This document shows, one piece after another, positions 1 through 59,812 of a stretch of 59,812 bases of DNA. The stretch is taken from the NCBI RefSeq assembly GCF_028707975.1, contig NZ_JAQVZX010000006.1, forward strand, positions 1 through 59,812, written 5' to 3'. Origin of the DNA: Syntrophomonas sp. GTDB taxonomy: Bacteria; Bacillota; Syntrophomonadia; Syntrophomonadales; Syntrophomonadaceae. Position 1 is the first letter of the stretch; every line of letters starts with the position of its first letter. Both the position numbers and the translations under genes were made by a program. The notes below the pieces were generated by a model. The model was not told the DNA's origin, made no database searches, and worked only from the letters and a program-made list of their open reading frames with translations.

Positions 1-104
1 AACAATTCTTGTTTTCCTTTATATTCATGAATTGCAGATACCAGATTCATCAATTCATGGTTCATTAGTTCATTGGGAACGGCCGTATAATCAAACTCTC
101 TCAA
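1..104 (-). CDS. Fic-family protein, N-terminal fragment (runs off window)
   Basis: Only the first 34 codons are present. Translation on the minus strand from a TTG at 104 reads LREFDYTAVPNELMNHEL and continues to a SAIHEYKGKQ segment, which resembles the N-terminal helical region of Fic/DOC-type AMP-transferase proteins. A GGGAGG ribosome binding site lies 7 bases upstream of the TTG. The catalytic HxFx(D/E)GNGR motif would lie outside the window, so activity cannot be judged. Family assignment rests on the short N-terminal resemblance only. Confidence 0.6.
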   Translation of the reverse strand, partial: MREFDYTAVPNELMNHELMNLVSAIHEYKGKQEL

Positions 105-117
105 CGACTTGCCTCCC

Positions 118-257
118 TTCTGCACAAAAGCTCGTGGTTCTGCACAATATTACTGCTAGAATATGCAGAAGTCAAGCGATATAGGTCAGATTAGAAGGTT
201 TTCTTTCTGCACAATTCATTATAATTCTGCATTATTATATATAGATTTTGTGCAAAA
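118..257. promoter_or_regulatory. Repeated TTCTGCACAA sites upstream of the fic gene
   Basis: The decamer TTCTGCACAA occurs at 118-127, 138-147 and 205-214. A shortened form (TTCTGCA) lies at 225-231 and a near match in the opposite orientation (TTGTGCAAAA) at 248-257. The cluster is immediately upstream of the minus-strand Fic start, the position expected for operators. Many Fic proteins carry a DNA-binding domain, so autoregulation is possible, but that is inference. Confidence 0.45.
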
Positions 258-281
258 ACAAGAAAAGAAACATCCCTGGAC

Positions 282-417
282 TGATACAATAAAAGCGCAC
301 ACCCTTGGCAAATAGAGGCACTTTTACGCAAAATGAGTAAAAATGCTGCTAAAAACAACCTGAAAATATCCCAGAAAAGAGCTAAAGCCCTGTATTACAA
401 AGCTTTTTATTGTATCA
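282..417. repeat. 136-bp element bounded by 13-bp perfect inverted repeats
   Basis: TGATACAATAAAA at 282-294 is exactly complementary to TTTTATTGTATCA at 405-417, and GC next to each arm extends the match with a one-base bulge. The roughly 110 bp between is AT-rich with no open frame. It could be a solo miniature element or a long-range hairpin in the fic-tRNA gap. No target duplication is visible. Confidence 0.5.
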
Positions 418-434
418 AAGATTAAGTTTTTAAC

Positions 435-511
435 TGGTCGGGGCGACAGGATTTGAACCTGCGGCCTTCTGATCCCAAATCAGACGCGCTACCAAGCTGC
501 GCCACGCCCCG
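435..511 (-). tRNA. tRNA-Pro (anticodon TGG)
   Basis: A complete 77-nt cloverleaf on the minus strand. The 7-bp acceptor stem CGGGGCG/CGCCCCG pairs 511-505 with 445-439, followed by discriminator A and an encoded CCA at 437-435. The anticodon stem-loop carries TTTGGGA, giving anticodon TGG (proline). The T arm contains GGTTCAAATCC. Confidence 0.95.
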
Positions 512-565
512 AACTTCTTTATAATATCATCTGCAAGGGATGGCTGTCAATTGGGGTTGAAGGCT

Positions 566-1417
566 CTAGGGTTCCACATCATTGATGGCCAGGTCATAAG
601 CCTTCTGCAGGGCATGATGGGTATATGGCCCTACAATACCATCAGCTATCAGTTGCTTATCCCTTTGGAAAGCAATTACCGCGGCTTCGGTTTTAGGGCC
701 GAATTTACCATCGGGTTTGGCCCGGTAGTATCCCAGGGTTCTTAACATCCTCTGCACCTCTTTCACATCACTGCCTTCATCACCCCTCGAAAGAACCCGT
801 CCCGTATTGGCTTTCCCGAATATATTAACCGGTGTACCCAGGGGAGTCCGGTCATAAAGCGCGATTACATCAGCATTATACATGCGCACACAGCCGTGGC
901 TGGCAGCTTTGCCAATAGAACTGGGGCGGTTGGTTCCATGGATGCCATATCCTCCCCAGGGAACACTGAGTCTCATCCAGCGAGCACCAAAAGCCCCTCC
1001 AGGATTGGCCGTTTTTTGAACTATGGTCCAATTTCCCAGTGGGGTAGGAGTTTGTGGCTTACCCACCGCTACCGGGTAGGTCTTCTTAAAGGTACCGGAG
1101 GTATAGGTAAGTCTTCTTTTTACCACATCAATACTGATGCGAGGTTGCTCCCAGGCCTGGCCCTGTCGCTTTTTTGGCAGCCGGATTGAAGAACTGGGAT
1201 CCAGTTGGAGCCAGCTGTTGGTATCAACAATACCATCAACTATGAGACCCCGGCTGGCTTGAAAGGCTTTCAGCGCGGCTTCGCTTTGCTCTCCAAATAT
1301 CCCATCTTCCACTCCAGGATTAAATCCCAACTCCTTTAGTCTCTTTTGCATTAAATAAATATCAGGCCCGGACATTCGTATTTTTTCTAACCGTAAAAAC
1401 CGGCTGGCATATACCAT
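566..1417 (-). CDS. L,D-transpeptidase with two peptidoglycan-binding domains
   Basis: Predicted cell-wall cross-linking enzyme of the YkuD family (283 aa). Residues about 15-72 form a first PG_binding_1 domain. Residues about 90-200 form the YkuD catalytic domain with the GIHGTN and SHGCVRM motifs, containing the catalytic His and Cys. A second PG_binding_1 domain occupies about 210-275. The frame is open up to 1528, but the ATG at 1417 is preferred because AGGAG and GAGG lie just upstream and the longer N-terminus has no ribosome binding site. No signal peptide is obvious in this version. The sandwich of two PG-binding domains around YkuD points to action on wall peptidoglycan. Confidence 0.9.
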   Translation of the reverse strand: MVYASRFLRLEKIRMSGPDIYLMQKRLKELGFNPGVEDGIFGEQSEAALKAFQASRGLIVDGIVDTNSWLQLDPSSSIRLPKKRQGQAWEQPRISIDVVKRRLTYTSGTFKKTYPVAVGKPQTPTPLGNWTIVQKTANPGGAFGARWMRLSVPWGGYGIHGTNRPSSIGKAASHGCVRMYNADVIALYDRTPLGTPVNIFGKANTGRVLSRGDEGSDVKEVQRMLRTLGYYRAKPDGKFGPKTEAAVIAFQRDKQLIADGIVGPYTHHALQKAYDLAINDVEP

Positions 1418-1687
1418 TTTCCTCATTCTCCTCATATACTTGCTTAGTATCATAATATTTATCTTTTTTATATAGGTTCCGGATGGCGTAAAGCGAGCCA
1501 GGCGAAAATTGGAAATTTTAGTATTCAAAATAATCAGTCAAAAGAAAACAGATAAAAATTTACAGAAGCTGGAAGGAATTATAAAACAAATGTGGAATAA
1601 GTTGGAAAGAAGATCTGAGGGCGAATGAAATATGAAAGAAATTTCTTTCATGATCTTTTGTTCCTCAAGAAAGGAATGGTTATAAAT

Positions 1688-2938
1688 ATGAAGGAAAGCA
1701 TGGAAACAAATATTAATGAAAATACTGATACATCAATTAATTCGTTATCCGAGCAGGCGGCGGAAAAATTTTTGAAACATGATATTACCGGGGCTTATGA
1801 AATCCTGGTAGAGGCGATAAAAGCAGATGCTGAAAATATTGAGATATTGAATCTTGTAGCCCGCTGTTATTTCCTCTGGGGTGATTTTGAAAGAGCGGAG
1901 CTCTGTTGGAAAAAGGTTTTGGAGTTGGATACGGCCAACCGGGAAGCTTCTTCGGCCCTGGAGGATTTGCAAGACCCACCCTTTCAATTCTGGTTAAAGC
2001 GCTATTATGAAGCCTTGAATCAGGTGGAAAACCGGAATTATGAGGCGGCTAGAAATTCTCTGTGGGAGCTGTTACAGGAAAAAGACTGTTTTGTGGGGAT
2101 TTATCAACTTTTGGGCTTGTGTTACCTGGCGGAAGCAGACCGCTATTCGGCGCGGAGAGTATGGAGCAAAGGATTGGGCTGGGATTTATCCAATCAACCT
2201 TTGTTGAATTACTTGAATATTTATGAAGAAGAGTCTTCTCAGACAGTAGAATTGGAAGAAGTGAGTGAAAAATGGATTCAATGGCCGGCTTTACCCCGAA
2301 TAAGACTAGCCTGGTTGCTTTCCGGGGTGTTGTGTACGGTCTTGCTGGTACAGGGAGTAAGTTATTTAGTCGGTCAGCGGGATAATGATGAAAAGCAATC
2401 CAGTAAGAATAAACAGGAAGTGGAGTATTTCCAGCAAAAAGTTGAGAAGGGAAACAAGCCCCAGGCGGTTTTATCGGAACATCAGGCGAAGCATTTTTTA
2501 CCGGAAGAACTTAAAAGTACAGGTGTGGAAAACACTATGGCGGGGGCCGATTATGATCTGGAACAGGAAAAATGGTATTATTCCGAGGGTTATCAGGCTT
2601 ATTTAGATGGTGATTATAAGAAAGCTGTGAGCAACCTGGGTATGGTGGTTTCTATGCAATCGAAGAGTTTTCTCCATCGCGAAGCCTTGTATTATTTAGC
2701 GCGGGTTTATTATATTAATTCCGATTATAAAAATGCGGAAAGATATTTCCTGGATTATACCCGGGATTTTCCTTCCACCAATTATTATGATGAAAGCCTC
2801 TTTTATCTGGGTTGTATCTATTACTTTGATCAGCAAGAAGATAAAGCCCGGCAGGCATTGGAGAAACTGCGCGAAGTAGTTCCAGACAGCGGATATCTAA
2901 CCAGCAAAATGGCGATTAATTTGTTAGGAGCTCAATAA
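1688..2938 (+). CDS. TPR-repeat protein with one membrane segment
   Basis: About 416 aa. The N-terminal half (EKFLKHDITGAYEILVEAIK onward) has TPR-like helical pairs. A single hydrophobic segment near residue 210-230 (LAWLLSGVLCTVLLVQGVSY) follows. The C-terminal extracytoplasmic half has TPRs of the BamD/YbgF-like type (YYLARVYYINSDYKNAERYF). Probably a membrane-anchored scaffold; the partner is unknown. The frame is open from ATG 1625. ATG 1688 is chosen because its 28-nt leader is nearly identical to that of the alcohol dehydrogenase at 37560 (see findings). The gene stands alone, divergent from the L,D-transpeptidase. Confidence 0.75.
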   Translation: MKESMETNINENTDTSINSLSEQAAEKFLKHDITGAYEILVEAIKADAENIEILNLVARCYFLWGDFERAELCWKKVLELDTANREASSALEDLQDPPFQFWLKRYYEALNQVENRNYEAARNSLWELLQEKDCFVGIYQLLGLCYLAEADRYSARRVWSKGLGWDLSNQPLLNYLNIYEEESSQTVELEEVSEKWIQWPALPRIRLAWLLSGVLCTVLLVQGVSYLVGQRDNDEKQSSKNKQEVEYFQQKVEKGNKPQAVLSEHQAKHFLPEELKSTGVENTMAGADYDLEQEKWYYSEGYQAYLDGDYKKAVSNLGMVVSMQSKSFLHREALYYLARVYYINSDYKNAERYFLDYTRDFPSTNYYDESLFYLGCIYYFDQQEDKARQALEKLREVVPDSGYLTSKMAINLLGAQ

Positions 2939-3044
2939 AGCAAGTTAAGCGTTAGGGGAGAAGTGTGAGGTTTGCGAAATGTTAGGGGTTAACGGATGAA
3001 GATAAACAGGGGGCAATCTCCAAGATTGTCCCCTTAAAATTTTG

Positions 3045-3172
3045 TACTAACCCCCCATGGCCGAGGGTCACAATCACCGATGAAAATAGTGACATCAGGA
3101 GTTTGTTATAGATGCTGATTCACGCAGATATATTATGATATATATCAGAAGGACCGTCCCCATGATATATTT
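3045..3172 (+). repeat. Dispersed repeat R1, copy 1, ending in conserved-loop hairpin
   Basis: This segment of the 2939-3330 gap matches 6485-6612 and, inverted, 30860-30989. Shared blocks include CCGATGAAAATAG, GATGCTGATTCACGCAGATA or close variants, and a 3' hairpin. Hairpin arms are ATATATC (3140-3146) and GATATAT (3164-3170), with loop AGAAGGACCGTCCCCAT. Nothing coding is seen in the rest of the gap. Confidence 0.8.
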
Positions 3173-3330
3173 TCCTCAATTTACGAATCGTTTCTTAGTA
3201 TAATGGAATTATTTTTGATATGATAGTAAATAATAACACTTGATTCTGCTAAAAATTCCTGATGCTTGATAACTTAGCGGGATTACCCCGGTGCTTTTGG
3301 TTTACCTGGGCTATAGAAAGGGGAATGAGG

Positions 3331-4242
3331 ATGGCTAATAATGGAGATCGTCAGGAGCCTGATTGGATTAAATATCGCGGAGATAGGCTCAATGCACCTG
3401 CAATTTTGGTTTTTATTTTACTTGCAGCTTTGTCGAGCTACGCATATATTATTATGCAGCAAATCTGGTTGACGGTATTTTTGGGGATAATAGCCGTGCT
3501 GGCAGCCTGGTCGCTCAAGGTGGCCCGGGAGTGGGATCGGGTAGTTGTATTGAGGTTGGGAAAATTTCAGAGGATGGCCGGACCGGGACTTTTTTTCATA
3601 ATACCTATCATTGATGAAGCTCCCATCTGGATTGATTTACGCGTTAGAACCACATTTTTTGCAGCGGAGAAAACCCTGACCAAGGACAATGTTCCGGTTA
3701 ATGTGGATGCAGTAATGTTCTGGTTGGTGGATGATCCTATGAAGGCGGCCCTGGAGGTGGAGGAATACCAGAAAGCGGTATTCTGGGCGGCTCAGACCAC
3801 TCTGCGGGATATGATCGGGAAAACTGAACTATATGCTATGCTAGCCGGAAGGGAACATATCGATGAAGAGTTGAAAGTGATGATCGATGCTCGTACAGAT
3901 TCCTGGGGAGTCTCCGTTCGCTCAGTGGAAATACGGGATGTTATGATACCGGATGAGTTGCAGGATGCGATGTCGCGGGAAGCCCAGGCAGAAAGAGAGC
4001 GCAGGGCCCGGGTTATATTGGGAACTGCGGAATTGGAGATAGCCGACAAGTTTGCCCAGGCCGCTACCAGATACCACAACAATCCGGAAGCTTTCAGTTT
4101 GCGAGCGATGAATATTCTCTATGAAGGAATAAAGGAAAAATCATCTCTGGTTATCGTTCCCAGCAATATGGTGCATTCCTTGAATCCAGGCTCTATTCTG
4201 GGCTATGTAAGCAAAATGGAGGATAAGAAAAGTGGCGATTAA
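3331..4242 (+). CDS. SPFH/Band 7 (slipin/stomatin-like) membrane protein
   Basis: A 303-aa protein. Two adjacent hydrophobic segments (residues about 22-60, ILVFILLAALSSYAYII and WLTVFLGIIAVLAAWSL) are followed by an SPFH domain (VVVLRLGKFQRMAGPGLFFI; VNVDAVMFWLVDDP; TTLRDMIGKTELYAML). A C-terminal Ala/Glu-rich helix (MSREAQAERERRARVILG) is typical of slipins. These proteins oligomerise in membrane microdomains and often control proteases. ATG 3331 follows AAAGGGG with normal spacing, whereas an upstream in-frame ATG at 3262 has no such site. The 3' end overlaps the next gene by 11 bp, suggesting translational coupling. Confidence 0.88.
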   Translation: MANNGDRQEPDWIKYRGDRLNAPAILVFILLAALSSYAYIIMQQIWLTVFLGIIAVLAAWSLKVAREWDRVVVLRLGKFQRMAGPGLFFIIPIIDEAPIWIDLRVRTTFFAAEKTLTKDNVPVNVDAVMFWLVDDPMKAALEVEEYQKAVFWAAQTTLRDMIGKTELYAMLAGREHIDEELKVMIDARTDSWGVSVRSVEIRDVMIPDELQDAMSREAQAERERRARVILGTAELEIADKFAQAATRYHNNPEAFSLRAMNILYEGIKEKSSLVIVPSNMVHSLNPGSILGYVSKMEDKKSGD

Positions 4243-4771
4243 TAAACTCTTGATAGGATTATTAATCACTGCAACTGTTTTACTTGGTGGCTGTAGCGGG
4301 TCAACGGCTCAATACCCGCAGAGGAGTCCCGATTTGCCGGCTCCTGCTGCTGATAAACAGATGTCAGCTTTAGATGAAGTAATTACCGACCCCAATATAA
4401 AAAAAGATGAAAACCTGGCACATAATGAGAATATTCAGGAATTGAAGCACCTGAAATACGGGGTCAGGCCCGGGGAGGGCAGTGAGGTTTCCAGCAAGAC
4501 TTCCGATGAATCTGCAAAACCAGCAGCAACTCCCCTGCATAGGTCACATGTTAGTTCTGTGGACGAACCATACTCCCGGGTTAATATTCAATTGCTTACC
4601 GTGGAGGAGTTGGATGCGGTGATAGCGGAATTAATCAAGCAAGACTACCTCCAGCAAAAGCCGGCTAATGAAGAAGAGTTAAGTAATGCCTTGAGCCAGT
4701 TTCAAAGCGACCACAATCTAACTCCTTCAGGTAAAATAGATGCTGCTACCCTGAAAATAATCAAAGAATAA
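4232..4771 (+). CDS. Lipoprotein with C-terminal peptidoglycan-binding-like domain
   Basis: A 179-aa product from a GTG start that sits inside the end of the SPFH gene. The N-terminus is a lipoprotein signal peptide with lipobox LLGGC (Cys21). The middle is low complexity. Residues about 120-179 (LLTVEELDAVIAELIKQDYL to SGKIDAATLKIIKE) match the PG_binding_1 fold. Coupling to the SPFH gene suggests the two act together at the cell surface; that function is inferred. The exact family is not recognised. Confidence 0.75.
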   Translation: MAINKLLIGLLITATVLLGGCSGSTAQYPQRSPDLPAPAADKQMSALDEVITDPNIKKDENLAHNENIQELKHLKYGVRPGEGSEVSSKTSDESAKPAATPLHRSHVSSVDEPYSRVNIQLLTVEELDAVIAELIKQDYLQQKPANEEELSNALSQFQSDHNLTPSGKIDAATLKIIKE

Positions 4772-4868
4772 ATGGGAGAGACTTGACTTGGAAGAGTGGA
4801 ATTAATTATTCTTTAAATATCTAAAGGCTTATCTGCCAGTGCTTTAGTGTTCAGCTCTTGCCTTGCCA

Positions 4869-4944
4869 AGGCTGGAACCGCGGGTTAATCCCATCTTTTA
4901 CTTGCTTAATTTGTACCTCGGCAACAGCCGGGGTCTTGTGTTTT
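4869..4944 (+). terminator. Intrinsic terminator with an upstream T-box-like motif
   Basis: The 307-bp gap 4772-5078 holds AGGCTGGAACCGCG at 4869-4882, one base off the T-box antiterminator consensus AGGGTGGNACCGCG. After it comes a hairpin ACCTCGGC / GCCGGGGT (4915-4922 with 4927-4934, loop AACA) followed by TCTTGTGTTTT. The hairpin can simply terminate the SPFH-lipoprotein transcript. No stem I/specifier structure was recognised by eye, so a functional T-box is doubtful. Confidence 0.45.
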
Positions 4945-5078
4945 AAGTTAAATTAGGGTAAATTCTTAAGAGGATTATTCAGGAAACAAAAAAATCAATA
5001 AGATAGGTCAGGTATAGTATTCGTAAAATACAGTAATAAGTCAAAGTCTAAATTAATGAAAGGGTAGGAGGAGCATAA

Positions 5079-6395
5079 ATGACCGCAAGATTAGAGAAGA
5101 TAGAAAACAGCGAGGCCTATATTGAAGTAGAGATTAGTGCCGAGCAGGTTGAGGAAGGTCTACAGTACGCTTATCGCAAAGTGATCAAACAGGTTAGCAT
5201 TCCTGGTTTTCGCAAAGGAAAAGCACCCAGAGAGCTCTTGGAACTCCAATTTGGCAAGGAAGTGCTTTTCCAGGACGCACTGGAATATATTGTTCCAGAA
5301 GCCTATGAAAAGGCCCTGATGGAATTGAACATCAGGCCTATTGCCCAGCCGGAATTTGACATCAATGACCCTGAATCGGGTAAAGCCTTTAAGTTCAATG
5401 CTCGTGTACCGGTCAAGCCGGAAGTCAAGTTAGGGGAAATAGAGGGCATAGATGTTGAAATACCTGTTTTTCAGGTAAAAGAAGAGGATGTTATTCAGAG
5501 ACTTGAAGATATGCGCCAGCATTATGCTCAAGTAGTAGAAAAAACAGAAGAACCGGCTGCTATGGGAGATAAGTTGAGCATTGATTTTGAAGGTTTTATT
5601 GATGGTGAAGCATTTGCCGGGGGCAAGGGAGAGGACTATTCTCTAGAGCTGGGCTCCAATACTTTTATTCCTGGTTTTGAAGAACAATTAGTAGGGCTGA
5701 AGGTCGGAGAAAGCAAGGATGTGCGGGTTACTTTCCCGGAATCCTATCATGCTGAGGATCTGGCGGGCAAGGAGGCTGTTTTCCAGGTTAGCGTAAATAA
5801 AATTGAAACGGCTGAAGCCAGAGAGCTTAATGATGAGTTTGCCCAAGAAGTGAGCGAGTTTGATACTATTGATGAGCTGCGCCAGGACATTAGGAAAAAC
5901 CTGGAGGAAGCGGCAGATAGTCGCCGTAAAGAGGCCATTAGAACTGAGCTTATGGAAAAGGCCCTGGAAAAATGTGATATTCCTGTCCCTGATGCAGTTA
6001 TTAAAATGCAGGTGGAACAGATGCTGCAGGATTTTGAGCAAAGAATGGTCTATCAGGGCTTGACTCTGGAGCAGTATTTCCAGTTCACCAACAGCAATCA
6101 GGAGGACTTCAGCCAGAAAATATGGCCGGAAGCCGAGAAATCAGTAAAAGGTGATTTCATGCTGGAAAAAGTGGCTGAGGAAAAGGGGATAGAGGTCAGT
6201 GAAGAAGAACTTGATGAACACATTATTAAACTGGCCGATAGTTTTGGAATGGAAGTAGACAAGATAAAGGAAGAACTGGGCGATGCTATCGAGAACATCA
6301 GAACCGGGATAAAAATAGATAAAGCGATTGACTTCCTTATCGACAAGGCGGTAGTTAAGGAAGTAGCAGAAATAGCCACAGCGGTAGATGAATAA
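5079..6395 (+). CDS. tig: Trigger factor, ribosome-associated chaperone/PPIase
   Basis: 438 aa, normal for the family. The N-terminal ribosome-binding domain contains the signature GFRKGKAPR (about residues 44-52). The FKBP-type prolyl isomerase domain spans about 155-245 (GDKLSIDFEGFIDGEAFAGG; FPESYHAEDLAGKEAVF), and the C-terminal helical chaperone arms follow. It folds nascent chains at the ribosome exit tunnel. AGGAGG precedes the ATG by 8 bases. It heads the conserved tig-clpP-clpX-lonB-lonA order, although repeats separate it from clpP. Confidence 0.97.
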   Translation: MTARLEKIENSEAYIEVEISAEQVEEGLQYAYRKVIKQVSIPGFRKGKAPRELLELQFGKEVLFQDALEYIVPEAYEKALMELNIRPIAQPEFDINDPESGKAFKFNARVPVKPEVKLGEIEGIDVEIPVFQVKEEDVIQRLEDMRQHYAQVVEKTEEPAAMGDKLSIDFEGFIDGEAFAGGKGEDYSLELGSNTFIPGFEEQLVGLKVGESKDVRVTFPESYHAEDLAGKEAVFQVSVNKIETAEARELNDEFAQEVSEFDTIDELRQDIRKNLEEAADSRRKEAIRTELMEKALEKCDIPVPDAVIKMQVEQMLQDFEQRMVYQGLTLEQYFQFTNSNQEDFSQKIWPEAEKSVKGDFMLEKVAEEKGIEVSEEELDEHIIKLADSFGMEVDKIKEELGDAIENIRTGIKIDKAIDFLIDKAVVKEVAEIATAVDE

Positions 6396-6430
6396 CCCGC
6401 AAAGTGACATTTAGTTTTAAAATTAACTCC

Positions 6431-6486
6431 ACTGCAAAAACCCCTTTTCTTGCATAAGGGTTGCATAAAAATACAAGTTTTGCAGG
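6431..6486 (+). repeat. MITE-like element, short 56-bp form
   Basis: It begins ACTGCAAAAACCCC and includes TTGCATAAGGGTTGCATAAA, the left-end signature also found at 36033-36375, 57780-57934 and 15828-15905. It ends TTTTGCAG, complementary to the start. It appears to be an internal-deletion derivative. It directly abuts copy 2 of repeat R1. Confidence 0.7.
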
Positions 6487-6612
6487 GGAACCCCTCATGC
6501 CCAGAGGACACAGCCGCCGATGAAAATAGGGGTATTGCAGGGGGTTATTGGACGCTGATTCACGCAGATATATTATGATATATATCAGAAGGACCGTCCC
6601 CGGGATATATTT
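6485..6612 (+). repeat. Dispersed repeat R1, copy 2
   Basis: Homologous to 3045-3172, sharing GACGCTGATTCACGCAGATA and the downstream 30 bp. The terminal hairpin has arms ATATATC (6580-6586) and GATATAT (6604-6610) with loop AGAAGGACCGTCCCC plus GG. A T-run follows, so it may also act as a terminator between tig and clpP. Confidence 0.8.
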
Positions 6613-6650
6613 TTTTATTAATCAAAATTAAAATTGAAGGGGTGATTATA

Positions 6651-7253
6651 ATGTCATATCTGGTACCTATGGTAGTGGAACAAACTAATCGTGGCGAAAG
6701 GTCGTATGATATTTATTCGCGTCTGCTTAAAGACCGGATAATATTCTTGGGCAGTGGTATTGACGATACCATAGCCAACCTCGTAATTGCCCAACTTCTA
6801 TTTCTGGAAGCGGAAGACCCGGACAAGGACATTTCCTTATATATCAACAGCCCGGGCGGCTCCATAACGGCAGGGATGGCCATATATGACACTTTGCAAT
6901 ATATCCGGCCTGATGTCTCCACCATTTGTGTAGGTTTGGCTGCCAGCATGGGAGCATTCCTGTTGGCTGCAGGAAAAAAAAGCAAGAGATTTGCCCTCCC
7001 CAATGCGGAAATTATGATACACCAACCAGCCGGGGGAACCCAGGGACAGGCTACTGATATCGAAATCCATGCCCGGCGTATAATGAGTATGAAAGAATCT
7101 TTAAATAAAATACTGGCTGAAAGGACCGGTCAACCCCTGGAGCGAATCCAAAAGGATACTGACCGGGATTATTTTATGACTGCCCAGGAGGCTAAAGAAT
7201 ATGGTATTATAGATGAAGTAATAAGCCATCCGAAGAAGACCAGCAAGAAATAA
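6651..7253 (+). CDS. clpP: ATP-dependent Clp protease proteolytic subunit ClpP
   Basis: A 200-aa serine protease of the ClpP family. The catalytic Ser99 lies in GLAASMGAF and His124 in EIMIHQP; the third residue is an Asp in the C-terminal third ([11 protein letters not shown] region). The ATG at 6651 follows GAAGGGG with good spacing. An in-frame GTG at 6642 lies inside the spacer and is less likely. It forms the double-heptamer chamber loaded by ClpX, encoded 25 bp downstream, so the two are probably co-transcribed. Confidence 0.97.
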
Positions 7254-7278
7254 CTTTTGGCCAAAGAGAGGTGGATTT

Positions 7279-8529
7279 ATGCACAGATACGGGGATGAAA
7301 AAGGGCAATTGAAGTGTTCTTTCTGTGGCAAGACTCAAGATCAGGTTAAGAAACTTGTTGCTGGACCGGGTGTGTATATTTGTGACGAGTGCATAGAGTT
7401 GTGTAATGAGATAATTGAAGAAGAGTTGGCGGATGACCTGGGTTTTGAACTCGGGGACATTCCCAAACCACAAGATATTCGTGAGATTCTCGATGATTAT
7501 GTTATTGGTCAGGATCGGGCCAAGAAGTCCCTGGCCGTTGCTGTTTATAATCATTATAAAAGGATAAACTTGGGGATGAAACTGGATGATGTTGAGCTCC
7601 AGAAGAGCAATATAATGATGCTGGGGCCGACCGGTAGTGGCAAGACCTTGCTGGCCCAGACTTTGGCCCGAATATTGAATGTTCCCTTTGCCATTGCTGA
7701 TGCCACCTCCCTAACCGAAGCCGGTTATGTGGGCGAAGATGTGGAAAACATCCTCTTAAAGCTTATTCAATCCGCTGATTACGATATTGAAAAGGCGGAA
7801 AAGGGAATAATCTACATTGATGAAATCGACAAAATAGCGCGTAAGACAGACAATCCCAGCATCACCCGGGATGTGTCGGGTGAGGGAGTGCAGCAGGCTC
7901 TTTTAAAGATTCTGGAAGGAACTGTAGCCAGTGTTCCCCCGCAGGGAGGGCGGAAGCACCCCCATCAGGAGTTTATTCAGATTGACACCAGTAATATTCT
8001 TTTTATCTGTGGGGGAGCTTTCGAAGGTATAGATAAGATAATTGAGAACCGGATAGGACAAAAGGTTATGGGTTTTGGTGCTGATATCAAGCGCCGGGAA
8101 GAGAAAAAAATCGGGGAAGTTTTGAATATGATTCTTCCCCAGGATTTGTTGAGATACGGCCTGATTCCCGAATTCGTAGGGAGAGTACCTATTATTGTCA
8201 CCCTGGAAGCACTGGATATTGGTGCTCTGGTGAGTATTTTAACCGAGCCCAAGAATGCCCTGGTCAAACAGTATAAGAAATTGTTTGAACTGGATGGGGT
8301 GGATCTCGAATTTAAGGAAGATGCCCTGCAGGCTATTGCCGATGAAGCCCTGCGCCGGAATACGGGGGCCCGTGGTTTAAGGGCAATAATAGAAGACATT
8401 ATGCTGGAAGTAATGTATGAGATTCCTTCCCGCCTGGATGTGACCAAAGTAGCCATAACCCGGGATGTGATTGAAAAGAAAGAGCAACCTCTGCTGGTTA
8501 CTATGGAAGCACGGCGAAAAGTCAACTAG
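7279..8529 (+). CDS. clpX: Clp protease ATPase subunit ClpX
   Basis: A 416-aa AAA+ unfoldase. The N-terminal C4 zinc finger uses Cys13, Cys16, Cys35 and Cys38. Walker A is GPTGSGKT at 116-123, Walker B includes [11 protein letters not shown], and the C-terminal region has the sensor-2 stretch RNTGARGLR. It recognises tagged substrates and feeds ClpP. The ATG is preceded by AGAGAGGTGG. Its place immediately after clpP is typical. Confidence 0.97.
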
Positions 8530-8714
8530 TGCGGGGGAGGGCTCTAATCGCGGCTTTTTCTTGCGCTAAACGCATGTGAAGGCTTTGCGATCACTACTGA
8601 TGCTCCTGGGACCCATTAAAAGCACTATCAACTTGCCGATGATATTAACTTAAAGTACAGGTCGCTATTAAGGTTGCAGGAGTTCACTTTTCAAAGCGGA
8701 ATATTTTTATGTGG
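8530..8714. other. Intergenic remnant of the MITE interior
   Basis: The gap between clpX and lonB contains ACTGATGCTCC and GTCGCTATTAAGG, words shared with the interior of the MITE-like elements at 36033-36375 and 40890-41022. No terminal repeats remain. It looks like a decayed copy. Confidence 0.4.
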
Positions 8715-8740
8715 AAAAGGTAGCGCGCGCTACCTTTTTT
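8715..8740 (+). terminator. Rho-independent terminator upstream of lonB
   Basis: The perfect palindrome GGTAGCGCGCGCTACC (8719-8734) is preceded by AAAA and followed by TTTTTT. It is the first strong terminator after clpX and separates clpPX transcription from lonB. The A/T symmetry would let it work in both directions. Confidence 0.8.
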
Positions 8741-8814
8741 TACTGAGTTTTTTCCTAATCCGAAGACAGAGCTAAGGGAATAATACAAAAAGCACAAAGG
8801 AAAGGAAAAAACTC

Positions 8815-10515
8815 ATGAATGAATTTTTCGTCCAATATAGCGGTATCCTCTACTTGATACAATTGTTCTTTGCGGTAGTGATCGGCTTATATTTTTGGAA
8901 TCTACTGAAGAACCAACAGAGCCATAAAACGGTAATGGTAAAGGAGTCGGAAAAAGAGAGTTATAGGTTAAGACAGATGCGTAACATAAAGCTTAGCGAG
9001 CCTTTGTCCAGTATAACCCGTCCTGCTCATATGGATGATATTATAGGACAGAAGGAAGCAGTCTCCATTCTTCGTTCTGCTCTGTGCGGGCCGAATCCAC
9101 AACATGTTATCATATATGGTCCTCCTGGAGTAGGAAAAACCGCTGCTGCACGCCTGGTATTGGAAGAGGCTAAAAAAAACCCCCTCTCCCCTTTCAGAAA
9201 AGACGCCAACTTTGTAGAAGTTGATGCTACCATAAGCCGCTTTGATGAAAGAAACATAGCCGATCCATTGATTGGTTCGGTGCACGATCCCATATATCAG
9301 GGGGCTGGGTCTATGGGTTCAGCCGGCATTCCTCAACCCAAGCCGGGAGCCTGTACCCGGGCCCACGGGGGCATTCTCTTTATTGATGAAATCGGGGAAT
9401 TACATCCTTTACAGATGAACAAATTGCTGAAAGTTTTGGAAGATAGAAAAGTTATGCTGGAGAGTGCTTATTACACGGAACACAACCGGACTATTCCGCT
9501 TTATATTCATGAAATATTTAACCAGGGGCTTCCCGCTGATTTTCGCCTGGTGGGTGCAACCACACGCTCCCCGGATGAGCTATCGGCAGCTTTGCGATCA
9601 CGCTGTCTGGAAATCTTCTTTAATTCCCTTACAAAGGAAGATATAGAACACATAACCCATAATGCGGCCCGGAAAATAGATTTTCCCCTGGAACCTGCAG
9701 CCTTGAAGGAAATAAGTCGCTATGCCGGTAATGGAAGGGAAGCGGTGAATATGATCCAACTCTCGGCGGGAATAGCTCAGGTGGAAAAAGAAAATAAAAT
9801 AAGCCTGTCTATCGTGGAAAAAGTTTTAAACAATGGCCGATTTTCACCGCGCCGGGAGATCAAGATAAAGGGAGAAGCAATGGTAGGGGTAGTTAATGGA
9901 CTGGCCGTGTTTGGCGCCAATATGGGTACTTTATTGGAGGTAGAGGCTGCGGCTCTTTCTGTGGCCAAAGGCCAGGGCAACTGGACGGTTACCGGAGTGG
10001 TAGATGAAGAACAAGTTGGAGGACAGGAAAGACAATTCCGGCGGAAAAGTATGGCCCGAGGAGCGGTTGAAAATGTCCTTACCGTTTTGAGGTCAAATTA
10101 TGATTTAGAAATTGGGGATTACAACATCCATCTGAATTTCCCCGGGGGCATTCCCGTAGATGGACCCTCAGCGGGTATAAGTATGGCCACTGCCATCTAT
10201 TCGAGTATTACCGGTAAAGCAGTGGATAATCTTTTAGCCATGACCGGGGAAATCTCAGTCTACGGCAAGGTTAAGCCGGTGGGAGGAGTTATAGCTAAAA
10301 TTGAGGCCGCCCGCAGGGCTGGAGTGCAAAAGGTCATTATCCCGGCGGAAAATTGGCTTAGTATTTTTGACGATTTTCCTGATTTAAAAGTGATTCCGGT
10401 TCAGGAATTGGAGGAGGTCTTTTCCTGGGCTTTTCTTGAGCAGCAAGTATTTCCCGCTACTACAGATAAACCGCTGCAAATGATTAATGAGCCCGGCCTT
10501 GGCGTTTCGACTTGA
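8815..10515 (+). CDS. lonB: Membrane-anchored Lon-like protease LonB
   Basis: 566 aa. A single N-terminal membrane segment (residues about 8-30) replaces the LonA substrate-binding domain. The AAA+ module has Walker A GPPGVGKT at 102-109 and Walker B ILFIDEIGEL. The C-terminal Lon protease domain carries the catalytic Ser in DGPSAG and the Lys in the VGGVIAKIEAA region. This architecture matches the Firmicute LonB subfamily, linked in Bacillus to sporulation. It lies directly upstream of lonA, the conserved order. Confidence 0.93.
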   Translation: MNEFFVQYSGILYLIQLFFAVVIGLYFWNLLKNQQSHKTVMVKESEKESYRLRQMRNIKLSEPLSSITRPAHMDDIIGQKEAVSILRSALCGPNPQHVIIYGPPGVGKTAAARLVLEEAKKNPLSPFRKDANFVEVDATISRFDERNIADPLIGSVHDPIYQGAGSMGSAGIPQPKPGACTRAHGGILFIDEIGELHPLQMNKLLKVLEDRKVMLESAYYTEHNRTIPLYIHEIFNQGLPADFRLVGATTRSPDELSAALRSRCLEIFFNSLTKEDIEHITHNAARKIDFPLEPAALKEISRYAGNGREAVNMIQLSAGIAQVEKENKISLSIVEKVLNNGRFSPRREIKIKGEAMVGVVNGLAVFGANMGTLLEVEAAALSVAKGQGNWTVTGVVDEEQVGGQERQFRRKSMARGAVENVLTVLRSNYDLEIGDYNIHLNFPGGIPVDGPSAGISMATAIYSSITGKAVDNLLAMTGEISVYGKVKPVGGVIAKIEAARRAGVQKVIIPAENWLSIFDDFPDLKVIPVQELEEVFSWAFLEQQVFPATTDKPLQMINEPGLGVST

Positions 10516-10618
10516 TGATTGGTAGATAAAGTAGCAACTGCCTGGAAATCGATTACAGGCGTTATTGCACTGAATTAACACATATAGTAGAATAGATGTG
10601 CTTGGGAGGTGTTTATTT

Positions 10619-13057
10619 ATGCCAACAGAAGACCATCAAATATATAGAGAATTACCTATGCTGCCTCTCCGCGGGGTGCTGGTTTTCCCCTATACCGTCA
10701 TACACTTGGATGTAGGGCGGAAGAAGTCCATACATGCTATAGAAGACGCTATGCTGGGTTCCAAGGAAATATTTTTAGCAACGCAGAAGGAAGCCCAAAC
10801 CGATGAACCGGATGAAGAAGATATTTATGAAGTAGGCACGGTTGCTGAAATAAGACAAATATTAAAAATGCCGGGTGGAACCATGCGGGTTTTGGTAGAA
10901 GGTTTATTTCGGGCGGAAATTCACTCTTATCTATCTAATGATCCTTATATGAAAGTGCAAGTGGAAGAATTAAGGGATAAAAAGATTAAGAGCCCTGAAC
11001 AGGAAGCTCTCATGAGAAACCTGGTGGGTCAATTTGAACAATATGTAAGGATGAGCAAAAAGGTTCCTCCCGAAACGGTGGTTTCAGTAGTAGCTATTGA
11101 AGAAGGAGGAAGACTGGCGGATGTTATTGCATCCCATCTTAATCTGAGAATAAATGAAAAACAGCGGATATTGGAATTGAACGATATTGCTAAGAGGTTG
11201 AATTACCTTTGCGAACTGCTGGCCAAGGAAATGGAAGTTCTGGAACTGGAAAGAAAGATCAATATCCGGGTGCGCAAGCAGATGGAAAAGACGCAGAAGG
11301 AATACTATTTAAGGGAACAAATAAAGGCTATCCAAAAGGAATTGGGAGAAAAAGACGAGCGTACGAGTGAAGTTGAAGAATTCAGAGGACGCATCAAGAA
11401 AGCCAATATGCCCAAAGATGCTGAGGAAAAGGCCTTTAAGGAGTTGGAAAGGCTGGAAAAAATGCCACCGATGGTGGCTGAAGCCGTGGTGGTGCGCAAC
11501 TACCTGGATTGGATTTTATCTTTGCCCTGGTCGTTCGAAACCCGGGATCGCTTGGATTTAAAAGCCGCCGAAGCAATATTGGATGAGGACCATTACGGTT
11601 TGGAAAAACCGAAAGAAAGAATTCTGGAGTATTTGGCCATTCGTAAGCTGGCCAAGAAAATGAAAGGTCCCATTCTCTGTTTGGTTGGTCCTCCCGGGGT
11701 AGGAAAGACCTCTTTAGGCAAGTCAGTAGCTCGCTCCCTGGGACGGAAATTCATCCGTATGTCTTTGGGAGGCATCCGGGATGAGGCCGAAATAAGAGGG
11801 CATCGTCGGACTTATGTAGGTTCCATGCCGGGCCGCATATTGCAGGGCATGAAAACAGCGGGTTCCAAAAACCCCGTCTTTCTCCTGGATGAAATCGACA
11901 AGATGACCATGGACTTTCGCGGAGACCCGGCCTCGGCCCTTCTAGAGGTCTTGGATCCCGAACAAAACTATATTTTCAGTGATCATTATCTGGAAATACC
12001 CTTTGATTTGTCCAAGGTAATGTTTATTACCACGGCCAACTCGGTTTTCAATATCCCTCGTCCCTTGCTGGACCGGATGGAAATAATAGAAATAACTGGA
12101 TACACCGAGGAAGACAAAGTTCACATTGCCAGTGATTACCTGGTACCAAAACAAATAAAAGAACACGGCCTGAAGGAAAGTAATATTGCATTCTCCGAAG
12201 GAACCTTGCGCCGAATTATCCGCGAATATACTCGGGAAGCCGGGGTTAGAAACCTGGAAAGACAGATTGCTTCTATATGCCGCAAGGTGGCTCGCCAGGT
12301 GGTGGAAGATAAAGATACTTATGTTCATGTCGGCTCCAACAGTTTAAATCGTTTTTTAGGAGTAGGCAGATACCGCTATGGAATAGCGGAAAGCGAAAAC
12401 CAGGTAGGGGTAGCAACTGGTTTGGCCTGGACGGAGAGTGGAGGGGAAATATTATCTATTGAAGTTGCTTTGCTAAAGGGCAAGGGGAACTTGACCTTAA
12501 CCGGCAAGCTGGGTGAAGTGATGAAGGAATCAGCCCAGGCAGCATTAACCTATGTTCGTTCCAAAGCAGATGAATTAGGAATTAGTGACGAAATCCGTGA
12601 TAAATATGATGTACACATCCATATTCCCGAAGGGGCCATCCCCAAGGATGGGCCATCCGCCGGAATAACTCTGGCTACGGCCCTGGCTTCAGCCATGTCT
12701 GGCCTCCCGGTTCGAAGTGAGCTTGCTATGACCGGTGAAATAACCCTGCGGGGTAGAATCCTGCCTATTGGCGGATTAAAAGAAAAAATTCTGGCGGCTC
12801 ATAGAGCGGGGATTACCAAGGTACTTCTGCCGGTAGAAAATAAAAAGGATTTGGCCGAAATACCAGCCCCGGTTAAAAGAAAAATTAAGCTGGTTCTGGT
12901 CAGTCATATGGATGAAGTATTAGAGGAAACCCTGCTCAAGTTGGAACCTATGCAAACGGGTGAAGAATTTCCCGGTGTATTGCTAAATCCTGAGTTGGTT
13001 GGGGAGAGCCTGGGCCAGGAAAGGGTAGAGCCCGAAGCCAATAAAGATCTATGTTAG
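10619..13057 (+). CDS. lon: ATP-dependent protease La (LonA)
   Basis: 812 aa, full length. It has the N-terminal LON substrate-binding domain ([20 protein letters not shown]), a coiled-coil linker, an AAA+ module with Walker [14 protein letters not shown] and Walker [10 protein letters not shown], and the C-terminal protease domain with the catalytic Ser in KDGPSAGIT and Lys in IGGLKEKIL. It degrades misfolded and regulatory proteins. ATG 10619 follows GGGAGGTG; a weaker in-frame start lies at 10598. It is followed closely by ysxC. Confidence 0.97.
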
Positions 13058-13129
13058 AAAAGTAAGGCGCGAGGTGTAAGGGATAATTTGGGCAGCGAAG
13101 AAGACAAATTAACAAGACAAAGAGGTCCT

Positions 13130-13717
13130 ATGGGGTTAAAAGTAAAAAAAGCGGAATTAGAGGGAATTTATGTAGATATTAATCAACTACCGGCGGGCAA
13201 TCTCCCGGAAATTGCCCTGACCGGTCGTTCCAATGTGGGGAAATCTTCTTTAATCAATAAAATATGCAACCGCAAAAAATTGGCCAAGTCCAGTTCAACT
13301 CCCGGTAAAACTAGAACCATAAATTATTATTTAATTAACGATCAATGGTTTATGGTTGATTTGCCGGGCTATGGTTACGCCCGGGTTTCCCGGGAAGAAA
13401 AATCCCGCTGGAAGAAAATGATTGAGGCTTATCTTAGCCAGCGGGAACAGCTTCGGGGTGTGATTCAATTACTGGATATTCGGCATGAACCCGGAGAAAA
13501 TGATATTTTGATGAAAGACTGGCTATTGCATTTGCAGATACCGGTATTGATAGTAGCTACCAAAGCCGACAAGCTCTCCCGAGGGGCCAGAATGAAAAAT
13601 ATGGCGGTGATTCGTAAGACCCTGGATTTACCTGATATGCCCCTGGTATTTTCCGCTCATACCGGGGAGGGGGTAGAGGAATTAAAAGCCGCCCTGGCTG
13701 AGCTTCTCTCCCCTTAG
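13130..13717 (+). CDS. ysxC: Ribosome-biogenesis GTP-binding protein YsxC/EngB
   Basis: A 195-aa TRAFAC GTPase. G1 is GRSNVGKSS, the switch region TPGKTRTINYY, G3 DLPGYGYA and G4 TKADK. It acts in large-subunit assembly. ATG 13130 is preferred because AGAGG sits 5 bases upstream and the product then matches the usual 195-aa size. The frame also opens from a TTG at 13088. The 3' end overlaps the convergent gene by 4 bp. Confidence 0.94.
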   Translation: MGLKVKKAELEGIYVDINQLPAGNLPEIALTGRSNVGKSSLINKICNRKKLAKSSSTPGKTRTINYYLINDQWFMVDLPGYGYARVSREEKSRWKKMIEAYLSQREQLRGVIQLLDIRHEPGENDILMKDWLLHLQIPVLIVATKADKLSRGARMKNMAVIRKTLDLPDMPLVFSAHTGEGVEELKAALAELLSP

Positions 13718-14976
13718 AGGGAGGTTTTTTGACTTATTCTTTCTTTCATATATTGAATCAATTCTTGCTCACTTTTACCGGGCAGAGATTTAGAAAAATC
13801 ATCTAGCAGATCATAAAGCCGTTCGCGGCCATTCTCTTCTGCCAGCAACTCCTGAGGGGTTTTTTTATCCAGTTCCCCATGAGGAGTAGACAACCAGCGC
13901 TCAGTTTCCCTATCTTTGATTACAGTAAACCACAAACTCATTAACTCCTCAGCCGGGGGCTGCTTGCGGAAACGGTTATTAACCACAGCCCATTCTTTCT
14001 CGGGTAAAATATCCACCAGCACTTGCTTAAGCTTATGAATATCCTCCAGTAAATCGGCAGCAAAAAGTATATTATCCATGCCGACTCCTATTCTGGCATA
14101 AGCTCGATTCTCTCCGGAAAAGTGGAACCAGCTATATCCTCCGGTTTGGTGAAGCAAGGTATAGTCTTTATTATTTGCCAGCTGTTTTAGGAGCAGGTTT
14201 CTTTCTTCATCGTTAATACTGCTGCTTTCTATATGATTGAAGCTTAGCAGTACTTTCTTATAAGCGTGGTCGAAAAGTCCATAGAGCATTTCTGCATTAA
14301 ATTTTAAGAGGTTAGTAATTTTTTCTCCCAATAAACTACTCAAGTATTCCATATGTTGCTTTAGAAAATCCTTTTCCGCAGATTTGTTTTCCATAACCAA
14401 CACCATACCGGAAAAAACATTTTCTCCCGGGAAATTGACTAATCGCCCTAAAAGAAGAACGGGGTTTTCTTCGGCATCAACTTCCCAGGGTTCCTTTAAG
14501 AGGACTTTATGCTCTTTAGCCAGGAAAATATCTTCAATCTCCAGGTGCATATCCTGGTATCCTTTAACTTCATATACCGATAAATAGGAAAAAACCAGAG
14601 CGGTTAAACAATCCCGCAAGGGATTTTCCATAAAGCTTCCATGTTCCTTTAAATATTGAAAAGCAAAGGTATCATCGTCATGGGAAGCCAGGTCAAACCA
14701 TAAGCAGTCAGACATAAGGCTTTCATGTTCCGGGGGCAGATTTTTATCTACCGTAAAAGCAAGAAAGTGTTCTTTAATTTCTTTATTGACCTTTTTAATC
14801 TGCTGACCATAGAATTGATCCAGTTTTATTTTTGCCGCTATTATCAACTGGCTATAGCGAGTAAAGGGGTCGCCATCAAAGTCCAGCAACTCACTTAAGG
14901 CACCGCAGCACTTTTTGTATTTCTTCCCACTACCGCAAAGACAGGGGTCATTTCTACCTGGTTTTGCAACCTTCAT
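13714..14976 (-). CDS. SEC-C motif-containing protein of unknown function
   Basis: 420 aa. The N-terminus carries a SEC-C zinc-binding motif (residues about 8-25: GRNDPCLCGSGKKYKKCCG). The remaining 390 residues are mostly helical and acidic, and I recognise no family in them. SEC-C motifs bind Zn and can mediate protein contacts, as at the SecA C-terminus. It is convergent with ysxC and 14 bp downstream of the psd-like gene, so probably co-transcribed with it. An N-terminal SEC-C ahead of a long unassigned domain is less usual than the C-terminal position. Confidence 0.75.
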   Translation of the reverse strand: MKVAKPGRNDPCLCGSGKKYKKCCGALSELLDFDGDPFTRYSQLIIAAKIKLDQFYGQQIKKVNKEIKEHFLAFTVDKNLPPEHESLMSDCLWFDLASHDDDTFAFQYLKEHGSFMENPLRDCLTALVFSYLSVYEVKGYQDMHLEIEDIFLAKEHKVLLKEPWEVDAEENPVLLLGRLVNFPGENVFSGMVLVMENKSAEKDFLKQHMEYLSSLLGEKITNLLKFNAEMLYGLFDHAYKKVLLSFNHIESSSINDEERNLLLKQLANNKDYTLLHQTGGYSWFHFSGENRAYARIGVGMDNILFAADLLEDIHKLKQVLVDILPEKEWAVVNNRFRKQPPAEELMSLWFTVIKDRETERWLSTPHGELDKKTPQELLAEENGRERLYDLLDDFSKSLPGKSEQELIQYMKERISQKTSL

Positions 14977-14990
14977 CTCACGCCTCCTAT

Positions 14991-15650
14991 TTATTTTTCT
15001 TGCTCAGATACTGCCGGGTGAAAGCGGGCAACGATGGTTTCTCCGCCTTTTACCTTCTGACCAGGAACCACCAGAATTTCGGCTTCCAGGGGTAAGTATA
15101 GTTCCGTACAGGAACCAAAGCGTATAAGGCCGATCCTTTCCCCTGCATTCAAGGTATCACCTGGATTCACCCAGCAAACAATGCGACGGGCTATTAGTCC
15201 GGTTATCTGCACTACCAGTATTCTCCCATATTCGGAAAGCAAACCTACATAGTTACGGGCATTTTTTTCACCCGCTTCCTTTTTGAAGGCAGGTAAAAAA
15301 ATCCCGCCTTTTCGATTTACCCATTCTATGGTACCCGCCATGGGACTACGATTAACATGGACATTAAATAGATTTAAAAAAATCCTTAGCTGTATAGTTT
15401 TAGTCTGTAAATATTGATCCTCCCAGACAGTATTGATTTCCATTATCCTGCCATCAGCCGGGGCTAAAACCAGATCTTTATCCTCATTGACTTTTCGTTC
15501 CGGATTGCGAAAAAAATAAAGACAAAAAACAGTTAAGATGCTAGCGGCTATGGCGAACTTATACCAGGAGATCCATAGAAGCAAAAAAGTTATAACGGCA
15601 AAAAAAATAATAAAAGGCCATCCTTCACGGGCAATTATATTATTGTGCAT
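14991..15650 (-). CDS. psd: Phosphatidylserine decarboxylase, short (Psd-B-like) form
   Basis: A 219-aa membrane enzyme that converts phosphatidylserine to phosphatidylethanolamine. Two N-terminal hydrophobic segments (about 10-45) precede the decarboxylase domain (APADGRIMEI; FNVHVNRSPMAG). A Gly-Ser in IRFGSCTELYLP is the expected self-cleavage site that makes the pyruvoyl cofactor. ATG 15650 has GGGAGAAGAA immediately upstream; the longer frame from 15689 is not needed. No pssA neighbour is visible. Confidence 0.9.
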   Translation of the reverse strand: MHNNIIAREGWPFIIFFAVITFLLLWISWYKFAIAASILTVFCLYFFRNPERKVNEDKDLVLAPADGRIMEINTVWEDQYLQTKTIQLRIFLNLFNVHVNRSPMAGTIEWVNRKGGIFLPAFKKEAGEKNARNYVGLLSEYGRILVVQITGLIARRIVCWVNPGDTLNAGERIGLIRFGSCTELYLPLEAEILVVPGQKVKGGETIVARFHPAVSEQEK

Positions 15651-15827
15651 TTCTTCTCCCTCAATTCTAATGCCATAATCTAGAGACAATTGTAACTCAT
15701 AAAGGCCTTAAATGTTAAGTGAAATTTGCTCTGGAACTTGCACTAATGTATCTGCTTTAAGTAGAATTGAGAAAGAAGTTTAAAATTCGATAGAAAAAAA
15801 CAGCAAGTAAGCATAAATTAACCAGGA

Positions 15828-15905
15828 CTCTGCGGCAAGAATCCCTTTGTTGCATAAGGGTTGGATAAATATACAAGCATAAGGTTTATGACTTTTTGCT
15901 GTGAA
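15828..15905 (+). repeat. Degenerate short copy of the MITE-like family
   Basis: It shares TTGCATAAGGGTTGGATAAA and TATACAAGCATA with the left end of the family and ends TTTTTGCTGTG, a decayed right terminus. It lies in the psd-valS divergent spacer, inside the presumed valS leader. No T-box motif was found in that spacer. Confidence 0.55.
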
Positions 15906-15933
15906 CCAGTGGAAATAAGGAGGTAAATCTTTG

Positions 15934-18585
15934 ATGTCGATGGTCACGAGTTTGCCCAGTGTATATGAACCAGGACAGGTCGAGAACAAATGGTATCAAT
16001 ACTGGAGGGAGAATAATTATTTTGCCCCCCGTCCGGATTTGGAGGGAAAAGCTTTTTCCATTGTTATGCCCCCGCCCAATGTCACCGGGTCATTGCATCT
16101 GGGACATGCCCTGGATAATACTTTGCAGGATATATTAACCCGCTGGCGGAGAATGCAGGGATATAATGCTTTATGGCTGCCCGGAACCGACCATGCCGGG
16201 ATAGCCACCCAGGCCAGGGTTGAGGAGGCGCTGGCCCGGGAGGGATTGAATAAGTACGAATTAGGCAGAGAAAATTTTTTGGAAAGGGTATGGGAGTGGA
16301 AGCACTTATATGGCAACCGGATAACCCAGCAGTTGAGTCTAATGGGCTCATCCTGCGATTGGAGCCGGGAGCGCTTCACTATGGATGAAGGTTGTTCCCG
16401 GGCGGTGCGTGAGGTTTTTGTCAATCTCTATGAAAAGGGCTTGATTTACCAGGGGGATTACATAATAAACTGGTGTCCCCGCTGTCACACGGCTATTTCC
16501 GATATTGAAGTGGAACATGAGGATAGTGCTGGCCATCTCTGGCATATAAGATACCCGCTGGAGGGTGAAGATGAGTTTATAGTGGTAGCCACTACCAGGC
16601 CGGAAACCATGCTGGGAGATACCGGGGTGGCCGTGCATCCTGATGACGAAAGATACCAGCATCTTATTGGCAAGAAAATCTTGCTTCCCCTGATGAACCG
16701 GGTGATACCGGTGTTTGCTGATGATTATGTGGACCAAGACTTTGGTACCGGGGCGGTTAAAGTAACCCCGGCCCATGACCCTAACGATTTTGATATGGGT
16801 TTGCGGCATGGGGTGGAGCAAATAGCGGTGATAGACAAGTATGGCTTTATGAATGAGAATGCTGGCCCTTACCAGGGTCTGGACCGTTATGCTTGCCGCC
16901 GCCAGGTAGTGGAAGATTTAGAAGCTCAGAGCTATCTGCTCCAGGTGGAAGAACACCGGCATGCCGTAGGACATTGCCAGCGCTGTGATACCGTAATCGA
17001 ACCGTTGGTATCCACCCAGTGGTTTGTAAAGATGAAGCCTTTAGCTGAGCCCGCCATTCAAAAGGTGCTGGACGGAGAAATAAGATTCGTTCCGGAGCGT
17101 TTTACCCGGATATACATCAATTGGATGGAAAATATCCGGGATTGGTGCATATCCCGACAGTTGTGGTGGGGACACCGTATACCGGTATGGTTTTGCCAGG
17201 AATGTGGGGAGATAATCTGCAGTAAAGAAGATCCAGACTGCTGCCCGCAATGTGAGTCAGCTGAATTAAAACAGGATGATGATGTATTGGATACCTGGTT
17301 TAGCAGTGCTCTCTGGCCTTTTTCCACTCTGGGCTGGCCGGATAAGACCCGGGATTTGGATTTCTTTTACCCCACCACCGTCCTGGTTACCGGCCGCGAT
17401 ATCATTTTTTTTTGGGTGGCGCGTATGATTTTCTCCGGAATTGAACACACGGGAGAGGTCCCTTTCTATGATGTAAATATTCATGGATTGATTCTGGATG
17501 CCCAGGGCCGAAAAATGAGCAAGTCCTTAAATAACGGTATAGATCCGATTGAAGTGATAGAGAAGTTTGGCGCCGATACCCTGAGGTTTTCCCTAATTAC
17601 TGGTGTAACACCAGGGAATGATGTTCGTTTTCATTGGGATAAGGTGGAGAACACCCGTAATTTTGCCAATAAAATATGGAATGCTTCGCGTTTTGTTCTT
17701 CTGAGTATGGAGGGATTTGAAGCCATCAAGCCAGGCATTGAGGAGCTGATGCTGGCGGATCGCTGGATTCTGTCGCGTTTACAGCTTACCATGGCGGAAG
17801 TAACCAGCTTATTGGACAAATATGACCTGGGTGAAGCAGCCCGCAGACTCTACGAATTTATCTGGGATGAATTTTGCGACTGGTACATTGAACTGGCCAA
17901 ACCCCGGCTGGTAAACCAGGCTAATCCCCGGGAAAGATTGGTAGTGCAAAATGTCTTGCGGGATGTTCTGGTCGATATATTGCGCCTCCTGCATCCTTTT
18001 ATGCCCTTTATCACTGAGGAGATATATCACTTTCTACCTGCTCACTCCGCTACCGTCATGCTGGATCCCTGGCCGGAGAGCAAAGAGGAATTGATCTGGC
18101 TGCCAGAGCTAGAGCAGATGCAGCAGTTGATGCAGGCTATTCGAGCTCTGCGTAATATTCGCTCCGAATTTAATATAAATCCCTCTACTCTCATTAAATC
18201 AATAATGGTAGTGCCGGATGAAGCGAGAAGGCAAGTCTTTATGGATAATCAGGCCATGATCAAGCAAATGGCCCGTTTGGAGCAGTTAGAGCTGCTGTAT
18301 GAACTGGAGAAGAAACCGGAACAGGCGGTATCGGCCCTGCTTTCCGCAGCTGAGATCTATGTACCGTTGGAAGGCATAATCGATGTGGAAAAAGAAATCC
18401 AGCGCCTGCTAAAGGAATTAAAGACGGCCGAGAGCGATCTTCAAAAAGCGGAAAACAAACTTAACAATGAGAAGTTCCTGTCCAAAGCTCCTCCCGAGGT
18501 TATTGAGAAGGAGAGAAGTAAGGCTGGAGAGGCGATAAACAGAAAAGAGGGGATTTTACAACGCTTGCAGCTTTTGAAGAAATAG
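15934..18585 (+). CDS. valS: Valyl-tRNA synthetase
   Basis: 883 aa, class I. The HIGH-type motif is in NVTGSLHLGHAL (about residues 46-57), and the KMSKS loop is in GRKMSKSLNNG. The CP1 editing domain lies between (ATTRPETMLGDTGVAV; GTGAVKVTPAHDPND). Anticodon-binding helices and a C-terminal coiled coil (KEIQRLLKELKTAESDLQKA) follow. It has zinc-type Cys pairs at CPRCHT, CQRC and CQEC. AAGGAGG precedes ATG 15934. The 3' end overlaps the probable folC 5' region. Confidence 0.97.
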   Translation: MSMVTSLPSVYEPGQVENKWYQYWRENNYFAPRPDLEGKAFSIVMPPPNVTGSLHLGHALDNTLQDILTRWRRMQGYNALWLPGTDHAGIATQARVEEALAREGLNKYELGRENFLERVWEWKHLYGNRITQQLSLMGSSCDWSRERFTMDEGCSRAVREVFVNLYEKGLIYQGDYIINWCPRCHTAISDIEVEHEDSAGHLWHIRYPLEGEDEFIVVATTRPETMLGDTGVAVHPDDERYQHLIGKKILLPLMNRVIPVFADDYVDQDFGTGAVKVTPAHDPNDFDMGLRHGVEQIAVIDKYGFMNENAGPYQGLDRYACRRQVVEDLEAQSYLLQVEEHRHAVGHCQRCDTVIEPLVSTQWFVKMKPLAEPAIQKVLDGEIRFVPERFTRIYINWMENIRDWCISRQLWWGHRIPVWFCQECGEIICSKEDPDCCPQCESAELKQDDDVLDTWFSSALWPFSTLGWPDKTRDLDFFYPTTVLVTGRDIIFFWVARMIFSGIEHTGEVPFYDVNIHGLILDAQGRKMSKSLNNGIDPIEVIEKFGADTLRFSLITGVTPGNDVRFHWDKVENTRNFANKIWNASRFVLLSMEGFEAIKPGIEELMLADRWILSRLQLTMAEVTSLLDKYDLGEAARRLYEFIWDEFCDWYIELAKPRLVNQANPRERLVVQNVLRDVLVDILRLLHPFMPFITEEIYHFLPAHSATVMLDPWPESKEELIWLPELEQMQQLMQAIRALRNIRSEFNINPSTLIKSIMVVPDEARRQVFMDNQAMIKQMARLEQLELLYELEKKPEQAVSALLSAAEIYVPLEGIIDVEKEIQRLLKELKTAESDLQKAENKLNNEKFLSKAPPEVIEKERSKAGEAINRKEGILQRLQLLKK

Positions 18586-18662
18586 CAGGTCAACAACTTG
18601 AAGAAATAGCCAGCTCGGGCATTAAACCCGGTCTAAGCAGAATCGAAGCCCTGCTTCGGGAG

Positions 18663-19856
18663 ATGGGGCAGCCGGAAAAGGGTCTAAAAACAGTCCATGT
18701 TGCTGGAACCAATGGCAAAGGTTCAACTTCCTTTATGCTATCTGCAGTTTTAAGTCAGGCCGGCTATCGCGTGGGGCGTTTTATTTCGCCCCATATTCAT
18801 TCCTACCGGGAAAGATTTACTATAAATGATACTTTCATCGGGGAAGAAGAATTTTTATCCTATCTGGCACAGGTGAAAAAGCATATTAAGAATTTGAGCG
18901 AGCGGCCTACAGAATTTGAAATACTAACTGCTATAGCTTTAGAATATTTTCGCGACAAACAGGTGGATCTGGCCATATTTGAAGTTGGTATGGGTGGAAT
19001 TTATGATTCAACCAATGTTATTGAGTCGGTGGTTTCGGTTATTACCGGCATAGATTATGACCATACCCAGTATTTGGGGACATCCCTGGAAGAAATCGCG
19101 AGGAATAAAGCGGGGATAATCAAGAATAAGGTGCCGCTGGTTATGGGGCCGGTTAATTCTCCAGCCCGGCAGGTGATTGCAGCTAGAGCCAGGGAGTTAG
19201 AGTCTCCGCTCTATTCCAGTTCAATGGTAAAAGTCACTTGTGAGGCCCGGTCCTGCCTGGAAGGGCAGTGGCTTAAGCTCGTTTTTTCCGGGCAAGTCAT
19301 GGATAAGGTCTTTCTGTCTTCTCCGGCCTCCTATCAACTGGAAAACCTGGCGGTGGCTTTTACTGCTCTACAGATTTTGAAAATGGCCGGATTCTCGTGG
19401 ACTGAGGGGGAAATGAAAGCGGCCCTGGCAAAACTAAGAATCCCGGGGCGAATGGAAGTAGTAAAGATGAACCCCCCGCTTATTTTAGATGCGGCCCATA
19501 ATCCTCAGGCAGCCTCAGTATTGGCATCATCCTTGGAGGATATCTTACCCAGAAAGAAAAAAGTCCTGGTTCTGGGTGTACTGGATGATAAGGATGCACA
19601 GAATATACTAAAACCCTTAGGCCTCAATACCAGGGCTTTGGTTTTAAGCCGGCCGGAAGGTAGCAGGAGTAAAAACTGGAAAAGACTGAGGGATGATTGG
19701 TCTTTACTCTTTCCAGGAGCTGATTTATATCTTGAGGAAGATATTATAGAAGCCATTAAGCTGGGAGAGCGCCTGCTGGAGCCGGGAGAATATCTCTTGA
19801 TTACCGGATCATTCTATCTTTTGGATAAGGCGCGAAAATACTTAACCAGTGTTTAA
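18663..19856 (+). CDS. folC: Folylpolyglutamate/dihydrofolate synthase
   Basis: A Mur-ligase-like enzyme adding glutamates to folates. It has the P-loop HVAGTNGKGS, FISPHIHSYRERF, and the C-terminal LDAAHNPQA motif. From the first ATG the product is 397 aa, but homology clearly begins upstream: in-frame codons before 18663 read GIKPGLSRIEALLRE, a conserved FolC segment. No ATG, GTG or TTG occurs in frame between the stop at 18519 and 18663. An ACG at 18561, 8 bases after GAGGGG, is the best-placed start and would give 431 aa. It follows valS, overlapping its end. Confidence 0.92.
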   Translation: MGQPEKGLKTVHVAGTNGKGSTSFMLSAVLSQAGYRVGRFISPHIHSYRERFTINDTFIGEEEFLSYLAQVKKHIKNLSERPTEFEILTAIALEYFRDKQVDLAIFEVGMGGIYDSTNVIESVVSVITGIDYDHTQYLGTSLEEIARNKAGIIKNKVPLVMGPVNSPARQVIAARARELESPLYSSSMVKVTCEARSCLEGQWLKLVFSGQVMDKVFLSSPASYQLENLAVAFTALQILKMAGFSWTEGEMKAALAKLRIPGRMEVVKMNPPLILDAAHNPQAASVLASSLEDILPRKKKVLVLGVLDDKDAQNILKPLGLNTRALVLSRPEGSRSKNWKRLRDDWSLLFPGADLYLEEDIIEAIKLGERLLEPGEYLLITGSFYLLDKARKYLTSV

Positions 19857-19863
19857 GCTATTG

Positions 19864-19908
19864 TTAACAGATTCTTAACACAGGCTTAAAGACATTGTTT
19901 GTTATAAT
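19864..19908 (+). promoter_or_regulatory. PhoP-box array and promoter of the phosphate uptake operon
   Basis: TTAACA at 19864, TTAACA at 19875 and TTAAAG at 19886 are direct repeats with an exact 11-bp period. This matches the Firmicute Pho box (TTAACA-like hexamers spaced by 5 bp). A TATAAT at 19903-19908 lies just downstream and no good -35 is present, as expected for an activator-dependent promoter. It drives the DUF47-pit operon. Confidence 0.75.
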
Positions 19909-19943
19909 TAGAATAGGATAAGTAGGATCGAGGAGGTATAAAA

Positions 19944-20579
19944 GTGGTTTTCAAGTTAAAGCCACGGGAAGACAAGTTCTTTGTTTTTTTTAATGAACTG
20001 GCAGAAGCGGTCTGTGATGCCGCTGATATATTGCTGGAATTTTCCAAGAAAGCTATGGATGCACAGGGAAAGCTGGAATTACTGACCCGGATGGAAGAGC
20101 AGGGAGACCAAACCTTGTCTTTGCTTATGAAGCAAATCAACAGCTCTTTCATAGCTCCTTTCGATCGGGAGGATATTCTCATGCTGGCCCGGGAATTAAA
20201 CAATATTTTAGATCATATTCAGGGCTCCATGGAAAAGTTTGTTTTGTACAAAGCAGATGCGCCCAAAGAACCTGAATATATAATGAAACTTATTGCGGTT
20301 TTAAATACGGCTACCCGGGAGATTAAAAACGCAGTAACCAAACTTCCCGAGCTTAAAACCAGGCACGATGAAATTGTTATTTCCTGTGAAAAAATCAGGT
20401 CTTATGAACATGAGGGCGATTACCTGTACCGAGCAGGTATTGCTCTTCTTTTTGAGAAAACGGAAAATGTGGTTGAAATTATTAAATGGAAAGAGATTTA
20501 TGAACACCTGGAGACTACACTGGATTATTGTGAAAACGTCAGTAACATAATTAAAGGAATAACGGTAAAATATGTTTAG
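19944..20579 (+). CDS. DUF47/PhoU-like phosphate transport regulator
   Basis: A 211-aa, all-helical DUF47 protein (FFVFFNELAEAVCDAADILLEF; ISCEKIRSYEHEGDYLYRAG), structurally related to PhoU. Family members pair with Pit-type transporters and are thought to control them. The GTG start follows GAGGAGG. Its 3' end overlaps the pit gene by 8 bp, indicating a two-gene coupled operon under the PhoP-box promoter. Confidence 0.9.
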   Translation: MVFKLKPREDKFFVFFNELAEAVCDAADILLEFSKKAMDAQGKLELLTRMEEQGDQTLSLLMKQINSSFIAPFDREDILMLARELNNILDHIQGSMEKFVLYKADAPKEPEYIMKLIAVLNTATREIKNAVTKLPELKTRHDEIVISCEKIRSYEHEGDYLYRAGIALLFEKTENVVEIIKWKEIYEHLETTLDYCENVSNIIKGITVKYV

Positions 20580-21561
20580 TTTAGCAATGATTATACTGGT
20601 TATCCTATTGGCTCTCCTCTTTGACTTCATTAACGGTTTCCATGATACCGCCAACGCCATTGCCACATCAGTTTCCACCAAAGCTCTGTCGCCGCGTACG
20701 GCCATAATGATTGCTGCCACCCTGAATTTTGTCGGGGCCTTGAGTGGCACCGCAGTTGCGGCTACCATAGGCAAGAGCATCGTAGCTCCAGATCTGGTAA
20801 CTCCTCTGGTTTTGATTACTGCTTTAATGGGGGCCATATTTTGGAACCTATTTACCTGGTATTTTGGCATTCCCAGCAGTTCATCCCATGCCCTGATAGG
20901 GGGACTGGTTGGAGGAGCGATAGCAGGTTTTGGCATTTACGCGGTTAACTGGCAGGGTTTTGTCAAGATCTTCAGCGGCTTAATTCTAGCACCCATACTG
21001 GGTCTTGTGGCTGGTAGCATGGTAATGACTCTATTATTTTGGATATTTAAGAAAGCTTCTCCGGCTAGAACCAATAACAAATTCCGCAAGCTCCAGATAC
21101 TTTCCGCCTGCATGGCTTCTTTCGCTCATGGTTCCAATGATGCTCAAAAATCAATGGGAATAATAAGCTTGACCTTGTTAAGTGGAGGGTTAATAAGTAG
21201 TTTTCATGTTCCTATCTGGGTTATGCTAGCCTGTGCCCTGGCTATGGCCATGGGGACCGCAGTGGGAGGCTGGAGGATTATCAGGACCATGGGGGGGAAA
21301 ATATTTCGTATTGAACCTATAAATGGCTTTGCCGCTGACTTCACTTCCGCAGCGGTAATCTATTCCGCCAGTCTACTTGGAGCTCCGGTTAGCACCACCC
21401 ATGTTGTTTCCTCCGCCATTATGGGAGTTGGAGCAGCCAAACGCTTGAAGGGTGTGCGCTGGAATATTGCCCGCCAAATTCTAATCGCCTGGTTTGTAAC
21501 CATTCCTTCAGCAGCATTAGCAGCAATGCTTGTTTACAAATTAATCAAAATCTTCCTATAA
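20572..21561 (+). CDS. pit: Inorganic phosphate transporter, Pit family
   Basis: A 329-aa integral membrane protein with about 8-10 hydrophobic segments. The two inverted Pit signature repeats are visible: DFINGFHDTANAIATSVSTK near the N-terminus and CMASFAHGSNDAQKSMG in the second half, each with the conserved (N/D)-rich loop. It is predicted to take up phosphate as a metal-phosphate complex with H+ or Na+. Coupled to the upstream DUF47 gene. Confidence 0.93.
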   Translation: MFSLAMIILVILLALLFDFINGFHDTANAIATSVSTKALSPRTAIMIAATLNFVGALSGTAVAATIGKSIVAPDLVTPLVLITALMGAIFWNLFTWYFGIPSSSSHALIGGLVGGAIAGFGIYAVNWQGFVKIFSGLILAPILGLVAGSMVMTLLFWIFKKASPARTNNKFRKLQILSACMASFAHGSNDAQKSMGIISLTLLSGGLISSFHVPIWVMLACALAMAMGTAVGGWRIIRTMGGKIFRIEPINGFAADFTSAAVIYSASLLGAPVSTTHVVSSAIMGVGAAKRLKGVRWNIARQILIAWFVTIPSAALAAMLVYKLIKIFL

Positions 21562-21670
21562 TGATAGCAGCGGTTCTACTAAAAAGCTGGCGAACTGTTC
21601 TTTTCAAACTATGTCCAGTGAAAAGATAAGCAAGACAAGCAGAAAAATTTAAGAAAAGGGGGATGGGGGC

Positions 21671-22303
21671 TTGAAAGTCTTTAAAATTCCAGAAGCGACA
21701 ATTATGAGGCTCTCAATCTACTCCCGCTATCTCAGGCAATTGATCGAGGAAGGCGTGGAAACAGTTTCATCGGGTGAAATCGCTGCTGGCGTAGGCGTTA
21801 GTTCGGCCCAGGTGAGAAAGGATCTGGCCTATTTTGGCGAGTTTGGCACCCGTGGGGTAGGATACAAGGTAGAAGACCTATATGGCTGTTTATTGAAGAT
21901 TTTAGGACTTGACCGAAGATGGAATATTATTATCATAGGCGCCGGTAAATTGGGTTCGGCTTTTGCCCTGTACCAGGGCTTTCTGGATCGGGGATTTACT
22001 ATCAGCGCGATTATGGATGTGGATGAGAAAATAATTGGCAGCGAACTGGATGGGGTAAAGATTGAGCCTCTGGAATTGCTTCAGCAGAGAGTGACGGAAA
22101 AGAATATTACGGTAGGGGTAATTACGGTGCCTGCTCCGGCGGCCCAGGATGTTACCGACCTCCTGGTAGCTTCGGGGGTAAAAGCCATTCTCAATTTTTC
22201 GCCGCGGGTACTCAAAGTACCCAATGAGGTCATATTGAGGAATGTGGATCTTTCAGTTAACCTGGAAGTTTTAAGTTTCTACCTGGCCTTGAATAACAGG
22301 TAG
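21671..22303 (+). CDS. rex: Redox-sensing transcriptional repressor Rex
   Basis: 210 aa. An N-terminal winged helix (SAQVRKDLAYFGEFGTRGVGY) binds DNA and a Rossmann domain (IIIIGAGKLGSAFALY) senses NADH/NAD+. Rex represses fermentation and electron-transfer genes when NADH is low, relevant to an organism oxidising fatty acids near thermodynamic limits. The start is TTG 21671 after GGGGGATGGGGG. Single gene; targets cannot be assigned from this window. Confidence 0.95.
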   Translation: MKVFKIPEATIMRLSIYSRYLRQLIEEGVETVSSGEIAAGVGVSSAQVRKDLAYFGEFGTRGVGYKVEDLYGCLLKILGLDRRWNIIIIGAGKLGSAFALYQGFLDRGFTISAIMDVDEKIIGSELDGVKIEPLELLQQRVTEKNITVGVITVPAPAAQDVTDLLVASGVKAILNFSPRVLKVPNEVILRNVDLSVNLEVLSFYLALNNR

Positions 22304-22493
22304 GAAACGGAAGACGGAGGATTGAATGGTCGTCAGTCGTCGGAAGAGGAAATACCCCCACCCTGCACCCTGCGGGTACTCCTGGTGTTCCATCCTGCGG
22401 ATGTAACTATTAAGGTTGCACCCTGCGGTTACTATTGACGCACCCTGCGGTCGCTATTAAGGATGCGGCCATGGGAGGTTAGAAAGGATATCT
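22304..22493. other. Intergenic MITE-interior remnant (CCCTGCGG-rich)
   Basis: At 22358-22470 the words CACCCTGCGGGTACTCCTGG, GTTCCATCCTGCGG and CACCCTGCGGTCGCTATTAA match the interior of the long MITE-like copy at 36033-36375. No terminal ACTGCAAAAA repeats flank it. No gene is seen here. Confidence 0.55.
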
Positions 22494-22550
22494 AAAAGGG
22501 GATGCTCTGTTTCCTGGTTACAGGTAATGATGGGATTTATCCCCTTTTTT
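22494..22550 (+). terminator. Probable terminator after rex
   Basis: AAAAGGGGAT (22494-22503) pairs with ATCCCCTTTT (22539-22548) and the T-run continues. The 35-nt loop is long, so efficiency is uncertain. It separates rex from the maf-radC-mre cluster. Confidence 0.5.
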
Positions 22551-22615
22551 GCTGGTCTTGTTTTTAGCCGGTCCTAATGCTACACTTAAAAAAATGTGCG
22601 ACTGGAGGAAGAAAA

Positions 22616-22879
22616 GTGGCAAGATCCAACGCCTACCCAGGCTGGCAGATTTTCTTGCTTTTACTGGTGCTGGGAGGAATTATAGGTGGATGGATAGGAG
22701 ATGCCGTAGTAAAGCTATGGCCTAATTTGCATGTGCTGGGGCAGGTTCAGAGTATAGGTCTGCCTGCTTTTTCTTTAGACCTGAATGTATTTAGTTTGCA
22801 ATTTGGCTTTATGCTTCATGTCAATTTTTTCACCATTTTAGGATTCGTTCTAGCCTATTTGCTATACCGGCGCTTTTGA
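22616..22879 (+). CDS. Small membrane protein, DUF4321-like
   Basis: 87 aa from GTG 22616, which follows GGAGGAAGAAAA. Two hydrophobic segments (IFLLLLVLGGIIGGWIGDAV at about 11-30 and NFFTILGFVLAYLLY at about 67-82) flank a short extracytoplasmic loop. It resembles DUF4321 proteins commonly found just before maf in Clostridia. Function unknown; the position suggests a link to the cell-envelope cluster. Confidence 0.75.
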   Translation: MARSNAYPGWQIFLLLLVLGGIIGGWIGDAVVKLWPNLHVLGQVQSIGLPAFSLDLNVFSLQFGFMLHVNFFTILGFVLAYLLYRRF

Positions 22880-22894
22880 TGGGGAGGCGGTAAT

Positions 22895-23479
22895 TTGCAC
22901 AAGGGAATTATTTTAGCTTCAGCATCCCCACGGCGTCAGGACTTGTTGGATGCCCTGGGGGTTAAGTATAAAGCTGTTCCTGCCAAGGTGGAAGAGCAGT
23001 TCTTTCCGGGCGAGCTACCCCGGAAGACAGCGGAGAGAATCGCCCGCGAGAAAGCAGAGGCGGTAGCCAGGGATTTTGATAATGGCCTGGTTTTAGCTGC
23101 CGATACTATAGTTGTATGCGATGGTAAGCTTCTGGGTAAACCCCATGATGAAGATGATGCCTTTCATAAGTTGAGCTGTCTTAGTGGCAAATCTCATGAA
23201 GTAATAACAGCGGTTTGTTTACAAAATATTGATAAAGCTGAATCTGAGGTGGCAAGTGAAGTAACCCGGGTTTATTTTCGCAGCTTGTCAGCGGCAGAAA
23301 TAAAAGCCTATATTGCCAGCGGGGAAGCCATGGACAAAGCGGGGGCCTATGGTATACAGGGGCTGGGTTCTGTTTTTGTCGAACGCATAGATGGCTGTTA
23401 CTTTAATGTGGTGGGGCTTCCCGTCAGCCGGGTATATGAAATGCTGGCCCGGCAGGGTATAAATATCCTGGAGGAATGA
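22895..23479 (+). CDS. maf: Maf-family nucleotide pyrophosphatase
   Basis: A 194-aa house-cleaning enzyme that hydrolyses dTTP/UTP or modified nucleotides. It has the N-terminal signature LASASPRRQDLL, the metal-binding LAADTIVVCDGKLLGKP, and KAGAYGIQG. The start is TTG 22895 after GGGGAGGCGG. It begins the conserved maf-radC-mreBCD order, with only 10 bp to radC. Confidence 0.95.
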   Translation: MHKGIILASASPRRQDLLDALGVKYKAVPAKVEEQFFPGELPRKTAERIAREKAEAVARDFDNGLVLAADTIVVCDGKLLGKPHDEDDAFHKLSCLSGKSHEVITAVCLQNIDKAESEVASEVTRVYFRSLSAAEIKAYIASGEAMDKAGAYGIQGLGSVFVERIDGCYFNVVGLPVSRVYEMLARQGINILEE

Positions 23480-23489
23480 GTGAAAGCCG

Positions 23490-24197
23490 ATGAACGAGTA
23501 TTTCGTAAATCTTAATATAAAGGAAATGCCGGAAACCATGCGTCCCCGGGAGAAGCTTATTGCTCAAGGTGAAGACAAGCTGGATGAGGCTGAACTCCTG
23601 GCCATTGTTCTGGGGAGTGGCACCAGGGAAATGAACGCACTGGAACTGGCCCGGCAGCTTTTAACTCGCCACGGCGGAAGTTTGAGGTATCTCATGGCAG
23701 CCAGCTTGGAGGAACTTACCACCGAGAGAGGAATCGGGATGGCCAAGGCAGTGAGCATTAAAGCAGCCATAGAAATGGGGAGAAGAGTAGTCGGCAATAT
23801 CCAGCTAAGAAAGGTTATAAAATCTCCCGAAGATGTGCAAGAAGCGGTTAGAGAATTAGCCATGGAAGAAATGCGTCATTATGACCGAGAGCATTTTCGT
23901 GTTATGTATCTGGATCGCAAGGGCGGTCTTATTACCATGCAGGATATATCGATTGGGGGTTTGCACAGCTCTATAGTACACCCCCGTGAGGTTTTTAAAA
24001 TAGCAGTGAAAAAGAGTGCAGCTTCCATGATTTTGGTACATAATCATCCCAGCGGTGATCCTACTCCCAGCCAGGAGGATATTGAAATAACCCGCCGTTT
24101 GATTGAGGCTGGTAGAATAATGGGAATCGAGATTCTGGATCATGTAATTATTGGGGAAGTTAATTACTGCAGCCTGAAAGCAAGAGGGCTAATTTAG
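23490..24197 (+). CDS. radC: RadC family JAB-domain protein
   Basis: 235 aa. An N-terminal helix-hairpin-helix region (ELARQLLTRHGG; LTTERGIGMAKAVSIKAAIE) precedes a JAMM metalloprotease-like fold with LVHNHPSGDPTPSQED, containing the HxH and distal Asp ligands. Long called a DNA repair protein; the biochemical role is unsettled. In the usual place between maf and mreB. Confidence 0.95.
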   Translation: MNEYFVNLNIKEMPETMRPREKLIAQGEDKLDEAELLAIVLGSGTREMNALELARQLLTRHGGSLRYLMAASLEELTTERGIGMAKAVSIKAAIEMGRRVVGNIQLRKVIKSPEDVQEAVRELAMEEMRHYDREHFRVMYLDRKGGLITMQDISIGGLHSSIVHPREVFKIAVKKSAASMILVHNHPSGDPTPSQEDIEITRRLIEAGRIMGIEILDHVIIGEVNYCSLKARGLI

Positions 24198-24216
24198 TTA
24201 AGGAGGAAACAAGATA

Positions 24217-25239
24217 GTGGTTTTCGGCAAGGATATGGGTATTGACCTGGGTACTGCCAATACCCTGGTTCACTTAAAAGGTAAAGGGGTAATCCTTAGA
24301 GAACCTTCGGTTGTAGCTATACTAAATGATAGTGGAAAGGTACTGGCCGTGGGTGAAGAAGCCAAACAGATGATAGGCCGGACACCGGGAAATATTGTTG
24401 CTATCCGGCCCATGAAGGATGGAGTAATAGCTGATTTCGATATAACCCAGGCTATGCTCAAGTATTTTATTGCCAAGGCCCTGGATCAGAGAATGCCTCT
24501 GGTAAGACCCCGAGTGGTAATAAGCATACCTACCGGATGTACCACCGTGGAGGAACGTGCGGTTAGAGAAGCAGCACTGCAGGGTGGTGCCAAGGAGGTA
24601 TATTTAATTGAGGAACCTATGGCAGCAGCTATTGGTGCAGGCCTGCCGGTTCATGAACCCACCGGCAACATGATTGTCGACATAGGTGGGGGAACTACCG
24701 AAGTAGCCGTAATATCCTTGGGTGGCGTGGTTACGGCCCGTTCGATAAGGGTAGCCGGCGACAACATGGACGAAGCCATAATTCAGAATTTGAGAAAGAA
24801 CTATAATCTCCTGATAGGAGAGCGAACCGCCGAGAATATTAAAATATCGGTGGGGTCAGCCCTATGGGAAGGTGAGGAGGAGTTCTACGATGTACGGGGG
24901 CGCGATCTGGTAAGCGGTTTACCTAAAACTATAAAGGTATCTTGCCTGGAAATCCAAAAAGCCCTTAAAGAAACGGTAGAACAAATTGTGGATGGGATTA
25001 AGGTATGTCTGGAAAAAACCCCGCCGGAGCTGGCTTCGGATATTATGGATCGCGGTATTATCATGGCTGGGGGTGGAGCCATGCTTAAGGGTCTGGATAA
25101 ATTGATCAGTCAGGAAACGGAAATGCCGGTTTACGTATGTGACGAACCCCTTTTGGCAGTGGCCCAGGGAACCGGACGGGTACTGGAAAATATTGAAGTT
25201 TTACGCAAGGTTTTGATATCTCCGAAAAAATCCTTTTAA
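24217..25239 (+). CDS. mreB: Rod-shape-determining actin homologue MreB
   Basis: 340 aa. Actin-fold phosphate loops: [13 protein letters not shown] at the N-terminus, [13 protein letters not shown] in the middle and [14 protein letters not shown] near the C-terminus. It forms membrane filaments that guide sidewall synthesis by RodA and PBP2, both encoded downstream. GTG start with AAGGAGG upstream. Confidence 0.97.
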
Positions 25240-25253
25240 CCGGGTGAAGGCAA

Positions 25254-26120
25254 TTGTTGAAAATATTACGCAACAAATACTTGTGGATGGCAGTAATCGC
25301 AGTATTGCTATCATTCCTGCTTATGCATCTTAGTTCCCCTGAACGCGGGGAAATAAGTATTGCGGAGAATTTGATAAGAGATATATTTACCCCGCTGCAA
25401 AGGGGGGTAAATGAGCTTAGGCATGATTGGGGAGGTATTGCCTCTATTCTCAATAACAAGGAAGTTCTTAGCCAGCAGATTCAGGCTTTGCAAAAAGAAA
25501 ACCAGGAGCTCAAGATAGAGAATCAGGTTTTAAGGGAATCTCAGGAGGAGCTTAAACGCTTGCGAAGCTTGTTGGATTTCCAAAGTGACAGCCTGGATAG
25601 CTACGCCTTGTTACCGGCCCGGGTAATAAGCCGCAGCCCCAATAACTGGTATCGCTATCTGCTTATCAATAAAGGGAGCAAGCAGGGTATAAAGAAAGGG
25701 ATGCCGGTTATCAGCCCTGACGGCCTGGTGGGCCAGGTAGGGAGCGTAAGCAAAGAATCAGCACAGGTCAACCTGATTACTGACCGTGAGGTGGCTGTAG
25801 GTGCTATACTTCAGGAAAGTCGGGAAACCAACGGGATAATTGAAGGACGTGGGGACAATAACCTGCTGCGTATGATAAATATTCCTTATTATTCTCCAGT
25901 TGAAAAGAACAATCGGGTAATAAGCTCCGGTTTGTCAGTAATTTATCCTCGGGGAATAGATATCGGAGTGGTAAAGAATATAAGCCGGGAACCCGGTGGG
26001 CTCTTATTATCCGCTGATATAGAACCGGTCGTAAATTTTGATAAGCTGGAGGAAGTACTGATTATAACTAGCTTCAAGCCAGCAGAAGCTGTACAAGGGG
26101 CGGAGGGTTCAGAAAATTGA
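25254..26120 (+). CDS. mreC: Rod-shape-determining protein MreC
   Basis: 288 aa. One N-terminal membrane helix (LWMAVIAVLLSFLLMHL), a periplasmic-side coiled coil (about 66-105, QIQALQKENQELKIENQVLR) and the double beta-barrel MreC core (ARVISRSPNNWYRYLLINKG; GVVKNISREPGG). The start is one of two adjacent TTG codons at 25254 or 25257. It connects MreB to the wall-synthesis machinery. The end overlaps mreD by 4 bp. Confidence 0.94.
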   Translation: MLKILRNKYLWMAVIAVLLSFLLMHLSSPERGEISIAENLIRDIFTPLQRGVNELRHDWGGIASILNNKEVLSQQIQALQKENQELKIENQVLRESQEELKRLRSLLDFQSDSLDSYALLPARVISRSPNNWYRYLLINKGSKQGIKKGMPVISPDGLVGQVGSVSKESAQVNLITDREVAVGAILQESRETNGIIEGRGDNNLLRMINIPYYSPVEKNNRVISSGLSVIYPRGIDIGVVKNISREPGGLLLSADIEPVVNFDKLEEVLIITSFKPAEAVQGAEGSEN

Positions 26121-26620
26121 GGTATTTGCTTCTTTTCCTATTACCTTTTACGGCTATATTATTACAGTCGACCGTTTTTAGTTTCTATAGTATAAAGGGG
26201 ACATTACCTGACCTGGTACTTGTTTTCGTAGTATTTTTTGCCTTGATAAATGGGGCGCGGGGAGGAACCATATATGGCTTTCTTTGCGGTTTATTTGAAG
26301 ATCTCTACCTGGGTCGATTTATTGGGGTTAATGCTCTATCCAAGGCTTTGACTGCTTACCTGGTAGGGCATTTTCAGGATAGAGTCTTTAAAGAGAATAT
26401 ACTCGTAGCTCTGGTAACGGTTATGCTGGGCACGATTATTAACTCCCTGGTTGTGTTTTTCTTAGCATTATTTACCCACGATATTTTTAATGTTGATATG
26501 AGTATTGCTGTTACTGTACTCTACCAGTGCATTTATAACACGGTTTTAGCCCTACCATTGTATCTATGGTATTATAATTCATCTTATAAAGGGGTTCTCA
26601 GGCCAACAGAGGAGAGGTAG
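26117..26620 (+). CDS. mreD: Rod-shape-determining membrane protein MreD
   Basis: 167 aa with about five hydrophobic segments and the short acidic motif FLCGLFEDLYLGRFIG typical of MreD. It starts with a TTG embedded in the mreC stop (4-bp overlap), indicating coupled translation. It ends directly at the start of the PBP2 gene, with no spacer. Confidence 0.9.
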   Translation: MRYLLLFLLPFTAILLQSTVFSFYSIKGTLPDLVLVFVVFFALINGARGGTIYGFLCGLFEDLYLGRFIGVNALSKALTAYLVGHFQDRVFKENILVALVTVMLGTIINSLVVFFLALFTHDIFNVDMSIAVTVLYQCIYNTVLALPLYLWYYNSSYKGVLRPTEER

Positions 26621-28714
26621 ATGAAAAACGATGAGTTCAAAAAACGCCTAAAAATATATACAGCCATAGTTGTCGTGCTACTAGCTGCACTTGCTATCCG
26701 GCTGGCCGTTGTGCAATTGTTTTTTAACGAGGTATACCAAACCCAGGCCAAAGACAACCGCATCCGCCTGGTAGCCATAAAGGCTCCGCGCGGGGAAATA
26801 TATGATCGCAATGCCCGGATACTGGCGGCTAACAAATTGGTATATACGCTTTCGCTCACTTTTTTGCAACTAGGAGATCAACAACAAGTAATTAATAAGC
26901 TGGTAAGCCTGGTACAGGATTATTATCCCGATATTACTGCGGATATTATTGAAGAGAAAATTGAAAAGCAAAAATTCCGCCTCTTTGAGCCAGTAATTAT
27001 TATACGGGATATACCCTGGGAATTGGTGGTGATATTGGAGGAAAACCGGCGGGATCTACCGGGAGTGGCAGTGGTAGTGGAACCTTGGCGCTACTATCCG
27101 GAAGCAGCCTTAGCAGGCCATGTATTGGGGTACATTCACTCCATAAACCCGGAGGAATTGGCCCGGGTAGAAACGCCCAAATACAGCATTAACAGCCTGA
27201 TTGGCAAATCAGGCATTGAAAAATACTATGAGCAGTATCTGCGGGGTGAAGATGGCGCCCGGCAAGTGGAAGTTGACGCCCGGGGGCGTCCGATACGTGA
27301 ACTGGTTACCCTGGAACCTTCACCCGGAGAAAATCTCTACCTTACGCTGGATACGAAGCTGCAGCGGGTAATGGAAAAGAGCATGGCGGATACCTTGAAA
27401 CGCTTGCAGGCCAAGTATCCCAAGGCCCGGGTCGGTTCAGCCGTGCTAATGAATGTTAAAACCGGAGAAGTTTTGGCTATGTGCAGTGACCCTCCACTGG
27501 ATCCCAATGATTGGAAAGGAAACCTCAGCCTGCAACGAGTACCCTATTATTTTCCCCAGGGTACGGCGTACAATCCCATGGAACCGGGAGCCGAGGTAAA
27601 TCGTGCCCTGCAATCCACCTATCCACCTGGCTCCACCTTTAAACCCATAACTGGTATGGCCGCTCTGGAAAAAGGGGGAGTTGATCCTTTAAAAAGCCTG
27701 GTAAAATGTACGGGCGCCTATTGGATAGCTCCATATATCCCTTGTACGGGAGTACACGGCAATGTGAACTATTATACCGGTATGGCCACCTCCTGCAATA
27801 GCTTTTTCCAGGAAATGGGCCGCAGGGCGGGCAAGGATGCCATAATATGGGTGGGCAGGCAGTTCGGATTAGGGATGAAAACTGGCATTGACCTTCCTGA
27901 TGAAGAAAGCGGGCTGTTACCCTCACCCGAATGGAAGAAGAAAAAATTTGCCCGGATTACAGACAAGAAGTACGAACTATTGCAAAAGCAATTGGAAGAA
28001 AAGTATGAGCAGTTATTGGCTGAGGCTCAGGATGATGAGCAGAAACGCAGTTTAGAAAAAAAGCTCAAACAGGAAAGAATAAAGCTGGAAGCCCATTATG
28101 ATATTGATTATAACTTTGATACCAACTGGCAGGATTTCGATACCTTTAACATGTCTATAGGCCAGGGGGGCAACAGTTATACCGTAATCCAGCTGGCCAA
28201 CTATGTGGCCACCATAGCCAATGGAGGCCATTTGATGAAGCCTTATGTAGTCAGTCGCATAGTTTCTCATGACAACAAGGTGATAAAGGTTTATAATCCC
28301 CGGCTTGTACATGATTCCGAAGTGAAAGCGGAAAGCATCAGGGAAACCCAGAAAGCCATGCTGGCGGTTACCCAGCCAGGTGGCACGGCTCACTTTCTTT
28401 TTTATAATTTTCCGAAAGAAATAGGAGTAGCTGCTAAGACCGGAACCGCCCAAACGGGACGTGCCGGTGATAATCAATTAAAAGAATTTCACGGAGTATT
28501 TATAGCTTTTGCTCCTTATGATGATCCGGAAATTGCCTTTGCTGGAGTGGTGGAATATGGCCATCATGGAAGTGAATCAGTGGGCTATGTGGCTAAAGAT
28601 ATTTTTGAACAATATTTTGGTTTAGTGGATCACCTGGCAGAAGCAGAAGCGGATAAGATAGATGAAGGTAAAGCAGCAGTGGAAAATGTAAGTGCAGGTC
28701 AGCCAATAGAGTAA
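26621..28714 (+). CDS. mrdA: Penicillin-binding protein 2, elongation transpeptidase
   Basis: 697 aa. One N-terminal membrane helix, a dimerisation/pedestal domain (APRGEIYDRNARILAANKL) and a class B transpeptidase domain. Active-site motifs are SxxK in PGSTFKP, SxN in TSCNS and KTG in AAKTGTAQTG. A charged coiled insertion (YELLQKQLEEKYEQLLAEAQ) sits between the SxN and KTG motifs. It works with RodA in sidewall peptidoglycan synthesis. Confidence 0.95.
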   Translation: MKNDEFKKRLKIYTAIVVVLLAALAIRLAVVQLFFNEVYQTQAKDNRIRLVAIKAPRGEIYDRNARILAANKLVYTLSLTFLQLGDQQQVINKLVSLVQDYYPDITADIIEEKIEKQKFRLFEPVIIIRDIPWELVVILEENRRDLPGVAVVVEPWRYYPEAALAGHVLGYIHSINPEELARVETPKYSINSLIGKSGIEKYYEQYLRGEDGARQVEVDARGRPIRELVTLEPSPGENLYLTLDTKLQRVMEKSMADTLKRLQAKYPKARVGSAVLMNVKTGEVLAMCSDPPLDPNDWKGNLSLQRVPYYFPQGTAYNPMEPGAEVNRALQSTYPPGSTFKPITGMAALEKGGVDPLKSLVKCTGAYWIAPYIPCTGVHGNVNYYTGMATSCNSFFQEMGRRAGKDAIIWVGRQFGLGMKTGIDLPDEESGLLPSPEWKKKKFARITDKKYELLQKQLEEKYEQLLAEAQDDEQKRSLEKKLKQERIKLEAHYDIDYNFDTNWQDFDTFNMSIGQGGNSYTVIQLANYVATIANGGHLMKPYVVSRIVSHDNKVIKVYNPRLVHDSEVKAESIRETQKAMLAVTQPGGTAHFLFYNFPKEIGVAAKTGTAQTGRAGDNQLKEFHGVFIAFAPYDDPEIAFAGVVEYGHHGSESVGYVAKDIFEQYFGLVDHLAEAEADKIDEGKAAVENVSAGQPIE

Positions 28715-29050
28715 TCGCTTCGTTCACAAAGAGCTAAATAACTTAAAAAGTCAGTCCATGATAGCGAAAAATCGGGGAATTTTTGGGTAGGAACATACGG
28801 TTTTCAGGGAATATTTGAGTAATATTCCCTTATTTTTTTGTTTTTCTATAGAGGAAAAAAAAGGAATTTATAGAATTAGATGTATAGCAAAGAGCGGATG
28901 GCATAATTAGGAAACGTAGTAAACACGTGACCCCATTTTCATTGCTGTATGTATACTCCACCGTGCGGTACTCCTTATATGATATCCGTTCATTATTAAG
29001 GTTTAGAATATGGTGGCTTGGCTAAGAATTTTTAGATTGGAGGCTAGACA
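28715..29050. other. Intergenic gap between the PBP2 gene and minC
   Basis: The gap contains the terminator at 28807-28840 and, at about 28951-29010, a decayed fragment of the MITE interior (CACCGTGCGGTACTCC; CATTATTAAGG). No gene-like frame is seen. A minC promoter is not obvious. Confidence 0.4.
28807..28840 (+). terminator. Rho-independent terminator after the mre-PBP2 operon
   Basis: GGGAATATT (28807-28815) and AATATTCCC (28821-28829) form a 9-bp stem with a 5-nt loop, followed by TTATTTTTTTG. It separates mreBCD-PBP2 from minCDE. Confidence 0.85.
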
Positions 29051-29668
29051 ATGGCGGCAATTAGGGAAAAGCCCAGCGAAATACACCTGAATTTGAGCGC
29101 TTGCAACAGCTTCGAAGACATGAAAAGGGAATTAGAGAGAAGATTAACTTGGACCCAGGATTGCTCATGGGGGAGCCGTATTAGTATTACTGCGAAAACC
29201 GGGAAATTAACTTTAAAGCAGACCCAAGAAATAAAGACATTTCTGGCGGAGCGCGGTTTACGCTTGCATGACCTGCTGGTTAAGAACGAGCCTTATGAGG
29301 AAGAGGAAAACGACTTTTTTGAAAACTTCTCCCATTATGAAGAAACAGCTTTAATTTGTCGTCATTTACGTTCAGGCAACAAGTTTTTCACTAATGGCAA
29401 TGTGGTAATACTTGGTGATATCAACCCCGGGGCTGAAATAATTGCCGGAGGCAATATCCTGGTTATGGGAAGTCTTAGAGGAATGGTTCATGCGGGAGCA
29501 TCTGGTGACGAAAAAGCGATTATAGTTGCCTATCGCTTGATTCCTACCCAATTAAGGATAGCTGACCACATAACCCGCCCACCAGATGGGGAGGTAGTGG
29601 TGGTTGATAGCCCTGAAATGGCCCGGATTCGATCCGGTAAAGTCTGTATAGAAAAGCTAAAAATATGA
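29051..29668 (+). CDS. minC: Septum-site-determining protein MinC
   Basis: 205 aa. A variable N-terminal FtsZ-inhibiting domain and a C-terminal right-handed beta-helix with GDINPGAEIIAGGNILVMGS, the MinD-binding face. It blocks Z-ring assembly away from midcell. A TTGGAGG site precedes the ATG. It ends just before the minD start region. Confidence 0.93.
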   Translation: MAAIREKPSEIHLNLSACNSFEDMKRELERRLTWTQDCSWGSRISITAKTGKLTLKQTQEIKTFLAERGLRLHDLLVKNEPYEEEENDFFENFSHYEETALICRHLRSGNKFFTNGNVVILGDINPGAEIIAGGNILVMGSLRGMVHAGASGDEKAIIVAYRLIPTQLRIADHITRPPDGEVVVVDSPEMARIRSGKVCIEKLKI

Positions 29669-29682
29669 TTGGAGGACTGAAG

Positions 29683-30483
29683 ATGAAGAGTAGGGTTATC
29701 GTTATTACCTCAGGCAAAGGCGGAGTAGGAAAAACCACAACTACTGCCAATCTAGGAACATCGCTGGCCATGATGGACAAAAGAGTGGTATTGGTAGACA
29801 CCGACATTGGCCTGAGAAACCTGGATGTAGTGATGGGTTTGGAAAATCGCATAGTATTTGATATCGTTGATGTGGTCAATGGGAAATGTAAACTCAAGCA
29901 AGGTCTTATAAAGGACAAGCGTTTTGAAGGATTACATCTCTTACCGGCGGCCCAAACCAAAGATAAGACTGCTATTACACCTCACCAGATGAAAAATCTT
30001 ACCAATGAGTTGCGTCAGGATTTTGATTTTATACTGGTAGACTGCCCAGCGGGGATAGAGCAGGGCTTTAGGAATGCTATAGCCGGGGCGGATGATGCTA
30101 TTGTTGTTGCTATGCCCGAGGTTTCATCAGTCCGGGACGCAGATCGTATAATCGGTCTCTTGGAGGCTGCCGGGCTTAGAAATAGCCAATTGGTTGTGAA
30201 TCGACTGAGAAGCAAGATGGTCAGACGGGGTGATATGATGGATATAAAGGATATCCTGGATATTCTTTCTATAGACCTGCTGGGAGTGGTACCTGAAGAC
30301 GAATGTATAGTGGTTTCCACTAACCGGGGAGAACCGGCTGTTATGGAGAGTGCTTCCAGAGCCGGTGCCGCTTATAGACGGATTGCCCGAAGAATGATGG
30401 GAGAAGAGATTCCAGTAATATCCTTCGATGAACCGGAAAACCTTTTTTACCGATTCAAAAAAATTCTGAAAATGGCTAGATAG
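29683..30483 (+). CDS. minD: Septum-site-determining ATPase MinD
   Basis: 266 aa. A deviant Walker A (SGKGGVGKTTTTANLG, two lysines) is at the N-terminus. Switch residues lie in VLVDTDIGLRNLDVVMGLEN and DFILVDCPAGIEQGF. The C-terminal amphipathic membrane-targeting helix FYRFKKILKMAR is intact. ATG 29683 follows TTGGAGG; an in-frame ATG at 29665 overlaps minC but has poorer context. It recruits MinC and is displaced by MinE. Confidence 0.96.
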   Translation: MKSRVIVITSGKGGVGKTTTTANLGTSLAMMDKRVVLVDTDIGLRNLDVVMGLENRIVFDIVDVVNGKCKLKQGLIKDKRFEGLHLLPAAQTKDKTAITPHQMKNLTNELRQDFDFILVDCPAGIEQGFRNAIAGADDAIVVAMPEVSSVRDADRIIGLLEAAGLRNSQLVVNRLRSKMVRRGDMMDIKDILDILSIDLLGVVPEDECIVVSTNRGEPAVMESASRAGAAYRRIARRMMGEEIPVISFDEPENLFYRFKKILKMAR

Positions 30484-30499
30484 GAAGGGGGAGGGAGTC

Positions 30500-30772
30500 T
30501 TGTTGGATATTATTAACCGGCTATTGGGAAGGGAGAATGCAGGTAGCAGGGATATAGCGCGGGAGAGGTTGCGGCTGGTTTTAATTCATGATCGAGCTTC
30601 AGTATCCCCCAATTTCTTAAATGCATTAAAAGAGGAATTAATAAGAGTGATTCGGGAATATATGGAAATAGACGAAGAGTCCATCATCGTGGACCTGGAG
30701 AATGAAGATAATTCAGTTGCTCTGGTGGCTAACATTCCTATACGGGGCTTTAAAAGAGCCGCCAACGAATAG
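30500..30772 (+). CDS. minE: Cell-division topological specificity factor MinE
   Basis: 90 aa. The N-terminal amphipathic/anti-MinCD segment includes ARERLRLVLIHDRA, and the C-terminal dimerisation domain includes EELIRVIREYMEIDEESI. It starts with tandem TTG codons after GGGGGAGGGAG. A complete MinCDE set implies pole-to-pole or gradient placement of division by MinE. Confidence 0.93.
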   Translation: MLDIINRLLGRENAGSRDIARERLRLVLIHDRASVSPNFLNALKEELIRVIREYMEIDEESIIVDLENEDNSVALVANIPIRGFKRAANE

Positions 30773-30816
30773 GGGTGCTATTGTAGCTGGCTGGCATAAG
30801 AGGAGGCGATACAGCA

Positions 30817-30841
30817 GGAGACCGCAAGGTCTCCTTATTTG
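30817..30841 (+). terminator. Rho-independent terminator after minCDE
   Basis: GGAGACC (30817-30823) pairs with GGTCTCC (30828-30834) around a GCAA tetraloop, followed by TTATTTGTG. Stable but with an interrupted T-run. Confidence 0.7.
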
Positions 30842-30859
30842 TGTCAAGGGACGGTTTTA

Positions 30860-30989
30860 AATATATCAAGGGGACGGTCCTTCTGATATATATCATAATA
30901 TATCTGCGTGAATCAGCGTCTATAATAACCTCCTGTAATGCCTTTATTTTCATTGGTGGTTGTGTCCTCCGGACATGGGGGGTTAGTAA
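30860..30989 (-). repeat. Dispersed repeat R1, copy 3 (inverted)
   Basis: Reverse complement of the segments at 3045-3172 and 6485-6612. It shares TATCTGCGTGAATCAGCGTC and the hairpin with loop GGGGACGGTCCTTCT between ATATATC and GATATAT. The rest of the 30773-31203 gap holds MITE-interior words (CACCCTGCGCCCTGCGGG, 31077-31100) and no gene. Confidence 0.8.
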
Positions 30990-31203
30990 GAAAATAGAAT
31001 TCTTGACGCAGATGGACACTAATTTTTATGATTAACGCTGATATTAATCTGCGCAATAATAATATATCTGCGTAAAGCACCCTGCGCCCTGCGGGTACTC
31101 CTGCTATTCCATCCTCCAGGCGGAAGGGGGGGTAATACGGGAATTACATCCGCTAGACAGAGCTTTATGGTCCCATTATAATGAATTGGGGAGGCAGCAG
31201 CAA

Positions 31204-32340
31204 TTGAATGCAAAAAGATTAAGATTTATTGATAAGGCTTTTATATTCGCTTTATTGAGCTTGCTAATTTTTGGCCTGGTGATTCTAAGAAGCGCTAGTA
31301 TTGGGATTTCCAGTGACCCCTTTTTTTATCTAAAAAAGCAAGTATTTATAATATTTCTTGGCCTGGCTATGGCCATACTAATAATAAGATATGACTATTC
31401 CCAGTTTAGAAGATTCAGCCCTATACTTTACGGTATTTCAATCATACTCTTAGTTGCCGTTCTTATATGGGGGACAGAGATCAGGGGGACAACCGGATGG
31501 ATTGGACTGGGATCTTTGCCAATGGTACAGCCGGCGGAGTTTACCAAGGTCTTGCTAATTCTGGCTTTTGCTGAATTTCTAAATCATCGTAAAGGCGAGC
31601 TTGATACATTGTCTGATATGTTACCCTGTTTTCTTTTTATGGGGATACCGTTTCTTTTGATAATATTACAACCTGATTTGGGAACTGCCCTGGTTTATAT
31701 TGCTATCACCTTGGTGATGATGTTTGCCGCCGGTGCTAATTCCAAGATATTAATTCAGGTGATTGCCGTTGCTGTGGGTCTGGTCGCTCTTGGCCTTTAT
31801 CTACATGTCCAATTCGGTATGTGCTTGCCTCTGGAAGATTACCAGTTGAAACGCCTTACTATTTTTCTAAATCCTTATGAAGATGGGCAGGGCGGACGGG
31901 GGATGGGTTGGAACACCATTCAATCATTGGTTGCCATAGGCTCCGGCGGTTTAACGGGGAAAGGGTTATTCCAGGGTACTCAAGTACAATTAAATTTTTT
32001 GCCTGAGCATCATACCGATTTTATTTATGCGGTGATAGGAGAGGAACTGGGGTTTTTAGGTGCTGCTTTTGTAATAATCTGCTACGGGGTTTTGCTTATA
32101 AGAGCCATTATTATCGCTTTGAACTCGAAAGAATTATTTGGAAGTTTGCTGGTATTAGGGATCACTGCTATGTGGTTGTTTCATGTTTTCGAAAGCATTG
32201 GCATGTCGATTGGTTTGATGCCTATAACAGGAATCCCGCTTCCGTTCCTGAGTTATGGGGGAAGCTCAATGCTATCCAATCTTATAGCGGCCGGTTTGAT
32301 ATTAAGCGTAAATGTAAGAGGAAAGAAGATTGTTTTTTAA
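31204..32340 (+). CDS. rodA: SEDS peptidoglycan glycosyltransferase RodA
   Basis: 378 aa with about ten membrane segments. SEDS signatures are TTGWIGLGSLPMVQPAEFTK, PEHHTDFIYAVIGEELGF and ITGIPLPFLSYGGSS. It polymerises lipid II during elongation with PBP2. TTG 31204 follows GGGGAGG at normal spacing; a TTG at 31186 lies ahead of that site and is unlikely. It is separated from minCDE by a terminator and repeats, so it may have its own promoter. Confidence 0.95.
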   Translation: MNAKRLRFIDKAFIFALLSLLIFGLVILRSASIGISSDPFFYLKKQVFIIFLGLAMAILIIRYDYSQFRRFSPILYGISIILLVAVLIWGTEIRGTTGWIGLGSLPMVQPAEFTKVLLILAFAEFLNHRKGELDTLSDMLPCFLFMGIPFLLIILQPDLGTALVYIAITLVMMFAAGANSKILIQVIAVAVGLVALGLYLHVQFGMCLPLEDYQLKRLTIFLNPYEDGQGGRGMGWNTIQSLVAIGSGGLTGKGLFQGTQVQLNFLPEHHTDFIYAVIGEELGFLGAAFVIICYGVLLIRAIIIALNSKELFGSLLVLGITAMWLFHVFESIGMSIGLMPITGIPLPFLSYGGSSMLSNLIAAGLILSVNVRGKKIVF

Positions 32341-32403
32341 ATAGCCTGTACCAACCGGTAGTTTTTTGTAAGGAATTATCCATGGGATAAAGGAGGTTTT
32401 TTA

Positions 32404-32829
32404 ATGAGCAATTCTGGTCTGAAGGATTTTACAAAAACTACAGTGAAAGAATTACTCTTGTTTATTCCTAACCTGTTAAAGCTTCTATATCGCCTGCTTA
32501 ACGACCAGGCAGTTACTACCCTTGACAAGACTTTATTATTGGCCACGGCAGCCTATGTAATCTCACCATGGGATTTTCTTCCTGACATGGTGCCATTTTT
32601 AGGCCAACTAGATGACCTGGTATTGCTGGCGCTGGTTTTCAAACGATTGACAGATAGCGTAAGCTCTGAGGTGTTGCATAGTTATTGGGATGGTAAGCCC
32701 GATTTACTTCATCTCCTGGAGGACATAGTTAAGCTGGGACTACAATTCCTTCCCCCCGGCATATACCAGCGACTGGTCAAACATACTGAACAGCCATACC
32801 AGGCAGACCTGAAATATGGAAGTGAGTAA
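32404..32829 (+). CDS. YkvA-like DUF1232 membrane protein
   Basis: 141 aa. The core KTLLLATAAYVISPWDFLPD followed by MVPFLGQLDDLVLLALVFKR is the DUF1232 signature. It is preceded and followed by amphipathic helices. AAGGAGG precedes the ATG. Function unknown. First gene after the conserved rodA and so at the left edge of the accessory block. Confidence 0.85.
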   Translation: MSNSGLKDFTKTTVKELLLFIPNLLKLLYRLLNDQAVTTLDKTLLLATAAYVISPWDFLPDMVPFLGQLDDLVLLALVFKRLTDSVSSEVLHSYWDGKPDLLHLLEDIVKLGLQFLPPGIYQRLVKHTEQPYQADLKYGSE

Positions 32830-32923
32830 TGCCCAGAAGGAGATACTATTTCAATTAAATAAACTTGAGCATGAAGGGAGGATTTTCAGAGGTATTGTAG
32901 AAATAAATAGGTAATGGAAGTTT

Positions 32924-33030
32924 AAAACTCACCGAGTTTTCCGGTCTAAGGTTTTGTGGCTATGAGCGGGAAGCCGATAGGTATGAGGGGAAACGCCCAT
33001 GCCTCCCGTTTGGAAAGGAGAGTTAAAAGT
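32924..33030 (+). promoter_or_regulatory. Moco/Tuco-type riboswitch candidate upstream of tup genes
   Basis: P1 can form between AACTC (32926-32930) and GAGTT (33020-33024). Inside is a stem GCGGGA / TCCCGT (about 32966 and 33003) enclosing GGTATG / CATGCC, capped by GGGGAAACGCCC. Conserved-looking words are CACCGAG, GGAAGCCG, GCCTCCCG and GGAAAGGAG, which I recall from the Moco RNA motif. A tungstate transporter downstream fits. Identification is by eye and needs a covariance-model search. Confidence 0.65.
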
Positions 33031-33048
33031 ATGGTGGTGGAGTAAAAT

Positions 33049-33084
33049 ACCGGGCTTGTCTATCTGGGATGGGCCTGGTTTTTG
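33049..33084 (+). terminator. Terminator in the tup leader (likely expression platform)
   Basis: ACCGGGC (33049-33055) pairs with GCCTGGT (33073-33079), followed by TTTTTG. It lies 19 nt after the riboswitch candidate and 130 nt before tupB, the position of a transcription-attenuating expression platform. Confidence 0.7.
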
Positions 33085-33215
33085 TTTGCAATATTGGTTT
33101 CACTGCCAAACCCTTTTTGGCATAAATTTTACATAGATATAACGAACGACATAGTATAAGAGAAGCATGAAGAGTCTCTTGGGACGAGACTAAAACCATT
33201 GGAGGGTTTATTGCT

Positions 33216-33893
33216 ATGGAAGCAGCTGTAAACAGTTTATTTGCACAAAAAATGGAAATAGTGGAAATAGTTAAGATGTCCCTGCAGGTATCAGGATCAG
33301 CTACTATAATCAGTGCCCTGATAGGAATTCCCCTGGGGGCCTGGATAGGTTTGTCTGAGTTTAAAGGCAAGAGGTTCTTATTAAAATTAGTATACACTAT
33401 GATGGCCTTGCCACCGGTGCTGGCTGGTCTCCTGGTCTATCTGCTTCTTTCCCGCAGTGGGCCTCTGGGATTTATGGAATTGCTTTTTACTCCCTCAGCG
33501 ATGATTATTGCCCAGTGCCTTCTGGTTACACCAATTGTGACCGGACTGGTATCTGCCGGCGTAGCTGCCAAGGAAGGCTTGATCTTTGAGCATGCCATTA
33601 GCCTCGGAGCGAGCAAGGCACAAGCTACCTGGACCATAATAAAGGAGGCGCGTACAGGAATTATTGCCGGGGTTATGACCGGTTTTGGGAGGGCTTTCGC
33701 GGAGGTCGGAGCGGTAATGCTGGTGGGAGGAAATATAAGGCATATGACCAGAGTGCTTACCACCTCCATAGTAATGGAAACCAGACAGGGTAATTTCGAG
33801 ATGGGCGTAGCCCTGGGGATTATACTTTTATTGCTATCGTTCATGGTAAGTTCAATAGTTCTGTCAAATGCTGATGAATTTAGTTTGAAGTAG
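33216..33893 (+). CDS. tupB: Tungstate ABC transporter permease
   Basis: 225 aa, about five to six membrane segments. The permease-ATPase coupling loop is visible as EHAISLGASKAQATWTIIKE (EAA motif). The neighbours (ATPase and TupA-type binding protein) and the leader point to tungstate or molybdate. ATG 33216 follows GGAGGG. Tungstate is needed by formate dehydrogenases and aldehyde oxidoreductases in anaerobes; none is encoded here. Confidence 0.88.
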   Translation: MEAAVNSLFAQKMEIVEIVKMSLQVSGSATIISALIGIPLGAWIGLSEFKGKRFLLKLVYTMMALPPVLAGLLVYLLLSRSGPLGFMELLFTPSAMIIAQCLLVTPIVTGLVSAGVAAKEGLIFEHAISLGASKAQATWTIIKEARTGIIAGVMTGFGRAFAEVGAVMLVGGNIRHMTRVLTTSIVMETRQGNFEMGVALGIILLLLSFMVSSIVLSNADEFSLK

Positions 33894-33904
33894 AGGTGTT
33901 GCCA

Positions 33905-34636
33905 ATGAACTTATTCGAAATATCCGGATTAAGGAAGAGCTTCGGAAGTAGAACCGTATTGAATATCGATGAACTCACGCTTCAGGCAGGTAAAATTTAT
34001 GCTGTCTTAGGTCCCAATGGTTCTGGTAAAACGACATTATTGCGGATTTTGAATCTTTTAGCTGCACCCGATACCGGCCGGATTAAGTTTATGGGAGGTG
34101 ATATCGGAATTTCACAGGCTGACCGGCTGTCTGTATCGCGGCAAATGTGCATGGTGTTTCAGAGGCCATTCATGTTTCGCAGTACGGTATTCAATAATGT
34201 AGCCTATGGTTTAAAGCTCAGGCGAGTGGCCAAGGCCGATTGCGAAAAAAGGGTTAATGAAGCCTTGGACTTTGTGGGTATGGGGAATTTTGTCAAGCAA
34301 TCCGCTACCCGCCTTTCCGGAGGGGAGACCCAGAGAGTGGCTCTGGCCCGGGCTCTGGTTTTGCAGCCCCAGGTTTTGCTGTTGGATGAACCCACAGCTA
34401 ACCTTGATCCAGGAAGTGTCCAGCAAATTGAGGAGATAATCCGCAAATATCACCAGGAATACAATACCAGTGTAATCATAGTCACCCACAATCTATTTCA
34501 AGCTAAAAGAATGGCTGACGAAACTATTCTTCTGATTAATGGCGAGGTGCTTGAGCGAGCTTCCACAGCTGAGTTTTTTGAACATCCTCGGGAGCTTGGA
34601 ACCCGTCATTTTCTGGATGGAACCATGGTTTATTAG
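33905..34636 (+). CDS. tupC: Tungstate ABC transporter ATP-binding protein
   Basis: 243 aa. Walker A is GPNGSGKTT, signature LSGGETQRVALARAL, Walker B VLLLDEPTANLD, and the switch His is in VTHNLFQ. ATG 33905 follows AGAGGTG and lies 11 bp after the tupB stop. No C-terminal molybdate-binding (TOBE) domain is present, which fits Tup rather than ModC. Confidence 0.88.
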   Translation: MNLFEISGLRKSFGSRTVLNIDELTLQAGKIYAVLGPNGSGKTTLLRILNLLAAPDTGRIKFMGGDIGISQADRLSVSRQMCMVFQRPFMFRSTVFNNVAYGLKLRRVAKADCEKRVNEALDFVGMGNFVKQSATRLSGGETQRVALARALVLQPQVLLLDEPTANLDPGSVQQIEEIIRKYHQEYNTSVIIVTHNLFQAKRMADETILLINGEVLERASTAEFFEHPRELGTRHFLDGTMVY

Positions 34637-34695
34637 AGAGAGCTATTAGAGAGGGGAGCAATTATCAAAGCTCCAAAAGGAAAGGAGACAGTATT

Positions 34696-35796
34696 ATGAA
34701 AAGATTTCGGGACTTAATTGCAGTAATAGCTATTTGTATGATGGCTTTTACCCTGCTGCCGTTTAATGTTGAGGCAGCTCAGGTGGAAAGCACTATGACC
34801 CTGGCTACCACGACCAGCACCCAGGATTCCGGACTGCTCGATTACTTGCTGCCGGTTTTTGAAAAGGATTACAATACCAAAGTTAAAGTAATAGCGGTGG
34901 GAAGCGGTCAAGCTATGGAAATGGGAAAAAAGGGAGACGCTGATGTATTATTGGTACACTCCCGCGCTGCCGAGGACAAATTTGTGGCTGATGGTTTTGG
35001 CATAAACCGCAAGGATGTAATGCATAACGAATTTCTGATTGTTGGACCTGCCAGCGATCCGGCTAAAATTAAAGGAACTACCGATGTAGTAGCGGGATTC
35101 AAAAAAATAGCTGCCAGTGAAAGCAAATTTGTCTCCCGTGGGGACAAATCAGGTACTCATGTCAAAGAACAGGGAATATGGAAAAAAGCGGACATTATCC
35201 CGGCTCTTCCCTGGTACATTGAGGCCGGAAAAGGCATGGGTGATACCCTTTTGATGTCGGGTGAAATGAAAGCTTACACTCTGGCGGATGAGGCCACCTG
35301 GCTAAGCTGGAAAGGAAAAACCGAATTGACCGAGATTCTTCAGGGCGATAAGTTGCTTTTCAATCCTTATGGGGTTATTGCAGTCAACCCGGCCAAGCAT
35401 CCTGGTGTCCATAAAAACGCTGCCAATGCATTTATTGAATTCATGACCGGAAGCAAGGGACAGAATATGATAGCTTCGTTTGGTAAAGAAAAACATGGTA
35501 AAGCCCTCTTTACCGCTGATGCTCTTCCTGCTCCGGCTGCTCCCGCTCCGGCTGCTCCCGCTCCGGCTGCTCCCGCTCCGGCTGCTCCCGCCCCGGCAGC
35601 AGTAAGCCCGGCTGAACAAGCCACGGTTAATGTCTATGCCTTAAATGTTCGCACTGGTCCGGGAACCAATTACAGGGTTCTGGGTAGTGTTATAAGGGGA
35701 ACTCAGCTGCAGGTACTGGGCAGCAGTGGAAAATGGTTGAAGGTAAAATATAACAACAACGAAGCCTATGTAGCCGGATGGCTGGTAAAGAAGTAG
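34696..35796 (+). CDS. tupA: Tungstate-binding protein TupA fused to an SH3b domain
   Basis: 366 aa. A cleavable signal peptide (to about residue 28, NVEAA) is followed by a TupA binding domain with MTLATTTSTQDSGLLDYLLP and SRGDKSGTHVKE. A Pro-Ala linker follows, built by four 15-bp DNA repeats. A C-terminal bacterial SH3 domain (LNVRTGPGTNYRVLGSVIRG to AYVAGWLVKK) ends the protein. There is no lipobox Cys, unlike most Gram-positive binding proteins. The SH3b may hold it at the wall instead; this is inference. Confidence 0.9.
   Translation: MKRFRDLIAVIAICMMAFTLLPFNVEAAQVESTMTLATTTSTQDSGLLDYLLPVFEKDYNTKVKVIAVGSGQAMEMGKKGDADVLLVHSRAAEDKFVADGFGINRKDVMHNEFLIVGPASDPAKIKGTTDVVAGFKKIAASESKFVSRGDKSGTHVKEQGIWKKADIIPALPWYIEAGKGMGDTLLMSGEMKAYTLADEATWLSWKGKTELTEILQGDKLLFNPYGVIAVNPAKHPGVHKNAANAFIEFMTGSKGQNMIASFGKEKHGKALFTADALPAPAAPAPAAPAPAAPAPAAPAPAAVSPAEQATVNVYALNVRTGPGTNYRVLGSVIRGTQLQVLGSSGKWLKVKYNNNEAYVAGWLVKK
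35536..35595 (+). repeat. Four tandem 15-bp repeats inside tupA
   Basis: The unit GCTGCTCCCGCTCCG is repeated exactly at 35536, 35551 and 35566, with a one-base variant at 35581. It encodes the AAPAP linker between the binding and SH3b domains. Perfect repeats suggest recent slippage, so linker length may vary between strains. Confidence 0.95.
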
Positions 35797-35855
35797 ATAG
35801 TAATTCGGGAAAAGGAATATTAATTACTGAGCAATAGATTTTGAAAATATTCTAA

Positions 35856-35885
35856 AGGCAAGTGGAAATCCCACTTGCCTAATTT
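35856..35885 (+). terminator. Rho-independent terminator after tupA
   Basis: AGGCAAGTGG (35856-35865) and CCACTTGCCT (35871-35880) form a 10-bp stem, loop AAATC, followed by AATTTCTT. The rest of 35886-36032 shows no gene. Confidence 0.75.
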
Positions 35886-36032
35886 CTTGGGCATGTCTGG
35901 CTTGGGTGGACAGCCAGGCGATGAGATTCGCTATGGAGAAAGTACTAAAGATAGCGTCAGAATCTGATTAATAGCGGTCAAATACTTGTCATTTTTAAAG
36001 CTTGAAGGCTATAAAAGTAAAGCTCTGATGTT

Positions 36033-36375
36033 ACTGCAAAAAGTTATAAATATGCATTAGCGTGCATAAATATATGCTCCAGCGTCCTTAATCGCGACCG
36101 AAGGGAGCATCAGTTGTGCCCGACAGGGCGCAACGCATGGGCAACACTTGCGGCTCAAGGGGTACCGCGCTAATCTCCCATCCTGGTAACAAACCTAATA
36201 GCGACACCCGCAGGGTGGAACACCAGTAGTACCCGCAGGGTGATAGCGCTCACGCGATGTCCTGTCGCTCGTCCCCTTTCGCCTGCTCACCTTCGCCGGT
36301 AGTTGCATCCATGCTTCGCCCCAGCGCTTTGTATATTTATGCAACCCTTATGCAACAAAAAGGGGTTTTTGCAGT
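36033..36375 (-). repeat. MITE-like element, longest (343-bp) copy
   Basis: Both ends are intact: ACTGCAAAAAGTTATAAATA at 36033 and TTTTTGCAGT at 36366-36375, mutually inverted. In minus orientation it reads TTGCATAAGGGTTGCATAAA near one end, a CCCTGCGGG-rich middle and TGTTGCCCATGCGT to GGACGCTGGAGCA near the other. No open frame of gene size. It fills most of the gap between tupA and the convergent alcohol dehydrogenase. Confidence 0.85.
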
Positions 36376-36390
36376 AGAGTCAGCTTTTAG

Positions 36391-37560
36391 CTATTTTCCG
36401 TTAAAGGCGTTTGTCAAAATCTTCAGGACATCCGAAAATTCCAGTTTTTTAAATGAGCCCAGGGTGCCATGAGCAGTTGCTTTTTCGGCCATTTCGATCA
36501 AACGATCTGATTCCACCCCGATTTCGCTTAGACTGCCGGCCAGATGCAGCGAGCGGAAAAACTCCGCCGTCTTTTTTATGCCCGCCCGGGCTACTATGAG
36601 GTCTTCAGTTCCTTCTATGCTCCAAACCTGCCGTGCGTAATCTGCCAGGCGGGGTGCAGTCACCTCATCCATGACATAGTGCATCCAATAAGGAGTGAGG
36701 ATGGCCAGGCCTAGACCATGGGTGATATCATAGAGAGCACTGATTTCGTGTTCTATATCGTGGGTGGCCCAATCAGTTCGCTTGCCTGCCCCCAGCAATC
36801 CATTCAGAGCCAGGCTTCCCGTCCACATCAGATTGGCGCGGGCCTCATAGTTGTCTGGTTCGGCCAAAGCTATTGGCCCATAGTGGATACAGGTCTTCAG
36901 CATAGCTTCCGCCAGGCGATCCTGAATAAAAGTTCCCGGAGTAGGGCTGAAATATTGCTCAAATACATGACTCATAATATCCACCGTTCCCGCTGCCGTT
37001 TGTTCAGGTGGAACGCTGAAGCTGTATTCCGGATCGAGAATGGAAAAACGGGGAATCAAGACGGTACTGCCGGTTCCCAGCTTCTGCTCCGTTTCCTTGT
37101 TGCTGATGACAGCGTTGCCGTTCATTTCCGAACCAGTAGCAGCCAGAGTAAGTATGCATCCCAGTGGCAAAGCATAGTTTATTCTAGCCCGGCGGGTAAA
37201 GAAGTCCCAGGCATCCCCCTCATAACCGGCGCCGGCAGCAATGATTTTAGCGCAATCAATCGTGCTTCCCCCGCCAACTGCCAGCACCAACTCTATCTCA
37301 TGTTCTTTGCAGAGCTCCACCCCCTGGCGTACGCTGCTTATGCGCGGGTTGGGTTGAACCCCGGAAAGTTCTAAATGAGTAATTCCGAAATCATCAAAAA
37401 TATTTACCACCTGCTCATAAAGCCCACTACGCTTGATGCTGCCACCACCGTAGACCAGCAGCACCCTCCTGCCGTAAACCAAAATCTCCCGGGCCAATTC
37501 CTCAATCTTGCCCCGCCCAAAATGAATGCGGGTGGGAAAATGAATATCGAAGTTTAACAT
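36391..37560 (-). CDS. Iron-containing alcohol dehydrogenase
   Basis: 389 aa, group III (BDH-like) ADH. It has NAD(P)-binding VLAVGGGSTIDCAKIIAAGA and the metal-binding His/Asp region (GLLGAGKRTDWATHDIEHEI; THGLGLAILTPYWMHY). It probably interconverts butanol/butyraldehyde or another alcohol-aldehyde pair. ATG 37560 is used. An ATG at 37572 is in frame, but the ribosome site AAGAAAGGA abuts it. The leader is nearly identical to that of the TPR gene at 1688. Confidence 0.92.
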   Translation of the reverse strand: MLNFDIHFPTRIHFGRGKIEELAREILVYGRRVLLVYGGGSIKRSGLYEQVVNIFDDFGITHLELSGVQPNPRISSVRQGVELCKEHEIELVLAVGGGSTIDCAKIIAAGAGYEGDAWDFFTRRARINYALPLGCILTLAATGSEMNGNAVISNKETEQKLGTGSTVLIPRFSILDPEYSFSVPPEQTAAGTVDIMSHVFEQYFSPTPGTFIQDRLAEAMLKTCIHYGPIALAEPDNYEARANLMWTGSLALNGLLGAGKRTDWATHDIEHEISALYDITHGLGLAILTPYWMHYVMDEVTAPRLADYARQVWSIEGTEDLIVARAGIKKTAEFFRSLHLAGSLSEIGVESDRLIEMAEKATAHGTLGSFKKLEFSDVLKILTNAFNGK

Positions 37561-37814
37561 ACTTATAACCATTCCTTTCTTGAGGCACAGAACATCATGA
37601 AATAATTTCTGTAAAGGCTTTTACCTGCATTATGTTTTGTGCTGGTTTATGTTTTTTCTCCTGGCATGCATATTGTTTTAGCAGTACAGCTGCTGCCGAA
37701 TTATTATTATCTTAGCGCAAATTCAGGGTCAGGGAAAGCAGAGGAGATATTAGTGCCACGCATGCCGGTATCTAGAGTATTCTTTGCTTATCTGTTATAA
37801 TTAAAATAATAAAA

Positions 37815-37919
37815 AGGGGCCTCCAAGCTCCCGGGGGCATAGCACCACTGGAATACGAGGTGCTGCGGAATGTGAAGATCTAACTGGAGGATCCCGGTTC
37901 TTGTGGGAAGCCTCCAGTT
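37815..37919 (+). ncRNA. Candidate structured RNA of unknown class
   Basis: In the 514-bp gap 37561-38074, two hairpins stand side by side. AGCACC (37841-37846) pairs with GGTGCT (37859-37864). AACTGGAGG (37882-37890) pairs with CCTCCAGTT (37911-37919), with an inner TCCC/GGGA. A TATAAT-like box lies about 20 nt before the AAAAAGGGGCC start. No T-run follows. I could not match it to a known RNA; it might be a leader for the small CxxC protein. Confidence 0.35.
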
Positions 37920-38074
37920 GCGTTTATAGGAAAATTACAAAAAGGAGCATGAATTGTGCGGGTTGGGGTCAGGCCACGATATGCAGTATATGAATCGACC
38001 GGGATTTCATGAAGAGGAAAGTTATGGTCTATGAAAACGTCACCCTCTGGGTGCCTTAGAAAGGGGAGATGTTG

Positions 38075-38254
38075 ATGAAAACCATGACTGCTTTTGAAAA
38101 ACAGCTTCAGATTGAAAAGCAAAACCGAATAGCTAAAACACATTGTAAATTATGCAAACACCTTATCGGAAACAAGCCCCACATTGTGTTCGAGGAGAGA
38201 TATTTTCACTCTGTCTGCTTGAAAAAGAAGACAAACATAGCCCTGGACAGGTAA
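38075..38254 (+). CDS. Small cysteine-containing protein, unknown function
   Basis: 59 aa from ATG 38075, which follows AAGGGGAG by 7 bases. A charged N-terminal helix (FEKQLQIEKQNRIAK) leads to CKLCKHLIG and HSVCLKK, a possible Cys2-His-Cys metal site. It could be a small zinc-ribbon protein. The gene is isolated and the family is not recognised. Confidence 0.5.
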   Translation: MKTMTAFEKQLQIEKQNRIAKTHCKLCKHLIGNKPHIVFEERYFHSVCLKKKTNIALDR

Positions 38255-38428
38255 ATGACATGAATCAAGCAAATTTGATTAACCAGCCCAACATTTCTAA
38301 AGTGGCCCGGCTCCACCGCCTGTTTTATTTTGCTGAAATCTAACTATATGTCACTGACAAAACCCCTGTTTTTGTATACGGTATATTTATAAAAATCTTC
38401 CCCCAGAGTAATTGCGGGTTTTCTTAAA

Positions 38429-38470
38429 TAGCTATTATTAATTGACATTATAGCTAAAACATCTTAATAT
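38429..38470 (+). promoter_or_regulatory. Promoter with flanking inverted repeat, Phd-Uma2 gene
   Basis: TTGACA (38442-38447), a 17-bp spacer and TAATAT (38465-38470) make a strong housekeeping promoter. TAGCTAT (38429-38435) and ATAGCTA (38450-38456) form an inverted repeat astride the -35, 21 bp centre to centre. This is the geometry of an autorepressor site. Confidence 0.65.
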
Positions 38471-38500
38471 AATGGCTAATTAAGAACTGGGGGCGAGCTT

Positions 38501-39235
38501 ATGCGTGTCAATACTACAGATTTGCAGAATGCTTTCGGGAAATATCTTTCCCTGGTAGCGAAGGAAGATATTATTATTACCAAAAACGGGAAAAGCGTGG
38601 CCAAAATGATTCGCTATAATGAACCCGAGTATTTTCTGGTCCACGAAGAAGCAAGAGGTTATAAAACCACCAAAAAAATCAGTTATGAAGAATACATGGA
38701 GCTGGTCGATTCATCTGACCAGAGGTATGAACTTATTGATGGCGAGATTTATCTGCTGGCGTCACCAAGTATTAAACATCAGATTGTAGTTAACGAAATA
38801 GCCTGGCATTTTAATAACTATTTTAGAGGAAAGTCTTGCCGGTCCTTAACGGCGCCACTGGATGTGAGGCTGTTCGGATTTGCGACCAAGTTCGAAGAAG
38901 ATCCCAATGTTGTCCAGCCGGATATTGTTGTCATCTGCGACCTGGACAAGGTCAACGAGGCTAACAAATATGAGGGCATACCCACACTTGTGGTTGAGGT
39001 ATTGTCTCCATCGATGAAAGGCAAAGATATGGTTACGAAATTAGAATTATACATGAAAAGCGGGGTTTCGGAATACTGGATAGTAAATCTGGAGAATAAG
39101 AGTATTTTGCAGTATTCCTTTTCCCCGGAAAGAGATATAGAGAGCTTAAAATGCCTGAGGGAGGAAGACATAATAGAATCAAGTGCTTTCGCCGGGCTTA
39201 AGATATCGTTGGGAGAAATTTTTGCTGAAATCTAA
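38501..39235 (+). CDS. Phd/YefM-like antitoxin domain fused to Uma2 nuclease
   Basis: 244 aa. Residues 1-45 (MRVNTTDLQNAFGKYLSLVA; IIITKNGKSVAKMIRYNEPE) match the DNA-binding N-terminus of Phd/YefM antitoxins. Residues about 60-244 form a Uma2/DUF820 PD-(D/E)XK domain: QRYELIDGEIYLL, NVVQPDIVVICD, TLVVEVLSPS and KSGVSEYWIVN. The apparent catalytic Asp and Glu are kept. No separate toxin gene adjoins it. A fused DNA-binding/nuclease protein, possibly self-regulated through the operator at 38429-38456. Confidence 0.85.
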   Translation: MRVNTTDLQNAFGKYLSLVAKEDIIITKNGKSVAKMIRYNEPEYFLVHEEARGYKTTKKISYEEYMELVDSSDQRYELIDGEIYLLASPSIKHQIVVNEIAWHFNNYFRGKSCRSLTAPLDVRLFGFATKFEEDPNVVQPDIVVICDLDKVNEANKYEGIPTLVVEVLSPSMKGKDMVTKLELYMKSGVSEYWIVNLENKSILQYSFSPERDIESLKCLREEDIIESSAFAGLKISLGEIFAEI

Positions 39236-39345
39236 CGACCTTCTTTAATTGGCTTTCCTTGAATTGGCGGGGACAAAACTCTGAAGAAGACATCAAAATT
39301 GTATTAAAGAACTTCATTTCGAAGAAGCCTTAAAACAGATTAGAG

Positions 39346-39425
39346 TCGCTAGTTAGCGATTTTTCTACAGCAATCTTAATGTCTTTCACAAAATAATGTG
39401 TCGTTAAGTATGGCACATTATTTTT
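39346..39425. terminator. Two consecutive terminator hairpins
   Basis: TCGCT (39346-39350) and AGCGA (39355-39359) with an AGTT loop are followed by TTTTTTC. Then AATAATGTG (39392-39400) pairs with CACATTATT (39414-39422), again followed by a T-run; its A/T flanks make it bidirectional. They insulate the acyl-CoA dehydrogenase from upstream transcription. Confidence 0.65.
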
Positions 39426-39456
39426 CTATAGGCAAAGGATAATGTCGCAGGCAATA

Positions 39457-39485
39457 TTGTGCTAATTAATGAAAATGATTATAAT
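39457..39485 (+). promoter_or_regulatory. Promoter of the acyl-CoA dehydrogenase gene
   Basis: TTGTGC (39457-39462), a 17-bp spacer and a perfect TATAAT (39480-39485). Transcription would start near 39492, exactly where the 109-bp direct repeat begins, leaving a 170-nt leader. Confidence 0.6.
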
Positions 39486-39491
39486 ATTATC

Positions 39492-39600
39492 CAATCATAC
39501 ATTGTTAAGGAACAAAAGCAAATTCCTATCTATTATCTATTATCTATTTATCTTCCAACATGATTATGAACCTGGAAAGGAAGGGGGGTTGTGTTTTTTA
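39492..39600 (+). repeat. 109-bp direct repeat, left copy (acd leader)
   Basis: Matches 41028-41136 at 106 of 109 positions by eye (differences near 39506, 39520 and 39568). It contains the short tandem TATCTATTATCTATTATC and ends GGAAGGGGGGTTGTGTTTTT. It covers most of the predicted 5' leader of the acyl-CoA dehydrogenase gene. Confidence 0.95.
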
Positions 39601-39662
39601 AATAAGGCAAAAGCTGGGGCTGATGCAAATAGGTGATATTATTGCAGAGAGGGGATAAATTA

Positions 39663-40802
39663 ATGAATTTTAATTATACAGAAGAACAGCTCATGTTGAA
39701 GGACGCGGTGAGGAAGTTTTCAGAGAAAGAGATTGCTCCTCTGGTCAAATGGATGGAAAGCGAAAAGAGGACACCACGGGATTTGATCAAAAAGATTAAA
39801 GATTTAGGCTGGTGCGCCATCCAATACCCGGAGAAATACAGTGGTACGGGAAACACCTATGTTGAGTATGTTATTATGCAGATTGAGATGGCAAGGGTAT
39901 ATTGTTCAACCGCATGTACCATCTCGGTTAACGGCATGCTGGGGGCGAATATCATGAAATTTGCCACCGAAGAGCAGAAAATGAAATTCCTTCCGGAGCA
40001 CCTTTATGGTGAGGGGATTGGTAGTTTCGCTTTTACCGAAGCGGCAACCGGCTCCGATCCGAATGCGCTTCGGACAACATGTGTCCGTGACGGGGATGAA
40101 TGGGTTATCAATGGAGAAAAGGTTTTTATCACCAATGCAACCATGCCGGGTTTGATGGGCATATTCTGCAAGGATGTCGAAATGGGCGGCAAGTGCACGA
40201 ACATCATCATACCCAAGGGGACCGAAGGATATTCCACCCCGAGGATTTATGATAAGATGGGCATGCACGGGCTGGAAGTATCCGATGTCGTATTGGACAA
40301 TGTAAGGGTGCCTTATGAAAACACAACCGGCGGTGAGGCCATGCGGGGCAAGGGGTTCCAGGTACTGCTCGGCTCCACTCAGATTGGCAAACTTTCGGTC
40401 TGCGCTCAGGCTGTGGGTATGGCTCAAGCGGCTTTGGAGGAGGCGGTTAATTATTCCAAGGTGCGGGTGCAGCGTGGTAAGCCCATCTCCAACTTCCAGA
40501 CCATCCAGTCCTTGATTGGCGATATGGCCACCGATGTGATGGTAGCGCAGCAGATAGTACTGGCTACCGCATTTAAAGCGTCAGAAGGGAAAGAGCTGGC
40601 CGCCGATGCCGCCAGAACCAGATTGTTTACTTCCGAAGCTGTTCACCGGGTGGCAAGTAAAGCCATGCAGGTCATGGGGGCTTACAGCTATACAACCGAG
40701 TTCCCCATTGAGCGCATCTTCCGCGATGCCAAGCTAACCGAGATTTATGAAGGCGTAAATGAGATTCAGCGACTCATAGCTTCGACTGATCTGCTGAGAT
40801 AG
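39663..40802 (+). CDS. Acyl-CoA dehydrogenase (butyryl-CoA type)
   Basis: 379-aa flavoprotein. It has the N-terminal helical domain, AFTEAATGSDPNALRTTCVR and INGEKVFITNA for FAD/substrate binding, and the catalytic Glu363 in IYEGVNEIQRL. It removes two hydrogens from an acyl-CoA, passing electrons to an ETF; in a fatty-acid syntroph this is the first beta-oxidation step. No etfAB or thiolase gene is adjacent. ATG 39663 follows AGAGGGG. The gene lies alone between two 109-bp direct repeats. Confidence 0.93.
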   Translation: MNFNYTEEQLMLKDAVRKFSEKEIAPLVKWMESEKRTPRDLIKKIKDLGWCAIQYPEKYSGTGNTYVEYVIMQIEMARVYCSTACTISVNGMLGANIMKFATEEQKMKFLPEHLYGEGIGSFAFTEAATGSDPNALRTTCVRDGDEWVINGEKVFITNATMPGLMGIFCKDVEMGGKCTNIIIPKGTEGYSTPRIYDKMGMHGLEVSDVVLDNVRVPYENTTGGEAMRGKGFQVLLGSTQIGKLSVCAQAVGMAQAALEEAVNYSKVRVQRGKPISNFQTIQSLIGDMATDVMVAQQIVLATAFKASEGKELAADAARTRLFTSEAVHRVASKAMQVMGAYSYTTEFPIERIFRDAKLTEIYEGVNEIQRLIASTDLLR

Positions 40803-40889
40803 CAAAAGTTGACAAGGGTAGGGGGTTGTTGTCACATTTTAGCTTATACCGGCTGGAAAGGTCTATAGTGGAAACCAGCCCTTGATCCG

Positions 40890-41022
40890 CGAGACAAGCC
40901 GCAGGTGTTGCCCATGCGTGGGGCGCCCTGTCGGGCACAACTGATGCTTCCTTCGGTCGCTATTAAGGACGCTGGAGCGGTATATTTATGCACGCAAATG
41001 CATATTTATAACTCTTTGCAAT
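40890..41022 (+). repeat. MITE-like element, right-end copy
   Basis: TGTTGCCCATGCGT, GCCCTGTCGGGCACAACTGA and GGACGCTGGAGC match 36033-36165 read in reverse. The right terminus (ATATTTATAACTCTTTGCA, then AT) is a slightly decayed form of TTTTTGCAGT. No left terminus is evident. It ends 5 bp before the right 109-bp repeat. Confidence 0.75.
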
Positions 41023-41027
41023 AACAT

Positions 41028-41136
41028 CAATCATACATTGGTAAGGAACAAAAGTAAATTCCTATCTATTATCTATTATCTATTTATCTTCCAACATGAT
41101 TATAAACCTGGAAAGGAAGGGGGGTTGTGTTTTTTA
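41028..41136 (+). repeat. 109-bp direct repeat, right copy
   Basis: Near-identical to 39492-39600, in the same orientation, 1536 bp downstream. It lies upstream of the GH130 gene but without the TTGTGC/TATAAT promoter that precedes the left copy. The rest of the 40803-41340 gap has a weak hairpin AAGCCC/GGGCTT near 41251 and no gene. Confidence 0.95.
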
Positions 41137-41340
41137 CAGTGACATCAGAATTGTATAATAAAACTGTAAAACTAATGCTGAAAAGGAGCGATTAAAAAGG
41201 AAAAACTTGAGCATTAAAACTAAAGCATGAAATTCAAAAAGAAGCCCGTCTCAGTTTTATGGGCTTTAATCGCTAAAGCCGAAGTCTACTGGATCAAATA
41301 CTTCTGTATAATTATGCCGTAATGAAAAAGGGGAATTGAA

Positions 41341-42498
41341 GTGGGCTGCACGAAAGCATATGTTGAGTTGAATGGATTTGAGGGAACGGTAACAATTAAT
41401 GAACCAGTTTTACGTTACCCTGGTAATCCAATATTAACATGCCATGACATTAACAAAATCTGGGATAATGATAGTCGATTATATACATACAGCGTTCATA
41501 ATGCAGGAATGGCAGAAGTGACTGGTACGAATGGCCAGACTCAGACAATAATGCTCTTTCGTTCCCACATTACTGATGGTCGTAGTGTAATAGGAAAAGC
41601 TGAAAGTGACAATGGCTTAAACGGTTGGAAGGTCGACCCCAGACCATTTTTATTACCTGCGACAGAGAATGACATATTTGCTAAGGGTGTCGATATTGCC
41701 TCTATTATTGAATCTGAGGCCGGCGGTGTGGAAGATATTCGGGTTAATCCCGTTGGGAGCGGCTTGTATGTATTGACTTATAGTGCCTATCACGAACAGA
41801 TTGCTGATAGAGTCAAGGTTATGATGGCTGTTACAAAGGACTTTAAGACTATTGTTCGCTATGGTCCAATATCTGAACAAGATATGCGCAATGTTGTTAT
41901 ATTTCCTGAACCTGATAAAGATAAAACATGGATAGCCTTGCTGCGTCCAAACGATAAAAACAGGGAAGTTTCTGGCTCCGGTCATATCGGTGGCTCATTT
42001 GGGGAAATATGTACAGCTTTCGCACCAGGTCCTACCGGACCATGGGAAATCGGCAATGTAATCATGAGAAGCGGTCACGGGCCCAGTGCATTCCAGGCTA
42101 AGATTGGCCCAGGTGCCCCGCCTATTAGAACTCGCTATGGGTGGCTAAATATCTTTCATGGTGTACGTTCAACCTTGGCTGGCAATCCTTATACCTTGGG
42201 TGTGGCATTCCATGACCTTGAAGACCCAACCAATCCAAGTAAACTTCGTATTAGTGCCAAACCGTTGTTAATGCCCAGTGCAAGTGATTGTTTAGTTAGA
42301 GAGACTGATTATGCCCACGTTCCTAATGTAGTGTTCAGCTGTGGTGCATTAACCGGTAAGGAGGATACAGTAGCTATATATTATGGCGGTAATGATACAG
42401 TTATGAATGTCGGCCTGGCAAATATACAAATTCTAAATGAGATGTGTAATGCTTTCCGCCTGGATCCATTGACAGGGAAACATCTGTATTCTCTGTAA
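41341..42498 (+). CDS. Glycoside hydrolase family 130 enzyme
   Basis: A 385-aa five-bladed beta-propeller. GH130 features are LRYPGNPILT at the N-terminus, GGVEDIRVNP carrying the catalytic Asp region, YGWLNIFHGV, and IYYGGNDTVMNVGLA near the C-terminus. The family includes mannosyl-oligosaccharide phosphorylases and hydrolases; the substrate here is unknown. GTG start after GGGGAATTGAA. It has no carbohydrate-gene neighbours, consistent with acquisition by transfer. Confidence 0.88.
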   Translation: MGCTKAYVELNGFEGTVTINEPVLRYPGNPILTCHDINKIWDNDSRLYTYSVHNAGMAEVTGTNGQTQTIMLFRSHITDGRSVIGKAESDNGLNGWKVDPRPFLLPATENDIFAKGVDIASIIESEAGGVEDIRVNPVGSGLYVLTYSAYHEQIADRVKVMMAVTKDFKTIVRYGPISEQDMRNVVIFPEPDKDKTWIALLRPNDKNREVSGSGHIGGSFGEICTAFAPGPTGPWEIGNVIMRSGHGPSAFQAKIGPGAPPIRTRYGWLNIFHGVRSTLAGNPYTLGVAFHDLEDPTNPSKLRISAKPLLMPSASDCLVRETDYAHVPNVVFSCGALTGKEDTVAIYYGGNDTVMNVGLANIQILNEMCNAFRLDPLTGKHLYSL

Positions 42499-42702
42499 AA
42501 GCTAACATCTTGTTTCTAGGTATCATGGTCTTTTAGAATTTTCATCTTGTTTTACGGATTTGGGGAATCAATTGATTTTGATTGGTTTTCTCCTACCATA
42601 TTTGATTACTGAAGAAGTTGCAGAAAGCCTTGTAACCAAAGTAGAGTTTCGTTTAGAGGGTCGATGATGTTAAACCTATTAATTTCGTGTTTGTGGCAGC
42701 TG

Positions 42703-43134
42703 CTATTTTATAAAATCGCCGGAATTCAGGAAATCCCCGGGTGAACCTATCCGGAATGGTACTTTGTCCATATCAATATTTAAGAAGTGCTTGTCCAGGC
42801 TGATTAACCAATCCACCCGGGCAGTAAGAGCAGAAGCCAGTATTTTTACATCGTGGCGGTTGATTAAACTTGCCGCTTTTTTTATGCTTTCTTCATTCGC
42901 TTCAACTATTATAAATGCCAGGGAACGGAACAAGTGATAAAAATGGGGCAAGTATGCAGGTAGTTTTTTTTCAATGTTACGTGTTGCTTCTCTGACCACT
43001 TCCGCGGAAATTATCGGAATCAGGACTCTTAATTCTGCCAGATTTAGAATTTCCCGTGATCCACCCTGGGGGGAAGCTAAGCCGGCAATTATTACACTGC
43101 TATCAAGAAATATCCGGATCGATTTCATACTCAT
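42703..43134 (-). CDS. PIN-domain protein, probable toxin ribonuclease
   Basis: About 143 aa. It has the PIN core with acidic residues in RIFLDSSVIIAGL (Asp), SAEVVREATRNIE (Glu) and HDVKILASALTARVDWLIS (two Asp). It is predicted to cut RNA. Its start overlaps the 3' end of the AbrB-type gene, in the usual antitoxin-first order. ATG 43134 has AAGGGAACC upstream; ATG 43128 is an alternative. Confidence 0.85.
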   Translation of the reverse strand: MSMKSIRIFLDSSVIIAGLASPQGGSREILNLAELRVLIPIISAEVVREATRNIEKKLPAYLPHFYHLFRSLAFIIVEANEESIKKAASLINRHDVKILASALTARVDWLISLDKHFLNIDMDKVPFRIGSPGDFLNSGDFIK

Positions 43135-43384
43135 GGTTCCCTTCACGTAGCTCAGACAACAATTCTTCCAGTTTCAGGTCGGCCTGCTTCAGGCCATACT
43201 CAACCTGACGGGCCAGCTCGTTAACAACGGTATTTTCAGGATAAAGCACCAATGCCCTGCCAATCTCACAAACCCGAAGAAGCGAATTATCTTTGATATC
43301 TAAACGGCGCCTGAATTCTACAGGGATGGTAAACTGTCCGCGCTCCCTCATCTGAACCTTCTTGCTTATAACCCTTTTGGACAC
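43103..43384 (-). CDS. AbrB/MazE-type antitoxin
   Basis: 93 aa. The N-terminal swapped-hairpin DNA-binding domain is RERGQFTIPVEFRRRLDI with LRVCEIGRALVLYPE. The C-terminal helical tail (EYGLKQADLKLEELLSELRE) would bind the PIN toxin. The two genes overlap by about 30 bp and are probably autoregulated as one unit. Confidence 0.85.
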   Translation of the reverse strand: MSKRVISKKVQMRERGQFTIPVEFRRRLDIKDNSLLRVCEIGRALVLYPENTVVNELARQVEYGLKQADLKLEELLSELREGNHEYEIDPDIS

Positions 43385-43708
43385 GGGAACACCTTCTTTC
43401 AGAATTTCTTATTTCTGAATTCATATTACATGAAATTATATTGAACAGTCAAGGTGTGTGCAGGGCAAACATATTTAACCTTTGCATAAAGTTTGATTGC
43501 CTAGCTGGCCAACGCTGCGTTCCAGGAAAAAACAGCATTTGTTTTTTATCGTAATATAGCTGAAAGATATGAGGCAAAGGGAGGCGTAAATTTATTTGAA
43601 AGCTTTATTTGTTACATGGGTAAATTCCAGTCCCTGCCTCTTTTCACGTCTTCTCTGAGCTCTTCAATAAACCGCTTGACAATAATTAATAGCAGGCTTA
43701 CCATAATA
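43385..43708. other. Divergent intergenic region
   Basis: Between the AbrB gene (leftward) and the GntR gene (rightward) there is no gene-like frame. A TTGACA at 43676-43681 may be the -35 for the GntR operon, with -10 candidates CATAAT (43702) or TATACT (43710). Spacing is longer than ideal for both. Confidence 0.35.
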
Positions 43709-43730
43709 GTATACTAATAAACTAGTACAC
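43709..43730 (+). promoter_or_regulatory. Inverted-repeat operator of the GntR-ABC operon
   Basis: GTATACTA (43709-43716), 6 bp, TAGTACAC (43723-43730): arms match at 7 of 8 positions. It lies 24 bp before the GntR start and resembles the ACTA/TAGT palindromes bound by YtrA-type GntR repressors. Confidence 0.6.
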
Positions 43731-43753
43731 TATTGTTCTGGGAGGTGGAAGCT

Positions 43754-44125
43754 ATGAAATTTGACAGTTCCCGTCCCATTTATCGGCAGATAATTGACAG
43801 CTATAAAAAGCAGCTTATTCGGGGTGAGCTTAAGACGGGTGATAAAATACCATCCCAGCGGGAATATGCCGAGCAGGTACGCATAAACCCGAATACCGTG
43901 CAGAGAGCTTATCGGGAAATGGAGGCCCTGCAAATGGTGGAAACGCAGCGGGGGCAGGGGACATTTATTATTGTTGCCGAGCCGATGCTGACAGAGATCA
44001 AGTTGGAGATGGCCCGGGATGTGCTGGAGTATTTTAGCGGGGAGATGAAGTCTCTGGGATATACCTACGCCCAGATGATAAGCATGTTGGAGGAAGAAGA
44101 AAAGAAACAGGGAGGAGGGTTTTAA
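43754..44125 (+). CDS. GntR-family regulator, YtrA subfamily
   Basis: 123 aa. The winged-helix segment includes GDKIPSQREYAEQVRINPNT and VQRAYREMEALQMVETQRGQG. The short C-terminus of two helices without a ligand domain defines the YtrA type, which usually represses its own ABC exporter operon. GGGAGGTGG precedes ATG 43754. It overlaps the ATPase gene by 1 bp. Confidence 0.92.
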   Translation: MKFDSSRPIYRQIIDSYKKQLIRGELKTGDKIPSQREYAEQVRINPNTVQRAYREMEALQMVETQRGQGTFIIVAEPMLTEIKLEMARDVLEYFSGEMKSLGYTYAQMISMLEEEEKKQGGGF

Positions 44126-44823
44126 TGATTGAGTTTAAAAAGGTGTCGAAAAGGTTTGGCAGTACACAGGCCCTGGATAAGTTGGACGCAAATTTCCCCA
44201 CCGGTAAAATAATTGGTCTTTTTGGTCCCAATGGAGCAGGTAAATCAACCAGTATTAAAATGATAGCAGGACTCAATCGTCCGGATCAGGGGCAAGTACT
44301 GATAGACGGTGAACTGCCGCGCATGAGCAAAGCCCAAATAGCCTATTTGCCGGAAATAGATCATTTATATCCCTGGATGACTGTTGGCCAAGCGGCCGAA
44401 TTTACCCGAACTTTTTATGGGGATTGGGACAACGATAAATACCATGAGCTTTTAAAATACTTAAACCTGAGTGCGGAAATGAAAACAGGTAAAATATCCA
44501 AAGGTCAGAGGGCCAAAACCAAGCTATTGCTTACTGTTGCCCGGCGTGCTCCTTATCTATTAATGGATGAACCATTATCAGGTATAGATATTCTGACCCG
44601 GGAAGAGATAATAAACGCCCTGGTAAGAGATTATCGGGAAGGGGAACAGACCATAATAATATCCACTCATGAGATTGCCGAAGTAGAGAGCCTGGTTGAC
44701 GAAGTGTTTTTTATCGATCAAGGAAAGATTATGCTATCCGGATCGGCGGAAGAATTCCGAGTGGAAAGGGGCCAATCTCTGGTAGAAATAATGAAGGAGG
44801 CGTTTCGCCATGTCGACCAGTAA
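44125..44823 (+). CDS. ABC transporter ATP-binding protein
   Basis: 232 aa. Walker A is GPNGAGKST, the signature-like segment KISKGQRAKTKLLL, Walker B YLLMDEPLSGID and the switch STHEIAEVE. It pairs with the ABC-2 permease that starts 14 bp before its end. Such GntR-ATPase-permease modules export or sense cell-envelope-active compounds; the substrate is unknown. Confidence 0.9.
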   Translation: MIEFKKVSKRFGSTQALDKLDANFPTGKIIGLFGPNGAGKSTSIKMIAGLNRPDQGQVLIDGELPRMSKAQIAYLPEIDHLYPWMTVGQAAEFTRTFYGDWDNDKYHELLKYLNLSAEMKTGKISKGQRAKTKLLLTVARRAPYLLMDEPLSGIDILTREEIINALVRDYREGEQTIIISTHEIAEVESLVDEVFFIDQGKIMLSGSAEEFRVERGQSLVEIMKEAFRHVDQ

Positions 44824-45559
44824 GTTGAAAATGTTTTCCCAATTATATACCAAAGATCTGCGGGAATTAGTACCTGAAATCGTTATAGTAGTAGCTGCGG
44901 CAGTGATTCTTAACGGATTGTTCTATTTTAATATGAACCGGGATACATCATTTCACCCGGCAGTTTTTATAATACCTACTTTTATGGTGCTGGCCGTGGC
45001 TGCTTTTTTGCCGTTTGTTTCTTCTTTCAAACTGGTAAGCCGTGAGTGGAGCAATAATACGGTTTATCTCATCATGTCATTGCCGGTTTCAGGGGTCATG
45101 ATTATGGGGGCCAAGCTGGCTGCTTTAATTACCCAGTATATTGCAGGGACTTTGATAGCTGTCTTGATGGGATTGTTTTTGGCTCGGGAAGCAATTCCGG
45201 ATATTATGAAATTAATATCCAACTACCCGGATATCCTGAACCTGGCCATTTTGTTTTATTTACTGAGTATTGCCGCTTTACTATTTCTGATTAGCATGGG
45301 TTTTTTGAGTCAGATTACAGGAAAATTAAGCTCGCGCTTCTCCAGTCTGATTACTTTTATAGTTTTCCTTCTCACCTTTTATAGCATGAGTAAAATCATC
45401 AATTATTCTATCGTTAAACTGAGAATGATAACGCCTGCTGATTCGTCGGCAATCCTTAACAATTCGTTCCTGACCGGGGATCTATTAATATTGTTGCTGG
45501 CGGCGACAGTAGTATTCACCCTGGCGGTGGTAATTTATGATCGCAAGATAGAGCTATGA
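44810..45559 (+). CDS. ABC-2 type permease
   Basis: 249 aa with six predicted membrane segments (for example IVIVVAAAVILNGLFYF, FMVLAVAAFLPFVSSF, LLILLLAATVVFTLAVVIY). The start overlaps the ATPase gene, so translation is coupled. Last gene of the GntR operon; the REP hairpin at 45563 follows within 4 bp and may end transcription. Confidence 0.85.
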   Translation: MSTSKLKMFSQLYTKDLRELVPEIVIVVAAAVILNGLFYFNMNRDTSFHPAVFIIPTFMVLAVAAFLPFVSSFKLVSREWSNNTVYLIMSLPVSGVMIMGAKLAALITQYIAGTLIAVLMGLFLAREAIPDIMKLISNYPDILNLAILFYLLSIAALLFLISMGFLSQITGKLSSRFSSLITFIVFLLTFYSMSKIINYSIVKLRMITPADSSAILNNSFLTGDLLILLLAATVVFTLAVVIYDRKIEL

Positions 45560-45562
45560 TTC

Positions 45563-45611
45563 GCGGGCATGCCCGCCCAGGTGCGGGCATGGGGACGGTT
45601 CTTTTGCCCGC
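45563..45611 (+). repeat. REP-like hairpin, copy A, with adjoining palindrome
   Basis: A perfect 14-bp palindrome GCGGGCATGCCCGC (45563-45576) is followed by a hairpin with arms GCGGGCA (45583-45589) and TGCCCGC (45605-45611) around TGGGGACGGTTCTTT. The loop word GGGGACGGTTCT is the complement of the AGAACCGTCCCC core in copy C and close to the R1 loops. It sits just after the ABC permease. Confidence 0.8.
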
Positions 45612-46086
45612 AGGTAGACATTATCTTAGATACTATGAAACAGCTTGATGAAGAATATTGCAGCAAGGCAGAATGGTTGGATTGGCAAAATAAATGGCCA
45701 GAATGGGCATTATTTAATATCAACATAAATGATAGCAGAATAAAGAACAATGGGATTATGCTGCCATGCTCCCCTCAATAATTGCTGATATTGCTTCCCA
45801 GGGCTATACTTTCGAAATACCAACACCCATGCCCGTGCATTGGGACGATGCGGGCAAAAGAACCCCCATGCCCGCAAACCTTGTTCACAAAATTACGCAG
45901 TTATGGTAATATGTCGTAAAGTCTAATTGATAAAAAGGGCATAGCTCTTCCTATACACTACCAATTAAAGGTATAATGGCAGTGATGTTATCTCATATTA
46001 GAATAAGATTGTGCCGTTGCCCTACCTGGTGGGCCGTTCCGATGACCCGACCAGACGATGATTAATTAGGGATAGGGGGTACTATA
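45612..46086. other. Intergenic region with a decayed-looking coding remnant
   Basis: Between inverted REP copies A and B a short open frame (about 45617-45781) reads ILDTMKQLDEEYCSKAEWLD and ends abruptly. It has no start with a ribosome site. It may be a gene fragment. Downstream to 46086 there is a possible promoter region for the coiled-coil gene but nothing else supported. Confidence 0.35.
45850..45875 (-). repeat. REP-like hairpin, copy B (inverted)
   Basis: GCGGGCAAAAGAACCCCCAT followed by GCCCGC: the reverse complement of copy A with GT lost from the loop. Copies A and B face each other about 240 bp apart, like a BIME. An imperfect relative (ATGCCCGTGCATTGGGACG) lies just upstream at 45829. 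Confidence 0.75.
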
Positions 46087-46596
46087 ATGAAAAACGAAGA
46101 AAAAATCCTTAGTATTCTTGAGTTTATGCAGTCAGATATTAAAAGCCTTAAGGATGGCCAGGCTAATCTGGAGCAAGGCCAGGCTAATCTGGAGCAAGGC
46201 CAGGCTCTTACCAATTCTCGCCTAGATACTCTGGAGCAAGGCCAGGCTCTTACCAATTCTCGCCTAGATACTCTGGAGCAAGGCCAGGCTGTATTGCAAG
46301 AGGGCCTGGTTGCTACTAATTCGCACCTAGACACCCTGGAAAAAGGTCTGTCTGCTACTAATTCTCGCCTGGATACTCTAGAGGAAAGTGTGGCTAAATT
46401 AAGCCAGTCCCAGGCCCGGATGGAAAATCAGCTTACTGAACATATCCGGGGTTTATGGGACTTCCAGTCGGTACAAACTGATGTTAATAACCGTGTTCTG
46501 GCTGCCCTGGAACGCATTGAGAATAAGATAGAAAAACATGACATACAAATCCAGGCTTTAGATCTAACCAAGTCCAACAAGCGAAAAATTAAATAG
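46087..46596 (+). CDS. Heptad-repeat coiled-coil protein, unknown function
   Basis: 169 aa. After a 25-residue start come LEQGQAN units (7 aa) and LEQGQALTNSRLDT units (14 aa), then degenerate versions and a C-terminal helix (NRVLAALERIENKIEKHDIQ). Leucines at heptad positions predict a long coiled coil. The DNA repeats are nearly exact at 46165-46290. AGGGGG precedes the ATG. Probably a rod or tether; no enzymatic domain is visible. Confidence 0.8.
   Translation: MKNEEKILSILEFMQSDIKSLKDGQANLEQGQANLEQGQALTNSRLDTLEQGQALTNSRLDTLEQGQAVLQEGLVATNSHLDTLEKGLSATNSRLDTLEESVAKLSQSQARMENQLTEHIRGLWDFQSVQTDVNNRVLAALERIENKIEKHDIQIQALDLTKSNKRKIK
46165..46290 (+). repeat. In-frame 21-bp and 42-bp tandem repeats
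   Basis: Two identical 21-bp units (46165-46185, 46186-46206; begins AATCTGGAGCAAGGCC) are followed by two identical 42-bp units (46207-46248, 46249-46290; begins CTTACCAATTCTCGCC). Each unit is a whole number of heptads (7 or 14 codons), so copy changes preserve coiled-coil register. Confidence 0.95.
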
Positions 46597-46641
46597 TAAG
46601 AACTCTCACCCTATAGCCAACGCCCATGCCGGGCGCACAAC

Positions 46642-46670
46642 AAAAGCCACCCTGCAAAGGTGGCTTTTTT
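46642..46670 (+). terminator. Rho-independent terminator
   Basis: AAAAGCCACC (46642-46651) pairs with GGTGGCTTTT (46659-46668) around CTGCAAA, with further Ts. It ends the coiled-coil gene transcript and separates it from the nuclease gene. Confidence 0.85.
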
Positions 46671-46850
46671 CAGTTCCAAACTAAACTATTTCTTGTATCC
46701 CGTCCCGGTAATTGTGGCAGGATTAATGTGAGAATTCACAGGTTTCTGCAACAGGAATTGTCTGGTGGATATACTAATATTTATACCACTCTATTAGAAA
46801 TCAAATATCCTATGATAAAATAAAAACATAAGGAAAGGGCGCTGATAGAT

Positions 46851-47738
46851 GTGCCAGAGATATTGGACCCCAAGGTAGACTTGGCTTTCAAAAAAGTATT
46901 TGGCTCCCAGGAAAACAAAAGTATCTTGCTCAGTTTTCTTAACGCAGTGTTAAGCTGGACCGGAGAACAACAGATTGTAGATCTTAAAATCCTAAACCCT
47001 TACCTGGAACCGGAGAACATTGATGACAGTGTAGGCATACTGGATATCAAACTGCAATTAGAAAACAATGACCTGGTCGATGTAGAAATGCAGATTGGCA
47101 ACCTGGGTAACATGGAGAGACGTAGCACCTACTATGTTTGTCGCATGTTTGGAGACCAGAATATAAGCAGTGGGAGATATCAAGACCTTAACCGGGTAAT
47201 CGCCATAAATGTATTGGATTTTATCAGGATAAAACATATCAAACGCTATCACACAATATTCAGATTACGAGAAACACAAGATAACATAGACCTGACCGAT
47301 GCAATAGAGATTCATTTCATCGAGTTGCCCAAACTAAAGCTAGAAATGGCGAGTTATGCCAACCCGTTGGATAGGTGGGTGGTGTTTTTGAAAGGAGGAT
47401 GGGATGACATGGAACTGCTTGATAAATTAGCCAAACAAGACCCCGCCATCGGGAAAGCTAAACAGGTGTTGGAACAAATGGCTTCCAACCCCAGGGAAAG
47501 AGAACTCTACGAACTCAGACGAAAAGCCATATTAGACAGAAACTCAGCTCTTTATGAAGCAAAGATGGAAGGCATATCGGAAGGCAAACGGGAAGGCATA
47601 TCGGAAGGCAAACGGGAAGGCAAATTAGAAACAGCCCGTGTAGCATTGCTAAAAGGCGCTGATATAGAATTTGTTGCGGAGATTACCAATTTGCCTTTGG
47701 AAAGCATTCAGAAGTTGAAAGCCGAGATAGTGAGCTAA
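46851..47738 (+). CDS. Rpn/PDDEXK-type nuclease (putative transposase family)
   Basis: 295 aa. The N-terminus DPKVDLAFKKVFGSQENKSI, then ILDIKLQLENNDLVDVEMQI with the PD-(D/E)XK-like Asp and ExQ, and RSTYYVCRMFG are the signature of the recombination-promoting Rpn/YhgA-like family. The C-terminus ends in Glu/Lys/Gly repeats (EGISEGKREG twice, two exact 24-bp units at 47571-47618). GTG start with a distant GGAAAGGG. These proteins are often strain-specific and mobile-like. Confidence 0.85.
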   Translation: MPEILDPKVDLAFKKVFGSQENKSILLSFLNAVLSWTGEQQIVDLKILNPYLEPENIDDSVGILDIKLQLENNDLVDVEMQIGNLGNMERRSTYYVCRMFGDQNISSGRYQDLNRVIAINVLDFIRIKHIKRYHTIFRLRETQDNIDLTDAIEIHFIELPKLKLEMASYANPLDRWVVFLKGGWDDMELLDKLAKQDPAIGKAKQVLEQMASNPRERELYELRRKAILDRNSALYEAKMEGISEGKREGISEGKREGKLETARVALLKGADIEFVAEITNLPLESIQKLKAEIVS

Positions 47739-47742
47739 AGGT

Positions 47743-47771
47743 GCGGGCAAAAGAACCGTCCCCATGCCCGC
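47743..47771 (-). repeat. REP-like hairpin, copy C (inverted)
   Basis: Arms GCGGGCA (47743-47749) and TGCCCGC (47765-47771) enclose AAAGAACCGTCCCCA. It starts 4 bp after the nuclease stop and is followed by GTTTTTATA, so it could also work as that gene's terminator. Confidence 0.8.
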
Positions 47772-47874
47772 GTTTTTATAGCGGGAATAAAATATGGCTG
47801 TTTAAAATATATATTTCATATAATGCCTTGCTGGGAGACGAGCAAGCGTTAGCCAAGTAAAGTTGGGGTGAAAT

Positions 47875-48453
47875 ATGATGGTCAGAAGCTTCAAACTGCG
47901 AATGCTCCTGGTAATATTTCTGGTTGCTACCGCCGGTTTGGCCATGCAGTCAGGTGAAAGCAGCCGTAGAATTGCTGAGCCGGTCATTCGTTATATGCTC
48001 AAAGATTACGGGGTGGAGCAGAAAATTGCCAGCTTTATTGACAACCTGAGGGACCCGGGTAGCCTTGATCTAGTTCCAGCCCGCAGCAGTTCTACCCTGG
48101 CTTTGCCCTGCGAGTATATTGCGGTTAAGAAGAACTATGGTTGGTATTGGAATAGCAAGACGCATAAACAGGAGTTTTCACCGGGCATCTACCTGGAAGT
48201 AAGCCGCAATACCGTAGTGAAACCCATATTGGATGGGCGGGTAATAGAAATATCAAGCAATGAGGAAGGTCGCCAGGTATTGCTGGAACATAATGAGAGC
48301 TTTTATTCCTTATATGGTGGATTAGATGAAGTTTTCGTGGAAAAAGGAAAGGAACTTGCTAAAGACAGTCTTATCGGTAAAACCGGCAACACCCTCTATT
48401 TTGAAATCAGAAATCAGGATGGACCGCAGGATCCCACGCCGCTTTTTGAATAG
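47875..48453 (+). CDS. spoIVFA: SpoIVFA-like M23/LytM-domain protein
   Basis: 192 aa. One N-terminal membrane segment (LRMLLVIFLVATAGLAM), a linker, and a C-terminal LytM-like domain (VVKPILDGRVIEISSNEEGR; LLEHNESFYSLYGGLDEV) that lacks the metal-binding HxH triad. In Bacillus, SpoIVFA holds the protease SpoIVFB inactive until the forespore signal. It is directly followed by spoIVFB. A CATATAAT at 47817-47824 could be a sigma-E-like -10 element, though no good -35 is seen. Confidence 0.82.
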   Translation: MMVRSFKLRMLLVIFLVATAGLAMQSGESSRRIAEPVIRYMLKDYGVEQKIASFIDNLRDPGSLDLVPARSSSTLALPCEYIAVKKNYGWYWNSKTHKQEFSPGIYLEVSRNTVVKPILDGRVIEISSNEEGRQVLLEHNESFYSLYGGLDEVFVEKGKELAKDSLIGKTGNTLYFEIRNQDGPQDPTPLFE

Positions 48454-48455
48454 AA

Positions 48456-49316
48456 GTGAAGTTTGCTCGCCTTTTTGGTATTCCTATCCGGGTCAATCCC
48501 CTGTTTTTGTTGCTGGCTATTCTTTACAGCTGCTTGGGCCTGGGGCGGGAAATAATCATTATTTTGGCTGCAGTGTTTTTGCATGAAATGGCTCATACCC
48601 TGGTTGCTTTGATGCTGGAAATAAAGGTGACTGTGATTGAAATCCTACCCTTTGGGGGTCAGGCTCAGATTGAGGATTTTACTGGTCTGGATCCGGGCAA
48701 AGAAATCTACCTGGCCCTGGCTGGACCGGCGGTGAGTCTGCTGCTGGCGGGCTTATTCTATTTTTTACAGCCTTATCTTGATCTAGATCTGCTCTTTTTC
48801 GTAAATATCAATCTGCTACTGGGCTTATTTAATCTCTTGCCGGCTCTCCCCCTGGATGGAGGGAGGGTTTTTCGCGCTCTAATATCACCTCTGCTGGGTT
48901 TTAAAAGGTCGACCAAAATCGCGGCCTTTTTGGGCCAGTTCATAGCCCTCCTCCTGCTTGCCTATGGTCTTTATCTAAGCTATACTCGCTTTACCGGGGC
49001 CAATTATATAGTGATTGGGATTTTTCTTTTCTGGGCTGCCCGGCGGGAAGGCAAGTTGTTGCTTTATAGTTTTATGCGCTATTTGATACACAAGAAAGCG
49101 GAACTGGCCCGGAAAGGTTTTTTATCCTGCAATCAGTTGGTGGCTTACCCTTATACCCCGGTCAAAGACATATTAAATGCTACCGGTCCCAGTTATTATT
49201 TGGTGGTGGTAGTGCTGGATGAAGAGCACCATCCTTGCGGAATGATAAGCGAAGTAGAGTTAATTGAATGCTTCCTGGAGAAAGGCCCGCGGGTCTCTTT
49301 GGAGGATTGCTGGTAG
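48456..49316 (+). CDS. spoIVFB: SpoIVFB-like M50 intramembrane metalloprotease
   Basis: 286 aa. Zinc-binding HEMAH (His43, Glu44, His47) in a membrane segment, and the third ligand Asp134 in LPLDGGR. About six membrane segments precede a C-terminal CBS-like region (VKDILNATGPSYYLVVVVLD). In Bacillus it cleaves pro-sigma-K in the mother cell. The GTG start lies 2 bp after the spoIVFA stop, indicating coupling. Confidence 0.92.
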   Translation: MKFARLFGIPIRVNPLFLLLAILYSCLGLGREIIIILAAVFLHEMAHTLVALMLEIKVTVIEILPFGGQAQIEDFTGLDPGKEIYLALAGPAVSLLLAGLFYFLQPYLDLDLLFFVNINLLLGLFNLLPALPLDGGRVFRALISPLLGFKRSTKIAAFLGQFIALLLLAYGLYLSYTRFTGANYIVIGIFLFWAARREGKLLLYSFMRYLIHKKAELARKGFLSCNQLVAYPYTPVKDILNATGPSYYLVVVVLDEEHHPCGMISEVELIECFLEKGPRVSLEDCW

Positions 49317-49514
49317 CTCAACCTTGTCCCCGGTAGCCTTTTAGAATTTTAGTCTTCTGGAATTGTCGTTCTACTCTCTTTATCAAAGGGTTTTTCCAGG
49401 CCTTTGGGCGTGTAAAGTCTTAGTTTTATGGTAATATATATAAGAAAAGTGAGGGGTAAGGGGTTAAGTTTCCTACGACATCTTACTATTCAAGCGCCTG
49501 CTAACTCACATTTC

Positions 49515-49552
49515 ATCAATAGTTGTGGCCCCCGGCCATGGGGGGGTAATAC
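49515..49552 (-). repeat. Short R1-repeat end fragment
   Basis: AGTTGTGGCCCCCGGCCATG plus GGGGGGTAATACG resembles the distal end of R1 copy 3 (GGTTGTGTCCTCCGGACATG plus GGGGGTTAGTAAG at 30958). The hairpin end is missing. Confidence 0.45.
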
Positions 49553-49590
49553 GAAAAGTTACATTATACATTAATGGAGGAATAGTATTT

Positions 49591-51450
49591 TTGAAAGACC
49601 GGCTTTTTCGCGATATTCTACCCCGAGTAGCGAAACCGGCGCGTTACACGGGCAGTGAACTCAACATGATAAAGAAAGACTGGGAACAGGCGGGAGTAAA
49701 GATGGCTTTTGCCTTTCCCGATGTCTATGAAGTGGGGATGTCCCATGTGGGGGGGAAGATACTCTATGGGCTGGTCAATGAAAAAAGCCGGCACCTTTTG
49801 GAGAGGGTTTTCGCTCCCTGGCCGGATATGGAAGCGATAATGCGGGCGGAACAGATAGCGCTTTTCTCCCTGGAGTCTTTTCATCCCGTATTGGACTTTG
49901 AGGTGCTGGGTTTTTCCTTGCAATATGAATTGTCCATTACCAATGTTTTAAATATGCTGGATTTGGCCGGAATACCCTTGTGGTCAAGAGAAAGGAATGA
50001 GGCTCATCCTCTGCTTATTGCGGGTGGACCAGTGGTTTTCAACCCGGAACCCTTTGCCGATTTTTTCGATATATTTATTATCGGTGATGGGGAAGAGGTT
50101 CTGCTGGAGTTCCTGGATGAAATGGAGGCCAGCCGGGGATTGGGGAAAGCGGAAAAACTGAAAAGGCTGGCAGCTATTGAAGGTGTCTATGCTCCGGCCC
50201 TATATAGCGTAGAATACAAAGAGGACGGGACGTTAAAGTCCTTTGAACCAAAGTTCCCGGGAGTGCCGGCCCGGGTTCGTAAAAGGGTGGTTAAAGACCT
50301 GGATCAGGCTTATTATCCTGATAAGCCTTTGGTTCCCTATATGGAGATAACCCATGACCGGGCCGTTTTAGAGGTAATGAGGGGCTGTCAGCGGGGATGC
50401 CGCTTCTGTCACGCGGGAATAGTTTACCGGCCGGTGCGGGAAAGGAGCCTGGAAATGCTGGAGAATCAGGCCCGGCGTCAACTGCAAAATACCGGCTATG
50501 AGGAGATATCCCTGGCTTCTTTGAGCAGCCTGGATTATTCGGGAATAGACCCCTTGCTAAAGAGTTTGGTGGGAAACTATGGGGAAAAGGGTATTGGGGT
50601 ATCTTTACCATCTTTGCGGGTTGATGCCTTTTCCATTGACCTGGCCAATGAAGTGCAGAAGGTCAGGAAAACTACTTTAACCCTGGCCCCGGAAGCGGGA
50701 ACCCAACGCTTAAGGGATGTAATTAATAAAAATGTCAGTGAGGAGCAGTTGCTGGAGGCCGTAGAAGCCGCCTTTAAATCCGGCTGGCTTTCGCTTAAAC
50801 TGTATTTTATGATAGGCTTGCCGGGGGAAACAGAAGAGGATCTGGAGGGAATTACAGAAATACTGCAAAAGGTCAAATACATTGGGGACAAGTATTCCCG
50901 CCGCCCGGTGGAGCTCCGGGCCAGCCTGGCTTCTTTTGTGCCCAAGGCCCATACTCCGTTCCAATGGCGGGTTCAGAACAGTATTGCGGAGCTGGAAGGC
51001 AAGCGCCAGTTTTTATCGCGCAGAAGAAAAAAGCGAATCAAGCTGAGTTTTCATGACAGCCGCACCAGCTATCTGGAAGGAACTATTGCTCGGGGAGACA
51101 GGAGACTGTCCCCGGTGATTTATCTGGCTTGGCGAAAGGGTTGCAAGTTTGATGCCTGGTCGGAGTATTTCAACTTTGACTGGTGGTGGGAGGCCTTCCA
51201 GGAAAGTGCCGTGGATCCGGAGTTCTATACCGGACGGCAGCGTCCCTACGAAGAAGAATTCCCCTGGGATTTTATTGATATTGGAGTCAGCAAAGACTTT
51301 TTGCGGGAAGAAGACCAGAAGGCTGAGGAGGGCTTGACCACAGCCGATTGCCGGCAGGAAGGCTGCAGTGACTGTGGCATTTGTCTTTCGATGGAAATAA
51401 GTTTGGATATTAAGGGTGGAAGCGCTCATGCGATTGAGAAGCAGATATAG
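49591..51450 (+). CDS. B12-binding-type radical SAM protein (TIGR03960-like)
   Basis: 619 aa. An N-terminal cobalamin-binding-like Rossmann region (FAFPDVYEVGMSHVGGKILY; PLLIAGGPVVFNPEPFADFF) precedes the radical SAM domain with Cys266, Cys270 and Cys273 in RGCQRGCRFCH. A C-terminal cluster CRQEGCSDCGIC could hold a second iron-sulfur centre. TTG 49591 follows TGGAGGAATAG. The in-frame ATG 49525 lies in repeat DNA. Substrate unknown. It overlaps its linked partner by 23 bp and sits before rng-rplU. Confidence 0.88.
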   Translation: MKDRLFRDILPRVAKPARYTGSELNMIKKDWEQAGVKMAFAFPDVYEVGMSHVGGKILYGLVNEKSRHLLERVFAPWPDMEAIMRAEQIALFSLESFHPVLDFEVLGFSLQYELSITNVLNMLDLAGIPLWSRERNEAHPLLIAGGPVVFNPEPFADFFDIFIIGDGEEVLLEFLDEMEASRGLGKAEKLKRLAAIEGVYAPALYSVEYKEDGTLKSFEPKFPGVPARVRKRVVKDLDQAYYPDKPLVPYMEITHDRAVLEVMRGCQRGCRFCHAGIVYRPVRERSLEMLENQARRQLQNTGYEEISLASLSSLDYSGIDPLLKSLVGNYGEKGIGVSLPSLRVDAFSIDLANEVQKVRKTTLTLAPEAGTQRLRDVINKNVSEEQLLEAVEAAFKSGWLSLKLYFMIGLPGETEEDLEGITEILQKVKYIGDKYSRRPVELRASLASFVPKAHTPFQWRVQNSIAELEGKRQFLSRRRKKRIKLSFHDSRTSYLEGTIARGDRRLSPVIYLAWRKGCKFDAWSEYFNFDWWWEAFQESAVDPEFYTGRQRPYEEEFPWDFIDIGVSKDFLREEDQKAEEGLTTADCRQEGCSDCGICLSMEISLDIKGGSAHAIEKQI

Positions 51451-52105
51451 TGTAGGGCCGGAATTAAAGTTTCTGGGCAATCTGGATATGATGCACCTGA
51501 TGGAAAGAAGCCTGCGGCGAGCCGCTATTCCTTACGCCCTCAGCGAGGGCTTTAATCCCCACATCAAGTTGTCTATGGGTACGGTACTGCCAGTAGGCTT
51601 GTGGGGGGAGAACGAATATTTTGACCTGGAACTAGCTCAGACGATGGATTTGCTAGATTTCAGGCAAAAACTCTCCGCGGTTTTGCCCTCCTATCTGCAA
51701 TTAAAGGAATGCCAGGAGATAGCAGATACCGCTCCCTCTCTGATGAAAATCATAAATGCCGCTTCTTATGTATATTTGCTCGAACCTCCTTTCCCCTCTT
51801 TGGACAAATGGAAAGAGGAACTACTGGCCCGGTCATCTTTAACGGTCAGAAGCCGGGGCAAAAAAAAAGGCCTTGACAAAGAACTGCGTACTGGTATTTA
51901 TAGAATAGAGGTTGATGAAAGTTTGAATATTGGGCGGGTAGAAATATGGGTGGCAGTTGGCGAACCGGTAAATGTGCGTTATGACGAACTCGGTGAGTTG
52001 TTGCTGCAGACTGGCTTTACGCAAAACAGTATAGCCGAGGTTTTCCGCAGTGGGAATTATATTCGGGAGGGTTCTGGGTACCTTTCACCGCTGGAAGTGC
52101 TATGA
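51428..52105 (+). CDS. Radical SAM-linked protein (TIGR03936/DUF2344-like)
   Basis: 225 aa. The core LRSRYSVGPELKFLGNLDMM, SLRRAAIPYALSEGFNPHIK and SMGTVLPVGLWGENEYFDLE is the DUF2344 signature. In other genomes this domain is fused to the C-terminus of the radical SAM protein. Here it is a separate gene in another frame, with ATG 51428 inside the end of the upstream gene. The pair probably forms one complex. The function is uncharacterised as far as I know. Confidence 0.88.
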   Translation: MRLRSRYSVGPELKFLGNLDMMHLMERSLRRAAIPYALSEGFNPHIKLSMGTVLPVGLWGENEYFDLELAQTMDLLDFRQKLSAVLPSYLQLKECQEIADTAPSLMKIINAASYVYLLEPPFPSLDKWKEELLARSSLTVRSRGKKKGLDKELRTGIYRIEVDESLNIGRVEIWVAVGEPVNVRYDELGELLLQTGFTQNSIAEVFRSGNYIREGSGYLSPLEVL

Positions 52106-52221
52106 AAGTGAGGGGTAAGGAGATGAGTGCTTGTACCTGGGACTCATTCTGCTTATTCACATGCTTATGCTTGCCCATCAACGCTGAGTGCCGGGGAATA
52201 AACAAAAAAAGGTGAGCTGAA

Positions 52222-53652
52222 TTGATTAAAGAAATAATTGCCGAAGTGTATCCCTGGGAATCAAGGGTGGCGATAGTGGAGGATGGCCGCCTGGCTGAGG
52301 TTTTTTGGGCTGACCAGGGGGAGAATGTAGGCAAGATATACAAGGGTAAAATTAAAGATATATTACCGGGTCTGTCCTGTGTTTTTATTGACATCGGATT
52401 GGCGAGGAACGCTTTTTTATACGCCGGCGATGTTGTCAGGGTAGGGAAAAAGAAAGGGCTTAATGTATATGAACTCTTAAAAAGCGGACAGGATATTATG
52501 GTACAAGTGAAAAAGGAAGCTTTTTCGGAAAAAGGAGCTCGGGTAACAGGAGATCTCAGTATCCCCGGGCGCTTGCTGGTTCTTCTACCTTTTCAGAATG
52601 AGGTATCCATTTCGCGTAAAATCACCGGAGATGAGCGGAGGCAGCACCTGCGTTCCTTGCTGGAGCAAAACAAGCCGGAAAATGGTGGCATCATTGTGAG
52701 AACTGCGTGTCTGGAAGCTGAAGATCAGGAGATAATCCAGGAATTAAACAGGTTGCTCAAGGCCTGGGAGGAAGTAAAACAGCGCTATCAAAACCGAAAA
52801 GCTCCCAGTCTCATATATGAAGATATGGATGTTTTGGAAAGGACCATGCGGGATTATCTGGATGGAAATTTGAGCCGGATAGTAATAAACCATCGGAGGC
52901 TTAAGGACAAGATTCTGGACTATATCAGCGGTAAGAAGGTTTTTGATCGGGTGACGATTGATTATGAAGAGGGAGCTCTTTTTGAAAGGTACAACTTGGA
53001 GAAGGATATTAAAAGATCGCTGCGCCGGAAAATATGGTTGAAAAATGGAGGCTACCTGATTTTTGACCGTACCGAAGCCATGACCGTTATAGATGTTAAC
53101 AGTGGCAAATTTACCGGCAAAGATAATTTTGAAGAAACGGTTTTCAAGATAAATATGGAAGCGGCCATAGAAATACCACGGCAGCTCAGGTTGCGCAGCC
53201 TGGGGGGGATAATTCTCATTGACTTTATAGATATGAAAGAGAAGTCGCACCGGGATGAGTTGATAAAGGTTTTAAAGACGGAACTGGAAAAGGACAAGGC
53301 CCATACTCGTATTATCGGTATAACTGGTCTGGGCTTCCTGGAAATGACCCGAAAGAAATCGCGATACGGGGTAGTGGAGTTTTTCACCGATGAGTGTCCC
53401 AGTTGTAGTGGCCGGGGTCATACCATTAACCTGCAGGCCCTGGCCAGTGAAGCCAAGAGGAAAATGGCTCATATGGGATACCTGGAGAATAGCCAGATAG
53501 TATGTCAAGCAGAACCGCGTCTATTAAAGATATTAAAAGATGACGAAAAAGATATAGGATACATTGAAAGGCGGAGCGGCAAGAGAGTAAAATTATTATG
53601 TGATCCCGATTTAGCCCTGGGAGAATACAAGATATACTCCGGCAGCGAATAG
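52222..53652 (+). CDS. rng: Ribonuclease E/G family endoribonuclease
   Basis: 476 aa. An S1-like RNA-binding segment (VGKIYKGKIKDILPGLSCVF IDIG, about 35-57), then the catalytic core with Asp residues in MTVIDVNSGKFTG and GGIILIDFIDMKEK. The zinc-link CPSCSGRGH is near the C-terminus. It processes rRNA or mRNA at 5'-monophosphate ends. The start is TTG 52222 after AAGGTGAG. It lacks the long scaffold tail of RNase E, so RNase G type. Upstream of rplU as in other Clostridia. Confidence 0.93.
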   Translation: MIKEIIAEVYPWESRVAIVEDGRLAEVFWADQGENVGKIYKGKIKDILPGLSCVFIDIGLARNAFLYAGDVVRVGKKKGLNVYELLKSGQDIMVQVKKEAFSEKGARVTGDLSIPGRLLVLLPFQNEVSISRKITGDERRQHLRSLLEQNKPENGGIIVRTACLEAEDQEIIQELNRLLKAWEEVKQRYQNRKAPSLIYEDMDVLERTMRDYLDGNLSRIVINHRRLKDKILDYISGKKVFDRVTIDYEEGALFERYNLEKDIKRSLRRKIWLKNGGYLIFDRTEAMTVIDVNSGKFTGKDNFEETVFKINMEAAIEIPRQLRLRSLGGIILIDFIDMKEKSHRDELIKVLKTELEKDKAHTRIIGITGLGFLEMTRKKSRYGVVEFFTDECPSCSGRGHTINLQALASEAKRKMAHMGYLENSQIVCQAEPRLLKILKDDEKDIGYIERRSGKRVKLLCDPDLALGEYKIYSGSE

Positions 53653-53795
53653 CAGCAATATCTTGACTAGCTCTGTTATTTATGTTAAGTTTTTATCTGG
53701 GTTTCATGTTTTTGTAACCGCACAGTTCGGGTTTTTAAATGGCCTTATAGCTTACCTGCAATTGGCGAGTCTGAGAAATATGGGGGTGTATTGAA

Positions 53796-54110
53796 GTGTA
53801 TGCAATTATTGAAAGTGGTGGGAAACAGTATAAAGCATATGAAGGAAGCATAATAAAAGTTGAAAGACTGGATGTTGAGGCCGGTGAAAAACTTACTCTG
53901 GATCAAGTTCTTTTTTTCAATGACGGGAATGGCAATGTAAAGATTGGGAATCCACTGGTGGCTGGCGTACGGGTGATTGCTGAGGTATTGGAACAGGGAA
54001 AACACAAAAAAATTACGGTTTTCAAGTATAAACGCAGAAAGAACTATCGCAAGAAACAGGGACATCGCCAACCGTATACCAAGATTAAAGTGGAAAAAAT
54101 AGAGGCTTAA
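53796..54110 (+). CDS. rplU: 50S ribosomal protein L21
   Basis: 104 aa, the usual size. It has [20 protein letters not shown] at the start and the signature [19 protein letters not shown] near the end, which binds 23S rRNA. GTG start. The 143-bp leader 53653-53795 may carry an L21 leader RNA, but I could not recognise its structure. The stop overlaps the prp start by 1 base. Confidence 0.97.
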
Positions 54111-54439
54111 TGCTTGCGCTAACTATTAATTACAAGAATAATAAAATTATATCATTCAAAATAGAGGGACATGCGGGTTTTGCCCCTGAAGGTGAGGATA
54201 TATACTGTGCCGGTGTGTCAGCGGTAGCCCAGACCGCCTTGATTGGTCTAATTAAACAGCTGACAGTTGAGCCCAAGTATCGGATGGAAAAAGGTTTCCT
54301 GGAATGTGAACTTCCTCCCTCTTTGAATGAAGAAGAGTTGGAAAAGGCCCAGATAATTCTATCTACCATGGAAGCAGGATTGCTTTCCATGCAAGCAGCA
54401 TATCCCAGTAGAATTAAAGTTAATATCAGGAGGTGTTAA
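54110..54439 (+). CDS. prp: Ribosomal-processing cysteine protease Prp
   Basis: 109 aa (YsxB family). Catalytic His21 and Cys33 are in [20 protein letters not shown]. In Staphylococcus, Prp removes the N-terminal extension of L27. The L27 encoded next has exactly such an extension, so the pair is functionally consistent. Between rplU and rpmA, as throughout Firmicutes. Confidence 0.95.
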
Positions 54440-54441
54440 GA

Positions 54442-54735
54442 ATGTTCTTTTTTGATTTGCAGTTATTTGCCCACAAAAAAGGGGTTGGCAGTTCCAAAAA
54501 CGGTAGAGACAGCCAGTCCAAGAGGCTGGGAGTTAAAAGGTATGACGGTCAGATAGTTACCGCCGGTAACATTCTGGTTCGCCAGAGAGGCACCAGGATT
54601 CATCCCGGACAGAATGTAATGATTGGCGGAGATGATACCCTTTTCGCGGTAATTGATGGTAAAGTAAAATATGAGAGAAAAGGTCGGGACAAAAAGCAGG
54701 TCAGTGTATACCCGCTGGAAACCATGACCATGTAA
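54442..54735 (+). CDS. rpmA: 50S ribosomal protein L27 with cleavable N-terminus
   Basis: 97 aa. It begins MFFFDLQLF then [20 protein letters not shown]. The first nine residues match the Firmicute extension cut by Prp between Phe9 and Ala10, exposing the tail that reaches the peptidyl-transferase centre. ATG 54442 follows AGGAGGTG. A frame opening at 54433 is less well placed. Confidence 0.97.
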
Positions 54736-54756
54736 TTCCCATCTGGACTTATAACA

Positions 54757-54785
54757 GAGCCCCTGGAGTTTTTCAGGGGTTTTTG
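54757..54785 (+). terminator. Rho-independent terminator after rpmA
   Basis: CCCCTG (54760-54765) pairs with CAGGGG (54774-54779), extended by weaker pairs, followed by TTTTTG. It separates rplU-prp-rpmA from spo0B-obg. Confidence 0.8.
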
Positions 54786-54862
54786 TTATTATTAGGTAGT
54801 TGAGAGGGAAGATATATTAAGGCGAAACACTGTATTGAGTTACAATATAAAGGGGAGTTATT

Positions 54863-55315
54863 TTGGAAGCCAAACATAGCATGGAGATATTAAGAAGGGT
54901 CAGGCATGATTTTGCCAACCACCTGCAGGTTATAAGCGGATACCTGGAACTGGGAAGATATCAGCAGGTAAAAGAATATATTGCTGAAATAGTGAAGGAT
55001 ATGGCTGAAGAGAAAAAAATATTTGAGGCGGGCCTCTCCGCTAAAGAAGCACTATATTTTTTTGAAAAAACATTAACAGCTCGTGAGCTGGGGATAATAT
55101 TAAGGTTCGAGGAATTGGAAGTCAACTCGCTGGACCTATCCCGGCTTAACCATGAACTGGATAAAGCGTTGCATGAATTGTCCAGTCAGCTAAAGGGAAG
55201 GGAAGAGGAACCAGTGGTTTATCTTTTCTTATATAATAATGGAGAAGAAATAACGATGCTTTTTTCCTGTCCTTTGCTAGCGCAAAGCCCGGTAAAGATT
55301 AGCATCAAGGAGTGA
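54863..55315 (+). CDS. spo0B: Spo0B-like sporulation phosphotransferase
   Basis: 150 aa. The N-terminal four-helix-bundle half carries His15 in RRVRHDFANHLQVISGYLEL, the phospho-accepting histidine context of Spo0B-type domains. The C-terminal half is a degenerate ATPase-like fold. It would relay phosphate in the Spo0A phosphorelay. TTG start after AAGGGGAG. It ends 4 bp before obg, as in Bacillus. Confidence 0.85.
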   Translation: MEAKHSMEILRRVRHDFANHLQVISGYLELGRYQQVKEYIAEIVKDMAEEKKIFEAGLSAKEALYFFEKTLTARELGIILRFEELEVNSLDLSRLNHELDKALHELSSQLKGREEEPVVYLFLYNNGEEITMLFSCPLLAQSPVKISIKE

Positions 55316-55319
55316 AACC

Positions 55320-56579
55320 ATGTTTGTTGATCAGGCCCGGATATTTGTAAAGGGCGGAGACGGAGGAAACGGGATAGTGGCTTTCCGTCGCGAAAAATAT
55401 GTTCCTATGGGCGGCCCGTCTGGTGGTGATGGAGGGCGGGGAGCTAATGTAATATTAGTGGCTGATGAAGGACTAAAGACTCTAATGGATTTTAAATATC
55501 GCCGGCATTTTAAAGCTGAGCGCGGAGCCCATGGACAGGGCAAAAATATGCATGGTGCCGGTGGGCGTGATTTACAGGTAAAAGTCCCGGTAGGAACGGT
55601 GATAAAAGACGATGAAAGTGGAGAGGTTTTGGCTGATCTGCTGGTTCATGGACAAGAGGCTGTAGTGGCCAGAGGGGGGAGAGGAGGACGAGGCAATGCT
55701 CGTTTTAGTTCGGCCATAAATAAAGCGCCGTCCTTCTCGGAAAATGGTGAACCGGGAGAAGAGAAATGGATTCGTCTGGAATTGAAATTGCTGGCTGATG
55801 TAGGATTGGTTGGTTTCCCCAATGCGGGAAAATCTACTTTAATATCGAGAGTTTCGGCGGCACGGCCTAAAATCGCCGATTATCCTTTTACCACTCTGGT
55901 GCCTAACCTGGGGGTGGTCATGACCAGGGAGAGGGATACTTTCGTTCTGGCTGATATTCCTGGTTTAATTGAGGGCGCTCATCAGGGTTGGGGATTGGGA
56001 CATGAATTTCTCCGGCATATTGAGCGCACGCGCGTAATCCTGTTTATTCTGGATGCAGCCCAGACGGAGGGAAGGGATGTAGTAGAGGATTACCGGGTTC
56101 TCTACCGGGAACTGGAGCTGCATAATCCGGATTTACTTAAACGACCGCAGCTCATTGTCGCTAATAAAATGGATATCCCAGATGTCCAGGATAATGCCCG
56201 GAGACTGGAGAGTGAGCTGGGGAAGACGGTGCACTGTATATCCGCCGTGACCGGGGAGGGAATAGAGGAATTAATAGAAATAACCTATGCGCTTTTGCAA
56301 GCTGCTCCCCAGGAAATTCCCCGTGGCGAAGAACCGGTAGTAAGGCGCTTTGAAGAAGAGCTACCCTTTCAAATCGATATAGTGGACGGAGTTTTTGAAG
56401 TTAGTGGCGCGCGCATCGAGAAACTGGTAATCATGACTAACTTCAATAGCGACGAAGGCCTGCAGCGCTTTCAAAGAACTGTAATTAAGATGGGCCTGGA
56501 AGAGGCCTTAAAAGAGCAAGGAATCAAAAAAGGGGATACCGTAAGAATAAAGGACTTTGAGTTCGAGTTTACGGAATAA
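55320..56579 (+). CDS. obg: GTPase Obg (CgtA)
   Basis: 419 aa. The glycine-rich Obg fold (residues 1-158, VKGGDGGNGIVAFRREKYVP) precedes the GTPase domain with G1 GFPNAGKST, G3 DIPGLIEG and G4 NKMD. The C-terminal OCT domain (FEVSGARIEKLVIMTNFNSD) identifies the Gram-positive type. It acts in 50S assembly and stress/sporulation signalling. Confidence 0.97.
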   Translation: MFVDQARIFVKGGDGGNGIVAFRREKYVPMGGPSGGDGGRGANVILVADEGLKTLMDFKYRRHFKAERGAHGQGKNMHGAGGRDLQVKVPVGTVIKDDESGEVLADLLVHGQEAVVARGGRGGRGNARFSSAINKAPSFSENGEPGEEKWIRLELKLLADVGLVGFPNAGKSTLISRVSAARPKIADYPFTTLVPNLGVVMTRERDTFVLADIPGLIEGAHQGWGLGHEFLRHIERTRVILFILDAAQTEGRDVVEDYRVLYRELELHNPDLLKRPQLIVANKMDIPDVQDNARRLESELGKTVHCISAVTGEGIEELIEITYALLQAAPQEIPRGEEPVVRRFEEELPFQIDIVDGVFEVSGARIEKLVIMTNFNSDEGLQRFQRTVIKMGLEEALKEQGIKKGDTVRIKDFEFEFTE

Positions 56580-56601
56580 TTTTGAAACAGGGTGATAGGA
56601 A

Positions 56602-57729
56602 ATGGGCTGGCGTGATAAACTTAATAAATGCCGCCGGGTAGTGATCAAGGTGGGAACCAGCACCTTGACTTACAGCAATGGACAGCTTAACCTGCAGCGT
56701 ATAGAACAGCTGGTGCGGGAAATGGCTGATTTACATAACCGTGATATGGAAGTATTACTGGTCACTTCGGGAGCCATTGGAGTAGGCGCCAACCGGATGG
56801 GCTATAAAAAAGTTCCTAAAACCATGCCGGAGAAACAAGCCCTGGCAGCGGTAGGTCAGGGAGCTCTGCTGCATCTCTATGAAAAGTTTTTTGGCGAATA
56901 TGGCAAAACGGTGGCCCAGGTCTTGTTAACCCGGGATGATCTGGATGACCGTATGCGCTACCTAAATGCCACCAATGCTTTGCTGGCCATCCTGGCTATG
57001 GATGTTATTCCTATCATAAATGAGAACGATACCGTAGTAGTCGATGAGATCAAGTTCGGCGATAATGACACCCTTTCAGCCCTGGTGGCCGGGATAGTGA
57101 ATGCTGATCTCTTGCTGATTCTCTCTGATGTCGATGGTCTTTATGACTGTGACCCCAGGACGAACAAGGAGGCGGTGCTGCAACACCAGGTAAGTGAGAT
57201 TACCAGCGACATGGAAGAGAAATCCACCAGCCGCGGGAGCAGTTTTTCCAGTGGGGGAATGTTTACCAAGTTGAAGGCGGCCCAGGTCTGTATAGCTGCC
57301 GGCGTACCCATGGTAATTGCTAATAGCGATGAAGACAATGTAATTCGCCGGGTGGTGGGGGGAGAAGAACTGGGTACATTTTTTATTCCCCGTGAGGAGA
57401 AAATGCATGCCCGGGAAAAGTGGATAGCCTTTGGTACTGTTTGCCAGGGCAAGCTTTTGGTTGATGCCGGCGCTCGTCAGGCCTTGCTCAACCGGGGAAA
57501 AAGCCTGCTGCCTTCCGGGGTGACCGGGGTTGAAGGGGAATTTGACCGGGGAACGGTGGTGGCTGTGGTTGAGCCTGATGGCCGGGAAATTGCCCGGGGC
57601 CTGGTTAATTACGCTGCCCGGGAAATCGCCTTGATAGCAGGTAAAAGGAGCAGTGAGATAGAAGCTATACTAGGAGAGAAGGATTATGATGAGGTAATTC
57701 ACCGCAACAACCTCTGGGTAAGGGGATAA
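56602..57729 (+). CDS. proB: Glutamate 5-kinase
   Basis: 375 aa. The amino-acid kinase domain has VIKVGTSTLTY, LVTSGAIGVGANRMGY, INENDTVVVDEIKFGDNDTL and RGSSFSSGGMFTKLKAA. A C-terminal PUA domain (GKLLVDAGARQALLNRGKSL) follows. It catalyses the first step of proline synthesis and is normally inhibited by proline. It begins 22 bp after obg and may share its transcript. Confidence 0.97.
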   Translation: MGWRDKLNKCRRVVIKVGTSTLTYSNGQLNLQRIEQLVREMADLHNRDMEVLLVTSGAIGVGANRMGYKKVPKTMPEKQALAAVGQGALLHLYEKFFGEYGKTVAQVLLTRDDLDDRMRYLNATNALLAILAMDVIPIINENDTVVVDEIKFGDNDTLSALVAGIVNADLLLILSDVDGLYDCDPRTNKEAVLQHQVSEITSDMEEKSTSRGSSFSSGGMFTKLKAAQVCIAAGVPMVIANSDEDNVIRRVVGGEELGTFFIPREEKMHAREKWIAFGTVCQGKLLVDAGARQALLNRGKSLLPSGVTGVEGEFDRGTVVAVVEPDGREIARGLVNYAAREIALIAGKRSSEIEAILGEKDYDEVIHRNNLWVRG

Positions 57730-57779
57730 ATCTCTATGAAGATAATATAGGGAAAGCAGGAGGATTTAACCTTAACTCT

Positions 57780-57934
57780 ACTGCAAAAACTATTGGTGTT
57801 GCATAAAGGTTGCATAAATATACAAGCGAGCGTTGGCGAAGCATGGGTGCAGCCCCTGCGGGTACAACTGATGCTCCACCCTTCGGGTGTCGCTACTGAG
57901 GTAGCTGAGCGGTATATTTATTACTTTTTGCAGT
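57780..57934 (+). repeat. MITE-like element, 155-bp copy between proB and proA
   Basis: ACTGCAAAAA (57780-57789) and TTTTTGCAGT (57925-57934) are perfect terminal inverted repeats, extended by TCT/GGA flanks. Inside are TTGCATAAAGGTTGCATAAA at the left and CAACTGATGCTCC near the right, both shared with the 36033-36375 copy, minus its middle. It splits the proBA operon without disrupting either gene. Confidence 0.85.
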
Positions 57935-57974
57935 GGAATCAACCTTCTATTCCAAGGTAAAGGAGAGATGAGAA

Positions 57975-59234
57975 ATGGATAAAAGCTTGGAAGAAAAACT
58001 TATAGAGCAGGGTAAAAAGGCCAAAGCGGCTTCACGCTTCCTGGCTACAGCCTCTACCACCCTCAAGAATGAAGCCCTGCTGAAAACGGCGGACGCTCTG
58101 GAAGCACATGGGGCGGAAATAGTGGCCGCCAATGCCGTTGACCTGGAGTTGGGAGAAAAACAGGGTTTGACTCCGGCCTTGCTGGAGCGCCTGGCCTTAA
58201 ATGAGAGCCGGATAAAGGATATGGCCCAGGGACTGCGGGAGATTGCCGCTCTTCCAGACCCGGTGGGGGAGGTTCTGGGGATGTGGAGAAGGCCCAATGG
58301 TCTGGAAGTGGGAAGAATAAGAACCCCTATTGGAGTTATAGGTATTATTTATGAATCCCGGCCCAATGTAACAGCTGATGCCGCCGGGCTCTGCCTCAAA
58401 GCAGGCAATGCTATACTCTTGCGTGGAGGTGAAGAAGCCTTAAATTCCAACCGGATAATTGCCCGGATTATTGCACAGACCGCTAAAGATTGCGGCATTC
58501 CCGAGGGTGCCGTTCAGCTGGTCGACAGCGAGGACCGGCAGGCGGCTGTCTATATGATGAAAATGAATGATTATCTGGATGTTCTGATTCCCCGAGGAGG
58601 GAAAGGCTTGAAACAAGCGGTGCTGGAGCATGCCAGTGTTCCGGTAATTATGACGGGAATGGGTAATTGCCATGTTTATGTGGATGCTCTGGCGGATTTG
58701 GGCAAGGCGCAAAAAATCGTCTTCAATGCCAAAGTGCAAAGACCCTCGGTATGCAATGCCGCTGAAACCTTGCTGGTGAATGCGAAAATTGCCGGAGAAT
58801 TCCTACCGACCATGATTGCCGAGCTGAAGGGTGCCGGGGTAGAAATTCGGGGTTGTGAAAGAAGCCGGGAGATAGTTCCGGATATTCTCCCTGCCCGGGA
58901 AGAAGACTGGGATGAGGAATACCTGGATTTAATCCTGGCGATAAAGGTGCTGGATAGTGTGGAAGATGCAATAGAGCATATTAACTGTCATGGAACTGGT
59001 CACAGTGAAGCTATAATAAGTGAGGACTATGGCCGTGTCCGGCGCTTCATGTCTGCAGTTGATGCGGCAGCTGTCTATGCCAACGCTTCCACTCGCTTTA
59101 CTGATGGCAATGTTTTCGGCTTTGGAGCCGAGATGGGGATAAGCACCCAGAAGCTGCATGCCCGGGGACCTATGGGCTTGCAAGAATTGACTACCACCAA
59201 GTTTATTATTTATGGGGATGGACAGATTCGCTAA
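57975..59234 (+). CDS. proA: Gamma-glutamyl phosphate reductase
   Basis: 419 aa, an aldehyde-dehydrogenase-fold enzyme making glutamate semialdehyde. The catalytic Cys is in RPSVCNAAETLLV. NADPH-binding segments are RTPIGVIGIIYESRPNVTAD and LIPRGGKGLKQAV. The C-terminus has TRFTDGNVFGFGAEMGISTQ and LHARGPMGLQELTT. AGGAGAG precedes the ATG. It is separated from proB by the MITE-like insertion. Confidence 0.97.
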   Translation: MDKSLEEKLIEQGKKAKAASRFLATASTTLKNEALLKTADALEAHGAEIVAANAVDLELGEKQGLTPALLERLALNESRIKDMAQGLREIAALPDPVGEVLGMWRRPNGLEVGRIRTPIGVIGIIYESRPNVTADAAGLCLKAGNAILLRGGEEALNSNRIIARIIAQTAKDCGIPEGAVQLVDSEDRQAAVYMMKMNDYLDVLIPRGGKGLKQAVLEHASVPVIMTGMGNCHVYVDALADLGKAQKIVFNAKVQRPSVCNAAETLLVNAKIAGEFLPTMIAELKGAGVEIRGCERSREIVPDILPAREEDWDEEYLDLILAIKVLDSVEDAIEHINCHGTGHSEAIISEDYGRVRRFMSAVDAAAVYANASTRFTDGNVFGFGAEMGISTQKLHARGPMGLQELTTTKFIIYGDGQIR

Positions 59235-59259
59235 GTAATAAGGATTGTACGAGAGCAAA

Positions 59260-59812
59260 ATGCTAGCACATTTATTGCCTGTTTTACAGGCCTATGGTGT
59301 CTGGGGCTTGCTGATTCTGGCTTTTGCCGAATCATCTTTCTTCCCGGTTTTTCCTGATTTTATTTTAATACCGCTTTGCCTGGCGAATCCGGAACAAGCT
59401 ATTTTCTATGCCTTTCTGGCAACGGTGGGTTCGGCTACGGGCGCCTATTTTGGCTATGTGCTGGGTAATGTTGTGGGGCAACCTCTCTTGCGCCGCCTGG
59501 CCTCGGGTGAGAAAATAGCCCTGATAGAAAAGACCTACCAAAAGTACGGGGCCTGGGCGGTATGTATTGCGGGACTGGCTCCTCTTCCTTACAAGCTTTT
59601 CACCATATCATCAGGAATTTTTCGCTTGTCCTTGCCCGGCTTTTTGACGGCAACATTGGCAGGTCGCGGGCTGCGCTTTTTTGCTGAAGCGATTCTGATA
59701 ATGAGCGTAGGCGAGCAGGCGATAGTTTTTATAACCCAGAATTCAGGCTGGCTTAGCACTATAGTTATATCTGTGATAATTATTCTACTTATGCTTTTCT
59801 TCAAACGACAAA
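59260..59812 (+). CDS. DedA/YqaA-like membrane protein (3' end outside window)
   Basis: 184 codons are present from ATG 59260. It has a hydrophobic start GVWGLLILAFAESSFFPVFP, then GSATGAYFGYVLGNVVGQPL and a segment YGAWAVCIAGLAPLPYKLFT, which match the VTT/SNARE-associated (DedA, YqaA) family. A further membrane helix (TIVIVISVIIILLMLFF-like) is at the edge. Family members are linked to lipid scrambling or undecaprenyl-phosphate recycling. The upstream ribosome site is weak (ACGAGAG). Confidence 0.82.
   Translation, partial: MLAHLLPVLQAYGVWGLLILAFAESSFFPVFPDFILIPLCLANPEQAIFYAFLATVGSATGAYFGYVLGNVVGQPLLRRLASGEKIALIEKTYQKYGAWAVCIAGLAPLPYKLFTISSGIFRLSLPGFLTATLAGRGLRFFAEAILIMSVGEQAIVFITQNSGWLSTIVISVIIILLMLFFKRQ

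Follow-up and report, generated by a model that had tools for sequence, protein, structure and literature searches.

The radical-SAM protein analyzed here, a member of the TIGR03960 family, has MgmA, the archaeal methyl-coenzyme M reductase glutamine C-methyltransferase (TIGR04014; PDB 9ccb), as its closest solved relative by both sequence and fold, and its layout resembles that of this B12-dependent radical-SAM enzyme. Unlike the gene pair that we describe, MgmA has a protein substrate, and the TIGR03960 protein scores 55.5 on TIGR04014 versus a cut-off of 360; we know of no TruA-like partner for MgmA. TsrM and OxsB, two further cobalamin-dependent radical-SAM enzymes, combine an N-terminal cobalamin domain with a radical-SAM core, an architecture that the TIGR03960 protein resembles by fold; they act on small-molecule substrates and have no RNA-binding subunit. 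As MgmA acts on protein and TsrM on tryptophan, the nearest enzymes of the TIGR03960 protein are not RNA enzymes, and no class B radical-SAM enzyme with an RNA substrate is known to us. The methylthiotransferases MiaB, RimO, and MtaB have a related radical-SAM core, and MiaB acts on tRNA A37. RNA carbons are methylated by the class A radical-SAM enzymes RlmN and Cfr, and class B radical-SAM methylases carry a cobalamin domain (PMC9692996). RlmN and Cfr differ from the predicted make-up of the pair in being class A enzymes with a single radical-SAM domain, no cobalamin domain, and no separate RNA-docking subunit. For the second protein of the pair, of the DUF2344 family, the described relatives are TruA, Pus1, Pus3, and Pus10, which have the same fold and full-length profile homology to it. 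For the TIGR03960/TIGR03936 family itself we found no function or biochemical result in the literature searched, in agreement with the initial annotation, which knew of no established reaction.

In the window, which is the entire 59,812-nucleotide stretch of Syntrophomonas DNA that we analyzed, the pair consists of two overlapping genes between an M50 peptidase gene (spoIVFB) and rng-rplU-prp-rpmA; the pair with its features and the downstream genes through rpmA are on the forward strand. The first gene (49591..51450) encodes a 619-aa TIGR03960-family radical-SAM protein (NCBIfam, 820.8 bits versus a cut-off of 462.3) from a TTG start that follows a Shine-Dalgarno-like GGAGG (49576..49580) by 10 nt. 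The second (51428..52105) encodes a 225-aa DUF2344/TIGR03936 protein (174.9 bits versus 71.9) from an ATG start, 8 nt after a Shine-Dalgarno-like GGGTGG (51414..51419) that lies within the end of the radical-SAM gene. Pfam domains in the two ORFs were Radical_SAM_N2, Radical_SAM, and DUF2344. The genes overlap by 23 bp in different frames (51428..51450), and translational coupling of DUF2344 to the radical-SAM gene is likely from this arrangement. Both the pair at 49591-52105 with its out-of-frame overlap and its location between these neighbors had been read from the DNA alone, and both held up against family scores and the assignment of the neighbors by NCBIfam, Pfam, and gene order. Downstream, the Rne/Rng-family ribonuclease gene rng (52222..53652; NCBIfam), a conserved neighbor, is followed by an L21 leader RNA (53706..53782; Rfam RF00559, 49.7 bits) and by rplU, prp, and rpmA (53796..54735; NCBIfam and Pfam for rplU and prp, order and ORF for rpmA). 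The leader before rplU implies that rplU control is separate from the TIGR03960/DUF2344 pair. We also observed, at 54863-55315 between rpmA and obg, a Spo0B-type (SPOB_a) sensor-kinase-like ORF that is conserved in relatives. The closest named relative is S. wolfei subsp. methylbutyratica, with a 92% identical DUF2344 protein, and a contig scan with one close query returned Syntrophomonadaceae-type relatives only.

The radical-SAM protein has an N-terminal, cobalamin-domain-like Radical_SAM_N2 module (49750..50196; PF19864, E = 4.9e-59) containing a GGP...NPEP...GEGEE-type motif. A PF04055 match (E = 9.3e-24) and a CxxxCxxC motif for the radical-SAM [4Fe-4S] cluster (C266/C270/C273; 50386..50409), invariant across 91 sequences, place it in the radical SAM superfamily. 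The extra C-terminal Cys cluster noticed in the initial annotation, CRQEGCSDCGIC at residues 587-598 (C587-X4-C592-X2-C595-X2-C598; 51349..51384), is conserved: C587, C592, and C595 are invariant in 91/91 sequences and the full CX4CX2CX2C occurs in 70/91. The cluster may bind an auxiliary iron-sulfur or metal center.

MgmA is the nearest solved protein by sequence (9ccb, E = 2.5e-9), and with a naturally fused homologue as the query, a fold search ranked MgmA (E = 4.7e-14), TsrM, and OxsB first, followed by MiaB/RimO. The B12-binding match in Pfam was weak (PF02310, E = 0.026, 14.8 bits versus a cut-off of 32.1), so the earlier label "cobalamin-type" stands as a resemblance of fold, and a search for a cobalamin riboswitch upstream of the pair found none. 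Furthermore, a Rossmann module like that of TIGR03960 also occurs in methylthiotransferases and AprD4, both of which are among the fold matches. These three points count against our main reading. An enzyme that acts on RNA by methylthiotransferase-like or dehydratase-like radical-SAM chemistry, with the C-terminal Cys cluster in an auxiliary role and without cobalamin, would fit the TIGR00089 (MiaB/RimO) match to the radical-SAM protein (NCBIfam, E = 4.7e-11), the MiaB-RNA, RimO, and AprD4 structures among the fold matches, and the B12-binding score under its cut-off. However, the conserved N-domain three-Cys motif of MiaB, RimO, and MtaB was not found (10/91 sequences are without any Cys there), no TRAM domain was detected by Pfam, all scores fell far below the methylthiotransferase family cut-offs, and cobalamin enzymes were the best fold matches. 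We therefore rejected methylthiotransferase membership and consider cobalamin-free chemistry unlikely, and we regard cobalamin use by the TIGR03960 subunit as probable.

The first hint of the kinship of DUF2344 came from a search of genomes without the pair, in which the only four matches were weak and were all TruA. Comparison of profiles built from 106 DUF2344 and 34 TruA sequences aligned the two families over 208 columns (hhalign probability 94%, P = 1.4e-7), whereas controls gave P = 0.31 for a reversed profile, 0.018 for the best of 30 column shuffles, and 0.08 or worse for five unrelated families. The AlphaFold2 model of DUF2344 was confident (pLDDT 96.9, pTM 0.91), and a Foldseek search of the PDB with it returned TruA as the best match (8q70, E = 1.7e-9), with Pus3, Pus1, and Pus10 also leading. 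Each of the top 31 PDB fold matches was either a TruA/Pus1/Pus3/Pus10/Cbf5-type protein or a mitoribosomal assembly protein with a similar fold. Pseudouridine synthases led this search throughout, and we rejected a Cas6/RAMP-like reading of DUF2344 on that ground. As judged by profile and model, DUF2344 thus has the TruA-type pseudouridine-synthase fold. DUF2344 had already been grouped with PseudoU_synth_1 in a 2021 Pfam-clan study (PMC7955657), so that the fold link in itself is not new; we did not find a conclusion for this enzyme drawn from it in the literature searched.

In contrast to TruA, DUF2344 has lost the catalytic motifs of the fold. The TruA catalytic loop GRTDAGVHAxGQV aligns to LxvGxxsxxEyxd in DUF2344 (residues 47-69; 51566..51634), in which the RTD motif with its Asp is absent and E63 is near-invariant. 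The FLYNMVR segment of TruA, the motif-III helix, has no counterpart in the profile alignment, and the protein did not match PF01416 (TruA) in Pfam. Conserved residues in DUF2344 are R4, L19, R27, R31, GFNP (41-44), G57, E63, Y114, and R207, with the near-invariant Y114 aligning near the conserved K.Y.Y segment of TruA. The loss of both the Asp motif and the motif-III helix makes DUF2344 look like a catalytically dead subunit with a predicted role in RNA docking. DUF2344 also differs from TruA in that it adjoins or is fused to a radical-SAM protein. A point against the docking role is that the TruA-like fold could have been put to a use unrelated to RNA binding. In a separate observation, one 88%-complete assembly (G000) gave no TruA (PF01416) match; TruA is present in two genomes of the same genus, and the missing TruA is probably an assembly gap.

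The distribution of the two genes was analyzed across 299 genomes of this phylum. DUF2344 gave 273 matches, or 269 once the four weak TruA matches were subtracted, and TIGR03960 matched strongly in these 269 genomes and in no others. The pair is therefore present together in 269/299 genomes (about 90%) and absent together from 30/299, one of which (G069) contains a partial TIGR03960 match. Where the genes are split, 74/97 loci overlap and 94/97 lie within 30 bp of each other. Fused proteins, counted as open frames of at least 850 aa, occurred in 45/61 sampled genomes of one order; fusion within the phylum is essentially limited to that order and the genes are split elsewhere, which narrows the earlier statement that the two are fused in many bacteria. 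A model of one natural fusion was confident over 875 residues (L063; pLDDT 91.5, pTM 0.89) and suggests a defined interface and a fixed placement of the radical-SAM and DUF2344 modules. Together, perfect co-occurrence, coupled overlaps, fusions, and the confident joint model support a physical partnership of both proteins as a two-subunit enzyme, as far as sequence and modeling can indicate. Apparent triple fusions in two genomes (open frames of 1146-1151 aa) were rejected because the N-terminal extra was not protein-like and the next start yielded a normal fusion. In one genome (L247:8940-11363; G268), a TIGR03960 frame has an N-terminal extension of ~180 aa, which matches the DVU_1551 NTP-transferase family over the C-terminal part of that family.

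The survey outside the phylum covered 14 control genomes and plasmid records. Among the control genomes, the pair exceeded the cut-offs only in Thermotoga maritima and Synechococcus; Escherichia coli and Bacillus subtilis are without the pair, and the archaeal control genomes are without DUF2344. The pair was also found in two actinomycetes, one of which, Nonomuraea, has the order pair-rne-rplU-rpmA-obg-proB, indicating that the cluster is old.

The initial annotation had suggested a survey of phylogenetic co-occurrence with rng. We observed rng in 117/129 examined pair loci, and this frequency, with the rne-rplU-rpmA-obg order in an actinomycete, would suit a pair that acts on or with RNase G, either in RNA turnover or in the rRNA maturation that depends on this enzyme. 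Yet 20/30 pair-less genomes keep RNase E/G, and in Collinsella the pair is present with no rng between it and rplU. These findings identify rng as a conserved neighbor, reject RNase G as an obligate partner, and make a role of the pair in RNase G function very unlikely. In other genomes, the pair lies beside obg, RNase J, or miaB-mutS-mutL-miaA. The last of these is the sole tRNA-A37 context that we saw (L243:6824-8985; G289), with the pair directly upstream of miaB. Taken as a whole, the neighborhood indicates a broad link of the pair to RNA and translation.

Family membership, pairing, the TruA fold, and loss of the Asp motif are established by computation, and on this basis we give an even chance to the reading that the pair is a two-part RNA-modifying enzyme, composed of a radical-SAM subunit that is probably cobalamin-dependent and a TruA-fold docking subunit. 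In such an enzyme, DUF2344 would have lost the pseudouridine-synthase active site, kept the RNA-binding platform, and would dock the substrate RNA. The CxxxCxxC-bound [4Fe-4S] cluster of the TIGR03960 subunit would cleave SAM, the N-terminal Rossmann-type module would most likely hold cobalamin, the C-terminal Cys cluster would probably hold an auxiliary metal center, and an unreactive carbon on the partner-held RNA would probably be methylated by class B radical-SAM chemistry. If the N-terminal module holds cobalamin, C-methylation of RNA becomes probable; taken by itself, C-methylation as the reaction of the pair is a balanced call.

We consider RNA quite probable as the substrate. The setting had earlier suggested modification of rRNA, tRNA, or a ribosomal protein; the RNA part of that suggestion is now supported by the TruA fold of DUF2344, and the tie to the neighboring RNase and ribosomal genes has weakened with the retention of RNase E/G in pair-less genomes and the other gene contexts. 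TruA and Pus enzymes act mainly on tRNA, and this, with the one miaB locus, somewhat favors tRNA over rRNA; tRNA is a plausible if tentative assignment, and rRNA is rather doubtful. Against our main reading, the conserved neighbors are ribosomal and RNase genes and not tRNA genes, save at the one miaB/miaA locus; the non-RNA substrates of MgmA and TsrM also count against it. The same neighbors, among whose products are L21, L27, and Prp (the protease of L27), would suit a pair that has a ribosomal protein or a translation factor as its substrate, with the TruA-like subunit only anchoring it to ribosomal RNA, as would the protein-modifying MgmA (a protein glutamine methylase) and RimO among the nearest solved relatives. 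Because the fold of DUF2344 is that of base-modifying RNA enzymes, and the pair, often beside rng, also occurs away from ribosomal-protein genes, we consider a protein substrate improbable.

Returning to an RNA-modifying pair, we tentatively propose it as the first RNA-acting member of the cobalamin-dependent radical-SAM enzymes. A dead pseudouridine synthase would be its docking subunit, and its product would be a tRNA or rRNA modification common to Clostridia and to members of Cyanobacteria, Actinomycetota, and Thermotogota. If so, the guidance of a B12-type radical enzyme by a dead pseudouridine synthase would represent a new design of RNA-modifying enzyme, and if the pair modifies RNA, the carrier groups would share a conserved nucleoside that work in E. 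coli and B. subtilis never revealed. The pair is in this respect a candidate for orphan nucleosides of T. maritima, which, with Synechococcus, was the sole carrier among the control genomes. The pair could make N-330 at C1404 of 16S rRNA, or it could supply the additional carbon in hn6A at tRNA A37; hn6A and t6A are one carbon apart, and TruA (tRNA pseudouridine-38-40 synthase) acts next to position 37. N-330, of 330.117 Da, is described from T. maritima and "many Bacteria" with structure and enzyme unknown (PMC2584109), and by arithmetic its formula is C12H18N4O7, or cytidine plus C3H5NO2. T. maritima was also the first organism in which hn6A was detected, and the biosynthesis of hn6A is likewise described as unknown (PMC6313347). 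However, archaea make both nucleosides, N-330 in Haloferax (PMC2584109) and hn6A in methanogens, M. acetivorans and M. jannaschii among them (PMC10702137), and the lack of DUF2344 in the archaeal controls means that neither fits well. In addition, hn6A is regarded as exceptional in Bacteria, in contrast to the widespread pair, and the t6A pathway is the probable route for loading its hydroxynorvaline (PMC10702137). Synthesis of either nucleoside by the pair is thus a long shot.

Other features were observed elsewhere in the window. An ORF at 46851-47738 resembles a transposase/nuclease-family protein, and just upstream of it an ORF at 46087-46596 contains repeated LEQGQA-type units. A molybdenum/tungsten (Moco) riboswitch (32918-33036; 70.5 bits) lies upstream of tungstate/molybdate-like ABC transporter ORFs.
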